A program made the position numbers and the translations under genes. Positions 1 through 64,000 of a DNA stretch of 64,000 nucleotides are shown here, in pieces (position 1 is the first letter of the stretch; each line of letters starts with the position of its first letter). The stretch is from Chalara sp. BL73 (taxonomy: Eukaryota > Ascomycota > Leotiomycetes > Helotiales): positions 434,001-498,000 of the forward strand of contig CAKJVC010000065.1 in NCBI GenBank assembly GCA_918026815.1, read 5' to 3'. Under the pieces are notes generated by a model. It saw only the letters and a program-made list of their open reading frames with translations. It did not search any database and had not been told where the DNA came from.

Positions 1-605
1 TAGCAAGGGCGAGACATTCAACCCTCTTAAGGTGAGTACTCTTTGGTAGACAAAATCATGGCATACGTCACTAATACTTCTTAGGCTCATCCAGTCACTG
101 TTTCAGAACTTAATAGTGTGGCAAAATGGCAAGGATTACCTAAAGACTGGTCCAAGCCAGGGGATATTCTGACTGTTCGCTTCGGGTGGATTGAAGCTTT
201 TTCGGGGCTCGAGAAAGCCCAAAGAGAGGCAATGTCCATCGAGGCTGGCGAGTATATCGGATTAGTTGCGAACCATGAATCTGCCGAGTGGCTGTGGGAG
301 AAGAAATTGGCTATGGTAGGAGGTGACAACCCAGCCTTCGAGGAGGATCCATTGATTAGAGTTATCGATGGCAAGATCAGGAGCCTTCATCAAATCATGG
401 TTGCTGGTATGTCTTCACGAATTTGCACTGGCAAGAAAACTAACATCACATAGGCTGGGGTCGGCACATTCTTGAGTACCTGGATCTGGAGCAACTTGCC
501 CTAGCTTTGCAAAAAGCTAGTAGATCTACTTTCTTCATAACGATCCAGCCATTGAATGTCAGTGGAGGGGTTGCTTCACCGCCAAATGCAATGGCTATCA
601 TATAA
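1..605 (+). CDS. Cyclase-family protein (kynurenine formamidase-like), 3' part
   Basis: Partial gene cut by the left window edge. Exons read 1-31, 85-406 and 454-605, with GT-AG introns 32-84 and 407-453; the phases agree and the frame stays open to TAA at 603-605. The joined protein has the C-terminal half of the fungal putative cyclase family (PF04199): a GDILTVRFGW segment, a NPAFEEDPLIR segment, then AGWGRHILEYLDLEQLA and PLNVSGGVASPPNAMAII at the end. The metal-binding N-terminal motif would lie left of the window. Family members are metal-dependent hydrolases acting on cyclic or formylated small molecules; the substrate cannot be inferred here. No lesion is visible in the part seen. Confidence 0.85.
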
Positions 606-1501
606 CAGGCACTCAGCGGTTTTGGTGTTTGGATATATAAGAGCTAATGCGTGGATCTAAAATTTTGTTAACGCCGACTTAAATGATCCTCTCAATTTGT
701 TCTTCACAATCATGTTCCTGAGCCATCTATTATAGAAGTCAATACCGCAGCTGTTCTTGTCATATGCCTTCCGTACATACTTCTAAGCCTACGCCGTGAG
801 TCCTCGAGTTGGTCGCCCTCGCCTTCTTCCAAGGATCATGTAGGAAGTGTGGACGCTCAGACCGGAGATAATCGAGATATAACGTGGTTGCCACGTACTT
901 GGTGCCAAATCCGGGATCCGCTTCGTCTCCAGGACAGTAATGTTGTCATCATCCCGACATTTCGTGCACCCAGGGACACCCTGGACGGAAATGCAACTTT
1001 GCCGGTCCCCGAAAATCAGGGTTTAGAGATCTAGAGTCTTACCTTACAGATACCATCCAAAGCTAGTTCGATTGGAAGGTGTCTCGCACTCTATGCGGGC
1101 TCTCTGAGAACCTCAGTAGGACAAACAGGACAGGCTTTGGTCAAAAGCCGAACACGATGATATTCTTTGAAAGAAAGCAAAATCTCGGAACTTTTACTAG
1201 GAAGTTCCTCACGGTTCCAGGTAAGAAATCTACCAGATGTTTCGCTCCTCGTTGCGGAGTCAATGACATCCACTATCCCATTCACGCCGTCACGAACGGC
1301 CAGCGGAGCCTCTGATAGACCGGAGCTTTGCGCTGCATGGTTGCCCAGCTTGTTGAAGATTAGATCAAATAGGACTAAAAAGGTGGATTTGGCTGAACGA
1401 ACGTCGGTTTGTAACTGTCGGAATACCCGGGTCATAGATATTGCCTATAATTTAACCTGAGGGCACGTACGCATGTGTTCATGCGTAATGCTCGTTGAGG
1501 T
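606..1501. other. Intergenic; no recognisable gene
   Basis: A minus-strand reading frame of 114 codons at 1091-1435 has a plausible amphipathic composition, but I recognise no family and see no splice partners. The rest shows no repeat or gene that I can support. Confidence 0.4.
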
Positions 1502-1841
1502 TGTTGGATAAGTCTTAATTGATTCTAAGCTACGTGTCGCGAAGAGGTTGTAGGTGTTCAAATAGAAAGAGTCACGTGGCCTTTAGAGAGTATAGGGCAA
1601 ACGAGTATTAATTGCTGAAGGTTATTAAACCTAAGCTACAGGAGAGGATCCCTCTACTTATAGAGGTGTGATACTCACAGTAGCCACCACACTAATACCC
1701 ACTGTTGCCTACTGATGCCTACAGGTGCCTACAGGTGCCTACAATAGACTTTAGGTATGGTCCTTAGACCTAACCTGTTCAACAGTAGGTCCCGAAAGGG
1801 ACCCACAACTCTTCACGTGACTAGTTACATGCGTTCCAACA
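1502..1841 (+). repeat. LTR family B copy, interrupted by LTR-A
   Basis: Family B has ends of the form TGTTGGA...TTCCAACA and about 185 bp in fuller copies (57249-57434). Here about 105 bp of it is split by the LTR-A copy at 1555-1784. Once that copy and one target duplicate are removed, the flanks form a hairpin around GGTCCCGAAAGGGACC. I found no target duplication for the outer copy. Confidence 0.6.
1555..1784 (+). repeat. Solo LTR, family A
   Basis: Starts TGTTCAAATAG and ends CCTGTTCAACA (TG...CA). It is flanked by a perfect 5-bp duplication GTAGG at 1550-1554 and 1785-1789. The same sequence recurs at 3068-3283, about 8590-8737, 25986-26252 and 63142-63401. No internal retrotransposon domains are next to any copy, so all are solo LTRs or fragments. 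Confidence 0.85.
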
Positions 1842-2256
1842 GTAACCACCCCGGGTCGATGCTGAAAAACACGAGGCCAGGGTTCTCAAAGTGTATCCTC
1901 CTCGTTACGAAGTTGAAGGGGCCTTGGACGAGCCGTACGCGGTGTTTTCGACCTTTAGTTTATCCATGAACCCAAGACTTCCAGCACCCGAGGACATAGT
2001 GACGAATTTTAGGCAGAACAGTCCGTATCTCGCACAGCTGCAGCAACAATGTGATGCGGCCTGGAGATGTAGGTCTCAAAAATGATTCTTCCGATGCCTG
2101 TGCCGTATGCTTGGTAGACGGACAAAATTTAGGTTGAGGAGGACAAGATACCCACCTCTATTGCAGCCCGTAATGAGGACGTGTGTGATGCTTGCCATGG
2201 TTCTTGGTTGGCGTTCTTTACAAAGAGCGGGGTGTGGTTGTCTGTTGGAGAAGGTA
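1842..2256 (+). pseudogene. Frameshifted remnant of an unrecognised Cys-rich protein
   Basis: A codon-like stretch from about 1860 includes VYPPRYEVEGALDEPYAVF and MNPRLPAPEDIVTNFRQN. It continues in another frame as DSSDACAVCLVDGQNL and in a third as ARNEDVCDACHGSWLAFFT, ending near a possible donor at 2251. Two CxxC pairs suggest a zinc-binding segment. At least two single-base frame changes separate the pieces, and TAA lies directly after the LTR-B end, so the upstream part was probably displaced by the LTR. Family unknown. Confidence 0.45.
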
Positions 2257-2805
2257 TGCATTGTTCGAACACAACTTTTTTTTCTTCGTCTCAGGGTCGG
2301 TTAGTAAGCTCACTGCTTCTACTCAGGCGCTAATCACTCTCGGCTTACCCTCTCCTCACCCAGCTCACCTGGGCAGCTTGAGCAACCTGAGCTGTCCTGA
2401 GCAGCCCCTGAGCAGCACCCACTACTTACTCACGCATTTGATCTCCAATCAGGCTGGATATAGACTAGGGCTTTTTTATTTCATTTTGTCGAGTTTTAGC
2501 GATGATCCCTGAGGAGCCCAAACAGGTTCCCGAGGGTCCCGAACTGGACCCTCATGAAAACGAAGATCCACGTTAAGTCATGGGTAATCGTCTGCGGCGG
2601 TGGAGCATGAAGGTCTCATTCAAGGAAAGAGATTTGCTGCTGTTTTCTATAAACCCTCTTCCTGTCTGTTTACAACCTGAATTCTTCCTTCCCAACTCGA
2701 CTACAAGGCTCTTTCCAATCTCTTTTTCCAAACAATACCACATATTCTACATCACTTTAATTATCTTTATTTGTTTACTCTGCTCTCACTGTTGCATGAC
2801 TCTTC
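2257..2805. other. Low-information stretch, no gene supported
   Basis: Contains a short open frame at 2502-2576 rich in Pro and Glu, and pyrimidine-rich sequence before the ankyrin scrap. Nothing is recognised with confidence. Confidence 0.3.
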
Positions 2806-3004
2806 ACGATGCCAAAGCCCAAGGCGAAGTCTGCTGCAATGCACTCCAAACAGCTTCCAGTAAAGGCTACGAGGCAATTGTAGTATTATTGCTCGAGAAA
2901 GGGGCCGATGTAAACGCCCAGAGCAGAGCCTGCTGCAATGCACTCCAAGCAGATTCCGGTAAAGGCTATGAAGCGATTGCAGCATTGCTGCTCGAGAAAG
3001 GGTA
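2806..3004 (+). pseudogene. Ankyrin-repeat fragment
   Basis: About two ankyrin units are legible: NALQTASSKGYEAIVVLLL, EKGADVNAQSRACCNALQA and SGKGYEAIAALLLEKG. These match the fungal NLR-type ankyrin consensus (GNALQAAS..GHE.VV.LLLEKGADVNAQ), with Cys replacing the usual Tyr and Gly of YGN. The frame stops at TAA right after EKG and an LTR-A copy follows within 70 bp. The 5' extension in the same frame has no ankyrin character. This is a scrap of a longer ankyrin protein, probably an NLR C-terminus. Confidence 0.65.
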
Positions 3005-3067
3005 AACATTACTTAAAAAGAGGGCCGCGATTCGGATGAGGTGATTGGTGGCTAACATGGGCTGATT

Positions 3068-3283
3068 TGTTCAAATAGAGAAAGTCACGTGGCCTTCAGA
3101 GAGTATAGGGCAAACAAGTATCAATTGCTGAAGGTTATAGAACTCAAACTACAGGAGAGAATCCTTCTACTTATAGGCGTGATACCCACATGTCAACACA
3201 CTGATGCCTACCGGTGCCTACAAGTGCCTACAGGTGCCTACAATAGACTTTAGGCATGGTCCTTAGACCTAACCTGTTCAACA
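3068..3283 (+). repeat. Solo LTR, family A
   Basis: TGTTCAAATAG start and TTCAACA end, highly similar to 1555-1784. Flanking pentamers are TGATT and TGGTT, a target duplication with one mismatch, which suggests an older insertion. Confidence 0.75.
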
Positions 3284-4000
3284 TGGTTCACGACTAATAA
3301 ATTAGTGATAGACTAAATAATTCGTTAGGGAGGTTGCACATATCTAGGAGAATAGGAGGAGCCAGAGTTTAACTTTCTTCACTATACACACATACCCAAT
3401 TGACCATGCACCGGGCATCGAGAAGTCTGCGACTGTTAAGAGCCCCTATCCTCGACTCTGGGTTAACGACTCTCTCATACAGCAATTCGGGCACCGGAAC
3501 ACACTATGATGACGAGGTCCAAAGGCACCGCCCTCCCACGGTCGCCTGCCACGCGAAAAATTAGTTTAATTCGAAGACGCGTTGTCGAGCTGGGTTCGGC
3601 AGCAAACGGAAAAGGAGCAGGATCAGATAGAGCTTCTGATCTCGCTGGACAGGACATTGCCACACGCAATGGTATGTTTGAAAGGACGGGTATCTTGCTC
3701 GATTGAGGCGTATTCAGCTACTAGACATAGCCAAGTTAGCCTGCGACACGATGTCGAGCGCCAGCGCGGCGTCAGTAATCATCCGAATTCAATTGGGGCG
3801 GGGGAAAATTTCAACTGCTCTGGCTGCAGCTACAACAATAAGAAGGTGAGACTGGCAAACACTCATATAAGGTATGCTGAAATAATAGATCTTCAGAGTT
3901 GCGAAGCGAGCGAACACTAACTTAAACTAAACTCTTCTTACAATGCAAAGCTTTTGTATCTCCACACCTGCGCTAACACCGCAGCAATCCTGGCAGGATA
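3284..4000. other. Short open frames, no recognised gene
   Basis: An ATG at 3406 opens 52 codons ending at TAG. A second stretch near 3568-3669, reading ALSSWVRQQTEKEQDQIELL, precedes a GTATGT donor-like site. These may be exons of a degraded gene, but I cannot assign a family. Confidence 0.3.
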
Positions 4001-5179
4001 TCAATCCTCCGCGGCGTGAAAGGATGACCCCTCCCCAACTCCTTCTCCCTCCTGTCTAGCTCCCATCAGTTCCTCTGCTCCACCCCCGGATTTCGCTTCC
4101 GCTTCGAGGACAACGTTGAGGCTATCTTCGACGGCTAAAGTATCGGGATCGTCGGGTCCTAACAAAGCTTTTTCCCCTTCCAACGCCCTTCTGTACCAAG
4201 ACTTCGCTTCGGGATGCTTATTTGGTCGTTGTAGTACGTATCAAGACTCCTCATGCTCTCTAGGGTGCTGTTATTGGCAATTCCTAGCACTCTTTCCCTT
4301 GATTCAAACTCTTCCCTTCTCAATTCTTCAGACTCCTTGTCCCTCCCTTGCAGCTGGAGAACATACGCAAGCTCTCCCTTGGTTGCTAGAGTGGCGGTGT
4401 CATCCTGGCCTAATTGAGTCGTCCTACCCTCCAACACGTTCTTGAAGATCTCCTCGGATTCCTTGTATTTGCGCATGTTTCTGAGAACAACAGCCTGGCT
4501 GTGGCGCTTCCTCAGTGTATCTAGATGTGTTGGTCCAAGCTTGATTTCACTCCGTGTCGCTGCGTCCTCGGTCAATTCCTCAGATTCAGGGTATTGACCC
4601 AAAAGTTGTAACACATGCCAGTAACTGCCCGAATGATTTTGGCGGCGATAAAACCGAGACACGGACTTCTTGCGCCCCGGTGGGGAGTGGCGAAGAAAAC
4701 AATGCCTCTCCTTTAGACATCTAGTAACGGGACAGGAAATATATGTTAAATAACTTACGTGGACATTCTAATTTCTTCGAAATTCTTTCCATCCAACACA
4801 AGCGCTTGCTTTACGACAAGACCTCCGAGGCTATGACAAATGAATATTAATGGCCGGTATTTATCTTTCTGTACTTATTTAGACTACATGAAGCAAATTT
4901 CCATCGTAATCTCACCTCTCGGCGCAGCAGCAACCAGTTCATTAGTGCTTCCGCATGCTCTGAGACATTTGCTGCCCCTGCCCTCCAAGCAATGTTCGAA
5001 TTGTACTTAAACATCAAAATGCGGCAATCCGGGAACGTTTTCGGAAGTAGGTGTCTCAGCAAGGAAACTCCATCCCCATTCGACCTTGCTGTCCAGGTGT
5101 TTTCAGCATGGTGCAGATCGCCCCAGATGTTAAGGCCATGGACAGCCACGATACTGCAATCATTAGCAACGATTTTCAT
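4001..5179 (-). pseudogene. NLR-like relic: DUF676 hydrolase joined to TPR, no NB-ARC
   Basis: Exon 5179-4916 encodes IVAVHGLNIWGDLHHAENTW. A GT-AG intron leads to 4868-4759, with RPLIFICHSLGGLVVKQALV containing the catalytic-serine motif of DUF676 alpha/beta-hydrolases, the N-terminal domain of many fungal NLRs. Downstream, 4671-4183 is TPR_12/kinesin-light-chain-like: LGPTHLDTLRKRHSQAVVLR, then GQDDTATLATKGELAYVLQL. A -1 type frame change near 4180 moves to the frame with LGPDDPDTLAVEDSLNVVLE, ending at 4001. The 38-bp gap at 4758-4721 could be an intron, but no nucleotide-binding domain is present. The order hydrolase-TPR is normal for a family member; loss of NB-ARC plus the frameshift makes it a relic. 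Confidence 0.7.
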
Positions 5180-5286
5180 ATCTTATTGAGAATACAGCTA
5201 TAGCATACTCAAATTTCGCGTCTTTAGGACTTGGGGTGATTTTCAAGGGATCTTGCTCACGTTCGCTTTTGAGTTCCTTTAGTGCT

Positions 5287-5470
5287 TGTTGGTTTAAGTG
5301 TCTTACCTTCCACGGGGCAAAAGGCGCAGCTCTACTTTGTAGGCCACGCTCTTGCTCTTGATGGATATGGTAATGATTGTTGATTGTTCTACTAAGATTC
5401 TACTCTACGGCTATGGAAGTGTGCGGGCATGCCCCGCATGTCACGTGCCGACATGGACGATATACCGACA
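5287..5470 (+). repeat. LTR family B copy
   Basis: TGTTGG start and ACCGACA end, about 184 bp. It shares the CACGGGGCAAAAGGCG core and GCCACGCTCTTGCT segment with the copies at 53025-53190 and 57249-57434. No target duplication seen. Confidence 0.55.
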
Positions 5471-5690
5471 GTATCACTCTCTGTGATACTTCCGTATTGA
5501 TGACTTGCAATTGCTTAAGTCGGTTACCCATGGGGCACGTAGCACCACTATTTCAGCGCAGTGCTATATATGCTCGTTGCAGGTGGTTGACTTGTTCTTG
5601 ATTCATTCTAAGTGCTAATCTACGTACGAGAGCTATAATACATCCGTGTGGTCCGTGCGTCTCGGTGTGCTATTCACCCATACCAACACT
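5471..5690 (+). repeat. LTR-like family C copy
   Basis: About 220 bp nearly co-linear with 39170-39395: both contain ACTTGCAATTGCTTAAGTCG, GGGGCACGTAGCACC and GTGGTTGACTTGTTCTTG, and end in a TACCAA motif. Ends are approximate. Confidence 0.65.
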
Positions 5691-5996
5691 TACAAATTGT
5701 CACGACACGCGCTGTGGATCTACAGATACAGAGGGCAACGGTGGTATCATACGAGAATCTATAACTAAGGAAGGAAGAAGAGCTCGGAGAGCTCGGCTAA
5801 TATAGGTCACGTCTGCTTCAGAGCACGGGACGTGACAGCAACCCGGATCTCTCCTAACACGATATTCCGCTACCAGAGACATAAATAAGGTCATCAGTAA
5901 GGCGTAACTCATTAGAATAAAAGTGTCAAATCGGCGACATACTCCACAATTCGCTATTGTGACTCATAACCTAAGCGCGTAAGGCACATTGGGACT

Positions 5997-6261
5997 TGTC
6001 ACGGCCTGGCCCCATTTCGAGCTTGGTAGAACTTGGCCCCTGTTTCCACAGGGCTCGGCATCCCAGAGCTTGGCAACCGACCCTACAGGGCTCGCTTAAA
6101 CTGGCCCCTGCCCAGCCTCCTGTATATAAAGTACTGCTCTCCTTCCCTTCTTCTGCCTGTAGCTTGTTATCTTAGTTATAACAATTGATAGTTGTTCATA
6201 CCTCTGAGTCCTTCTACCTAGATCTACGGATCGAGATCCCTGTTCAGCTTGAGTTGTTACA
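5997..6261 (+). repeat. LTR family D copy
   Basis: Starts TGTCACGGCC and ends GAGTTGTTACA, with a TATATAAAG box at about 6123. Other copies: 7548-8011, about 8738-8835, 29383-29672, 50525-50746 and 61071-61558. It abuts a LINE RNase H fragment on its right side. No target duplication is visible, so one side was probably lost. Confidence 0.75.
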
Positions 6262-6600
6262 AGTGCGGCTTCTTGGTTGTCGAGGCAAATCCAGATGTCT
6301 GAAGCACAATTGGAAGCTCCTTGCGAAATAGCTCTTTTAATACCAGCTACCGCCGCTTTGGCTTCCGCATCGAAAACTTCGACTCGGTTACCGTAAGAAA
6401 TTGAAGCTTCGGCGATTTTGTAGCCGCATTAGAAAGCTACATAGCCTCCGCCTGCGTTGTCTGATTCGAGTTTTGATCCGTCCGAGTAAACTATAATGTC
6501 ATTAAACGGAATCGAGTCCAAGAAGTTTCGGGATAGAGTTGCGGCTTCTTTGCGGGTAAGATTGGGGAGTTCTAAGTACAAAGGAAACCTATCGCGTAAT
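6262..6600 (-). pseudogene. LINE (Tad/I-like) RNase H fragment
   Basis: Minus-strand translation gives IVYSDGSKLESDNAGGGYVAF, an in-frame TAG, CGYKIAEASISYGNRVEVFD and then AEAKAAVAGIKRAISQGA and IWICLDNQEAAL. This is the RNase H domain of fungal non-LTR retrotransposons: the DGS aspartate, the FDAEA acidic motif and the CLDN aspartate are visible. It is cut at its downstream side by the LTR-D copy and upstream by unrelated HET debris. One stop codon confirms decay. Confidence 0.7.
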
Positions 6601-6689
6601 ATAAAGCTTCCCGCACGTGATGACTAGGCGCGTAGAGGTCACCGCCAAGAGGCGGTGAGCTTAAGCGAGTTTCGCCTTGGCGATTCAGG

Positions 6690-7447
6690 AGCGCTGCCTT
6701 ACATAATAACATCATAAAAGTGCTCACTTATCCTGTAAAGGACAAGCTTGTTGCTCTATCAGCGATAGTGAGTCGTGTAGCTGTGGCTCTTAGCGATGTT
6801 TATATCGCAGGCCATTTCTTGCAAACATTGCCTCACAGTCTAAATGTGGGAATATATTCCACAGATTAACTTTCCAAAACCACTTCGTCGGCCCAATCGT
6901 TTTAAACAAGACGGAGAGTCAAGAGAACCTTGTCCAATTTTTTCGTGGAGCTGGGAATTCGTAGATGGAGACTTAGACTTTAGGTTTTGTAACATCGCTC
7001 TAAAAAAAATATACTTTTGCAACACTTAATGGATACACACTCGAACTAGCTTCAAAAAGCGATCCATTTGGAGAAGTCATTTATGTATCGTTGCAACTGA
7101 CAGGAATGGTTTCCAAATTCTATCACGAACGCTCTTTTACTGCAACGAGGGTCTGGAATTTCCAAGAATACAGATTAGTCACCAATGTTGATAATCCTCA
7201 ATCTGAGAAACTCTGCAAAAATACAGTTCTCGTGCTTTTCCCTGTGCACGCCAATACATTAAATTAGCGAGGTTTAATGCTCAAGTCCGTCAACGGCGGA
7301 CAACTTGGCTGCTGCGTCCGCATTGGCACTTTTCTGTTTGACTTATCCGACGCCGTTGAACTGGAGGACTAGGCAAAGGAGCGTAAAGTGGAAGAAAGCT
7401 TCCGAAGCCTGTTCAATCCCGAAATGCAAATTATTGCGGTGATCTAA
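6690..7447 (+). pseudogene. HET-domain protein C-terminal relic
   Basis: Reading plus-strand frames in succession gives CALTYPVKDKLVALSAIVSR (a frame shared with HET proteins of the TYP.DKLVALSGLA type), GIYSTD, PIFSWSWEFVDGDLDF (the usual PSWSWASVDG), and GYTLELASKSDPFGEVIYVS through LVLFPVHANTLN. Several stops and frame changes interrupt it, ending near 7447. Only the C-terminal half of a HET gene is left; the HET core would have been on the side now occupied by the LINE scrap. Confidence 0.6.
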
Positions 7448-7547
7448 ATGGCAAGCTAATGGCTTGAAGCGCTTCTATATAGAGTGGTACGCGCGTGTCA
7501 GAATAGTGCGATGGGCTGACTAAGAAGCCTGGCAATTAGCTATTGTA

Positions 7548-8011
7548 TGTCACGGCCCTGGCCTTCTCTGGCTCGGAGCTCACCACCGGATGCTCCAGAG
7601 CTCGGACAGAGCACAGCACCGGACACCGCAAAGCTCGCCTCTCCTGGCCTCTGGCCAGTTCCTGTATATAGAGCACTGCTTTCCTTCCCTTCTTCTGTCC
7701 GTAGCTTGTTCTCTTAGTTATGATAATTGATAGTTGTTCACACCTCTGAGTCCTTCTATCTAGATCTACGGATCTGTCACGGTTCTAGAGATCACGTGCG
7801 CTTGGCCATGTCGCGCCACAGCTGCGAACGCTCATTGGTTCGCCTAGCTAGGACCCTGGAACTGGCCATGGTTATATGAGGGCAGTTCCAGCAGTAGTTA
7901 CACCTTTTCTCTCTAGTTTAGAATCCTCGTATTGAGACCTTACAAACAGCTATCACTGGCGCCTGTATTGGGATCGTGACAGGATCGAGATCCCTGTTCA
8001 GCTTTGTTACA
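7548..8011 (+). repeat. Solo LTR, family D, with nested LTR-E
   Basis: TGTCACGGCC start, GTTACA end, with a perfect 5-bp duplication TTGTA at 7543-7547 and 8012-8016. The copy is split by the LTR-E insertion at 7775-7981. It lies just past the HET relic. Confidence 0.9.
7775..7981 (+). repeat. Solo LTR, family E, nested in LTR-D
   Basis: Starts TGTCACGGTTCTAGAGATC and ends GGGATCGTGACA. A perfect 5-bp duplication GGATC (7770-7774, 7982-7986) proves insertion into the older LTR-D. Other copies or pieces lie at 12426-12485, 44670-44885 and 54823-55215. Confidence 0.9.
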
Positions 8012-8589
8012 TTGTAGACTTTTGACAGATAATCCTTCGGTATCGTAAAGTGTAAAGTTGTCGCAATGCGTAATGCTGTATCGTAGGTAGGTAGCAGCTA
8101 TCAGCTATTTTAACGTCTTAGTTTAGTCTCTTATGCGGCTTGCCCAAGTTGTTGACTAAGTTGTGCGTAGATATGTGCTCAGGACCCTACCTTCTTGTTC
8201 CGGCGCGCAGGGATAAACTGCGTTGGCTAGTAGAGGTTAGATTGAAACAGCCACAGGCATGCTTGCCATGCCGAGTTACACGGAATGGATTGCCTACGCT
8301 GTAATAATTATTTAGGGCATAACAAAAGCCGTCTTGTTCTGACAGGGACCCTGACAGGAATCCTTGCGTAGAGGTACCAAGCGGCGTGGCGGTGTTGTAT
8401 AAATCGACACAACATGACCTTGGGCCTTCGCTCCTGTAGAGGGCCGCCCATGATTGCCATAATAAAGGGTAGTCAGAGGGACTCCACTACGTTTGATGTG
8501 TCATCGTATGTTCGAGGCTCTCCCGGCAGGGAGATCTCTGCTAAGCCTTTACTGGCGCGGTCGCTTATAGGCATATATCTCCGGACTTT
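8012..8589. other. No recognisable feature
   Basis: No gene, repeat or RNA that I can support. Confidence 0.4.
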
Positions 8590-8737
8590 ACATGTGATAT
8601 CGCATGTGAGCGTCACATACGTGAGGTATACGTCGATTGATTCATCATCAAAGCTAGAATACGTATGCGTATGCGTATACGTATCTAGAACTTCTCCAAT
8701 AGGGTAGGTATGGTCCTTAGACCTAGCCTGTTCAACA
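8590..8737 (+). repeat. LTR family A, 3' fragment
   Basis: The 3' portion of family A, with GATTCATCATCAAAGC and the end TTAGACCTAGCCTGTTCAACA. An expanded alternating stretch GTATGCGTATGCGTATACG lies inside. It abuts an inverted LTR-D fragment. Confidence 0.65.
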
Positions 8738-8835
8738 ATCTCGATCCGTAGATCTCAGAAAAAGGGGCTCAAAGGTATGAACGACTATTGATTGTTATAA
8801 CGAAGAGTACTCAGTAGTGCAGGGAACAGCTAATT
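8738..8835 (-). repeat. LTR family D fragment (inverted)
   Basis: ATCTCGATCCGTAGATCTCA followed by GGGGCTCAAAGGTATGAACG matches the inverted 3' end of family D. The outer TGTAACAACTC end is missing at the junction with LTR-A. Confidence 0.6.
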
Positions 8836-9022
8836 GATAGTTGGCAGGCCCAAATAACGAAGTGATATTGTTGTACTATTGCTTTTCAGCTGGAGACATA
8901 TGTTCCGTTACTGAGCGGCCTATTTGTAACGTCCTTACAGAATTTAGCAATATTGAAAATTTAAGTACCGAAATCATACAATCTTGGAATTAAACCAACA
9001 CTCCCTAATGCCTCCACGGCTC

Positions 9023-9743
9023 TTAATTTATTTCGACAATAATGGTATCTTCGTCCACTGCATCCACAACCTTTGCCCTCTTTCTACCCTTGCAACATCG
9101 CGACCGCACCTTTTCATCCATTTGTCTTGGTCTTTTCCGAGGTTTTTGGGACGAAATAACATCCAGAGGGGTCACCGGAGACATCACGGCCAATCTTTCA
9201 CTCTCAGCTGTTGAGCGCACGCTTTCAAATTCCTGGAACTGCATTTAGCAGTCATAATCAATCATCCTGTGCAGTATCAAACCCACCTTTTCCACCAGTT
9301 TGGTGACTCGTTTCTCGGCCATTACTGCACTATCCTCAGGAATCAACTCTGTTTCTTCCTGGAACTCGGGGCTGATTGGGATTATCCCTGGCAAACTATT
9401 GCGTTGTTGAAAAATAAGCCGTATGTATCTTCCAAGACTGTGCATATTGTGAGTGACTGAACAACATAATATGGCGTAAGATTCACTCTTTCTCTGAGGG
9501 GTTGTCCTGGGCCGCTCTGGGCCATATCCTTTCACCATACACTTCCAAGAACCCCCACGCAGAGACATGGAGCTGCCTCGTAGAAAAATATTCGGAGCAG
9601 TAAGTGCGAAACTGCAATTCCTGATTTTGAGTGGGAAATATTGACTTAAGATTAGTTTCGTTGCTATTCATTATGATCCGTCTCTGCTGAATTAACTTAA
9701 TGGGACAAATTTTCGCAGTTGTCAAGGCGTGGCCTAAAACCAC
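9023..9743 (-). CDS. Hypothetical multi-exon gene, basic C-terminus
   Basis: Terminal exon 9238-9023 encodes FQEFESVRSTAESERLAV, then a strongly basic SSQKPRKRPRQ and KGRKRAKVVDAVDEDTIIVE, a likely nuclear-localisation region. It joins, through a 48-bp GTGGGT...GCAG intron (9286-9239), an exon reading GRYIRLIFQQRNSLPGIIPI and MAEKRVTKLVEK. Upstream coding-like sequence up to 9743 (FRTYCSEYFSTRQLHVSAWG) probably forms another exon, but I cannot fix the junction. A further minus-strand frame at 9843-10034 may be a 5' exon; its shared promoter side overlaps the divergent gene at 10200. Family unknown. Confidence 0.45.
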
Positions 9744-10199
9744 GTGGTAAATGATTGACCCAGGGATGTGCAGGTAATATTACAATCCAGTAATTTTACC
9801 GTATACCTTGGCATGGCCATTCGATTGTAAAGAGGCCAATTGTTAATCCCATATCAAGTTCTGAGCGATACCAGCAAAGAGACGCCTCGTTAAAGGTAAC
9901 AGCGAAAGCACCGTTGCCCCAAAGAAAAGGGTTTGCTCATCACTTTCTGGAGCGAGAGATTTCGATAGTTCATTGGGGGGAAGTGGTTGGTGGCCGGTCG
10001 ACCCGCCGAATTTCGGGAATCTGGACATGCGCACGGGCCCAAATTTGCTGAGTCGCGTAAAAAAGGTTATCCTGGTGCCAGCCCGTCTTTTAGCAGTTGC
10101 ACGTCATATCGCAGGAAAAGCATTCAACGGGAACCCGTTGGGCAATGCTTAAACACAGTTTCAAAACAACAGGAAGCAGTTGCATCAGTCACATCGACG

Positions 10200-11264
10200 A
10201 TGGGCAAACGTGCGGTGCTGGCTGATCCCCTACGGGTACAGGCGTCGCGTGTTGAGAAGTCTGGTCGAGTGCAGAGACACACCCGCACTCTCCCGTCGTG
10301 GTTCTATCGAGTCCACTCTATCAGCTTCACGGAGAACAGGGAAGTGTATGCCGGTGACTTTGACGAGGATCTTTCGGAGCTGGAGGACCAGACGAGAGAC
10401 GATGTCGGGCAGTCCAAAGAGGACTGCAAGTGCGGCGGCGAGAACCCCGAATGCGACTGCTATTTTGAGAGCGATGATATGGGCGGTGACGGCGAGTCCG
10501 AAAGATCGTACGACGGGTCTGATGCCGATTATTACTACGAGCTGAAAGAAGGCCGTGAGGAAAGAAAGCAGGAGAAACTGCAAGAGCGGAAGCAGCGAGA
10601 ACACGAACGAGACATTGAGGTGGCCAAGGAAGAGGAGGTTCGCACATCATACAGATCTCTCAAGAAGGGTGAGAAGGAGCGTAGGTCTATAGCCGTTGAA
10701 TCACTCGCGGGTCAGACGTTCAAGCTATTCTGCAGCGACCACGTCGACTACTTCTATTCCGATCTCTATGCGACAAAAAGGGTTGACTTTTATCGCCTTG
10801 ACAACATGAATGGCGGCATGGACAACGGCACTGATAATTCCCGCCTGGGCCAAAACAGTCCCAGCGGCGAGGCTGAAATGTTGTATGGCGACGTGTATCT
10901 CAATGCAGATGCGTCCTGCGACTTTGGGTCGTTCCGCCCTCCGAAACACGCGAGCCAGGAAACTCTCAAGGTAAAGAGTTGCTGTGGCAAGTATGAGCTG
11001 TCGTTCAAGTTCATCGGCAACGGTTACCTGAAGCTGAGGGTCTCTCGGGAAATGGTGTTCATGCAGCCGTACAGCGCAAGCGCTTCAGCTCCCCCGCCCG
11101 CTGCTCCAGAAATGTTCGAGTTCGTCGGCGTTTGGCACGATCGAGAGAAGGAGAAGGCGGAACGGCAGAAGCGGATAGAGGCGCGCCGCCAGCCGTCCCC
11201 ACGTGAGACTTGGTTTGAGATGAACCATCCCATGGGGTGGTGGCATCAGTCACAGTTCCCCTGA
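10200..11264 (+). CDS. Hypothetical fungal protein with Cys cluster and charged coiled coil
   Basis: Open frame of 354 codons from the ATG at 10200; the frame is open further upstream to 9987, but the first ATG in good context is at 10200. Visible: an acidic segment (YAGDFDEDLSELEDQT), a cysteine cluster CKCGGENPECDC near residue 75, a charged helical stretch (REERKQEKLQERKQREHERD) and a C-terminal folded-looking part (GDVYLNADASCDFGSFRPP; YELSFKFIGNGYLKLRVSRE). No signal peptide or membrane segment. GC content is clearly higher than in its surroundings, and no lesion is visible. I do not recognise the family; it reads like one of the uncharacterised fungal proteins with a C-terminal beta-rich domain. 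Confidence 0.75.
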   Translation: MGKRAVLADPLRVQASRVEKSGRVQRHTRTLPSWFYRVHSISFTENREVYAGDFDEDLSELEDQTRDDVGQSKEDCKCGGENPECDCYFESDDMGGDGESERSYDGSDADYYYELKEGREERKQEKLQERKQREHERDIEVAKEEEVRTSYRSLKKGEKERRSIAVESLAGQTFKLFCSDHVDYFYSDLYATKRVDFYRLDNMNGGMDNGTDNSRLGQNSPSGEAEMLYGDVYLNADASCDFGSFRPPKHASQETLKVKSCCGKYELSFKFIGNGYLKLRVSREMVFMQPYSASASAPPPAAPEMFEFVGVWHDREKEKAERQKRIEARRQPSPRETWFEMNHPMGWWHQSQFP

Positions 11265-12425
11265 CGTTGATCCGCTGGCAAAAGTCCGAAATCTTGTCTA
11301 TAATAGTGTCTTGCTCGCTATTGAGCTTCTCTGCGCAATTTCATTGTATTATCATAAACTTGTAAGAGGCAGAAGTTGGAAAGTCTCAGGTCCGGCCAAC
11401 GCTCACTCTATATTCGCTGCTCGGCAGGGTCTCCGAGACACAGCAGGGCTGGGATTAGTAGGAACGACAGTGCATGGCTCATTATCTTGTTACACTTATA
11501 CACATACCAAACGACTAGTATACCTAATTACAATTCATCCTTGCCGCGCCGAGGACTTATCCAAGATTGATTTTCAAAAGCCTTTTGTAACGGCATGTCA
11601 TAAGTTTTTTAAGCAACTAAAATGCCTGTCATTTAGTCATTGTGCATGCCGTGACGAACACGATCCTATAAGCCTGGAAAGGTAATTTTTAGGTGCTTCA
11701 ATACGAAAATACTAAACTGAGGAGAGAAAGTGGAGCCCGCGAGAGCTGTCGGCCAAGTCAGGTTCCCAGGCCAAGGCCTCTGGTCCCGATTGGGGAATAC
11801 ACGCGAACTAATCACGTCCTAACTGTGACAAAAACCAAGGCTTTTGCTAAATGACAGGTGTTTTATTACAGTACCGTTGTTGTTTGTAACCATTCCATTG
11901 ATGGGCCGCGTGGCCGAATATCAAATCATTGGATTCAGAGCCAAGCAGCTCGTCCAGGCCCTGCTTGGGACATGCAGGATACCCCAGATAAGCCCATCCT
12001 CCACACTCCCAAAGCTGGCCATTCTTGGCCATTCCCCTCTCTGCGGAAAATCTCTACTTCGCTGACGTTTCTTTTTTGCTCCATATTGCCGCAGTTAGCG
12101 GGCAACCTCAACTTTGATAGTCATGCGATTTCTAGCTAGTCTCCCCCTCCCAACCATTGCGCTCTCCGCTCTGAAAACCGTGAGGTTCTTAATATCTAGA
12201 TACAGGACCGAAAAAGACAGATTGTCCTTGCGCATTGGAAGAACTTAAACGAGCTCACATAATAACTAAGAACGCGTTACAGCATATTATCCTACGACAG
12301 GTTGTCTTGTTCCTGAATCAATTGAATGCGCTTCACCGCAGCAGTATTGCCTTTAGAAATGAGCAAGCGGTTCAAGCGACATGAATACAGACAACTGCAG
12401 AAGTTATTTCAATCTCTTCGCAGTG
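11265..12425. other. Intergenic, no supported gene
   Basis: Several short frames on both strands overlap without codon-like composition. No repeat family of this window is recognised until 12426. Confidence 0.4.
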
Positions 12426-12485
12426 TTGTCACGGTCCTAGAGATTACGTGCACGACGCAGTGACCATTTCTGGCATTTACTGCTG
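12426..12485 (+). repeat. LTR family E, 5' fragment
   Basis: TGTCACGGTCCTAGAGATTA and ATTTCTGGCATTTACT match the 5' end of family E; the remainder is missing. Confidence 0.55.
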
Positions 12486-12534
12486 CTAAAACAACAGCAG
12501 GATAGTCAAGATTAGCAAATTAAATTCTAGAACA

Positions 12535-14016
12535 TTACGCTATTGTGATATTGCGTATCTGCTCGACTAGCTCAGGATCCGTCAGTGCCTCGCCTTGCAT
12601 TAGGTCTTCACAGTAAGCATCCCCAATAAATTCATAATGATCGTTTGTCCCAGGAATAGGACGGAGAATGTAGCACATCCGTCCTCCAAGAAGCACCGCA
12701 ATTTTGTCTCCTATTCGGGCTCGTTGCGGACTCATACAAAGCCGTCCGCTACTGGTGAAGCACATGGCTCGGCCGAACGAGAGCCAGAGTGGTGTGAAGT
12801 ATTCATTTCCCATCAGCGAGGCGTGGACAAAACGCCCGTACCAGTACAATACCTGCTTCACCGCGAGAACCATACTCGTCAAGTGCATGGGTGTTTCAAC
12901 AACGGAGACAATGAAGTCTATCCAGATGCAGAATGCTGCCCATAGTTGGTCCAAATTGACTGGTTGGTGTCTGATGTCGGTGCCCATTGTGTTTACGAGA
13001 ATGAATCTTTTACGTTCTTTGACTGATGGTGATGTTGGGTCAACAGCTATTTCTCGCATGGCATCCTGGTACACTTGGTGATATTGCTGACAACGAAGGA
13101 ATATGGAAGCATGTGGTAAGAAATATCCACTGCAAGGAACTCCTAGGACTCCTGTGATAGTGGTCACCAGAATGCCTCCGACGATGAGGGATTTTCCATC
13201 TGCAGAGAAGCCGAGAGTTGGCGGTACACTAGTGGCAGCCTTAAACACATAACTTCCGCCGCCGTACTTGCGGTTGGACTGTCCAGTGTACGTCCAATTC
13301 GGTACCCAGGATGGCCAAGGGCCACTTGAAGAGATCGGGGCGTCATGAACGTACTCCAGAATCAGAAGATCCTGCTCGACTAGGAAAAGGCGCCGTGCAA
13401 GATCGGTAAAGATTTCGGAGTCCAGCTGCGAATAATCTGGAATGATTCCCAAAGAATCTGCATCACTGGCCACGCCGAGCAAAGAATATATTTTATCTCT
13501 AGGCTTGGATGCTCTCAGATTCATATTTCGTTGTAGAAGATAAAAGGTTGTGACCTCTTCCTTGCGATTGACGCTCAGATTTCGAATAACACCAACATTG
13601 TGTAGTTGCTGAGCAAACATCCATAACGGTGGGCCAGAAGTCGGAGGTTCTATATAACAAGATGCACTGTAACGGCGCAACAAGGACAGGAAAGGAAGTT
13701 CAGCTTCGTAGGCTAGTAGAGAACCGAAGATGATTAACATGAGAATTGGGTAACTGTAAACTCCACGCAGGATGTAACAATTATCGTTCAGGACGGTCTC
13801 TTGGAATATCCAGGACCGCAATATCCATTCTCCGGACAAAATGTTTTCGATGTTGTACCAGATTTGATCATCGTCGTTAGGTATATCGCCGAAATCCAAC
13901 AGGAACTTGGCCCATTCCACTTTACTCAGCTCCCGGCCCTGTTGATTCCGCTGTCTCAGATTGCAAAATTTCATAATGAAATCTAGTGCTGCGACATCTC
14001 CTGGCATTTCTGATCC
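12535..14016 (-). pseudogene. HET-domain gene, C-terminal part (split by hAT-like element)
   Basis: This is the 3' two-thirds of a HET gene whose 5' part is at 20256-20924. After removing the element 14025-20255 and one target copy (14017-14024), codon ATT at 20258-20256 is followed by GGA at 14016, and the frame runs uninterrupted for 717 codons. This part contributes the third HET motif (LRSWIFQETVLNDNC), the SKPRDKIYSLLGVASDADSL block, VPNWTYTGQSNRKYG and the C-terminal region ending VEQIRNITIA. HET proteins trigger heterokaryon incompatibility cell death in Pezizomycotina. No stop or frameshift is found outside the insertion. As it stands the reading frame enters the transposon and the gene must be inactive, unless the element is spliced or excised. 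Confidence 0.85.
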
Positions 14017-14024
14017 AATGTAAG

Positions 14025-14165
14025 TAGACTGCGCAGAAACCCACGGGGCGGGCCGGGGCCCCCGACCCATGGGACCCCGTGGGTCGGGTCTTCGAGGCTC
14101 GCTTCCCCCGTGGGGTGGGTTGTGTATTTTGACCCCGACCCGCGGGACCCCAATGGGGCCCCGAT
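14025..14165 (+). repeat. Left terminal and subterminal GC-rich repeat of the hAT-like element
   Basis: TAGACTGCGCAG terminus, then CACGGGGCGGGCC and several GGGACCCC/GGGGTCCC type palindromes to about 14165, where the sequence changes abruptly to AT-rich. Likely transposase-binding sites (inference). Confidence 0.75.
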
Positions 14166-14849
14166 AAAATTAACTAAATATAGAAACTACAATCAAACTC
14201 CTTTACAAGAATGTAAAGCGGACTGGTGGAATTTTAAAAATATACGAGGTATTCTAGTATCGAAATGATTCTTTCCAGTTTTGGCATTGATTTTTTTATG
14301 TGCACACAGGTTAAACAAGGCTATTTTGTATACTTGTTTTTACAAAAGTACTTGAAATGCAAAGTGGTTGATTAGTATAAAAATTAGTATAAAAATTAAA
14401 CTTCAAATGTTAAATCTAAACATATTGTAATAGAGTGGAAAAAATTGTGAATTATAATAATACAACACTAATATTCTAAAACTAATTTTTTTTTTGCTTT
14501 TTTGACCTGTGAATGCTTATTAAAGTATCCGGCACAATATTACCAATATTAGAAGTCGGAAGTCGAGGCAGCTTTTGACTACTATTACTAGATAATTCTC
14601 AGTTCGTTGTTTCAATTGACGGTTCGCGGCGATTCCTAAGTGTATTTTGAAACTGAGTAGTCGAAAGTGGCTGATTTTAATAAATTGATTGACGTAAAAA
14701 TTTAAAAATCTTGTAATCCCAGCGTTTTTAAGCACGACGAGTTCGAACTTCTTCGTTTCCTTCTGGTTCTTTATTACTAATATAGTAATGATTTTCTCAA
14801 AAATCAATTTGATCAAGTTGGACTTCAAAGTCATTTTCTCGCGTTTTAA

Positions 14850-17100
14850 TTTCCGTTTCCATATTTTCAAGTGTTATATTCTGGATATTAATAGTTGAAA
14901 ATAGTAAGTTTTGAAGCTTACGTGTTCGTGAATGTTCAACGAGCGAATAATAAACCAAAAAAAGCGACCGAATAGTTGTCGGTTGAAGCTGGCCACGGCG
15001 ATATCCGCATATATCACGTGCAAAACTAAAAGTACGTTTTACTCCAACACCGGCCATCGGAATACAAAGTAAGTCTCTAGCTATTGCTAATAAGCCAGGA
15101 AGCTGTGTTTTAAGCGATTTCCAAACAAGTAGCAGTGATCGATTATCAGGCTCTAAAAAAAACAACACAAAGATTAGTATAAAAATTAGTATAAAAAGTA
15201 GAATTGTAAACATACTCATAGCTAGCTATTCATCAATTTCAGAAAGAGAAAAGTTATTATTTTTGCGATAAAAGTTTTAAATGTCTCGAGTAAAGCGCTT
15301 GCGACTTAATGCTAATGCTAAAAGGTCGTGATTAACTTTTCGAATTTAAGAAAGTCGGTCAGCATTCGTAGACTTTTCTTTATATTCCGTATCGTATAAC
15401 GACCGAAATTGACGCTTAAATTCTTTGGCTTAATCAACTGTTTTGAAATTAAGCCAGCAATAATCTTCTTCAAAGCATTTTAGCTTCGATTTTAAATCAA
15501 GAATTGCTCCGATGCTATACAAACTACTAAGACTACTATATATTTTGTTATAGTAAGTATCAAGCTTGGCTTTTGCAGCATTAATCGCACCAATTAAATC
15601 TTTTACCCAAAGTTGAGCAACAGACTTTTTAGTTAATACTCGACGAGATTTTTGCAAGTATTCAAACAATTCATCGTAAATTAATAAAGCATAAAGCAAT
15701 GTTATACTTGTTGTTTTGCCGATTGTTGTTGTAAAAAAATTGAAAAGACGTAACAAATCGGCTAAATAGCCAAGTTTTTTCCATTTTAATGCAGAAAATG
15801 AAAAAGGCTTAGCAGAATCGTATGCACTGCAAAATTGATTGATAGACTCTTTAAAACGCAATGCACGAAAAATTATATGCACTGTTAAGTCCTATCGAGT
15901 GCATACATCAATTAACAATGTAAAAACTGGATTATTCGGAAAAAATGAATCTCTGATTTGTTTTTGTTGAACTTTTTGAAATCGATGTTTCCGCTGTGTA
16001 CTGGAATTAACAAGAATAGCAAGCTTTCGAATCTAATATAAGATTAGTATAAAAATTAGTATAAAAGTCACGTGTTACATACTTTTGCTAGTATATATAA
16101 AATACTACGTTTGTTACTAGCTTTAATTCTCTCAAAATCAGACAGCTCTTTTTCTGCTACTCAATTCCGAACAAATGTGTCGTTAGTAAGCTTTAATTGA
16201 ACAAAGCTCAAAAGTGCTTAAAGACTAAACTGAATTACATGCGATAAACACGGCACGTGTTAGACTTTCTTTTTCAGAATACTATTAGCTTTTAAAGCTT
16301 TTTGTAAATACTCGTTAATTTCGAGAACTATTATAGTATTCGAATTCGCATTATCAGTTGTAATTGAAACAACACGATTAAAAAAATTGTACTGTTGAAA
16401 AACGTTATTAACAATTTAAGCAAGCGCATTTCCGGAATGAACGTTTACTAAACTTTCAAATTTTATTAATTCTTGACAAAGAACTCATGACTTATTAATA
16501 TAGTGAGCTATTATACCTATAAATAATAGTCTTGTTGTACTAAACTAGCAATCGAGAGAAATTGCAATTTTGTTTTTAGGAACAATATTTGAAAGCATGT
16601 TTTGTTCAAGTTTGACTGATTGTTTTATCAGTCGATTCTTTATAGTTGTTGCAGAAAAAAGTTCGAAATTTGGATTTTGCATAACAGCTAACTTTTTCTA
16701 TTCAGGATTTTCGACTGCGCGGAAAGAAGTACGAAGTGAAATAATAGTTGCAAAAACCTGGTCGTAAAATGCTTGCTTCGTAAAAATTAGTTGCTATTAA
16801 TATTAGACATTATACTAATATTTATACTAATTTACTTACAGAAATAGCGTGAAACATGTTTTTCACTTTTTTTTGCTTTGTATTACTTTAGCTAGAATAA
16901 ACAAAGTATTGCCGAAACGCTATATAACTAAACAAAGCTTTTGTGCCGGTATTTCGCGTATTTAGATGTGCGAGAACTTTGTTGCAGTTTTGACATATGA
17001 CTTTAAGCTTTCCGGTAATCCGGTGTATTCTTTGATCGAATTGTTTCTAAGTAATAAATTTTCGATTTTGAAATTTCTAATTTAATTGCTTTACTAAATC
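14850..17100 (-). pseudogene. hAT transposase, decayed multi-exon gene
   Basis: C-terminal exon from 15152 reads EPDNRSLLLVWKSLKTQLPG, LLAIARDLLCIPMAGVG and KRTFSFARDICGYRRGQLQP: the hATC dimerisation domain with the SIP..G.ERTFS-type core. An intron 15215-15153 (GTATG...TTTTTTAG) precedes it. The 15882-15430 stretch (ALKWKKLGYLADLLRLFNFF; SSLYSIGAILDLKSKLKCFE) is the region before hATC. Near 17000 the minus strand reads GKLKVICQNCNKVLAHLNTR followed by NTGTKALFSYI, a BED-type zinc-finger N-terminus. Stops interrupt all parts (for example TAA after WLNFKTVD), so the enzyme is dead. No complete copy is in the window that could mobilise it. Confidence 0.75.
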
Positions 17101-17479
17101 AATTGATTAGTTTGCAACTGCTTAAACTGCTTATTGTGTATTTAACTACTATTTAACAAACTTATCGTGATATTCAAGTTCTTATCGAAAATATAGGTTT
17201 TTTGGACTAATTTGCGAAAATAGTAAATTGTCAAAAGTATTTGACTTAAATAAGCTGAAAAGATCAGAAAAGTCTTGCGAATTACTTGACTTTATAGCAA
17301 CAAAAGTGTGCAAGTAAAAAAAAAAGCATCAAATCGGAAAAAAAAAACAAGTATTTAAACACAAGTTAAATTACTACTTTAAAAAAATTGTATATATTAA
17401 AGGCTATAATTAAACTTCCAAAAATTAATGTAAAATATAATGATTAGTATAAAGATTAGTATAAAATTGAATATATTTG

Positions 17480-18760
17480 CTTAAAGTTCTTTGCTTTATT
17501 TGTTGTATATACTTAAAAACTACATATACATTTACAGCTTACGCGGCTTTTGAAAGCTGCTTTGTAAACCAAAGAATACTTTAACGATTGTTTAACTTAA
17601 AGAATTGTCTGTTATTAAAAACAAATCATTATAAGCGAAGAAAATACGTTCGTATGATTTATTTTCCGGAATTTCCGTAGCATATACTATATCAAACGCT
17701 TTTTTATAGCTTGTCAACGAATCGGAAAAGCCGAATTCTGTATTATTTAACTTATCGTCGGCTGGCTACCAATTTGCAGGGCCCGGCAGATCGATTTACT
17801 TTTCATTTCCGTATGCTTATACTGCAAGATTTTTTCAAATTGCTTTTTTTTTTTGAGTAAAGTATTTTTCAGGAGTTTTATACGTATAGAATTTGCTATA
17901 TCAGTTAGCAGATTAGTATAAAAATTAGTAGAATTTTGTACTTTTTGTAAATGTAAAAACAGCTTGTTTTTTCTAAGTATTTCTGTCTACTAGCAGCAAA
18001 CTTTCGGATTTTGCAGAACAAAAATCGACGGCTTCGGCGCTATTTTTTTTGCCAAAACTTAAATTCAAGCTTTTTGGCATCCTGAAATTGTATTAGCGTT
18101 ATACGAATTATTATATTAATCTGAAACTTATTAAAATGGATCGTTTATGCTTAGCAATCCCGTTATTTTTCAATTCTTTAGCAGATTTGCCGACAACTGC
18201 TTTATTACCGTTTTGCTTTTTATTCAATTTTTATATATGCTTAAACTCGTATTCGTTTTCCGATTTATACTTAATATTTTTTTATGCTGGATTTCCATTA
18301 TTATCAATTGCATATAAGCCACTAATTTCTTTATAACTCAAAGCTTTTGCCACAGATTTCTAATTTTTGCTATTTCGTTTACTATACAAGTTAGTATAAA
18401 AATTAGTATAATTAAAATTAAACGAACCGCTTTGTTTTAACTTGTAAAGCAGACTGCTCAATTATTCGCTTCTGCTCGGCAAAAAATGCGAGTGCAAATT
18501 CAGTAGACTTTTTGAAGACTTTTTTTCTGTATGTAATTGCTGCTTGATCTGCGGCTTTCGCTTTTTCGATCTGATTTTGAATACTGTTGCTTTTTATAGC
18601 TTCAAGTTTTTTTCTAGCTTTAACAGTATGCATATTAGTAGAAAAACTGCCCGGAGATTTGCGCTTGCGTTTATTGGAAAAACCGATTTGCTGCGAGGAA
18701 TCAAGATTTATATTAAATTTATAATCTGAATTATTAGAAATGACAATAATATTCTTGAAA
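17480..18760 (-). pseudogene. Unknown basic protein gene of the hAT-like element
   Basis: The minus strand is readable from about 18745: INLDSSQQIGFSNKRKRKSP with an NLS-like KRKRK, then MHTVKARKKLEAIKSNSI, YRKKVFKKSTEFALAFFAEQ and EQSALQVKTKR. A GTTCGT...TATAG intron (about 18424-18378) holding the TACTAAT doublet leads to a continuing frame with SYKEISGLYAIDNNGNPA and KSAKELKNNGIAKHKRSI, interrupted by TAG and TAA codons at apparent Gln positions. It is Lys-rich and probably nuclear. It is transcribed away from the H3 gene, with about 500 bp of shared upstream sequence. Family unknown; it may be an accessory transposon protein. Confidence 0.5.
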
Positions 18761-19359
18761 CCGATTAGTATACAAATTAATATAATATTTTAATAAAAAT
18801 TACTTAAGAAAGCTGCTTTTCGAAAAGTAAAGCTATATTGGAAAGTAACGCAACCGAAAAGTAGGCGTATTTTGCAAATTTCAACTCGCAAGAACTAGAG
18901 CTTCAAAAATTAGTATAAAGATTAATATAATACACTAAAAACACGTATTGCGATAAATGTTTGACTTTGTTCAGATTTAATAAATTGGTGCAAAAAGAAT
19001 AAATGAGAGAAAAGTACGCGTTATCCTGAAAAATAAAGCAGTCGCGTTTTTATGCCTCGATTTTAAGGCACTCAACTACTTTTTTCAAACCTGACTTTTT
19101 TTAACTTTCAATTAAATTTACTAACAACTACACTATACACAAGTATGTATTATATTTATCTTTTTTATATTTTATTTTTATATTAATTATTATACTAATT
19201 CTTTATAGTTTTCTCGTCGAAATCACAAAGCTATAATTTCAATTTCACGTGTTAATATTCACATTCACTTTCACCTTTTCTAAAAAAAATTTGCGACTTT
19301 GCACAGGTATATATCATTCTGTATTATACTAATATTTATTCTAATCTTAATAAGTTACA

Positions 19360-19909
19360 ATAGCACGTACCAAGAAAATAGCTACTAAATTTGCTCGCAA
19401 ACTTTCTGTTAAAACTTTTGCTAAAACCTTTGCTAAAACCTCTGCTAAAACCTCTGCAAAAGCTGTACCAAAAAAGAAATATCGATTGAAACCTGGCAGT
19501 AAGTTGATTAATATAATAATTAGTATAAAACTAACATTTAAACGTAGCTAAAGCACTTAGAGAAATCAAACGATACTAAAAAAGCACTGAGCTTTTAATC
19601 CTAAAAGCTCCATTTACTCGACTAGTTAAAGAAATAATGTATAATATTACGTCTCGACACGCATTTCGCATTCAATTTAGTGTTTTACAATGTCTTCAAA
19701 AAGCCGCAGAATCTGCTTTAGTAACTGAGTTCGAGCGTAAGTTATTTCATATAAATACATTATACTAATATTTATACTAATATTACTTTAAAGTCACAAA
19801 TCTTGCCGCAATCCACGCTAAGAAAGTTACTATTCAAGTAAAGGATATGCATTTGGTTCAAAGAATAAAAGAGAGAATGACGGGCTACAAGTACCCAGGC
19901 CGGTGTTAA
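19360..19909 (+). pseudogene. Histone H3 variant gene inside the hAT-like element
   Basis: Three exons, 19360-19498, 19548-19736 and 19794-19909, with GTAAGT...AG introns of 49 and 57 bp and exact phase agreement (147 codons plus stop). Core histone-fold motifs are unmistakable: KYRLKPG, ALREIKRY, KSTELLI, APFTRLVKEI, LQKAAESALVTEFE and TNLAAIHAKKVTIQVKDMHL, then a C-terminal tail RMTGYKYPGRC. The tail starts ARTK, then continues KIATKFARKLS, which resembles H3 residues 19-29, and has a KT.A repeat block. The start codon is ATA instead of ATG and the Gln of RYQKS is TAA, both CpA-to-TpA type changes, so this copy is dead. Loop 1 seems two residues longer than in canonical H3, a CenH3-like trait. 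Cargo of a DNA transposon, not a host locus. Confidence 0.85.
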
Positions 19910-20114
19910 AGAATCAAACGCAGTTTATACAAAGGAAATGGGTTAAACAATGAAGTTATTAAAAGTATACACGCTAGCGATAGGGCGCTAAGCACATAAT
20001 AAAATTCACAAACCAAAATTTTAATACGTTTATGTCGCGTAGCTTTTTGATTAGTAGGCTTATTAGTATAACTTCTCTAACTGTACAGCAACTATTGTAA
20101 TGTCACGTGTAAAT

Positions 20115-20255
20115 GTAATGGGTGCTTGGCACCCCATCAAGACCCCATGGGGTGGGGTGGGTGCTTTTGATAGACCCCAACCCATGGGGTGGGACCCCGA
20201 CGGGTGGGGTCAAGTAGGTGAAAACCCGCCCCGTGGGACCCCAGTTCGCAGTCTA
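20115..20255 (-). repeat. Right terminal and subterminal GC-rich repeat of the hAT-like element
   Basis: Inverted counterpart of 14025-14165: ACCCCATGGGGTGGGG-type palindromes followed by CCCGCCCCGTG and the terminus CGCAGTCTA. Confidence 0.75.
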
Positions 20256-20924
20256 AATGTAAGTTACCACCCGCTCCGCTGTCTTGTAGATCTCGGCCAT
20301 CATCTGTACTTGTTTCGCCTTCTCTTTCTCGTCTTCCTGATTAATGCAAATTTGATCCACCCAGATGACACCCACGAATCGATTGGCATGCGTCAATCCC
20401 AAATCTTTGGAAGCGCCCTTCCGAAGGTCCCTGAGCAGACTGTCCAGCGATGCCGTCAACGGAATGTACTGGTCCTCACCGACTAGCAGCTGGAAGGGTT
20501 GATAGTTGTCTCCCCAAACATAAGAGATGGCAGTATAGGGACTGTAGGATGAAAGGGGAACAGTTTCTATGATACCACATAACGGCTCGTCACGATTTTG
20601 AGACACAACGAGGCGCAATCTCCTAATTTCTCTTGGCCTGAGTGGATCGTATCTGAATTTCTGGCGCGGCTGGGGTCGTTGCTTTGAAGGCAACTGCTCT
20701 ATAACCACTGATCTCAGATTTGAGTTCGGAGCCGGCAGAGAACTTGATCTCTGGTTCCTCGAAGATGCGAGCCTCATCCAGTATCCGCTAGGAGGTGTTG
20801 AAATGCTGGATATCTTTGGTCGAGTATCAACAAAGTGGAGTCTTCCACGTTCCTCCATTACTTCTAATTTAAAGATGGGAAGGCTTAGCGACGCACAAAC
20901 TCGATCAAAAGTTGAGCCTCGCAA
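20256..20924 (-). pseudogene. HET-domain gene, N-terminal part (split by hAT-like element)
   Basis: 223 codons with the first two HET motifs: YSPYTAISYVWGDNYQPF and VIWVDQICINQEDEKEKAKQ, then VQMMAEIYKTAERVVTYI, where the element interrupts; the next residues GSEMPGDVAALDF are at 14016. The ATG at 20924 is the longest start; an ATG 22 codons later (MEERGRLHF) is also plausible. Both halves together would give 716 residues, a normal HET protein length. Flanks show no RIP-like decay. Confidence 0.85.
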
Positions 20925-21180
20925 GAGATAGAGGAAGACCTATTTCTCGCTGCCAGCCTTGTCACGTGGCGAAGCCGGACGGAGGGTTGTCTCCGCAACG
21001 GGATTAGGTCTGTCCCGAGCCCAAACAAGCTTCGATTGGCGACATCCTTGTTGTTCTTTCCGCTACAACATCGTGGTTTTGTTTCCCTCCATGTGTCCAG
21101 CGAGCATATCAGACGAAGTGCACTATGAGCAGCTCGTCCGACTAGCCGCAGTTCAGCACGTAACATCACTCCTCCAAGCC

Positions 21181-21366
21181 TGTTAGGATTTGAGAATCCA
21201 GGGGTAGCTGACCTGACATGTCTCTGACTAAGTGGGGAACGCTAGCGCTGAAGACTTTTCACACACAATTGCTAGAACACACTTCACAGAATCATATAGC
21301 GAACAATAGAGAGCCTGACGGCGTGCCCCAATTCCTTCTGACTATCATTGTGTAATTCACGTTCTA
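21181..21366 (+). repeat. Family G repeat, left arm of an inverted pair
   Basis: Begins TGTTAGGATTTGAGAATCCA and ends CACGTTCTATCA; inverted and about 85-90% similar by eye to 22695-22889. A partial copy is at 54660-54822. TG...CA ends make a solo LTR likely; the inverted pairing could also be the TIRs of a 1.7-kb element. No clear target duplication. Confidence 0.65.
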
Positions 21367-22066
21367 TCAGACATCATTCTTCTCAAGAAAAATCCTGAGC
21401 GTGCGGGATGTGAGGCTGAACAGGCGTAGCGGGGCGGGGTAGTGGCGCGGCTAGTCGCACACAGCCTGGGGCGTAGTAAGCTAACTTGCGGTGACTACCA
21501 GAATGCAAATTTGCTTGGTATAAAATATACAATATAATACGACAGGAGACGCAAACGGCAAGTGGTTTGCCTAAAGGGCCTTTAGATACGAGGCTAAGTC
21601 TAGGAATTGGAAACTGCTGAACTACTTAGATTCCCAAACGTGTCGTTTGCGCGATTGTATGGATGTTGGATTAGTGCAAGTTTGGTGGCTTAGTCTAGCG
21701 GATGTTCCGAACTAGGGTGTACTGGTGACAAGGAGCAGCGCTGAAAGGTGATGATAAAGGATATGAAGCCACTATATCCTAACGTTTGAAACGTTGCGGA
21801 AGGAATCTAAAGGACGACTAAGATCTTGGACACGGAGGCTGAGAATCCTTTCCCTGGGGAGTCCTGCTGCGGACTTGAGACAGTTTGGGAGAGCTACCAT
21901 GCGACTAATATGGTTTTTATAAATGGTTATCCAAACGCCTTAAGTGTTACAATCATTTAAAGAACTTCTATCTACTGATACATTTTGCAACAACAAGAAT
22001 AGCTTTCGAAAAAAAAAAAACGGACTCAGTAGAGCAACCTATCTTCAAGACACAAACATCAACACA

Positions 22067-22462
22067 ATGCATATTGCACAGATCTTCTCTGTAGTTATCG
22101 TGACCGCCTCCATGGTTGCAGCAACCCCAGTCCTATCAATGTCCACAATAAATGCCGGCGAAAACAGCATTGATCGTACGGAAGCAACCAGGATGCGAAG
22201 TGACAATTACTCTGGCATTGGAACAATCAAAGTCCGCGAGGATATTGAAGCCCGAAGCAAGCCACCGGCAAAGACCGAATGGATAACGGTTAAAGCCGAA
22301 GACCTGAAGATCAAGCCCAATCCGGTTCGTCTTTTACACCATTTATTGAACAAATACGTCAAATTATACTAATACTTACATAAGCCTCCTCGCGAGGATA
22401 TAAACCATGACATACGCGAACAGCTAATCGTCGAGTTATACAATAGAAAAAAGCCACAGTGA
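22067..22462 (+). CDS. Small secreted protein (candidate effector)
   Basis: Exons 22067-22324 and 22385-22462, joined by a 60-bp intron (GTTCGT...TATACTAATACTTACATAAG) in phase 0; 111 residues. The N-terminus MHIAQIFSVVIVTASMVAAT is a signal peptide with cleavage probably after VAA or TPVLS. The mature part is charged, cysteine-free and ends VELYNRKKPQ. A frame open upstream to 21944 is not needed; the ATG at 22067 starts the signal peptide and is preceded by a CAACACA context. A TATA-like TTTTTATAAATGG is at about 21911. It sits alone between inverted family G repeats. Without the intron the frame would end 16 codons later in a hydrophobic tail, so splicing is the better model. Function unknown. 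Confidence 0.6.
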
Positions 22463-22694
22463 ATAGAAGATATATTGAAGGGTGAAGGTCAGGATGAAAG
22501 CCTGATGAAACTTGTAAATATATAGACTTAGCAAGTCCAGAATCTTTCAGTGATTATATTTATGTCATTTTCTAGGCTTAATAATGGTTGTGGTTGAAAA
22601 TATGCTCGATCAAAGGTAGGAGTTGTATTGATTGTTTTCCTAATTTGGCAATCTTTCATCATGTGACCGGCTTCCGAATTGAGGATTTCAAAGG

Positions 22695-22889
22695 GAGGGG
22701 TGATAGAACGTGAATTACACAATGATAATCAGAAGGTATTGGTGGTGCTGACAGGCTCTCTATTGTTGTCTATATGATTGTGTATGAAGTGTGTTCTAGC
22801 AATTTGTGTGTGTGAAAGGTCTTCAGCGCTAGCGTTCCCCACTTAGTCAGAGACATGTCAGCTACCCCTGGATTCTTAAATCCTAACAG
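22695..22889 (-). repeat. Family G repeat, right arm of an inverted pair
   Basis: Inverted copy of 21181-21366, ending TTAAATCCTAACA. It directly abuts a family H copy on its right. Confidence 0.65.
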
Positions 22890-22899
22890 CAAAAGCACT

Positions 22900-23055
22900 G
22901 AGACTTGGCATGTATGGGCACGTAGGGGATCGCCGGGGGTTCGGAGGGTATAAGTAGGGGACTCGGGACGTAGTAGAGAAGGTAGAGATTAGTCTTCGTA
23001 TCAATTGCAGTTGACTTGTGCCATACTACTCCAGCACCTTACACTTTCGTAGTAA
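22900..23055 (+). repeat. LTR-like family H copy
   Basis: GAGACTTGGCATGTATGGGC, GGTATAAGTAGGGGACTCGG and GTAGAGATTAGTCTTCGTAT are shared, inverted, with 31660-31855. Contains a TATA-like GGTATAAGTAG. Ends approximate. Confidence 0.6.
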
Positions 23056-23227
23056 ACCTATAAGGAGCCATATTAACTCTATTGTACGTATTTCCATATG
23101 TCTTTATTCTAGCATGTGACTTCTTTGTGTCGTTATACAGTTTGCTATATGTAATGCATTAGCGCCCCTGTATGACCAACGGTTGTTTTCCCTTCTCCGC
23201 AGCAATCAAGAAGAAAAGGTGGCAGGC

Positions 23228-24898
23228 TCAGATATATGCGTCTCCTCTACTCAAGTTCTCCCACCAAAACATCCCCGTAGGACTCTTCCCTGCTTTCCTT
23301 CCATCATATTCCACCCCCATAGTATTCATCTCTAAGCTGTTTTCCAATTTTCGTCTCTCCAAAGCCCTAGCTCTTCCAATCGGCCAAGAAACGTGAACAC
23401 CAAGACATCTGAGAGCTCGCAATGCTGCCAATGGCTGCATGATCCTCTTATACGCCTCTACCATATCGTTCTCGTATTCTCGGTCTGAGTAATGAGGTCT
23501 TGTATGCTCATGTTCATACCAGTGAATATCCGTGAAGTAAATCTCCAGCTTTAGCTTCTCCACACTCGCAACCCGAGAAAGCATCTCAATACCATTTATC
23601 CAACATTTCCATCCTCCTTGCGAAGGTTGCAAATAACTCGGTTCGAACGGTGGGAAAACAAGTATAAGTTTTGTAAGATGCCTGATTACCCAAGTCGGTA
23701 TACTATTAAGATAAGTAAAAAGAGGTAAGCTATTAGTGCCTGCTTGCACTAGCGTTTGTGAGAATTCTTTATCCTTGCAAAAAAGAATGAAGTGATTCTC
23801 AGAGTAGAAGGTTTCAGCAGCCAAATTCCTAAACTCGTGGTTGACAAGAAAATAGGACCCGGGGAAACCTTGACAAGTACAATGTGAACTAAAGGCGGAA
23901 ACCTTTTGTGAACAAAGAAAGAGGCCTGGAATATTCTTCCATTCTAATAGTTCTGTCCTGAAGCTAGTAGATGCTAAGTTGACTGCGTTGTTCGTTGATG
24001 CGATACAAGGGTAGGGATTAAATTGCGGAGGCGAGCCGGGTGACCATTCTAAAGTACTAGTAGCGATAAGGTTGGTGTATTTCAAAATTTGGAGCTGAAC
24101 CTCTTTAGGTAGATCGAGGAATCGAAAGGGATTAATAGTATGCTCGCCTCGTCCCATTAAGCGTAAAGCCGTAGCTTTTGCTAATTGTCTGAGTCGCTCG
24201 TCCGGAAGGATAGAGAGGCGTATCGCACAATCTTGGAGGATGGGCAATGCTAATGCAATTTTGGTGACTTCTCTCGCTGTTTGCAAATCACTGCAATCGC
24301 AGATAAGACACATTCTTAATTGTCGAGGTGGCACGTGCACCGATAAACGTATGCATATCCTCTTCCACTGCTCGAGAGTCATTCTATCTGCTCGAGATTG
24401 GCTTCCAAGAGTCGACTTGCGACGGTGTCGAAAGGAACAGTCGTTCAAATTAACGATAAGAATTCGTAAGGCTTTCAAAGCCAAGCTACTCAAGTTCTCA
24501 AGCGCCACCAAGCCTCCAGGTTCATGTCGCGAGATGGCGAAAGTATTCAAGCTGTAGACGAGTGATGTAACATCAAGATAAGTTGCTCGACAGACTAGAA
24601 GGAGGTGAAGAGGCAGAGATAATGACATAGAAGAGTGACGGCCGAGACGCTCCTCTTCTCGACCCACTTGTAGCCCTAGCACCTCCTCATGGTCGTAAGG
24701 ATTAAATGCGCTTTTGAGTTCATCCTCAATCTTAGGGCGGGCCCAATAGTTCAAGTCGATGTACTGATTTGGAACTAATCCAGCCTCATAGTAGATTTGG
24801 CTACGGACGTTGAATGGGAGGTCGACAAAATAGCTTCGACGAGGTATCGGGGATGCACCACGCGAGAGAAAGTAGTGATCGATTCTTGCCTGATGCAT
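23228..24898 (-). CDS. F-box/2EXR-like fungal protein, 556 aa
   Basis: Single-exon frame with no lesions. Two F-box/2EXR-like helices are visible: YFVDLPFNVRSQIYYEAGLV near the N-terminus and FRFLDLPKEVQLQILKYTNL near residue 275. Each is followed by a SLPLHLLLVCRATYLDVTSL or SYFLVNHEFRNLAAETFYSE type segment (the VCR..., SENH pattern of 2EXR proteins). A CxCxD-type stretch (CLICDCSDLQTAREVTKIAL) is shared with the paralogue at 50850-52541. Such proteins may recruit substrates to SCF ligases, but no substrate is suggested. The gene ends in VEYDGRKAGKSP...RGDAYI. Confidence 0.75.
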   Translation of the reverse strand: MHQARIDHYFLSRGASPIPRRSYFVDLPFNVRSQIYYEAGLVPNQYIDLNYWARPKIEDELKSAFNPYDHEEVLGLQVGREEERLGRHSSMSLSLPLHLLLVCRATYLDVTSLVYSLNTFAISRHEPGGLVALENLSSLALKALRILIVNLNDCSFRHRRKSTLGSQSRADRMTLEQWKRICIRLSVHVPPRQLRMCLICDCSDLQTAREVTKIALALPILQDCAIRLSILPDERLRQLAKATALRLMGRGEHTINPFRFLDLPKEVQLQILKYTNLIATSTLEWSPGSPPQFNPYPCIASTNNAVNLASTSFRTELLEWKNIPGLFLCSQKVSAFSSHCTCQGFPGSYFLVNHEFRNLAAETFYSENHFILFCKDKEFSQTLVQAGTNSLPLFTYLNSIPTWVIRHLTKLILVFPPFEPSYLQPSQGGWKCWINGIEMLSRVASVEKLKLEIYFTDIHWYEHEHTRPHYSDREYENDMVEAYKRIMQPLAALRALRCLGVHVSWPIGRARALERRKLENSLEMNTMGVEYDGRKAGKSPTGMFWWENLSRGDAYI

Positions 24899-25500
24899 AG
24901 TAAGGATAGAAGTAGATTATTTAATGAGTTCTATTCTGTATCACAATAAAATATTATACTTATGCCAAGTCGATAGTATTAGTATTTTTCACCTGACTCC
25001 TGCGCCTAGTTCAGCCACCGGAGCGGTGAATCCTTCATCCGTAAGTGGGGTCTTTACTAATTCTATTGGAAAGGGCTCCTAATCCGACTGCGCCATCAAA
25101 ACTGCTATTTTGATATCTCGGACTTGTTTATTATTGGCGCAACATGCATCTGATACCAACACAAGAGCATTTAACGATTCTGAGAGAAATTCAGGGATGA
25201 TATTAGGAATCCGAGTGAGTTTCGAGTAAAGGAAATGAGCCTGGAAAATTCATTTATATAAGAGGGTTCAGACTTATTCATAAGCTATTTAGAAATATTT
25301 GTATCAATTTGACCTACATTTTATAAAAAAAACATTATACACTTTTCAATATACCAATATCCCAACTTCCTTATATTACTCCACTTTGACGACGTATTGC
25401 CCAGGCTCTCAAAGTCCAGTTTCCTTTCAGCACGAAAATTCATGTCCATTTCCCTTGGCATAGACTGAATTGAGAGCCTCACATATATTAGACAGACATT
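24899..25500. other. AT-rich intergenic, no gene
   Basis: Upstream region of the F-box-like gene; no repeat family recognised. Confidence 0.4.
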
Positions 25501-25509
25501 ATAGTCAGC

Positions 25510-25872
25510 TTGTGTACGACCTGCAACTCTGCGATTACAAAACGGGCCATCTCTCCGCTTTCGGCTGGTAACTTTGTCAACTACCTGTTCTGTCAAGACT
25601 ACCCAGAGGCTCTGAAGAATCTCAATACTGTCGAAGACGCTTTTATAGCACGGGCTCATGTTGTAGGCATCGCTTTAAAACTTACCTCGAGTACTAAGAG
25701 CGGGATCGGTTATAGAAGAAGTCGCGGTCATTCTGTCGCCGTGAGGCAGGATCCGAGTGAGCTTCTGGAGATCTTACCAGCCGCAAGGTTGCGAGATCGT
25801 AGGACGATTACTGTCAGCTGGGACCGCGGGAACACGCCGTCAGAAGAGAACCTTGCCCCCAAACAGCTTGGG
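25510..25872 (+). pseudogene. Helitron (DUF6570-type) fragment
   Basis: Reads MCTTCNSAITKRAISPLSAG, NYLFCQDYPEALKNLNTVED, ARAHVVGIALKLTSSTKSGI, YRRSRGHSVAVRQDPSELLE and ILPAARLRDRRTITVSWDRG. This matches the domain that precedes the helicase-like domain in fungal Helitrons (C..C.....P.FA..N; E..LIA..HPVG..LKL; RGH.I...QDP..LL.ILPS). It lacks Rep and helicase parts; the frame then runs into LTR-A flank sequence. A transposon scrap. Confidence 0.7.
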
Positions 25873-25985
25873 AGCAATTTTAATAGGACTTACACCAGTT
25901 TAGGGACTTTACATTTTATATTATTTTATTCTTATATATTTTGGTTGATTTTTAAGAGCTCAATATCAAAATATTGGTGTCAATT

Positions 25986-26252
25986 TGTAGAAATAGAAGA
26001 AGAGAGTCACGGGGCACCCAAAGAGTATGGGGGAAAACGAGTCAATTGCTGAAGGTTGTAGAACATAAACTACAGGAGAGAATCTCTCTACTTATAGAGG
26101 TGTGATACTCACAGATGAGTATCACATACGACGTAACGCATACGTCAGTAGATTCATCACCGAAGGCAAAAGTACGTATGCATCTTTGCGCAAGCATACC
26201 TACAACTTCCCCAATATGCTAGGTATGATCCTCAGACCTAGCCTGTTCAACA
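25986..26252 (+). repeat. LTR family A copy
   Basis: Diverged start TGTAGAAATAGAAG; internal GTCAATTGCTGAAGGTTGTA and CTACTTATAGAGGTGTGATA; end CCTAGCCTGTTCAACA. No exact target duplication. Confidence 0.7.
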
Positions 26253-26732
26253 GATTTGGGTGTGTTAAGTTAAGCGAGGCAGTCTCACCCCGAGGCTCTA
26301 TAATTAGTTCGTTATAACTTTGTCATTTTACCATCAAAACTTATAAGAACTAGATCATTAGAATTGCATGATTCAGTTCTCTAATGTGATGGTGCGTGCG
26401 TTATAATAGTATGAGTTGTTCGGATTTAATGCAAGGTTGAATATGATGGCTCATTTTATTTTCTCATTCTCTCCCTCCTGAGTCGCAGCCTCCTGTACCG
26501 CCGTATACTAATAGTATACCACGATATCAGCCAATACTATTTAATAGTACGCATTACAAGCTCTAATGCGGTTACAGTTCATGGTAAAGTATTAAAATGT
26601 ATCGTATCGTATTTATCGCCGTATTACTTAATGGGTAATACTATTAGCTACACTGCATACTAATCGTAACACACAGATTCGAATCAAATACTATCACGTC
26701 TCTTATATCTCCCTGCAAGAAAGAGTTCTCAA
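26253..26732. other. AT-rich intergenic with TA-rich repeats
   Basis: Repeated short motifs such as AATACTATT and TACTAATAGTATA; no gene. Confidence 0.35.
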
Positions 26733-29034
26733 TTAATGAATCTCAAGCTCTTCTAAAGACACTGTCGCCTTCTCCAAATTTTCCATCACCTCTCCTTCCA
26801 TGATACCAAGTACGAAACATTCTCCCTGATGCGTGTAATGGCCATCTGTTTTACGCATTATCACAGGTACACTGAGACCAGGTAACACGCAAACAACATC
26901 GCCTACCTCTACACGCGGAGGACCTAGTCCCATATGTCCACGACCAGTTACAAAAAACTTGCGACCCCTCGTTTTATGCTCCAGCGTCGAGACGAATGGC
27001 CGTGCGTTTAGACTACTATACGCTTTAACGATAGTAGAAATGCTAGTATTGGACGGCCAAGTTAATGCACCCTCGGAGCCAGGATCTCCAAGGAAGATGT
27101 CAAACTGCAGTGGCGCTTCGGAATGCCTCAGCGCGTGTCTTTTCCATCTTGCTATTTCCGAACAAGGAGGGTACCAGGGCCTGAACACGGCACCGAGCAT
27201 AAACAACTTTACGAATTCGAAGAATCGATCTTCTGACGAGGAGAGTCGAGTGTCTGTGACATAATCCTGATCGAAGAGGATCGTCCGGAAGTAGGCTTGT
27301 AATTGTGGTATCCCCGTGGGATAGATTTGGCTTCTGCCTTCGTAGATCAATCTTGCCCAGCCCGGGGTGTCTGCATTCTACCTATTAGTATGATACTCTC
27401 TAAAGCAAAACCGAAAGATGTCCAGACTTGCCTTCAGCCAATATTTTGGACTTTTCTTGCGTAGTGCCAGGGCTAAGTTTCCCTGCTTCACTGCTACAAA
27501 TTTCATTCTCTATAATATGGCGTTTGATAAGCTCATGATTATCTCCACCGCACCAGATCCCATCTTCTACACATCCAAAGCAGAGGTTAAAGTCTCCACT
27601 TCCGCAAATGTTACAATGGTAATGTTGGTCGAGTACAGGGCCACAGCAGTTGTCGCACCAGATGACTCTTGGCTTCCGAGATAGACCATCATTAGAAAGA
27701 GTAGTCACATTGTCATACTGATCCAGGAGCTCACTTCGCCTGTTTTCCGCGGCAAGGGCACGAGAACGATGTTCATTAGAAAGAAAATAGGTTACTGGGA
27801 AGGTGTCGATCCCTATTACGGTGTCCCAGATGACCCCTTGCACGAGTAAAGCCGGAGATGGCAATGGGAAATAGTGCACCTGGGCTTTTCGTCCTAAACT
27901 TGCATTATATCGTTCGGCGTTTAGAGGGCGTGGGTATCCTACCTGGCCCCAATCAGGTACCCAGGACGGAAGAACTACTCCATCAGGCGCGGTCGAAGAG
28001 CGTGGAGGGCTATTGTGCAGGATTTCCAGATTCTGATGGGTCTCGGCTATAATACCTGCGATCTTGGTATACAATGCAGAGATTGAAATTGTGTAGTCGG
28101 GCGGGCCAAAGGAGTTCCCATCATTTGCGAGTCCCTGCACAGCGTAGATGCGATCCCGGGGATCGGTGCACATCATACAGTCGAGTAGCCCGCCCAAGAT
28201 GTAGGACAGATTTCTAGTTATCCTTTTCTGTGCTAGGTTCTCCGCTCGGAGAAAGGACTTCGCAAAGAGCCCCGCGCAGCCTCGACCCCAGATCAACTTC
28301 AGGAAGCTATACTTTTGGAACTTCCACGACGCCGGGTCTGTCTTGGCGGTAATAATCAGACTCCACCAATGCAGCAAGTCCCACGAGAAACTGATGTCGC
28401 CACAAATGAATGTGACCTTCTTGCCAAAGACGTATTCCTGAACTGTCCACAGCCTCGTCCACCAGGGACGTTCAAAAAACGAGAGGATGGCGTTGGACTG
28501 CGGGCTTCCATCCAGTTCATTCAATTCTTTCAGCGTCTCTTCTCGACTGACCTCATTCTGCTTATCCCCAAACTGCCTATAGAGTCCTTGGATCACCTCC
28601 AACGCCAGTCGTCCATCCTCCCCTTCCTCTCCAAGCCACACAACCACGCACGACGCCTCAGAATAGATATCGCGCATCAACTGCACCTGCTGGCTACGCT
28701 CATCCAGGTCCGCTTGATTAATGCAGATGGCGTCGATCCACCAGTGCACTTGTTGATTCTTATCCCGAAGCGCTCTCTGAGCTGCGCGGAAATGGCGTAG
28801 TGCAACATCTAGGTTTGCTGTTACTTGGGCTTCTGCGCGGTTGAGACTGATAGGGATGGCAATGCTGGGATCGCCCCAGCAGTAGGACAGCGCATGATAG
28901 CTCGGAGCCCGATCGAGAGATACTTTGATGGTGGTACATATTATAGGTGCGGATTTCTCTGATGAGGGGTGAATAGTAACAAGTCGTATCTCGCGACTGC
29001 TGTAGCATAGGGGACTGTACGTTGATGGATTCAT
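26733..29034 (-). CDS. HET-domain protein with internal ZZ-type zinc finger, 746 aa
   Basis: Two exons, 29034-27432 and 27370-26733, joined by a 61-bp GC-AG intron (GCAAGT donor, TACTAAT branch, GCAG acceptor); the phase is exact and gives LAEDTPGWARLIYEGR across the junction. HET motifs: SYHALSYCWGDPS, WWIDAICINQADLDERSQQV and RPWWTRLWTVQEYVFGKKVT, then DPRDRIYAVQGLA. Around residues 455-505 lies a ZZ-type finger (WCDNCCGPVLDQHYHCNICG, FNLCFGCVEDG, NHELIKR) between the HET region and the C-terminal GDVVCVLPGLSVPVIMR block typical of HET proteins. HET proteins act in non-self recognition and programmed cell death. The alternative reading, without splicing, truncates it at 27400. Confidence 0.85.
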
Positions 29035-29382
29035 GCTAATTCTTTGATCGTCTCACGCTGCTAAATGAATCGGAGGGACGAACTGGCGGCTTGTGGATCA
29101 GCTCGGAAGAGTTGGTGCAGGATAGCATCGGACTGAGGCGAGCGTAGGATAAGGGAGGTTGTCGAAAGTTTCTTAGCGGCCCCTTCAGCCGCAGCACGTA
29201 GGGGTGATCGGCAGCCAATTACCGCATGCTGAACCCGCTGTTACCGAAGCAGAGCAGGTCACGGGTCAGATTACCAATCATTCTGGTAAATTGGTAGCGG
29301 AAGAGTTACTGTTCTAAGACCGTAACTGCTGATGCTTATATGCGTCTACAAGTAATTGGCAGCTGTAGGCAACAAAGGAGAC
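29035..29382. other. Upstream region of the HET-ZZ gene; no other feature
   Basis: Short gap holding the presumed promoter; nothing specific recognised. Confidence 0.35.
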
Positions 29383-29672
29383 TGTACCAACTCGAGGCGA
29401 ACAGGGATCTCGATCCGTAGATCTCAGGTAGAGGGACTCAAAGGTGTGAACGACTATCAATTGTTATAACTAAGAGAACAAGCTACAGACAGAAGAAGAG
29501 AAGGAGAGCAGTGCTTTATATACAGGAGGCTGGCCAGAGGCTAGTGTAAGCGAGCCCTGTAGCGTCGGTCGCCAAGCTCTGGGATGCCGAGCCCTGTGGT
29601 AGCAGGGGCCAAGCTCCACTGAGCTCTACAGTGTCAGGAGCCAAGTTCTGGGATAGGGCCAGGGCCATGACA
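29383..29672 (-). repeat. LTR family D copy, inverted
   Basis: Plus strand reads TGTACCAACTCGAGGCGAAC to GGGCCAGGGCCATGACA, with the GCTTTATATACAGGAGGC box. It separates two HET genes. No target duplication found. Confidence 0.75.
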
Positions 29673-29794
29673 ACTGTAGGTGTTGCTCAGCAGTCGAGAG
29701 TGCTCATTACCAATGCCAGCCGTTCTAGTACTCTCGGCACTATCTTTAATTAAAGCTTATAGCCTGTATCTTTACAGCTAGTTGCATTCTCTTA

Positions 29795-31513
29795 TTAGCA
29801 GAGTGTAAACTTCTGAAGAGGGCCGCTGTTCCCATGGTCGGTATGCCGAGGAAAACTATATATAAACCTTTCCTGATCCTTCTGTTTCCTAATCATGCCC
29901 ATGATAACCAGCGCTGGCCCCAGAAACATGAAGCACCCATGTGCCTCGGGTCGCACAATGAAAGGCAGGTCTGACCCAGAAGCGTGAATCATGATATCTC
30001 CCGCCCGTACCAAGTGTGACACGAAAGCGTGACATTGGTGTCGGAAAGAATTATACCCCTCTAACACAAAGCCCTTAGGCTCCAGGCCAACCCAGACGTA
30101 TAAGCACCGTTCCTCGAGAATCTTATACAACTCCTCGATGCCTTTGTTGCCTTGGTTTTTCGGCATCCAATTGTCACTAGAAATGCAACTCTCCAGTCCT
30201 ACTCCATTACACTGATATTCTAAGAATGACGAGCTGTATTCGCGGTGCAGTCCACTTTCCCACGGACAAGCTGTGGAGGGGATAACTCCAATGCGTCTAC
30301 CCTCGAGCTGCAGGAGACCATGCTCGCTGTAAATTTGTCGTGGAGGTCGCGCCCAGCTCGCGCAGAAGTGGAAGACGCCCAATTGAATCCTCAACCGCGT
30401 GATATTCTGACGCAAATCAATAGCCCAAGACGGCAAGTCTTTGGCAGTGGTGCTCCTGTTGTGAAAGATTTGAAGGCAGGCTAGATCCTCGCTGACGTTA
30501 ATGGAGTGCTTTAGGAAATCCTCATACACTTGCGACACTGTCTTAGAATAGTCGATCTCTGGGAAGCCTATGGTTTCGTCACCCTCTTTCTTAGTCATTT
30601 CTGCAATGATGCCCAGAACTGCGAAGACCTTGTCCTGGGGTAAAGTCGCCTCGTACAGGCTGCTGCGCATGATCATCGTGAACCAAACCTGGGGATGCAC
30701 TTCCCCCCGGTATTGGCGGTAGTTGCAGTCAAACTTGAACAAGACATAGGTCTGCTTGGTTCTCAGGGCTTGTTCCTGAGGGTCTTGATGGGGTCTGAAG
30801 GTGTCCAGGTCTGGAAGCAACTCTTCCATGACATACTTGAACTGATCAAACGTACACTCATGCCACCCGCAGGCAATGTGGATCTCGCGAGCGGCCTGGA
30901 CCTCCTGCCTGATCCAAGTCCGACGAAACCACGGCTTGATCTTAATGAGCTCGGAGGCCGCTTTTCGCGCCGCCTTGGCATCAAAAAAAGCCTTGCGGTT
31001 CGAACCTTTTGTCCCATAGGCTTTGAACAAGGCAAAGAGTTCGGCATCATTGCCGGTCGGTAGGCCAAGCCAAACAACAACCCTGTGCGCTTTGAGATAG
31101 ATGCTGAACATCAATCCCACTTGCGCAGATTTCTCGCTGAGGTCTTTCTGGTTAATGCAGACGGCATCAATCCACAGGATACGGTCTTGTCCTAGGTGTC
31201 GAAGTTCTTGTAGTCCCTCGAAGAGATTCGCTGAGACCCAGAATGGCAGCCCATTCACCTGGATCATTGACGAAGGTTGCGGGTCTCCCCAAGTGTAGGA
31301 TAGTGCTTCGTAATGCGCCTTCACGGAGCTTCCTGCAATTGTGGCGGCTGACTTCTTGAGGTCCACTGTGAAGAGATCACATAGAATCTGGGATTGGGGG
31401 TTGGCCGAAGAGTGAACTCTCAGAAGTCGTGTCTGGGCGGGACCAAGGGGTTGGTACACCTGGCACTGCGCCTTTAATTGAGCTTCGCGCTCGGACACGT
31501 CTATACTATTCAT
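29795..31513 (-). CDS. HET-domain protein, 572 aa
   Basis: Single exon, intact. Motifs in order: YEALSYTWGDPQPSSMIQVN (residues ~69-88), LWIDAVCINQKDLSEKSAQV (~113-132), RVVVWLGLP, and IKPWFRRTWIRQEVQAAREI (~195-214), then LPQDKVFAVLGIIAEMTKKE and the C-terminal GDIMIHASGSDLPFIVRPEA block. It starts at the ATG for MNSIDVSEREAQ. The QPLGPAQTRLLRVHS N-terminus is usual for the family (Y.PL.....IRLL.L). Predicted heterokaryon-incompatibility effector; partner unknown. It lies tandemly with the HET-ZZ gene, same strand, separated by an LTR-D. Confidence 0.9.
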   Translation of the reverse strand: MNSIDVSEREAQLKAQCQVYQPLGPAQTRLLRVHSSANPQSQILCDLFTVDLKKSAATIAGSSVKAHYEALSYTWGDPQPSSMIQVNGLPFWVSANLFEGLQELRHLGQDRILWIDAVCINQKDLSEKSAQVGLMFSIYLKAHRVVVWLGLPTGNDAELFALFKAYGTKGSNRKAFFDAKAARKAASELIKIKPWFRRTWIRQEVQAAREIHIACGWHECTFDQFKYVMEELLPDLDTFRPHQDPQEQALRTKQTYVLFKFDCNYRQYRGEVHPQVWFTMIMRSSLYEATLPQDKVFAVLGIIAEMTKKEGDETIGFPEIDYSKTVSQVYEDFLKHSINVSEDLACLQIFHNRSTTAKDLPSWAIDLRQNITRLRIQLGVFHFCASWARPPRQIYSEHGLLQLEGRRIGVIPSTACPWESGLHREYSSSFLEYQCNGVGLESCISSDNWMPKNQGNKGIEELYKILEERCLYVWVGLEPKGFVLEGYNSFRHQCHAFVSHLVRAGDIMIHASGSDLPFIVRPEAHGCFMFLGPALVIMGMIRKQKDQERFIYSFPRHTDHGNSGPLQKFTLC

Positions 31514-31659
31514 TGTCGTGGCAAGGGGACTTTAATATAATTTTAATAACACTAAAGGGATCTCTGGAGAGTTCAAGCCATCTTATAACTTCTCACTTAC
31601 TACTTACCTCTCTACTTGGAATCGGGGCAATAGAACACCGAGGCCCGCATTCTTACACC

Positions 31660-31855
31660 GCTTAGTTAAGGTATGTTTACAGAGCTGCAATGCAAGCAAT
31701 ATTGTAAGGTGCTAGAGTAATGTGGCACTCATATTGATACGAAGACTAATCTCTACCTTATTAATACGTCCCGAGTCCTCTACTTATACCTTCCGAACCC
31801 CTGGCGACTCCCTACGTGCCCTTACATGCCAAGTCTTAGTTCCTTTACCGATGTC
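31660..31855 (-). repeat. LTR-like family H copy, inverted
   Basis: Reverse complement contains AAGACTTGGCATGTAAGGGC, GGTATAAGTAGAGGACTCGG and GTAGAGATTAGTCTTCGTAT, matching 22900-23055. Ends approximate. Confidence 0.6.
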
Positions 31856-32143
31856 AGAAATAGGGTCTATTAGGCAGGGAATCAATTAGAGGATCTATGA
31901 GGGTATCACAGCAATGGAATACAGGGCTTGTAAGAGCGTTATGTGGTGATTGTATTTTCTACAATTACGACTGTAATCTGTGTGTGCGTGAGGTGCTCTA
32001 GCTCCTTGGCATACTCACGTAGGCTTACGCCTCCGGTGTCCCGAGACTTTCTGTACGTCTGAGAGTTTTCGAGTATTTTGAAATCTTGTTCTCTTAAAAC
32101 CTTGTTGAAACTATATTTAAATCCCCCCTATCTGAATAATATG
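31856..32143. other. Short intergenic, no feature
   Basis: Only the presumed 3' flank of the GH106-like gene. Confidence 0.3.
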
Positions 32144-35100
32144 TTAGATCTGGATGAGATTGTAAGGGGTAACTACAACTGCGTCAAGTAACCCTGCCGG
32201 AACGCGAGTTTCTGAAGCAACCGATATCCCCGGACCAGCACGAGGACGTGCACCCGATGATCTCAAGCTGGAATATATTGGGGCGACAGCATTGTACAAT
32301 GTCGTTGCAACGGTAGCCTCCACCAAATTCTTGCCCTCCTTCAAGTAAGCCGAGACATCCGCTTTGGCATCGCTCAAATTTAGAGGAGGAAGCTGCTTGC
32401 CGTTGATGCGAACCCGAATCGTGTTCTGTACCTTGCCGAAAGCGATAGTCACCCCGCTACCGTCTGATCTCTTCCACGAGAAAGAAGTACTGTAGTAGCC
32501 GACGCCAGACGAGTTTCTGAAGCCAGGAATTTCATGCCAAGACTTGAGAGCATCAATTTTGATGGTATGGTTTGTCTTGGTGCCAATGGTATTGCTGTCA
32601 AAGAAGTCGGCACCTGGAGTCCAGCTTTCAATTGTCAAAGTCCAGTTTCCCAGGGTGAATGAAGGGGTAATCTTTTGAGGAGGAATAGTAACTGTTTTGG
32701 AATCTTTGAGTGTGACTTTTCCTGAACCGGCAGAGGCAGGAACTCTGATGCTGATGCCATCTCCTTTGGTGTACACGTAGCCTAGATTCTTGAAAGGAGC
32801 TGACGTGACATGGTTTGTAGGAGCATCGCCGCTTCTGGCTTTCTTGAACGCAACGAGGACGTTTTCACCAGCCGCAAGTGTAAAAGGAATAGTAATAGTC
32901 TTCGAAGGAGTGACCGTATATTCAACGACTGGCACCTCGGAGCCTGTCCAGGCGTCAAGAAGGAAAGGAGTATTGTTCGTTTCAAATGTGACAGTTCCGG
33001 AATTTGTGGTGTCTCCACCGTTGTAGACGAATATATAATCCGTTCCTGACAGTCTATCTAGACGCCAGTACGTCAGCCAAGCTGGGTTTGAAACTTTGGC
33101 TCGCGGTTGAACCCCTAACAGAGCGAGAGTAGGAGCTAGAGGTCCGCTACCAACTTGGCGGACATTATTCAGTGACAGTATGCTTCGAATATTGGCCTGT
33201 GCTTGCTGTAAACCTTTGGCAGAGGCAATTGTTGTTGGAATACCGCCTTGAATTACAATTGGGAGTCCTTCTTTGGCATACTGAACGAGCTTCTCCGTCC
33301 CTAGTAGGGTAAGCATGTCAATGGACCGCAGCACTAGAGATTTGTAGGAAGGCCCGTCTGGCGCAAGAATCCTATTCTTAACTTTTGCTAGAGGTAGCTC
33401 AAAGTTAGCAGGCGATATGAATTCATAGCCATACCCTGGTAGCATCTGTCAGCAAACTCTTTTCACCACAAAGACATTTGAAAAATACCGGCAGCTAAAA
33501 GGTCCGTGAAGTTGTTGCTGATGGAATTGTTCAGCTGCAAGCTTCTTGTGTTCTTATTCCAAAACGCAACATCTCGCTGTGGTATCCCTAATTGAAGCAC
33601 CCATTGAGTTCGAGCAATGAAATCGTTCATCTCACTAAAGCCATTTTCCCATACGGGCTGGTGGCGGGACCACGGCTCGCTGAACAAGTAGCTGAAAGAG
33701 GTAACGCCAGGCCACTGAATTACAAAACAGTCAGAGGTCAACTCACAAGAGACTAGCCGCTGAAGAATTCTTACCGTTGTGTTAGGATATTGCCCTGAGA
33801 AACTGGCACCATGGAAGACCATCTGATTGTTTCCCTTGTAGTGGCAATATCGTCAGCTGATATCTGAGAAGTAAGAAACCATGCAAAGTTTGGAAGACAT
33901 AACAGAGACTGGCCTGCGACTTCAGGTCGCTAATAGAGTGTGAAAAGGATACTTACAACTGCCCACGATCTTTTGACAAGGTTTAAAAGCTCCGGCAGCG
34001 TCAGATTATACACAATTCCACGCACGGCTCCCATTTCGTTGGAGACAACACGTTTGCCAGCCAAGTTGGAGGGACCAACGTACTGGCGGTACATATCTAA
34101 GAGGCGTTGGCTTTTTTGCCAGGAACTTTGTATTGGATCTTACCAAGGGAGCCTGAGCCTGTTTCATCCAATCCTAAGCTCTCGTCTTCGGGAGCAGTGA
34201 CCTCAGGAATTACTTGCGCCTGGATTAAAATTAGCAAAATAAAGAGTTGAAAGAGAGATCTGACTTGCCCCATCTACAGGAATATTATACCCAACTTGGC
34301 CAGAGAATTCAGCGTTGACGTACGTTCTTGACCATTCCGTTAGGGCTTTGTAATACGATTGCATAGAGACAGTTAGTGCGCTTCGATAGTCTTCAATGTA
34401 ACCCGCGCCTTTGTCGCTTGCGTCCGCCTCGATCACAGTGTAATAATTTATGCCGAAGTTGAGCCCGTTGTTGCGAGTAAGAAGCATAGCGTATTTCCCA
34501 ATATTGTAGCTGTGAAGTTTTCTGAAGGTGGTTTGCAGCTTTGGCGTCCAAAACACGGTGCTATAGATTTCCAGACTGTCCTCCCAAACTTTTCTATATC
34601 AGCATTATTAGCTTTAGGAGAGAAACTTCTGACACTCACTGTAATTTCCGATCTGCTTAAAAAGATCACGAACTCCATTTCCCATTACATACTTCTCAAG
34701 AAAATCCGCGGTAACTTTGGCTCCACCAGCGGAGAAATCTAGGGATTACGAAGTAAGTTAGCTAGCGGGTGCAGTGGATTTTTTAATCAAATTCTACGAA
34801 GCTCCGTTGACAATAAGCCTCACACTTAGGTAATAAGAGAATATAAGGAGAGAATCCATATTACGGTCAACTGCAAAAGATCCATTCTGGAGAATGTTTT
34901 GAGGGGTACTGGATCCGGGAATTGCGGCCCTTTCCAAGTTGAGCTTATAATATGCGGCAAAAACAATGTGTTTCTTAGCCGATGTTGTCGCCGGGAACTT
35001 AATAGACAGACTGCCATCAGGTTTCACAGTCTTTGTTAAGTCCGTGATGCTCCTTTCTGACACTTTGAATGTTGTTCGGTTGTAGAAAGGGTTCGTAATA

Positions 35101-35843
35101 GCGGATGCGTCGAGTTTTACGTTCTGAAATTCCGCAATTGATTCTGTGAGGACATCGGCCTGGGTGACCGAAATGAGTTGGCCAAGTCCATATCCCGGTA
35201 CCTTTCCATCGAAGGTTCCACCTGCTTGAACAGTTTTATAATCGAAGACCTTGCTTGGCTATCAGCATGTTTGCTGCATACCTATGGGAAAGTAACAACC
35301 ATATCATAAGCAAGACCAGCTGGATATCAGATTAGCATACTCAGTGGAAGTACAGTACAGCCAAAAACGTACGATCAGTGGGAGAAGCAGGAACACCTTG
35401 CCCAGATTGAGGACCCATGCAAAGATCCATCCGAAGCCCGCTTTCTTTTGAAGCTTGAAGCGCCGCCTTGAGGATGGCATTGTAAGCCGGCGTGCCGTAG
35501 CCGTAAGTTGCCCAATCCGTGACAGGAGCGCCAACCCTACCGCCATACTGCGAACCATATCAGAATTAATTCCAGCAGAATGCAGTTGCGGCAACTTACA
35601 TTGTAGAAAGGGAGGAATTCCACCCCCCCTGCGCCTATTGATCCAATAGATTTGATATCAGCAGCCACCGCAGCAGGAGGAACACTTGCGTCTGGGAGCC
35701 TACATAAATCAGCATTCTGGACATGTTCCTTTCATAAGGAAAGAAACTTGCCAGTATCGAAATTTAGGTCTATATTGTACAGAAGGAGTCTGAAAAGAAT
35801 CAAAGTTCTTTGCCATAGCATTGGGTGTTTGGGCTAGGGACAT
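32144..35843 (-). pseudogene. GH106-like alpha-L-rhamnosidase gene with two lesions
   Basis: Eleven exons fit in phase: 35843-35752, 35699-35600, 35547-35373, 35319-35285, 35249-34865, 34738-34640, 34588-34269, 34219-33957, 33834-33775, 33714-33489 and 33435-32144. Motifs: KFRYWLPDASVPPAAVAADI, GSIGAGGVEFLPFYN, YGGRVGAPVTDWATYGYG, WTPKLQTTFRKLHSY, NYYTVIEADASDKGAGYIED, SNLAGKRVVSNEMGAVRG, GYGYEFISPANFELP; this is the fungal GH106-type (PF17132) pattern, usually secreted and acting on rhamnosides. Two introns (after 35752 and after 34269) use GC donors. Lesions: TAG at 35284-35282 with a leftover intron of only 32 bp, and a missing A in the A-run near 34110 (exon 8 is one base short). The 5' signal exon is uncertain; ATG AAA ATA ATC at about 35981 is a candidate. 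Sequencing error cannot be excluded. Confidence 0.65.
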
Positions 35844-37156
35844 CGCAACGGAATGGCATCCTTTATTAATCACGGCAGTGAAAAGCACTAACTAATTAGA
35901 ATGTCAGTTTATATTCCTAATCTCTAGTTCTTGCCTGTCTTTGAACAGATGAGAAGTAGCTTACACCGAGGATTATTTTCATAGTGAGTTCGGAATGCGT
36001 TCTTTTCGACCGGGTTTCTTCCTAAGGAGATATGGGCGTGCTTACGTGAAGGCTGACTTCATTGAAAGAGATGATATATAAAGTCGATCATGGGTGGTAT
36101 ATCCCCAACGCCTATTTGCCGCTATCGGTTAGAGAAAGCCCGAGCAGATCATCTCTTTCTTCTCCACTTAATGAACACAACGTTTTAGGGCATCCGTAAG
36201 GATTTAGTGGGGCCAAGTCTCGCTACAATATTTCGGCAGATACCGTACCAGTCCGTTGTAATGGATTGAAGAACGAATTCCCCGCATCAAATGAATTGCC
36301 AAGGTACGCGCCACCGCATTCTCTCCACAATTTCACAAGCATCTCCACGAGTGCAATTGTTTCGTCCACAGATGCGCCGAGCATCGGGCCGAGGAAGACG
36401 CTTTAAGCATAACTCAACTCGGTGGAACTTGTTGAAGACGAGATTGTTGTTATGATTCGAAGCAAGAACGGTAGGAGGCACCAGGGGGACTATTTACAAA
36501 GGAAAAGGCTGGAGGAACAGGAGTTTGCGGATGCGAAACCGAGCAGTGAATACGAGAAAAATACAGTGAGTGGCAGGTCTGACTTGTCAAATACCTCGCT
36601 CAAGGGTGCATGGGCTACCCCTCCGCCCTGCGCAGGAGATTGAATAAACGATTCCTTCCTAGGTCTCGTTCCTATACACGCACAGTAAACTCTGAAGCTG
36701 TACCGTGTACGACTATAATTCAGTGCATGTTGCGAGATACGAGATACGAAAACCATTTTGGCACAGTTTCTCCCAATTTCGTGGTGAAAGAATAGCTTAA
36801 AATATGCCACAGTGTGATGATTGGGAGCGGGTTCGTGATTGCCGAGCAATGCCACCTCTCCCCTGCTTCTTCCATCCATACAAGTCAGGCTATTTACAAG
36901 GTGACCTTGCTATTTCGGGTAGTGCCAGTATCATTTACCATTTTGGTACTGATTTCAAAAAGAGTAAGCTACAGTGCAATAGCTGAAATTTGACGATACA
37001 CCCATGTAATCCCGAGATGACGATATTCAATGAATCTCTCTCATCTCGCTCTCGCATTTCGCGTGTGCCTTTCCTCATATATAATGCCTTGTATTCGTTT
37101 AAACACCCGCCACCATCACCATCACCAATCTTATTTTCTTTTGTCTTCTTTTCGGC
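35844..37156. other. Divergent intergenic region, no supported gene
   Basis: Lies between the GH106-like gene and the FAD oxidase. Short frames at 36422-36643 (+) and 36490-36879 (-) overlap and lack family features. CACCATCACCATCACC microsatellite-like sequence is just upstream of the FAD gene (37110). Confidence 0.4.
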
Positions 37157-38908
37157 ATGTTTTACTCTCAAGCAGTTGCAGCCTTGGCCTTGCTAGGCAT
37201 CGCAAAATCTCATTCATCTCCTGGGTACTATCTTCCTTTCTCAGCCAATACGACCGCCAGTTATGGAAAGACGATTGGCTCTTCTTGTGCCTGTGCCGCC
37301 CTTCAATATCAATATCCTGACCGTGTCCTTGCCGAAAATTCAACTGACTACACCGAGGAGGCAACGCATTATTACGATGCTCGACAGGACCTCGAACCCA
37401 AGTGCATTTTCTTACCTTCATGTGCTGAGCAGGTCGTAATGGCTGTTAAAACTCTGAAGACCTGCAAATCTCAATTTGCAGTCCGTAGTGCTGGCCACAT
37501 GTCTGTTAGTAGCTTGCCTGAAGATATCTTCCAGGACATTCCACTAATGGATATAGTACGTTGGTGCAGCCAATACCCAAGGCGGTGTCTTGGTAGCCTT
37601 GACAGGAATGAAGGACTTTGCCTTCAACGAAGCAGATAACACTGCCGAAGCTGGCCCCGGTCACACTTGGTACGATATGGCTTCGAATTTGGAGCCTTAC
37701 GGAAGAATTGCTATCGGTGGCCGCCTTAAGACGATTGGAATTTCAGGATTGACCCTTGGTGGGGGGCTCCACTACTTTCTCAACAAGTACGGCTACGCCA
37801 TGGACAATGTAGCTGGATACGACGTGGTCACAGGAAATGGTGAGCTCCTCCGGGCAAACGCAACACAGAACTCCGACATGTTCTGGGCACTAAAGGGTGG
37901 TGGGGCCAACTTCGGCATTGTTACTAGGTTCATTTTTAATACCTATGACGTTCCACGAGTAACCAGCACTTACCAGATTTTCAATGAGTCGGCAGTTCCA
38001 GCTTTCATTTAAGCCGTTGTCGACAAAACAAATCATCCTCTGGACCTAGTGAACCCCGTTGGCGCCGGTGCTGTAATGCTTATTCAAGTCAATGCTACTA
38101 CAAAGGTTGTCAGTCCAGAGATTTTTGGCCTCCAAGAAGGAGCAGTGGAATTACCAGATCAGTTTGCCAATTTCACTGCCATTACAGGAACCGTGAAGCG
38201 ATTCAATATAACCACTGCGGCCGCCTGGTCCGCACAGTTTGATACTCCTTACCAAACACAGCGGTAGTAATCCCAACTTTCCCTTGCTGGGCATCTATAG
38301 CACATGTTAACTAATGGGAGGGCAGACAAGAATTCGGTATGCATAGTGTGCTATCCAACGATACTGATGCCATTATGGCAATGTACGAAATGTATAAGAG
38401 CGCCGTGAGCGAGCTCGAAGATGTCGAGGGTGTCTATCCTACCTTTGTTCTGCAGGAAATGCCGAAGAGCGGCGCTGCTGTCTCCGCAAACAATGGCATT
38501 GGCAACACCTGGTCTATCGACCCCACTAAGTCCAGGATCTGTACGTGCATGTCCCACTAGTACCCAATTCAATTCGCCATACTATAGATATACCGCCGGG
38601 CGAGGAAATAGCAAATGAATAATGCTAACAGTCTCACAGGGTGGGAAATTTCAATACAATGGAGAAATCCAGAAGACGACCTGAAAGTCCTCTCATGGTC
38701 GCACAACCTTACGGAGACGATGCACGCAATGAATATGGCCAAGGGGCTCGGTGACGACTTTATCTATCAGAATGATGCTTCTGAATATCAGAAGCCATAC
38801 GATACAATTCCTCCGGGCAACATGGTTAAGCTGAGGCAAATCAGAGCGAAATATGATCCAGATTTAGTCTTCAGGAAACTCTCTGACGGAGGATTCAAAT
38901 TTGATTAG
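37157..38908 (+). pseudogene. Secreted BBE-type FAD-linked oxidoreductase with one in-frame stop
   Basis: Exons 37157-37504, 37557-38263, 38326-38540 and 38640-38908; all three introns are GT-AG and the total is exactly 513 codons. MFYSQAVAALALLGIAKSHS is a signal peptide. FAD_binding_4 motifs: QFAVRSAGHMS (the RSGGH loop whose His normally carries FAD), GAANTQGGVLVALTGMKDFA, AEAGPGHTWYDM, TIGISGLTLGGGLHYFLNKY, GYAMDNVAGYDVVTGNGELL and MFWALKGGGANFGIVTRF. The BBE C-terminus is KYDPDLVFRKLSDGGFKF. Such enzymes oxidise alcohols, sugars or alkaloid-like substrates; often in secondary metabolism. A TAA at 38010-38012 (AFI-stop-AVVD) sits where relatives have Asn or Gln; a C-to-T change of CAA would explain it. 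Otherwise intact. Confidence 0.8.
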
Positions 38909-39169
38909 ATTCACGAATATGCAGATTGTCACTGAAAGAGGCCTCCTTGGAATCGCGTCCTCCCGGATACAGTGATCGCACTGCTTGGTGGGGCCAGAGA
39001 ATTGAGTTTACCGCGCGAAAGATGAGACTTAGGGCAGGCAGATGCTTGGTATGAGTATGTGGATGGTATCTTCATGGATTATTGGAGAGGGCCTGTCGAG
39101 CCGTTGGAAGACGTGGAAGATGATGTGGTTATTCGGAGATTAGAAATACGATGAGAGGAATATGTATTT
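38909..39169 (+). other. Coding-like scrap downstream of the FAD gene
   Basis: About 39025-39152 reads ADAWYEYVDGIFMDYWRGPV followed by EPLEDVEDDVVIRRLEIR and a stop: codon-like, acidic, unknown family. Possibly the C-terminus of a lost gene. Confidence 0.3.
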
Positions 39170-39395
39170 GTATCACTTTCTGAGTGATACTTCTTGGTTT
39201 CTGATAACTTGCAATTGCTTAAGTCGGTTACCCACGGGGCACGTAGCACCGCGATCTCTGCGCAGTGCTAGTATGCTCGTTGTAGGTGGTTGACTTGTTC
39301 TTGTATTCATTCTTCTAAGTCTATTACTACGTACAGGAGTATATGCCCATGTAGTCCGTGCGTCGCGGGGTGTGCTATTCACTCGTACCAATAGT
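39170..39395 (+). repeat. LTR-like family C copy
   Basis: Matches 5471-5690 over its length (ACTTGCAATTGCTTAAGTCG, GGGGCACGTAGCACC, GTGGTTGACTTGTTCTTG). Ends approximate. Confidence 0.65.
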
Positions 39396-39588
39396 TATTT
39401 AATTATAATTAATCTGGTGGAGTTGATACTCGCTTATTTAGGTGATCGGAATGGGCTGCACGGACTCAAAGGATATCGAATTCGGGGATCTGCGCTAAGT
39501 GATAGAGCTATTAGCATTTGCGTTTATTAGAAGGATAGGAAATAGTCACTCCGCTTTGTCCTGTGGCCAAGCACTCTGGAGAGAAGTG

Positions 39589-39699
39589 TCAAGCCGCCAA
39601 AAAGCGGCCATATTTTCCACGAGCAATGCCGATGAAGGATGCGATACCGATGAGAAATAGAACGGCCGCGGGGACTCCAAGGATCGTGAGAATACTCAT
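39589..39699 (-). CDS. Possible 36-aa single-pass membrane peptide
   Basis: ATG at 39699 opens 36 codons: a hydrophobic helix (VPAAVLFLIGIASFIGIA) then basic RGKYGR. The frame is open further upstream, so it may be the last exon of a longer gene. Weak evidence. Confidence 0.25.
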   Translation of the reverse strand: MSILTILGVPAAVLFLIGIASFIGIARGKYGRFLAA

Positions 39700-40616
39700 T
39701 CTCAAATAGTAGGGAGCATGAGAGTAGTATCTGGGTTGACCGGGCGAAGAATTGAGAGAGATCTTGGTTAAAGAGAACTGGAAAGGATATGTTCATCTGA
39801 ACGAAATGCAGAACGAAATGCCTTATATGGCTGTACTTTTGACAAAATTGACACAGGTAATACCGGAGTACAAACTGATTGTCCGAACCCCACGAGACAC
39901 TAGAAATAGGAGGTATGAGAAGATGCTGTTTTCAGCATGTGGACCCTCGCCTTCTTTATCTCGAATCGCATTTAGAAGACAACTTCAACAGTAATCAATA
40001 GCGGTACGAAGCAAGCAATACGACAGTGCTAAATTTGGTGATCCCAAAGTGGATGTCAAGCCTCAGGATGGGAGATGGGAGATGGTTCGTCGTATGCAAA
40101 TGTCCTCGACTACCCAATCAATCGCTTTGTTCGCGAAATCTCGTTATCGGTGCGAGGGAGTTGGGGGGGTTGGTCTCTATCATACTCAAACGTTGCCGGC
40201 TTAGTCCGAATTAGGCCCTTGTTCCCAAGAAAGAGCGTGTCAAGTCCTTGTTTGGCGAGGCTGATTTTTGATTTCCCTTTTTTTCGCAGAGCCAACGCCG
40301 AGCGGGACTGATAAATCCTCAACCCTAAACCTAGCTTAAAACGCCACTTTTTTTATGAACCGGAGGTTTTTTTTCTTTCAAAGCTTTGGTCATCGGGCAT
40401 TTCAAATGTGCCGTTCTGATCCCTGTCACACCCGTTTCCAGCGTCGAAGTATGAAACGCGCCATCCATTCCCACATGGTGGCTTGCATATGGTGGCCAAT
40501 GCGACGAATATAATAACCGTGAGGGCCAGATCTCGCACTCTCTTAGATATATCCAATCCAAATCATCTACGCTCGTATACGAAGGTCCGGTACTGTTTCC
40601 TCCCATGATTCGTACG
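39700..40616. other. Intergenic, no supported gene
   Basis: Overlapping short frames only; contains T-rich tracts near 40350 and the promoter region of the Zn2Cys6 gene. Confidence 0.35.
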
Positions 40617-41912
40617 ATGTTGCCCATCTCCCGGAAACCGCATCGAAAGTCTAGGACTGGTTGTGCGAATTGCAAGGGAAGAAGAGTCAAAGTATGTAAC
40701 TGAGTTCCCCATGTACAGGATATTCCGCGCATTCTGTGTTGGCTTCCATTTCAAAAGCTCCCTTTCAATCTCCTGATAACTCTTCAAAGCCTCGCGTACG
40801 TGTCATGAACGAGGCTGATCGGATTTTTGGGATAGTGTGACGAGCGACAGCCAAGATGCTTGAATTGCACGAGGCGTAAACTCCAATGCCAATTCGAACC
40901 CCGGCATCAACATGTAAAGCTCGCTCCCACATTGAGCCCCGGGGTGCCACCAACAGCCGTTCCAAAGGCTCCGTTACCACTGGCGCCAGATCAATCCCGG
41001 TCTCACGCCATAAACCTGGCCCACCTTGAGCTGCTCCACCATTTTTGCACATCCACATATTACACGCTGTCCCATAATTCTATTCTGAGAACAATGTACC
41101 AAACTACCGTTGTCAAGATTGGATACGCATGCGACTATGTCATGTATAGTATTCTGTCTATCTCAGCTTTGCACTTATCCCGTCTTAACGCCGACCAAGA
41201 ACGGCACTTTCTCTCGCAAGCATTAGATTTGCATCACCTAGCGTTAACCACAGGCTTGCCAGCCCTGCAAAACATTACGGACGAGAACTGCGCGTGCCTC
41301 TACATCTTTTCAGTCCTCACCTTTATATTCGAATCAGCCCGCCGCAGCAAATTCCATACCCTCTTCTCAGAAGAAGACACCGGTTTGATAGGGTGGGTTT
41401 CGGTGCTTCGTGGGTCCCGGGCTATTATTGAGTCATCAAGTCGAGCTTTGCTACAGGACGGGCCGTTGGGCCCGCTGCTTGCTGCTGGTGCACGGCGCGC
41501 CCGTGTACAAGCTTCGAGCTCAGCGCATACAGATCACCTCTGGGAGCTCCAACGCTTGGTAAATGAGGCTCCCGCTAGCAGTGACGAAATTCACACCTAC
41601 AATCTCAGTATTGATAGCCTTCGACTCGCCTTCAACGTTGTTTTCAAGAAGTTGCCAGATACTTACGAAGCCACAGATGTCTTTGTCTGGTTGTACAAGC
41701 TGTCAGATCACTTTCTGGAACTTCTTTCTCAGAGGAAGCCCGAGGCGTTGGTAATCCTTGCTCATTTTTCTGTGCTGCTGAAGGAGCTGGACAATAGGTG
41801 GTGGATAAACGGATGGAGCAAACGCCTAATTTCTCAAATTCACGGGGTATTGGGTGAGGAACATCGGCTGTGGATCGTGTGGCCGATAAGAGAGATTGGA
41901 TGGATGCCCTAA
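40617..41912 (+). CDS. Zn2Cys6 transcription factor, 383 aa
   Basis: Exons 40617-40691 and 40836-41912 with a 144-bp GTATGT...GATAG intron in phase 0. Joining them completes the Gal4-type cluster: GCANCKGRRVK, then CDERQPRCLNCTRRKLQC, giving CX2CX6CX6CX2CX6C with the intron between residues of the third spacing, a common position in this family. The basic linker RKPHRKSRTG precedes it. The rest (LELLHHFCTSTYYTLSHN; YVMYSILSISALHLSRLNAD) resembles the UPC2-like/sterol-uptake regulator C-terminal domain. Either ATG 40617 or the in-frame ATG 40605 could start. Nuclear DNA-binding regulator; no neighbouring cluster clearly depends on it, although the FAD oxidase is 1.7 kb away. Confidence 0.85.
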
Positions 41913-42882
41913 GAGATATTGGTTCCGTAAATTCCATGTATGGCTAGACCCCAAATCCACGGGTTTTAAAGAATAAATCAAACCCCTTCTCTATTAGCAA
42001 GGCTCTCCTTTCTTGACAGATGTAGGTAGGTTCCAGGGCTCAGCTTGAAACCTCACATCTCGTCGTGTTGCTAAGTATGGGACTCTATGAAACTTGCTAG
42101 AGAACAGCATCTTCGCCACAGAGGCTGATGATTGCCTCGTATCTCGACCTCGTATCGCATAACGATGCAATTCGACATTAAGCGAAAGGCTTCCTGTCTA
42201 GATAGATTACGACATGTCTTGGGTCACTTTTGATACATAATGTCAGCGCTGCTTGAGTGAAGGTTTGGGCTTCTAAAATTAGCAATTCTATGATCCTTGC
42301 AATCAAGGCATTGTCTCTTAGCATCCTTCAAGCAGATAGATCTACAAGAGGTAAAGGGATCAAAGCATTTTGATCAAAAGAAGATTTTCTCTTCTACAGC
42401 AGAATATTTGTCAACCTCTATTTTGCACGCATCAGATTTGAACTTGGCAAATTAATCCGTATATTTTTTTGCTGGATCGTCTTCTCATTCATACTTTCCA
42501 GGCTCTGGCTCCAATTTGAAAACTACTTGTTCACGGCCCTCTAGCATTATCTGCCGCTTACAGGACTGGGCGAAGCTGAAAACAGCACAAGCACTCCGTA
42601 AGTTTCCCTTGCGGCTTCATTTCTCCATCTCATGGCCGCAACGAGAATATCGTTGATGGTACTTGATCATCACTAACCGGGCTAGGAGAGGAACTTGAAC
42701 GTGGAATTTTGCCGGACCTATCCTGATTCGCTTCCTTAGCTAGCTCCCATCCCCATTTAACAGAGCTTCAATCTTGACACAGCCAAACGACACTTCCTCC
42801 TACGAAAGCAGACAACGGCTTTCCATATCACCTGCTGACGAGAAGAGAACCTCTCTCTTACTTCATCGTCGACGCCTTGGCT
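41913..42882. other. Intergenic, no recognised feature
   Basis: Nearly 1 kb without codon-like frames or repeats of this window; includes the 5' region of the next gene. Confidence 0.4.
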
Positions 42883-43365
42883 ATGGATCATCCACCACCA
42901 AGTCCAAAACCAACTCACTGTTCTTCCAACTCGCCAACTCTCCACGAACCGGAATCATCCGATCCCTTCAGGTTCCCCCAAAATCCTTTTCCAGCCGCCC
43001 ATACCAACGGCAACGATATTCCCTCCTCCCTTTTGAGTTTCCATCAAATGTCTCGATCTACTATCGGCAATCAGAAATCGGGATCTAACGAAACAATCGC
43101 CTTCTACTCGGATGCGAGCCGTTTGAGCCTTAACGTCGAGCCACAAGAGACAAGAACTTCCGCAACGAAAGCTGGATTGACTCTAAAGAAACCTGCGGCT
43201 TGGCTAGGTCATATAGTATCAATGTGGCGGATGGCTGCACGTAGTCCAAGAGCCAAAGTTTTTATTAAGATTTGGATTGCGAGTTGGGTGTTAGGTGGGG
43301 TTATTCTTTCGTGTATAGCTATTACTCAACTGGCAAACTCTAGGGCTAATAAGGCTTCACACTAG
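42883..43365 (+). CDS. Small single-pass membrane protein, 160 aa
   Basis: ATG at 42883. Pro/Ser-rich N-terminal half (MDHPPPSPKPTHCSSNSP; HEPESSDPFRFPQNPFPA), then FYSDASRLSLNVEP, and one membrane helix near the C-terminus (FIKIWIASWVLGGVILSCIA) followed by a short polar tail. Probably an intrinsically disordered cytosolic domain with a C-terminal anchor. No family recognised; no lesion. Confidence 0.55.
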   Translation: MDHPPPSPKPTHCSSNSPTLHEPESSDPFRFPQNPFPAAHTNGNDIPSSLLSFHQMSRSTIGNQKSGSNETIAFYSDASRLSLNVEPQETRTSATKAGLTLKKPAAWLGHIVSMWRMAARSPRAKVFIKIWIASWVLGGVILSCIAITQLANSRANKASH

Positions 43366-44240
43366 ACGCCCGCTCTCGCTTTTACTTTCTCTTTATAATT
43401 TAATACTGTAGTTAATATACTTCTATAATGCCTTAGTCCTGCTCTAGCGAAAGCTGTGGCGGCTGAATAATCAGCAAATCTACCACTCACCCAATGATCC
43501 TCTTAACAACAAGGAAATTGATGACCAAAAACACCACCCATTCACCTTCCCACCAATATCGCAGTCCTCTCAATGCAGATGATTCGCTCTGCGTGAAAGA
43601 GAAAGAATGTACATCACGCATTGTCATCCAAGATGAATCGCAGAATCTTGCAAAGGAGAAAAAGAAGCAGAAAGCTCCAGCGACTCCCTCCCATCTTCAC
43701 TAGTAACCCAAAACTTCCCAACACAGCGATCACACAAGAAGTAAAAACGAAAGGCGACTTGTCCAGAACGCACTGCAACCAATACAACCAAAACAAAGCA
43801 ACCACAATTCAAATCTGTCCCAAGATAGACACAGCATAATCCAACTCCAAACTCACTCCGAAAGCAATTCAAAGACGATCTCAACATGCCATCTGTAATC
43901 AAATTTGTCATCTGCCGTTTTTCATCCGACAGCGACACCTTCACCGAGTACGCGCGCCAATCCGCGGAAAGACATAATTTCACAAGCTATATCAGCAAGA
44001 CGGGTTGCCAAAACGCAAATAGGAACGACCCATCGGCACCACGTCCCGCGGGTTCGGTATTGTGTGGCAACAATGGATTGTCCATTCCCTCGAAGTGTCC
44101 AATCTGTCGGGAAATGATATTTCGATCCTCTGGCCGGCCGAAACGCACAGCAAAGGCGCTGTCTGCGGCTTCTCGCCGCTAAGCTTAACACCAGCAGGTT
44201 TGATACTCTGCAACCTGGGCATTTCAATCGTGTTCGCCAC
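43366..44240. other. Intergenic, degraded sequence
   Basis: Short frames on both strands; the 3' part runs into LINE sequence, so some of it may be decayed retrotransposon. Confidence 0.35.
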
Positions 44241-44500
44241 AGAGCTCGGAAAGATCTACCAAGCAGTTGTTATCCCTCAGATGATGCATGGCTGCTCGGT
44301 CTGGTCCATTGCCCGAGAACGTGGAGAAGGATACACAGGACAGACTATTGACACCCCAAAACCATCCAAGCGGAGGCGGCCAGAATTATCGGGGGCGCCT
44401 ACCAAGCAATATCAGGCCAGCCCTGGATATAGAGCTCTACTTGCTCTCCGTAGAGCTACGGGTCTGGAGAAAAGCGCCGAGACAGTGAGCAGTGTGACGG
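44241..44500 (+). pseudogene. LINE reverse-transcriptase C-terminal fragment
   Basis: Reads YQAVVIPQMMHGCSVWSIAR, then after a frame change HPSGGGQNYRGRLPSNI/PALDIELYLLSVELRVW. This matches the region after the RT domain of fungal Tad-like LINEs (Y..VVIPQM.YGCSAW; ...AA.IISGA.....PALDIELYLLP...). One frameshift, no complete domains. Confidence 0.65.
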
Positions 44501-44669
44501 GCCTGAATAAGTGGAAATGTCTATGGCGGGGTGTGTTGGTCACGGGCTGAATGCAATGAGCCAAAGCTAACCAACCGTCGTATTACAAGAAGGTCTTGCT
44601 AAAGAAGAGAAGGCTAATTTGCAGGCAGCAAGAAAAATAATATAGCTAAGTTGGGCACAGGCCTCACTG

Positions 44670-44885
44670 TAGTCTGTGCTTCGTACGATTTCTGGCATTC
44701 ACTTTGCCAAATGTCGCACCACAATCGCGAACGCTCATTGGTTCGCCTAGCTAGGACCTTGGAACTGGCCATGGTTACATAAGGGCAGTTCCAGCAGTAG
44801 TTACACCTTTTCTCTTTAGTTTAGAATCTTCGTATTTGATACTTTACAAACAGCTGTAGTCGGCGCCTGTATTGGGATCGTGACA
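44670..44885 (+). repeat. LTR family E copy fused to the 3' end of the NLR gene
   Basis: GCGAACGCTCATTGGTTCGC, GGCAGTTCCAGCAGTAGTTA and GGGATCGTGACA match family E at 7775-7981; the 5' end is diverged. Its right end (44885) meets the NLR repeat array directly, so the NLR stop codon and last ~21 codons come from LTR sequence. Confidence 0.8.
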
Positions 44886-47800
44886 AAAACGTCATCACTT
44901 TCTTCCCACTCCCCTGATTCCCTGCCGCTGCCTTCGCCACCTCTTCTGTAATCACCACGTCTGACCCTCGTTTCTTAAGCAAAAGTGTCATCACTTCTTT
45001 CCCACTCCACTCATTCCCCGCCGCTGCTTTCACTACCTCTTCCGTAATTACCACGTTCTCCCCTCGCTTCTTAAACAAAAGCATCATCACCTCTTTCCCA
45101 CTCTGCCCATTCCCCGCCGCTGCTTTCACCACCTTTTCCGTAATTACCACGTTCTCCCCTCGCTTCTCAAACAAAAGCATCATTACTTCTTTCCCACTCC
45201 AAGGGTTCCCCGCCGCTGCTTTCACCACCTCTTCCGTAATCACCACGTTTTTCTCTCGCTTCTCAAACAAAAGCATCATTACTTCTTTCCCACTCCAAGG
45301 GTTCCCCGCCGCTGCTTTCAGCACCTCTTCCGTAATTACCACGTTTTTCTCTCGCTTCTCAAACAAAAGCATCATTACTTCTTTCCCACTCCAAAGGTTC
45401 CCCGCCGCTGCTTTCACCACCTCTTCCGTAATCACCACGTTCTCCCCTCGCTTCTTAAACAAAAGCATCATCACCTCTTTCCCACTCTGCCAATTCCCCG
45501 CCGCTGCTTTCACCACCTCTTCCGTAATCACCACGTCTTCTTCTCGCTTCTTAAACAAAAGCATCATCACCTCTTTCCCACTCTGCCCATTCCCCGCCGC
45601 TGCTTTCACCACTTCCTCTGTAATCACCACGTCTGACCCTTGTTTCTCAAGCAAAAGTGTCATCACCTTTTTCCCACTCTGCCCATTCCCCGCCGCTGCT
45701 TTCACCACCTCCTCTGTAATCACCACGTCTGCCACTCGTTTCTCAAGCAAAAGCGTCATCACCTCTTTCCCACTCTCCAAGTTCCCCGCCGCTGCCTTCA
45801 CCACCTCTTCTGTAATCATCACATCTGCCCCTCGTTTCTCAAGCAAAAGCGCCATCACCTTTTCCCCAAATCTACCTGCAATTGCTTTCAACGCCTTTTC
45901 CGTAATCACCACGTTCTCCTTTCGCTTCTCAAGTAAAAGCATCATTACTTCTTTCCCACTGATAGAGTTCCCCGCCGCTGCCTTCACTACTTTTTCCGTA
46001 ATTACTACATCTGACCCTCGTTTTTCAAGCAAAAGCGCCATTACCTTTTTCCCACTTTGCCCATTCCCCGCCGCTGCTCTCACCACCTCCTCTGTAATCA
46101 CTATATCCGACCCTTGCTTCTCAAGCAAAAGTATCATCACTTCTTTCCCACTCCACTCATTCTCCGCCGCTGCTTTCACCACTTTTTCTGTAATCACTAT
46201 ATCCGACCCTTGCTTTTTAAGCAAAAGCATCATCACTTCTTTCCCACTCCACTCATTCCCCGCCGCTGCTTTCACCACTTCTTCTGTAATCACTACGTCT
46301 GCCACTCGTTTCTCAAGCAAAAGCGTCATCACCTCTTTCCCACTCTCCAAGTTCCCTGCCGCTGCCTTCACCACCTCTTCTGTAATCATCACATCTGCCC
46401 CTCGTTTCTCAAGCAAAAGCGTCATCACCTTTTTCCCAAACCTACCTGCAATTGCTTTCACCACCTTTTCCGTAATCACCATATCTGACCCTCGTTTCTC
46501 AAGCAAAAGTATCATTACCTCTTTCCCACTTATAAAGTTCCCCGCCGCTGCCTCCACCACCTCTTCCGTAATCGCCCCGTCTGCCTTTAAGAATAATGTA
46601 AATACCTTTTCGGCATTCCTTTGTATCTCCCTTGCAATTCGACGTAAATCGGCAATGCTTCTAATATTTTCGTAATACTTCCCTAAACATTCAACGATTT
46701 CCGAATGCCCACGAATAGCTGCTGCATTACATGCATTCCCATGGGCACCCTCCATTGTAATTCGACAACCTTTCTCCAACAGATTCTTCACCGTCATTTG
46801 AAGTCCAAGTAAAGAAGCGTAATATAGCGGCTGAGGATAGCCTGTTTTTGGTTTCCTGTTAAACTGAAGTCTGTTATCAGGGTCATGGATATTAAGCCAC
46901 GCAGCATATCTCGGAGAATGATCAGTACTAAACAGCAAGTCAATCTGGGCTTGCAATCCCGATGTGATACTAGAATCGTCAGAGTTAAAAGCTTCGACGG
47001 CATGCTGCGGCCAGAACTCCGCGGAATACTCGAGCAAGGAGAGTGGCATGACCCTTTTCTCAAGTCGAATCAACTCATCTGGATCCAGGAGATACGTAAC
47101 TGTCATCTCAGAAACCACAGCTTGCGCTAGCTCAATTTTAAATCTGTACGGTGAGGGCAATTCCCGTTCTTGCGTGGTGAGAATCAAGTATTCTTTAACG
47201 GAGAAATGGGCGAGCTTGATGGTCTGGCTGACTTTTTTGTCAGTTAGCGTTTCGACAACCTGGTTGACTTCTTCGTCAATTAGCGTTACAAGAAGGCTAC
47301 TACACAGTTCTAGAACGTCTTGAGCGAACGGGAAAGAGACCACTGCAGAAATTTCTTCTAGTGCCATAGGTCGAAAAGATGAAGTTAGCCACATTAGGAT
47401 TTTTTGCGCGGGTTTCTCGTCTTTAGCTGGGATTTTTCGAAGCACTTCCTCGTAGGTTTTCTCAAGACTCTCGGGGACTGTTTTTAAAGCTGTGATAAGC
47501 TCTGGTTTCGTTCTACACGAATACAAACGTTTGATCTGTAAATCTGCCCAGCGAAATCGTCTAACAGCTTGTTAGCCTGATTTTATTTCTTTTAGTCGAA
47601 GTAGTTAACATGCGTTTCATTAACTGCAGTGAGTTTTTCTTTAATTTGAGATTTTGAGTCTTCATTCCACCGACTTAATTTTGAGTTTTCGCGTAAAGCA
47701 GTTTCAACAAATAGCTCGATATCTTTCCCAAATTGATCTTCTATATTCATAGCAACAGTAAGTGGTTCTTTTAGCTTGTTATCGATATCCGGCTCCCGTC

Positions 47801-49722
47801 TACTTGTTGCAAGAATATGAACTTTCCCATTACTTTCGTTACGAAGCTCAATAATGCGGCAAAGTAATTCCGGCCGGTCTGAGAGCGGACATTCATCTAG
47901 AGCGTCAATAACAATAAATAGGTCTTGTTCTGGTCCCTTGATAATGCTCCGCATAGCCTCCATCAGCTCTTCTGTGCTTGGCTTGCTTCCGGGTTTTTGA
48001 TGCCGCTCCCGCAGGCCACGGATCGTACTGTGAAGAGGTGATGAACTTAGCTGCCTAAGGAGTGATTGGAGCATGTTGCAAATGTTCTGTGTATAGACAT
48101 CGCTAAATTGAAAGTACCAGTATGCAAGCCGCTTTTGACCGCGTTCGCACAGTTGTTGAAGATCCTCAATAACTCTAGAGCTTGAAGGATATTAGCTTTA
48201 CTTGTGTGAAGAAGCCCGACACGAATGTAACTTTACGATAATATAGACTTTCCACAACCAGCTAAATATTGTCAGTTGGTCAAAGAGAAATTTACATTCA
48301 TCACTAAGACTTACCAACTCCATGAAGCCATAGTAACCCCGCAGAAAAGTCTCGCCAATATATGTATTCTTTTGTTTTCAGCAACCACTCACCTGTATTC
48401 GGCGTTCGAGAATTCCGCGCACTATTTTGAGGTGCAGAGAAATCTGAAGATGAAAGCCAGTTTAGGATTGATAGCTCATCAGCAGCTATAGCGCGATTAA
48501 CTAAATATCATTCCTAAGCTATTTTACTACGTACTTAATGCATGTTTCTCAACTCTTTGCACGACTGCAGTGTTAACCGCAAGATCGGCCGCCACTTTCT
48601 CCATCGCTTCATTAATAGTACGCATTTTGGTCACCCCGGCATGTGGAATAACATTTAACAGCTCTTTCGCATAAGCCGCTGCCGTTGCAGCAGCATATGG
48701 CTGCCATATCTTGTTTTTGTGCGAATCAGCGTAGTCGCAGATACCTCGAACAACGAGACAGGGGAACGAGTCCATTAAGCCTAGGCAATAAAAATTAGAT
48801 TATAAACTTCGGGAGGAGTCTGAAAGTTACCTGCAGCTTCCATTTCGAAACATATTATATTCTCCTTTTTTGCCCACTTATCTCTCAAGACGGCGTCCTT
48901 CATTACTTGATCTGCCGATCCAATAGTTCCATAATGTAAAACTGGGGATGTGTCACGCCGTTCTTTCCGCTTCACAAGCCTAACGTCGAAGGGTCCACAG
49001 CCAGCCTTGCACGACTTTTTCTCGTCTACGTGAGCGGCGTCCGACTTGAAAAGTCGATCTTTCGCCGAGCCTGGATATTGGAATTTTTTAGCCATGCGCG
49101 GGTTTTTTGAGACCATTTCCGACAGCTGCTCAAGGATTTTGTGGTTTTCCCGTTCATGCCGAGCCCGGAGACGAGAAACTGCGCTCAAGACTATGCTCGG
49201 GGGCTTGTTGAGTTTGCCGCCGATATGAATAAATTCCTTGTCCTGGACTGACTTGCCAAAATCGTACTGCACAACTGCTTCTGCAGACTTCGATTGCAGG
49301 CTTATTACAACGTCGCCGAGCCTAATATCTTTTGTGTCTTCAAAATCTTCTTCGGAGTCCTCGTCCTCGGGCTCGCCGCCCCCAGCATCGTAATTGTCAA
49401 TATCACCATAATATGGTGCTCCACCACCAATACCAACCATCAACCCGAATCTGACGGCTTTGAAGCTGCGGACCATATCTTTTGCAACGGTTGCAGCAGA
49501 CACTTTGCCTGTCATCTCTGCAGGCAAGCAAGCAATCACTACATTGTGGGAACCGATTCTGCCAAGAAGGTACGAATTCGTGTCTTGCGGATCGACCGCT
49601 GAAAGCACTGGATGTTCTTCATCCAACATGGCATCTGCGGCAACCAGCTCGGTTTCTGGCAGAGCACATATCCATCCGACGGTATAGTCGCTATGAGTGT
49701 ACTCTCGGGGAGTCTCAGCCAT
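44821..49722 (-). CDS. Fungal NLR: PNP_UDP-NACHT-32-residue repeats, 1551 aa
   Basis: Six exons with exact phases: 49722-48831, 48780-48535, 48500-48315, 48261-48237, 48180-47614, 47560-44821. N-terminal PNP_UDP effector domain ([63 protein letters not shown]). Linker [21 protein letters not shown]: Walker [14 protein letters not shown] spans three exons; Walker [19 protein letters not shown]; then [15 protein letters not shown] and the FSVKEYLI winged-helix region. The C-terminus has 17 full copies plus a truncated copy of a 32-residue unit (GKEVM.LLLEKR...[15 protein letters not shown]; probably the DUF7104 type). NLRs sense non-self and signal cell death. Odd: a GC-AG intron (47613-47561), a very short 34-bp second intron, and a C-terminus supplied by LTR-E. 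Confidence 0.9.
44886..46590 (-). repeat. 96-bp tandem repeat array in the NLR gene
   Basis: About 17.5 units of 96 bp encode the 32-residue repeats. Adjacent units are highly similar; units 2-3 and 8-9 (counted from the N-terminal side) are almost the same pair, indicating segmental duplication. Variation concentrates in the two residues before the conserved Ser (EW, LE, GQ, PW, SI) and in the KR/KQ...D/N segment. Confidence 0.85.
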
Positions 49723-50524
49723 GGCAAGCCTTGCCGGAAAAGTGTGGTTTTCAAGTCTAGTCTTAGATCCACTATAAGCTATGACCTAGCATATAAACGA
49801 AACAAGTACTAATTTATGTTTTTGATATTTGGAAATTGAAGGTTTCTCAGTCCAGGTGCTTGAACATAATCTGGCGGGGATGGCTGAGAAAGCCTACATT
49901 TTTATCTCCAAACTGGCTAGCGCTTAGTATTGCCAACTAACCGCGCGCCAGGACACTGATTGGACTATTTAAGCCTCATTCTGTCAGCTCACTTTGTTGT
50001 GCCACACTTTGCATTGCTTTTTTCGGGACGATATATACCGACAGCTTCTAATACGTCAAGGAACTCTACCACTCATTCAGCCAATTTGCAACTGCAATTC
50101 CCAGACCCGAACAGCCTATTGGATATCGCCGATTCTATAAAACCACGGCCGGCAGCTATGCTTCTAGATTTATTGCTTTCATCCGAGGCTTGAGAATAGC
50201 AGAGAATTGATATAAGGATTGTAATTCTTTCTCTACTGAGTTTGCGATGCCAAGACGGGCACTTGTAGGGCCGTAGGTTCGGGATACCCCGCTTCCTACC
50301 CTAGAAGAGGTAAGGTTCCATGTTCCTCTTGGCGCCATTCTTCAGTTACTACTCCTGTCAATGATCAAGTAACTCTCTACTAAATTTATGTTTTCAACAG
50401 ATCCCCCCGACCTGGTCTGTGATTCCAGAGGTTTTGGCTTCATGACTGGATCACCCCCTTGTCGTGTACTTGCCGCACTGACGAAAATAGCCTTAAGTAC
50501 TCGATTTATCTCGCTATGACTGAT
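49723..50524. other. Intergenic, no supported gene
   Basis: A plus-strand frame at 49960-50193 is open but unremarkable. Contains the presumed NLR promoter. Confidence 0.35.
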
Positions 50525-50746
50525 TGTAACAACTCAAGGCGAACAGGGATCTCTATCCGTAGATCTCGGGGAGAGGGACTCAAAGGTGTGAACGACTATC
50601 AATTGTTACAACGAAGAGAACAAGCTACAGATAGAAGAAGGGAAGGAAAGCGTGCTTTATATACAGGAGGCTGGCCAGGACCCAGTGTAAGCGAGCCCTG
50701 TGGTGTCGGTCGCCAAGCTCTAAAAGGCCGAGCCAGGGCAGTACGG
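50525..50746 (-). repeat. LTR family D copy, inverted, truncated
   Basis: Begins TGTAACAACTCAAGGCGAAC, contains GCTTTATATACAGGAGGC, and breaks off at GAGCCAGGGC, short of the GTGACA end. Confidence 0.7.
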
Positions 50747-50849
50747 CAATTCTTCTAACCGCAACAGGGAAGAAGAAAGAGATATCTAGAATCTTATCGG
50801 CATATGCAATGTTCCTGGAAACCAATTCTCACTTCGCTATATAATAAGC

Positions 50850-52541
50850 TTAGTGGGCACCCCTCAAATGACCCTCCATCCTCACAACCTTTCCACATTT
50901 CCAAGCATCGTACCCGTCGCCCATGACCATCCTCTCTAACTTCCCTTCTATCTCCTCCCTTCCATCCAGCACTCCAACTCCCGGGAAGCCAATAGTGCAG
51001 GCCCAATTTAAATGAACATAAAAGTTCTTTAGACCATGAAGAGCAGCCACTGGTTGTATGAAGTTTTGGTATATCTCCCAAATGCGATCCTTATACCCAT
51101 TATCAAACTCTTCATCCGGATATGCCTCGTAACATTTTTCTCTGAGTCGGAGCTCCAGGCTGAGAATTGCGAGATTGGCTCCCTCTAACAACACCTGCAC
51201 TGTACTGAGCCAGATCTTCCATCCCGGTTGGTCAGGCTGGAACAGGTCAAGGTTTGACGTGGAAAAATCGAGTTTTATTGAGGTGAAGAATCCCAAAGCA
51301 TACTTTGGGAACCGATGCAAAGTCGGTACAATTGAGAGATTCTGGTCTGCTCGTGCCGCAGTAGAGCTTGGGTGCTCCTTACCAAGCATATTCAACGCAA
51401 ACTGATTGCTGCCGTAGAAAACCTCAATAGCAGCCTCTCTAAACTGACGGTTCACAAGAAATAAGGCAAGAGGGAAACCTAGAGTCTCGCATGAGTCACA
51501 GCTGAAGCTGAATGCGGGGTGGCTTTTGCGACAGAAGCATTTCAAATTCCAAGAGTCATTCAGGAGCCTGCTATGTGGTGAAAAGGAACTATGCGCACTC
51601 CCATTGGCAGGACAATATCCCCCAAATCGCATACGGCTCTGGGTGCAAACGGTCTCGCTGCCCTCGCCGGAATATATTAGCCTTGTATGCCGAAGAATAT
51701 TGAGCTGAATTTCCTTAGGCAGGTCTAGAAATCCAAAAGATTGAACGTTTTGGGCAATAGATCGGCCGGTAAGACTTAAGACAGTAGTTTTCGCCATATT
51801 CTGCAGTTCTTCATCGTACTCTCTGGCTAGACGTAAAGCACAGTTTTCCAGAACGGGTAAGGCTAGGAGTGGCACAATGATCATATCTGCCGTTTGACGC
51901 TCTACACAGTCGCACGTGATATACAACGACAGCTTGCCTGGCTGAATGCTCTCCGAGAATCGGGCGCAAATCTGCATCCACTGGGAAATAACAAGTTGGT
52001 CCGAAGATGAAGTATAGTTCAACGGTGCATCATGATTCGAAGGTCTAGGGCATGGGCTAAAACCATTGCCGCACCTTCGCTCTCGAGCATCATGATCTGT
52101 GTCCCCGCAACAAGAACTAATACAAGATGCGAGGTTGAGTCGGATAATAAGTGACCTGAGTTTTGAAAGGACATGGTTGCTGAAACGTTCTAGGACTCGC
52201 AGTCCCTTATATGCACGCCGTGTGATGATAAATTGATTTTCGCTATAGAAGATTTGAGAAACATCGTCATTGATAGATCGGCAAACAGCAAAAAGGCTCA
52301 ATGGCAAAGGGGGAAAATCGATTTCTGACAGGTGATCATCGGCCCCTCTGTGTCTCAAGTCCAGCCGTTTGCGAATGCCCCAGTAGTTCATCGATATCGT
52401 CATTCCTGATACTAGACCAGCTTCTTGATAGATCCGCCGACGAAGGTTGAAGGGGAGGTTGAGAAAGTGACTTCTTGCGGCAGGCGTTGTCTTTTTCCGT
52501 GAGACCACGGGGAAGAAGAGGGCTATCCGTTGTTGGTCCAT
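50850..52541 (-). CDS. F-box/2EXR-like fungal protein, 563 aa
   Basis: Single-exon, intact paralogue of 23228-24898. Shared layout: HFLNLPFNLRRRIYQEAGLV near the N-terminus, PLSLFAVCRSINDDVSQIFY, a LYITCDCVERQTADM segment (compare LICDCSDLQTARE), FGFLDLPKEIQLNILRHTRL near residue 275, then LALFLVNRQFREAAIEVFYG. Cys-rich inserts (CISSCCGDTDHD; LKCFCRKSHPAFSFSCDSCE) may bind metal. It ends with VEGHLRGAH-like sequence. Probable substrate adaptor of unknown target. Confidence 0.75.
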   Translation of the reverse strand: MDQQRIALFFPVVSRKKTTPAARSHFLNLPFNLRRRIYQEAGLVSGMTISMNYWGIRKRLDLRHRGADDHLSEIDFPPLPLSLFAVCRSINDDVSQIFYSENQFIITRRAYKGLRVLERFSNHVLSKLRSLIIRLNLASCISSCCGDTDHDARERRCGNGFSPCPRPSNHDAPLNYTSSSDQLVISQWMQICARFSESIQPGKLSLYITCDCVERQTADMIIVPLLALPVLENCALRLAREYDEELQNMAKTTVLSLTGRSIAQNVQSFGFLDLPKEIQLNILRHTRLIYSGEGSETVCTQSRMRFGGYCPANGSAHSSFSPHSRLLNDSWNLKCFCRKSHPAFSFSCDSCETLGFPLALFLVNRQFREAAIEVFYGSNQFALNMLGKEHPSSTAARADQNLSIVPTLHRFPKYALGFFTSIKLDFSTSNLDLFQPDQPGWKIWLSTVQVLLEGANLAILSLELRLREKCYEAYPDEEFDNGYKDRIWEIYQNFIQPVAALHGLKNFYVHLNWACTIGFPGVGVLDGREEIEGKLERMVMGDGYDAWKCGKVVRMEGHLRGAH

Positions 52542-53024
52542 GATGTAGGCGCGGCCTTGGTGCTTAGATTACGAGCAAACTTCGAATTTTTCTTTCTGTT
52601 GTTTGCCTGGCGATCAATGGTGGAAGCACCAACGTCTAGGAAGGAGGGTAAAAGCTAGGATGAAGTGAAGTCGGACCAAATTTCGGTAGGTCTAGCTTTT
52701 TGAAGTCTAGTGCCACTGGAAAAGAGAGGTGAGATGCTTATCGCAGGTAACAGATCTCTAAGCTTCTATCCCTAGTAATAAGTGTATAGTCGTAAGGCTG
52801 GCTAATTGCAAATAGTATCGTACGTGAATGATGTTCACTGCCAAATGATCGCCGCGGCTGTGCTTACCCTAGACCCTAAGATAACCCGTTTTTAGTGCGT
52901 TGAAGCGATCGATGCCTTGGATGATGCCTGATATGCGAATAGGGTGGTTAAGCGATCCTACAGGAACTAGGGCACTGCATCCTATTTAACCGCAATTGCA
53001 TAGTAGAATATTTATTGTTGGTTT
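52542..53024. other. Intergenic, no feature
   Basis: 5' flank of the F-box-like gene; no repeat or gene recognised. Confidence 0.35.
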
Positions 53025-53190
53025 GCCCCTCCCTTACCTTCCACGGGGCAAAAGGCGTAGCTCTACTTTGTAGGCCACGCTCTTGCTCTTGATGGATATG
53101 GTAATTGTTGTTGTATTGGGTTCTACTCTAGATTCTACAAAATAGGGGTCGTGGGGGCTACGTGACCCTGATGAGTCATACGCGGATCTG
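53025..53190 (+). repeat. LTR family B partial copy
   Basis: CTTACCTTCCACGGGGCAAA and GTAGGCCACGCTCTTGCTCT are shared with 5287-5470; neither end is intact. Confidence 0.55.
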
Positions 53191-53755
53191 TAAGCCCATA
53201 CGACTTACATTTATGTAAACTAGTCAAAATGTTCACATTTCTCATACGTCAAAAGCTATGCTTCATTCCATCATCCGTCTCCCTATTTTTAGTTTATCGA
53301 CGGCCATATTGGAATCCTCTAAGCGAAAAAAAGAAATTATTAGATTCTTGTCTTTTCAGCCTCTCAAGTATTTGTCACATTACCAAACAATATCTTCCTC
53401 ATTTTTCACTGTTTACTTTTAGGGTCTAACATGGGATGACAACTTGTGGCTAAAGCATTTGAGTTGAAGGTTTGAAGTACACACTCCAATCCTAGATTTA
53501 TTCATGATGAGATAAGACACTCGGGTTTCCTTCTCAATAAGGCATAATGCGCGCTCAATTTCTTTTGCTTTTTTCTATATAATGCAAGGTAAATATACTC
53601 CTAGGTGAGTTATCAACTCAAAACTTCATTCTATTCCAACATCAATCAATCAATCAACATCCCCTTCAGTTCCCTCTACCCTCTTCTCATTCTTATTGTT
53701 GACATTCAACTTGTACCCTTACTTATTTCTTCAACAACTCCTTGGGACACTCAAG

Positions 53756-53971
53756 ATGTTCTCTTCTCAGCGTCTATTCAAACTTTCCATTGCCATTTTC
53801 CTGCTCCTTGAGCTCGCATCATGTGTTGCTATATCTCCAAGGACCACCCCGCTGGCCAGAAACCCGGGCAAACGACCTGCCGTTGACGATGGGAAAGGCG
53901 ACGACCCAAACAAGAAGCCTGCAACCGGATGCCCCTTCGATCCGACGAAGAAGATAACTCCTCAAGAATAG
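53756..53971 (+). CDS. Small secreted protein, 71 aa
   Basis: ATG at 53756; MFSSQRLFKLSIAIFLLLEL then ASCVA is a signal peptide. The mature peptide is Lys/Pro/Asp-rich (NPGKRPAVDDGKGDDPNKKP) with one cysteine in ATGCPFDPTKKITPQE. A CTATATAATG box is at about 53574, followed by a pyrimidine-rich leader with CAATCAATCAATCAACATC and ACTCAAG before the ATG, typical of well-expressed fungal genes. The frame is open upstream to 53696, but that extension has no signal peptide. No relatives recognised; an effector or a short-lived peptide are options. A family G scrap follows 150 bp downstream. Confidence 0.55.
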   Translation: MFSSQRLFKLSIAIFLLLELASCVAISPRTTPLARNPGKRPAVDDGKGDDPNKKPATGCPFDPTKKITPQE

Positions 53972-54123
53972 GAGGCGAACCATTTGGATATGGGTCAGAG
54001 GAGCAACAAATGGGGCAGTCCAGTGTGGTCCAGCTTCGTCAAACAGTCTGCACCTGCGACCTTTTTCAAAAAGCCAAATGAAGCGGCGAGTTCAGGTACA
54101 ACATATACAGCATTGGAACTCAA

Positions 54124-54229
54124 AGCATTTGCTAGGCTGAGTTTCCACACACACAAATTGCTAGAACACACTTCATACACGTGCCCTCTATTTGTTACAA
54201 TATCACTAAGTGGCCCATGCCAAGAAAGC
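54124..54229. repeat. Family G scrap and inverted LTR-F tip
   Basis: GCTGAGTTTCCACACACACA and GCTAGAACACACTTCATACA come from family G; next, CCCTCTATTTGTTACA is the inverted tip of family F, followed by ATATCACTAAGTGGCCCAT, which is repeated inverted at 54607-54625. Confidence 0.5.
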
Positions 54230-54605
54230 TGTAACAAATAGAGGGCAGCAGGAGGGCTTGCAATATAACAGGTAAGAACACGTTACTAGCGATGGGTTGC
54301 AACAGTGATGTACTGATATCAAAAGTATTCTTGTCAGTCTAGCCTGAAAAACTCAAGCTTGCCTTCCTCCAGGGAACTCTAGCTCTTCTTTATATCCCAT
54401 AAGAGTGCTCAACAGTACTCAATAGTGCTGTATCCTTGACCTACGGAACCACCGAGCTCTAGAGGTTGGTATCCTCGAAAAGAATTCTATCAATCGGAGC
54501 CCACGATAGTCTAGACTATACGCCTTCATAGTGGCTGTAAGCCTTTGGCTGGCTGTCAGCTCGCCTACAGCCCGCAACCGACCCTAACCGACTCTGGCTG
54601 TTACA
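54230..54605 (+). repeat. LTR family F copy
   Basis: TGTAACAAATAGAGGGCAG start and TGGCTGTTACA end, 376 bp; matches 62516-62821 at both ends and inside (GATATCAAAAGTATTCTTGTC). Flanked by inverted, not direct, short repeats. Confidence 0.7.
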
Positions 54606-54659
54606 GATATGGGCCACTTAGTGATGAAGTACGTTACTATGTAGGTATAGCAATGCCCG

Positions 54660-54822
54660 TAGCTGAAATGTCTCTGACGAAGCGGAGAACGCTAGCGCTG
54701 AAGACTTTTCACACACACAAATTACTAGAGCACTTCATACACGTATGCATAGACAACAATAGAGAGCCTGAACGGCATTCCCAACACGTTCTGATTATCA
54801 CTGTGTATTTCATGTTCTATCA
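54660..54822 (+). repeat. Family G fragment
   Basis: GAAATGTCTCTGACGAAGCG, AACGCTAGCGCTGAAGACTT and the end CATGTTCTATCA match 21181-21366; the TGTTAGG start is missing. It ends exactly where an LTR-E piece begins. Confidence 0.6.
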
Positions 54823-55215
54823 GCGCCACAGCCGCGAACGCTCATTATGCTGGAGCTCTGCGCTATGCCGTGAAGCTTGAACATCCAGCTTTCAGGAGCC
54901 TGGGGCCTCAAGGCCCTATCACGCGCTTCGTTACCGCTGGTTCTCCGTGCAAGCGAGTTACACATGCTTGGTTCGTGGCATTTCAGGGCTTACAGCCCCC
55001 GCGGTAGACCGGAGCTTAGAACCAGAATATCATACAATCATGGAATGCCAAAATCACACCAGCAAGAGCGTAGCCAATAGCTACTACGCCTTTTGCTACG
55101 TGATGGGTATTCCGACACAAACAAATAGCAGTTGACCTTTTCTCTTAAGTTTAGAATCTTCGTATTTGATACCTTACAAACAGCCATCACTAGCGCCTGT
55201 ATTAGGATCGTGACA
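54823..55215 (+). repeat. LTR family E copy split by foreign sequence
   Basis: The 5' piece GCGCCACAGCCGCGAACGCT (54823-54846) and the 3' piece ACCTTTTCTCTTAAGTTTAG to GGATCGTGACA (55134-55215) flank about 290 bp, of which 55030-55115 is an inverted LTR-B end (GCAAGAGCGTAGCC; GCCTTTTGCTACGTGATGGG; TTCCGACA). Confidence 0.6.
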
Positions 55216-56386
55216 GAAAATCGCAAAAACCGCTGCAGGTGCTTTTTAGCGGCCATAAAGCATTTTGCAGCCTCCCAATATTCAGCCAATTATTGGCGGC
55301 TTCGCCCCCCTGCGCTGCATGGATCCCCCCCCCCCCTCCATCCCAGCCTTGCAGCCTTCCCAGCCTCAAATCCAATCTTCCCATTTACGGGCTGGCAGGG
55401 ATATCGCGATTGGCAAAGCATGCATTGTGCACAGAACGAGCGCTTGATCGTCATTATACGCATGGTCATCGCTGGCACATCACCGACCTCTGATGGTTTG
55501 GGGTTTTGAGGTTTTATGGTGTTGGGGTTGAGGTTCGGGGTTCGGGTGACACAAGAAGCTGGCCGATGGAACAGGTGATTTGATAATTGATCCCTTCCCC
55601 CCATCGCATGCTCTATCATGAGTGGCTAATATCGTCGTCATGACGTGTCTTGATAATGCTCCACTAGATTATGCAGAGTAACAACCATGCACAGCCGTTC
55701 CCCAATGCACCTAATGCGACGGTAGTATACTGCACCATGATGGTAGCTGGAGCTGGTAGCTAGAGCATGGTTAAACCAGAGCTCGTCTTTGAAACATCCA
55801 AGACCCCTCCCACCTAAAAATTACCTTCGCAGCGTTAGCTCCACGCTTAAGTTACCGAGAAACTTCTTTTTGTGCATAACAGTGTTCCTTCGCTGCAGCA
55901 CCACTCATAAATTACCCGAACCTGAGTCTTACAATAGCGCGGTAAGTCATCATCAGCATTGTGTTTGCTGTGGCGCCCAAATTCATGCAAGTCGCCACGC
56001 TGATCGGTACCTCCAACCGAAGAGATCATTGATTCTGGCTAGTTCAAAACAACTACATAATCATCACAGTGTAATTTACTTACAGTGGCTGCCAGGCCTG
56101 CGGCTATTACGGAATCTTTCTGCAGACGCTCGGAATATATTAAAATCCGACTACGAAACAATGTACAAAAGGCAACTGCTGGCTGCTAGACACATCTCCG
56201 AAGTGGCATCTGCTCACTTTATTTCTTCTTCACCGTTCTTTCAAGTCACCGATTGTGTTGATTTTTAAATGTGTCGTCCGTCGCCAATTATCGCCGCTTT
56301 CCCCCGTTTCCAACCCGTCGATGAGAACGACGTGCGACCGCCTTGATATTCGAGCCGAGTCCAAAGGAAGATAGACATCACCAGTC
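55216..56386. other. Intergenic, low-complexity tracts, no gene
   Basis: A run of 12 C at about 55326 and a G/T-rich patch (GGTTTGGGGTTTTGAGG, about 55494-55550). Open frames here lack codon-like composition. Confidence 0.4.
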
Positions 56387-56656
56387 ATGGCATCGGCCTA
56401 CCTCAATTGGACAACTGTGAAAGAAATTCGTCCAGCTCTCCCCCAAAATTCCCTGTGCACTGCGAGCAAGACGAAGGCCATTGATCATCTTCATGAGCTT
56501 GATAGAATAAGAGTGGAACTCCGTGTAAGCCTGATAGCACGTAAAAATACAGCAAGGTTGGCCATTGGTTACGAGGATCTCGTCGTCGACTTTACGGAGC
56601 CTAGTGACGAGGCAGAATGGGACGAATACGATGAAATGAAAGCCAGAATTAATTGA
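56387..56656 (+). CDS. Hypothetical small protein, 89 aa
   Basis: ATG at 56387 (MASAYLNWTTVKEIRPALPQ) to TGA; helical middle (DHLHELDRIRVELRVSLIAR) and acidic end (SDEAEWDEYDEMKARIN). No family recognised and convergent with the GRF-type gene. It may be genuine or a chance frame. Confidence 0.35.
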   Translation: MASAYLNWTTVKEIRPALPQNSLCTASKTKAIDHLHELDRIRVELRVSLIARKNTARLAIGYEDLVVDFTEPSDEAEWDEYDEMKARIN

Positions 56657-56693
56657 TCTATGCTAACTTCCGGGGACGTATGATTCAGAACAA

Positions 56694-57161
56694 CTACGGG
56701 ACAAACTGAACACACCCGGGTTCAGACGGGCTCGAGGCCATCTCTTTATCAGTCCAGCCGTTCCAATACTTGGAGAAATAGCCACAACTCCCTGTCGCAC
56801 ACGTCCAAAACCCCCACCCGAACATGGCCCTCCCAACACCCGCCCGATCCTGACGGCTGACAGCACCACAATCGCAGAGTGGGTTACTATCGCATATGCC
56901 ACGGTCATCGTCCCATGTAATCCAGCCTCTGCTATGATATCGTTTGCCTTGGCTGCGACAGTTGCACTGGACACATTTATAGTACGGTCGGCCGCCATTG
57001 CCATTTTGATTAGCTGGATTCGCGGTATGATATCGAGACTCCCAGCCACAGTGGCAGCAATGAGGAGGTGAAAGAGGAAATTCAGGCCGTAGTGGTCGAC
57101 TGAGGGCCTTCAAGACCTCGGACATTGGAATGTCTACATAATTGTTAGGAAAGACCGTCAC
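56694..57161 (-). CDS. GRF-type zinc-finger-like protein, 155 aa
   Basis: Two C-rich modules: PHCCHCGWESRYHTANPANQ with GRPYYKCVQCNC, and SNPLCDCGAVSRQDRAG with MFGWGFWTCATGSCGYFSKY. The second fits the GRF finger layout (C.CG......GR.FW.C....C.YF.W), which binds single-stranded nucleic acid in many proteins. Here it stands alone without an enzyme domain. Single exon from ATG at 57161; ends SEPGCVQFVP. Function unknown; standalone GRF proteins are common in fungi and may come from transposons. Confidence 0.6.
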   Translation of the reverse strand: MTVFPNNYVDIPMSEVLKALSRPLRPEFPLSPPHCCHCGWESRYHTANPANQNGNGGRPYYKCVQCNCRSQGKRYHSRGWITWDDDRGICDSNPLCDCGAVSRQDRAGVGRAMFGWGFWTCATGSCGYFSKYWNGWTDKEMASSPSEPGCVQFVP

Positions 57162-57248
57162 AGTTGTATTGCAGGGACTAGCCGGTATATGTAGGGTTGA
57201 TGCCTCCCAAGGTCTGAACGCGCATTGTTGTCGCCATTGATGTGTCTA

Positions 57249-57434
57249 TGTAGGAATACCTACCACGTAGCAAAAGGCGTAGTAGCTGTGACTACGCTCT
57301 TGCTGGTGTGGTTCTGGTATTCGTTGATTGATTGTTCTAAGCTACGGCCCATTGCCAGGTAGATATAGGTGGTAGAAGACCCACAACTCCCGCGATCCGG
57401 TGGATCGCGGGAGCTATGTACATGCATTCCAACA
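57249..57434 (+). repeat. LTR family B copy
   Basis: TGTAGGAATACC start, CATTCCAACA end, 186 bp, with a GATCGCGGGAG hairpin (CTCCCGCGATCCGGTGGATC). Flanking pentamers GTCTA and GTCGA differ at one base, fitting an old target duplication. Confidence 0.75.
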
Positions 57435-58190
57435 GTCGATGTGGATTGCTTTCCAGTCAATGTGGGAATGATGGCGATTACGGGTTTTATTGTGGTGTCA
57501 ACACGGAAGATGTGAAGGTGTCTCTGCTTAAGTCATATACCCCGCCTTTGATCAGCGTCGCGCTACACTTTCACATAATTTTTGGCATAGTGTAGATTAT
57601 AATACCGCGCACTAAATCCTTACGCTAAGACAAATTGCAAATCCTTTCGCATGGAGAAATCCTGGAGTGCATATTTTAAGGGCTGGGTATCTTCAAATCT
57701 TGGAGCCATCGTTTTTCTTAATAGAACTATCGTCCTAATGATCCGAAATCTGAAGATAAGTTAATGGCCGTGGTGTAGCAGGGGTGCAAAGCTGAAGCGG
57801 TTCTAGATGCTGTAAACAGGACGATCGACAACGTAATCAGTCCCGCAGTGTTTTCCTCCGTGTAGGCTGGTTTCCTAAGGAGAAAAATTCAAAGAATAAT
57901 GACATATTAACTATAACTTCATAGAGTAATCTGCGAAATCGGTGTCAGGTCCCAAACATTAATGATTTTTGGCCCCACATCTAAATGCGCTAGACTGTAA
58001 TAGGCTGGCTCAAGAGCCACTCAGGAGTATCGCTTAGCAATATAAACTGCTGCCTAAAGACTTGAGCTTTACATTAATCAATTTCTATGTGTCGCATGAT
58101 ATAACGAACTTTACGCCTTAAATATCGCCTGTCTTGTAAACATTTCTAGCAACCTGGACCGAATTACGTCCTCCCTGTTGTATTTACCCT
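57435..58190. other. Intergenic, possibly decayed WD40 or NLR sequence
   Basis: No clear frames; lies between LTR-B and legible WD40 scraps. Confidence 0.3.
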
Positions 58191-58560
58191 GATGTCGTTA
58201 TAAAGCACCTGACTAAACGGCGGCATCCTGTAGCCTTCTGAATTGTCACCTGAGCCAGACGCGATTTGAGTGTCGTCGAGCAAGAATAATACTTTACTCA
58301 CCCCACCAAAATGACCCTTGAGCTCCCACAGCGGACCCCCTGTAGCGGTATCTATATTTTACTGAATAGTCAACCGAGCCGGCCGCGACGACAATAGTGC
58401 CATCGGGCGAGAACACTATGCTGATGACACAACTTCTGTCATAACTTTACTATAGACAGTATTGTGTAACGGCGTCGAATATCCTCACTACAGAGCCATT
58501 CGAGCCGGACACGACTTTAGTGCCGTCGGGTGAGATATTTTCCAGAGTCGCATTAACGAT
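58191..58560 (-). pseudogene. WD40-repeat fragment
   Basis: Minus strand reads NISPDGTKVVSGSNGSVVRI followed by FDAVTQY, and further on ISIVFSPDGTIVVAAGSVDY; at least two WD40 blades of the VFSPDG..VVSGS.D..VRIWDA type with stops between them. This type of near-identical blade is common at the C-terminus of fungal NLRs. It overlaps the 5' leader of the HET gene at 58588. Confidence 0.6.
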
Positions 58561-58587
58561 ATCTTGAACGCCTCTACAATTCTTGTC

Positions 58588-60723
58588 ATGATGGGTTCCC
58601 CTACAAGTCCGAAGCGAAGCTACCAAGTCCAAGTCTTTGCCTCGCCTATTAAAGGGCAACGAGTTGAGGGAGCTTTCCAAGACAAGCCGTTACCAGATAT
58701 CCTGAAGTCACAATACCAGGAATTATCCGAGAATCCGAGACTCTGTGAAAATTGTCAGAATCTTGAAGTGAGACTTGAGAGAACAATTACTAAAAAATTG
58801 ATTTGCTCACTGGAGTGGACTTCAGCTTTAGCTATGTGTGATCTTTGCGATATATTTATAGCAATGATGGACAAAGATGAGAAAAGCACACCATTGCTTT
58901 TTGCAGCACCTCCTAAAAAAGTTTTCCGTTCAATTAATTCGAAAGTTCCGGATTCCGGTGTAATACTGTTTGTTGGGCACCAAAAACGAGACTACTACAG
59001 AGACAATTCAAATATCCTGATCATGGTGGATGATAGAGCGCAGGGAATCACAGGAAGTGAATATTCAAGAGAAAAAATTGATTATAACATCATCAAACAG
59101 TTCCTGCTCCACTGCCAGGACTACCACAAGTTGTGCACTGCAATGGCCATGCCAATAGACTTACAAGTCATTGATTGCCACTCTGGTCAGGTTTCATCAC
59201 TCCCAGCTTCAAGTTCTTATATCGCACTTAGCTACGTCTGGGGTTTCATAGATAGCGAGATCCAAAAGCCGAACGAATCTCTCTGGACTGTAGCCCCCAA
59301 AACCATTAGAGACGCAATGACATTGGCCTTGAAACTTGATATCCCATATTTATGGGTTGATAGATATTGCATACCGCAAGAGGATGGGCATAAAAAACAG
59401 TTTCTTATTCGCAGAATGGGCGTTATATACTCGCAAGCAACACTGACAGTAATTGCTGCTGCAGGTACTGACCCTTCCTACGGATTGCCTGGGATTACTT
59501 CTACACCGCGAAAACACAGAACATGCATACAGATTGGTTCCAAAAGATTTGCAATTTCCCGCAACATACGATATGAACTTGCAGAGTCAAAATGGAACAG
59601 TCGGGGCTGGACATATCAAGAAGCCTTACTCTCTCGCAGGCGCCTCGTGCTCACAGATAGTCAATTCTACTTCCAGTGTTGTGCTATGCATTGCACAGAA
59701 GCGATATCCTTCCCACTCGAGCCGCTTCATATTTCAAACGGCCAGAGATTCCCAGAGAAACTCGATATTTGGAAAGTGTTTCCCAGCCGTGGGGTTGGTG
59801 ATGATATACTCAGTTCAAAGAATCGAATTGAGGAATTCGTTCAACGCGAACTCACTCTGGACTCTGACGCGTTGAATGCCTTTCAAGGAATTATTGAAGA
59901 GTTTAAAAACTCAAGAGTTCCGGTACATTTTTTCGGCGGAATCCCTTTAATCCCCAGCAAACTCTTCACCAACCCTAAGATAGGTAAATTGCGAGAGACA
60001 GCGCAGCTGATATTTGGCCTGACTTGGGGATTTCACAGATACAGTTTCTCTACGGATAAACCAAGTCGCCGCCACGTTTTCCCAAGCTGGTCCTGGTTGG
60101 ATTGGAAAGTAAGGAAGGGCAGCTCACCCACAATCGTGGATATATTCAGAATGGCTTCCATAACCAGCAGCCCCTATGCCAAAAGGCTACCTGGGTTCTT
60201 TCAGAGTCATGTTGATATAGGGGTGGAGTTGCCAAATAGTACTGTTATTCCGTGGGAATGTAATCGGGAAGCTATTGACAGCCAGTTCGGAGATGGAGTA
60301 ATTCCAAAGTATTTACACATCAAAGGTTGGACTTTTGATCTCGATATTGCAAAGGAAACTCCGGAGGGAGACTGGAAAGTGTGTTGGCCTGGTATTCCAC
60401 GATCCAAAGTCCAGAGAGCTTTCGATCTCTGTTGTGACATTGACCTGTCGTCTGTGGCGGTGCATCAGCTTTCTACCACTATAAAGGTATTGATGCTTTG
60501 CAGTACTGCAGATACCCCTGGCATTTTGCGTACAAGAGTGGGCCTTCTTATTGAATACTCGGATCGCATTAAAGCGTATGAACGAATCGGCATCTGCGAT
60601 CTATGCGGAATATCGTTGTATATACGAGACTTATTTTGGGATAGCAGACTGGAGGAGAAATCATTAACTGAGGCAACTCTTGAACCGTTTCATCTTGTCA
60701 AATCAGAAGTCCGTCTTGGATAG
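58588..60723 (+). CDS. HET-domain protein, 711 aa
   Basis: Single exon, intact. ATG at 58588 (MMGSPTSPKRSYQVQ), next to a second ATG; the frame is open 8 codons further without ATG. N-terminal Cys pair region (RLCENCQNLEVRL; ALAMCDLCDIF) is typical of one HET subfamily. HET core: SYIALSYVWGFIDSEIQKPN, IPYLWVDRYCIPQEDGHKKQ (Asp-Arg-Tyr instead of the common DA.CI) and SKWNSRGWTYQEALLSRRRL. Then QLIFGLTWGFHRY and VFPSWSWLDWKV in the C-terminal half. Predicted incompatibility protein. Its leader overlaps a WD40 relic on the other strand. Confidence 0.9.
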   Translation: MMGSPTSPKRSYQVQVFASPIKGQRVEGAFQDKPLPDILKSQYQELSENPRLCENCQNLEVRLERTITKKLICSLEWTSALAMCDLCDIFIAMMDKDEKSTPLLFAAPPKKVFRSINSKVPDSGVILFVGHQKRDYYRDNSNILIMVDDRAQGITGSEYSREKIDYNIIKQFLLHCQDYHKLCTAMAMPIDLQVIDCHSGQVSSLPASSSYIALSYVWGFIDSEIQKPNESLWTVAPKTIRDAMTLALKLDIPYLWVDRYCIPQEDGHKKQFLIRRMGVIYSQATLTVIAAAGTDPSYGLPGITSTPRKHRTCIQIGSKRFAISRNIRYELAESKWNSRGWTYQEALLSRRRLVLTDSQFYFQCCAMHCTEAISFPLEPLHISNGQRFPEKLDIWKVFPSRGVGDDILSSKNRIEEFVQRELTLDSDALNAFQGIIEEFKNSRVPVHFFGGIPLIPSKLFTNPKIGKLRETAQLIFGLTWGFHRYSFSTDKPSRRHVFPSWSWLDWKVRKGSSPTIVDIFRMASITSSPYAKRLPGFFQSHVDIGVELPNSTVIPWECNREAIDSQFGDGVIPKYLHIKGWTFDLDIAKETPEGDWKVCWPGIPRSKVQRAFDLCCDIDLSSVAVHQLSTTIKVLMLCSTADTPGILRTRVGLLIEYSDRIKAYERIGICDLCGISLYIRDLFWDSRLEEKSLTEATLEPFHLVKSEVRLG

Positions 60724-61070
60724 AGGAATACAAAAGGGAACAATAGAAACTAGTTCTACCACTCTACCAATCCCGCCGTACTTAACTAGCATTCTAGAAA
60801 GCGCCAGGAAACGGTAACGAAATACAACCGAGGAAATCAGGGAATAGTGCCCGTTGCAGTAGTGTTGCAGTAGTGTCATGCCATGTCAGCGTCAAGAGTG
60901 GTTGTCTATGCTCATAATTTTTTGGGCGGAAGAAGGCGAAACCGATTATGCAAGTAACCGTAAAGCCAAGTCTTCACAGCTGTATCATATATCCAACATT
61001 GGACGCGTGATATTTCGAGGCCCGACACGATTCGGAGTCGCTTAAGTAGAGCCAAACCAATGAATGTTTC
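60724..61070. other. 3' flank of the HET gene, no feature
   Basis: A short TGCAGTAGTGT tandem pair near 60855; nothing else. Confidence 0.3.
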
Positions 61071-61558
61071 TGTCACGGCCCTGCCATATCTCGCCCAGAG
61101 CCTTGTAACGACGCAAGGAATTACGGGCTAGAATAGAGGCATATGGGAGTGCGTACTATAGGCTGATAGTGGTTGCCTTATAGGTCTACCTACGAAGGAT
61201 ACAAAAACATGAAGAGCAAATGTAGAGAGTAGGGACAGGCCTTTATATAGGCGACTCCGACTCTCCACCGTATCGGCTCTGAAACCTCTCATACCCTGCT
61301 TGCCCACCCCTTACTCCTGTGCTCTGACTCTGTGCCGCACCTTGGGCATACCGATTGTTACAAGCCTTACCCCTGACACCACAGGGCTCGCTTACACTGG
61401 CCCCTTACCAGCCTCCTGTATAGAAAGCGCTGCTTTCCTTCCTTTCTTCCGTCCATAGCTTGTTCTCTTAGTTATAACAATTGACAGTTGTTCACACCCT
61501 TGAGTCCTTCTCCCTGAGATCTACGGATCGAGATACCTGTTCGACTTGAGTTGTTACA
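61071..61558 (+). repeat. LTR family D copy, with nested LTR-I
   Basis: TGTCACGGCC start and GAGTTGTTACA end, split at 61104-61362. Contains TTGTTCTCTTAGTTATAACA as in the other copies. No outer target duplication. Confidence 0.8.
61104..61362 (+). repeat. Solo LTR, family I, nested in LTR-D
   Basis: TGTAACGACGCAAGG start and CCGATTGTTACA end, 259 bp, TTTATATAGG box inside, flanked by perfect AGCCT duplications (61099-61103, 61363-61367). Only copy of this family in the window. Confidence 0.85.
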
Positions 61559-62439
61559 AGCGACTTCCTAACACATTATTCCATCTCGACGATGAACAAT
61601 GCTACTGCACAATAGGCGGGCGATTTTTATACCCTGATTCTATTCATTATAACAAAATCATGTCATTATACACTCAGATCTTTATTAAGTGAGCCACCAA
61701 TCTCCAATTCTTCTCTCTGCCATTCAAGAAATACTATACGAGAAGACAAAGAACGAGGGTGATTAGGACCTAAGATCCTGGTCTGTAATATTACGATTCC
61801 TCCATTAGCTTAATGGCCTCCGTATCTCGGCCATTTCTTTTCTATGTGAAGGCAAGATTGGTCATGCTGGTCAGCTTCCAGCTTCGTCTTGCGAGTCTCC
61901 ATCACTTACACCTCCAGCTATTCGGTCTTGATTCCTGTAGGTCGACGCTAGGTTGGTTATGATATACGTAGCTATTCCCCTTTTTGCATTTGCTGCTTTG
62001 CATTTTTCCTTGTTTTATCTTTTCACCTATCTTCTTCACTCATCCTCTCATCTACCATCCCTGCCGTCTTCTCGGTTATCAATATAGAACTCTATACACC
62101 ACAAGCATCGAGTGGGGTAGAAGATATCGGAGAGGATTAAATTCAAATAAGTAGATAGCAGCAACCTTAAAGAAAGGGCTCTTATCAGTTGGTAGTCAAA
62201 TTCGGGGGTAAAAAGAGCATGAATTGATCGGTAGCTAGATATCCAAAGAATCAAGAGAAAGTCGAAGGAAAAAGGCTCCTTTATACTCCAGAAAGACCGG
62301 AAGAGCCGAGTCTGACCGTAACTAAGTTATAGGTCTCATACGATACTGTACAGTAGTGCTACGTGCTTGGATAACACTTTAACACGCTCAGACAGTCGCT
62401 CAGATAGTAGTGTACATGCTCAAAATGTACCCCTGAAGC
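61559..62439. other. Intergenic, no recognised gene
   Basis: AT-rich 880 bp without legible frames or known repeats up to the Tc1-type terminus. Confidence 0.4.
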
Positions 62440-62515
62440 TACAGTGGGGTGCAAAAAGTTTGCACCCTTGTTGGCCAAGGCATACGCAACTAGGCCAATT
62501 AGAGCTGAAGAGATC

Positions 62516-62821
62516 TGTAACAAATAGAGGGCAATAGGAGGTATTGCAATATAACAAGTAAGAACACGTGACTGCAATGTCATAGAAACAGTAATGTATT
62601 GATATCAGAAGTATGCTTGTCAGCCTAGCAGAGAAACTCAAGCATGCCTTCTTCCTGAAAGCTCTAGCTGTTCCTTATATCCCTTCCAACTGTGCTGTAG
62701 CTGTGTGCCCGTGGCTGCTGTAGCTGTCAGCCTGTAGCTGCCGTAGCTGTATGCCTGTGGCTGCTGTAGCTGTTATGATATCCGTCTCTAACCTGCCCTG
62801 GCTATTACACTGGCTGTTACA
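62516..62821 (+). repeat. Solo LTR, family F
   Basis: TGTAACAAATAGAGGGCAA start, TGGCTGTTACA end, 306 bp, perfect AGATC duplications at 62511-62515 and 62822-62826. Internal CTGTAGCTG-type minisatellite (about 62695-62775). Confidence 0.9.
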
Positions 62822-62869
62822 AGATCCCGCTGTTTGAAGGGGTAAACACGACTGAATTGAAGCTATTCC

Positions 62870-63664
62870 CTAGTATTTTGTATACCACCCCTCTGCTGCA
62901 ATAACTGCTTTCACTCTGGTTTCCATGGTCATAGCTAATCCGTGCAAAGCCCCCATATCAATAGCATGCCCGGTCTCCTGCGCGGCTCGCACTAATAGAT
63001 CTAGAGTATCCCCATTATCAGGAGCGTTCTCGAGCTCAGGGTGTAGCAAATAGATCTCTGCTTTGACTAAAGCCCGTAGGTTTTCTATAGGATTCAAATC
63101 CGGAGAATAAGGTGGCCATTTCATAACTTTGATCTCCATCTTGTTCAAATAGAAAGTCACGGAGCTTTCAGAGAGTATAGGGTAAACGAGTCAATTGCTG
63201 AAGGTTGTAGAACCTCAAATCTACAGAACGAATCTATCTACTTATAGAGGTGTGATACTCACACGTAAGTATCACATACAACGCAACACATGCGTCAGTA
63301 AATTCATCATCAAAAGCAAAAATACGTATGCATCCTGCGCAAGCATACTTACAACTTCCCTAATAGGCTAGGTATGATCCTTAGACCTAGCCTGTTCAAC
63401 ACATCTCCTGTAAAAGCTCTTTTACAATATCTCCTCGATGAGGCCCTGCGTCATTATGCATAAACTCTCTTCCTTCAACCATAATATCAGGAATAAAAGC
63501 TCGAGATAACTCGCGTATAACCCACGAAGAAACCCCGTTACGGGCGGCTAACGCATCTCTATCTACAGGTACTAAGCCCGTACGACGGTTTGAACCAAAA
63601 GCTGCCCATAGCATCTTTTTTACACCTTTTCTGTAACAATCGAAGGCATATGGACTCCTGATCA
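62870..63664 (-). pseudogene. Tc1/mariner transposase, truncated and LTR-interrupted
   Basis: Parts 63664-63402 and 63136-62870 join in frame once LTR-A and one target copy are removed (KELLQEMEIKVMKWPPYSPD across the junction). The DDE region is legible: FMHNDAGPHRG around the second acidic residue and WPPYSPDLNPIENL with the third. The usual QDN or HDN triplet order reads HND here. The N-terminal helix-turn-helix and first Asp region are absent, so it was already 5'-truncated or extends beyond a lost boundary. C-terminus VKAVIAAEGWYTKY. Confidence 0.8.
63142..63401 (+). repeat. Solo LTR, family A, in the Tc1 transposase
   Basis: TGTTCAAATAG start and CCTGTTCAACA end, 260 bp, perfect CATCT duplications at 63137-63141 and 63402-63406. 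Least eroded copy of family A here. Confidence 0.95.
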
Positions 63665-64000
63665 CGTGGCAAGGTACGGACCCAAGATGGGGGAGAGCCC
63701 ATACGGACCCCCTTCGGACATGGCACTCATATCCCTTACGGACCTAGGTACGACACGGACTCCGGAAGGATATGGAGAGGGATATAAACGGCGCTTCTTT
63801 TGTCTACAAGATTATTTCTTCTCTATGTTTTTTATATCCTTCGTAGTAGACCTCTTAGAATGCTACTATTAGCCTAAGATACGTACTCCCATATACCTCT
63901 ACTCAGCCTGTAGTGTTCTAGCGTCGTTACATTTTCCAGAGCAGCGTACAGGCTGTACGTATTGGAGCAAAATTTGATCACAAGAACGCGTAAATGTCCA
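63665..64000. other. Unassigned, possibly another repeat
   Basis: GACCCCCTTCGGACATGG and GGATATGGAGAGGGATATAAACG look like LTR or promoter sequence with a TATA box, but no copy elsewhere in the window supports it. Confidence 0.3.

Follow-up and report, generated by a model that had tools for sequence, protein, structure and literature searches.

A dead copy of a probable three-gene hAT transposon family with a divergent histone H3-like gene in the fungus Chalara sp. BL73

A mutated hAT copy and its genes

The stretch of Chalara sp. BL73 DNA analyzed here (the window, 64,000 nucleotides) contains a hAT transposon copy that lies within a HET-domain gene and in which all three element genes are dead (Table 1). 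With a probability of roughly three in four, we regard it as an RIP-like-mutated copy of a hAT family that encodes a transposase, a central protein and a divergent histone H3-like protein, here called H3L. An earlier note, made from the sequence of the window, had described matched hAT termini and an 8-bp target duplication, and these borders are borne out by the presence of TAGACTGCG at both ends and of AATGTAAG on both flanks. When the two flanks of the element are joined by script, one open frame of the HET-domain gene is restored across the insertion site.

Table 1. Features of the transposon copy and its insertion site, in window positions
Feature	Position	Strand	State or basis
hAT transposon, copy mutated RIP-like	14025-20255	.	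6231 bp; termini and 8-bp duplication
Left target-site duplication AATGTAAG	14017-14024	.	flank comparison
Right target-site duplication AATGTAAG	20256-20263	.	flank comparison
Left terminal inverted repeat TAGACTGCG, 9 bp	14025-14033	+	starts at the first base of the element
Right terminal inverted repeat, reverse complement of TAGACTGCG	20247-20255	-	ends at 20255
HET-domain gene, upstream part	20264-20939	-	PF06985, E 8.4e-19
HET-domain gene, downstream part	12535-14016	-	frame continuity; no Pfam match of its own
Histone H3-like gene H3L	19360-19909; exons 19360-19498, 19548-19736, 19794-19909	+	147 aa where open
hAT transposase	14482-17295; exons 16840-17295, 16083-16793, 15216-16032, 14482-15152	-	dead; L031 model
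Central ORF	17532-18836; exons 18804-18836, 18428-18753, 18132-18381, 17942-18081, 17532-17895	-	dead; L031 model

H3L is located near the right end of the element, on the strand opposite to that of the transposase and the central gene, and its exons are separated by two introns (19499-19547 and 19737-19793), both bounded by GT..AG. The spliced protein of the window, with X at the stop, matches the Pfam family Histone (PF00125) with an E-value of 1.1e-25, and a version spliced by eye, which has other residues at both junctions, does so with an E-value of 4.7e-25; for the open H3L protein the value is 8.7e-30, and H3 chains in the PDB are matched with a best E-value of 3.9e-33. The Pfam match and the intron borders confirm, almost to the base, the spliced frame with a full H3 fold that the earlier note had placed here, and the copy is dead, as had been claimed: H3L has ATA in place of ATG and a single in-frame TAA, in exon 2. 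That the H3-like gene is real, and not a chance resemblance, is confirmed by 32 DNA matches to the H3 stretch in the genome, with the best other copies 95% identical.

The exons of the transposase (884 amino acids where open in other copies) and of the central ORF (370 amino acids where open in other copies) were obtained by mapping the model from copy L031 to the window, the last exon ends being derived from exon length. In this model reading the window genes contain 24 and 10 stops, respectively, and the central ORF also lacks its ATG. The transposase has a Pfam match above the cut-off to the dimerization domain Dimer_Tnp_hAT (PF05699, E 1.5e-09) and one to hAT-like_RNase-H that falls under its cut-off; a CxxC..H..C stretch can be recognized by eye, and no Pfam BED match was obtained at E<=1. 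A match to PF05699 on an exon of the window itself (E 7.1e-07) agrees with the earlier observation that hAT transposase exons adjoin the H3 gene. The central protein matched no Pfam family at E<=1 and yielded nothing credible in the PDB, where the best match had an E-value of 0.83; it contains a stretch, DIIVISDDSD, which we take to resemble a SUMO-interacting motif.

Elsewhere in the window, positions 44884-46585 contain a tandem array in which a 96-base unit is repeated about 18 times (83% matching, with strong GC skew); judged by eye, it may represent the repeats of an NLR-like gene.

Copies of the family and their state

The 58.7-Mb genome (199 contigs) was searched for further copies, and all locus counts given here are lower bounds. 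The matches to the H3 stretch were counted as 30 loci, because match pairs on contigs C62 and C114 look like single copies split by insertion. Among the 29 loci outside the window, 20 were fetched at 5-8 kb and the other nine were seen as 1.8-3.6 kb around H3. The earlier note had asked whether such H3 matches lie between termini, and this is the case at 18 of the 20 fetched loci, as it is in the window: each has both termini and its own perfect 8-bp duplication, different from those of the others, and the 18 elements measure 6208-6235 bp. A single terminus was found in the other two, L039, which runs to the contig end, and L047, where the region matching the element starts 114 bases inward of the other end. 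The elements display 8-bp duplications, short inverted termini (TAGACTGCG) and a C-terminal hAT dimerization domain, all features of the hAT superfamily. Elements of this superfamily are known to be moved by a hAT transposase, and for the present family such transposition is supported by the target duplications.

Since the fetched loci had been picked by their H3 match, the presence of H3 in all of them is not independent evidence that the gene belongs to the element. The independent test was a search with the central protein, for which all 85 of the 85 candidates were scored. The central ORF is present at at least 30 loci, with H3L close by at 29 of the 30, and the transposase is present at at least 25 (51 of 149 candidates scored), with H3L close by at 24 of the 25. 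The exception is the same in both searches, L053 (C53:16500-18100), the only locus without H3L; this copy breaks off within the central ORF and therefore lacks H3L and the right end. One H3 locus, at the end of contig C135, is without a central-ORF match, and six are without a transposase match among the matches listed. These counts support the proposal of the earlier note that H3 is cargo, in that H3L is a standing component of the hAT family and not a one-off insertion. The opposite explanation, in which a host H3 gene was inserted by chance into the window copy alone, as a retrocopy or a segmental insertion, has a negligible probability, given the association with the central ORF at 29 of 30 loci and the position inside both termini at 18 of 20; moreover, H3L is just 53% identical to host H3 at the DNA level and has no intron position in common with it, so that copy number, introns and divergence together rule out such an event. 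A search for relatives in viral contigs produced 14 stretches that fit a pattern, 0 of which encode a relative.

The 18 complete fetched loci and the window were aligned, giving 19 copies of different age. Fourteen of these form one group, within which 13 are mutually 0-8 substitutions apart and L031 is 36-42 substitutions from those 13. Between L033 and any of L034, L035, L048 and the window copy there are 257-380 substitutions, the majority of them C to T or G to A; L036 is at most 2 substitutions from L035. By context, mutation rates in the coding regions amount to 0.20 (CA), 0.18 (CT), 0.12 (CC) and 0.02 (CG), a pattern that is RIP-like but shows no strong preference for CA such as classic RIP has. 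Together, the RIP-like changes and the interrupted HET-domain gene suggest a filamentous ascomycete as host.

The H3L frame begins with ATG and is open in four of the 19 aligned copies (L031-L034), is open save for an ATA start in three, has both ATA and a stop in one (the window) and is shifted in 11, all of which belong to the recent burst. The transposase is open in three copies and the central ORF in eight, and L031 is the sole copy in which all three are open; intact copies, which the earlier note had suggested looking for, are therefore present, with several open H3L frames and one fully open element. Within the burst group the remaining differences are mostly one-base homopolymer indels, contrary to the substitution pattern, and their position and pattern suggest that the homopolymer frameshifts are assembly errors. 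The number of SAKT repeats in the H3L tail also varies between copies: exon 1 of the older copies L026, L027 and L028 is 12 bases, or one SAKT unit, shorter than in the other aligned copies.

The H3-like protein and selection on the element genes

A genome search with canonical H3 returned one host H3, one CenH3, the present family and two tail-only matches. The tail of H3L begins with MARTK, so that ARTK is kept, and includes four SAKT units, (SAKT)4; the ARKS motif, which occurs twice in host H3 (K9 and K27), is found 0 times in H3L. Compared with H3, loop 1 has two additional residues. H3L shares the stretch ALQCLQEAAE with S. pombe Cnp1, and its C-terminus, MTGYKYPGRC, does not resemble that of H3. 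Over the core, H3L is identical to host H3 at 62-63 of 97 positions (the borders vary slightly), to host CenH3 at 56 of 97 and to Cnp1 at 59 of 97; host H3 and host CenH3 themselves share 69 of 95. This comparison identifies H3L as an H3 on a long branch, not as a CenH3. Furthermore, on the chaperone side H3L and host H3 have VTIQ in common where the two CenH3s (host and Cnp1) have VTIM, which suggests an ascomycete-type H3 as the probable source, and H3L lacks the tryptophan that both CenH3s have. Simple capture of a CenH3 as the origin of H3L is rejected, the core being nearer to H3.

The divergence from the host gene extends to the DNA, where only nine of 29 fourfold silent sites match, although differing base composition (43% GC in H3L, 55% in host H3) may account for part of this low silent-site identity. 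The introns follow codon positions 46.3 and 109.3 in H3L and 8.3 and 127.7 in host H3. The comparison supports the view that H3L has probably moved a long way from host H3 in sequence without losing its histone fold or reading frame, and the retention of the fold despite such divergence suggests that the protein may have retained a role.

A direct test of selection is available in the comparison of L031 with L033, two lineages free of the RIP-like mutation, in which silent and amino-acid changes number 12:4 in the transposase, 6:1 in the central ORF and 1:0 in H3L. The pooled ratio of 19:5 departs from a neutral amino-acid-changing share of 0.75, a value of our choosing, with p = 4e-8. Since H3L contributes a single silent change, this test rests on the other two genes, and for the transposase and the central ORF the signal of selection is strong. 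As a control, the four RIP-like copies have silent to amino-acid ratios of 89:511 in the transposase and 45:239 in the central ORF.

In the same RIP-like copies the ratio for H3L is 33:54, an amino-acid-changing share of 0.621 compared with a context expectation of 0.744 (p = 0.013), in a test that counts sites common to several copies repeatedly. The context model is rough, since it misfits the other two genes in the opposite direction, both lying above expectation (0.852 versus 0.787, p = 7.8e-5; 0.842 versus 0.757, p = 6.7e-4). When each site with an RIP-type change is counted once, H3L has 20:32 and the other two genes 75:413 (Fisher p = 1.6e-4), and among RIP-type changes private to one copy the numbers are 10:19 and 38:208 (p = 0.018). 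As a sign of selection on H3L, this lower share of amino-acid changes is only suggestive.

The two tail-only matches lie in long open frames. One, in an 879-aa frame, covers H3 tail residues 2-31 with 83% identity (C11:141494-141583, E 2.9e-7); the other, in a 382-aa frame, is a weak match of 70% to residues 1-23 (C59:236726-236794, E 0.086). Both frames are possible histone tail mimics.

Described relatives and a possible role for H3L

The earlier note had stated that no fungal hAT family with its own H3 was described, a claim contradicted by two reports. According to Manning et al. 2013 (PMC3538342), the genome of P. tritici-repentis (Ptr) contains a hAT element of about 5.6 kb with a full transposase, a central ORF of unknown function and an H3L, present as 10 near-identical copies, beside 16 short copies of 2.3 kb; ESTs exist for its H3L, which falls in neither H3 nor CenH3, and the authors consider drift for this gene and raise the question of whether altered chromatin favoured multiplication of the transposons. 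By description, the Ptr element resembles the present one in having a hAT transposase with a dimerization domain, a central ORF and an H3L between terminal inverted repeats, in its many near-identical copies and in the altered tail of its H3L; the central ORF likewise precedes the transposase on the same strand, as can be deduced from a chimera described in PMC3538342. The differences are its smaller size (compared with 6.2 kb here), its short copies, none of which occurs among the 20 loci fetched here, and the little RIP reported for it, whereas the older copies of the present family carry clear RIP-like changes. On the basis of their like gene content, it is plausible that the two elements descend from the same capture.

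According to Dhillon et al. 2019 (PMC6710886), H3-carrying hATs occur in six Mycosphaerellaceae; their H3 is intronless where examined and inactivated in all extra copies, and the elements show no similarity to that of Ptr. Those of Pseudocercospora, Cercospora and Sphaerulina share with the present family the hAT affiliation, terminal inverted repeats, 8-bp duplications, an H3-like cargo and copies rich in C to T and G to A changes. However, the P. fijiensis element is about 9.5 kb long with one or two intronless H3 pieces and no dimerization domain found, all extra copies are dead and the CA bias is strong, whereas the present H3L has two introns and is open in some copies, and CA and CT rates are similar (0.20, 0.18). 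No further H3-carrying hAT was recognized by title or abstract start in the open-licence literature, outside which other reports may exist, and the passages of PMC4994206 merely cite Manning et al. The H3-carrying hAT architecture is therefore already known, and the present family adds a further genome with one; it combines open frames and a recent burst with a tail that lacks both ARKS motifs.

A mode of action can be proposed from these features. H3L would be made together with the other element proteins and, as its kept fold suggests for translation and assembly, would pair with host H4 and enter nucleosomes on or near the element. Lacking both ARKS motifs, it would be unable to carry the usual methyl marks at K9 and K27, so that the chromatin of the element would stay more accessible for transcription and transposition. 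From what is generally known of the methylating enzymes, loss of the ARKS motifs would block methylation of K9 and K27. We consider such an anti-silencing role the most likely mode of action, although our preference for it is tentative. The wider scenario, in which an H3 kept by selection without the K9 and K27 motifs would form nucleosomes, either on the element or in the host genome, that escape the usual silencing and so let the hAT family burst although the fungus otherwise mutates repeated sequences, appears doubtful at present.

The proposal has to be weighed against a passenger explanation, in which H3L was captured on a single occasion and has since been carried between the termini without a function for the element. 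In keeping with this, the H3L frame is shifted as assembled in 11 of the 19 aligned copies, H3 cargo is dead in all extra copies in the six Mycosphaerellaceae as described in PMC6710886, and drift has been suggested for the Ptr gene in PMC3538342. Against it, H3L agrees with host H3 at 62 of 97 core residues although only nine of 29 fourfold silent sites match, the open copies keep start, splice sites and frame, and H3L accompanies the central ORF at 29 of 30 loci; we consider this explanation only slightly less likely than the anti-silencing role. It is improbable that H3L follows instead a CenH3-like route, in which the longer loop 1 and a changed α2 would give it a different chaperone or a different site of deposition, such as centromeric chromatin. 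Fungal CenH3s (that of the host, in L052, and S. pombe Cnp1) do resemble H3L in their longer loop 1, and ALQCLQEAAE is the same in Cnp1, but the H3L core is nearer to host H3 (63/97) than to host CenH3 (56/97), the CenH3 tryptophan is missing, VTIQ is present in place of VTIM, and the tail starts with MARTK as in H3.

A mobile element with its own histone would represent an unusual tactic against genome defence. With a fold kept at strong divergence, lost marks and clear gene models, the present family makes testable the question raised by Manning et al. 2013 (PMC3538342), namely whether an H3 of this kind is under selection and whether altered chromatin contributed to the spread of their elements.

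The element also contains a repeated motif. The 9-mer TATACTAAT occurs, on either strand, 20 times in the 6.2-kb copy L031, compared with 0.1 expected (maximum 2 in 300 first-order simulations); in the window copy its occurrences lie within 14371-20070, and two more are found in the window outside the element. Some occurrences lie within introns, where either orientation is seen, and others are intergenic. A paired motif, TATACTAATNNNTATACTAAT, has 180 genomic occurrences, compared with 0 for the reversed control, and, among the matches listed, all but two lie inside known element copies, the two others being at C9:1384442 and C9:1826263. The distribution of these motifs may indicate an introner-like or regulatory nature.
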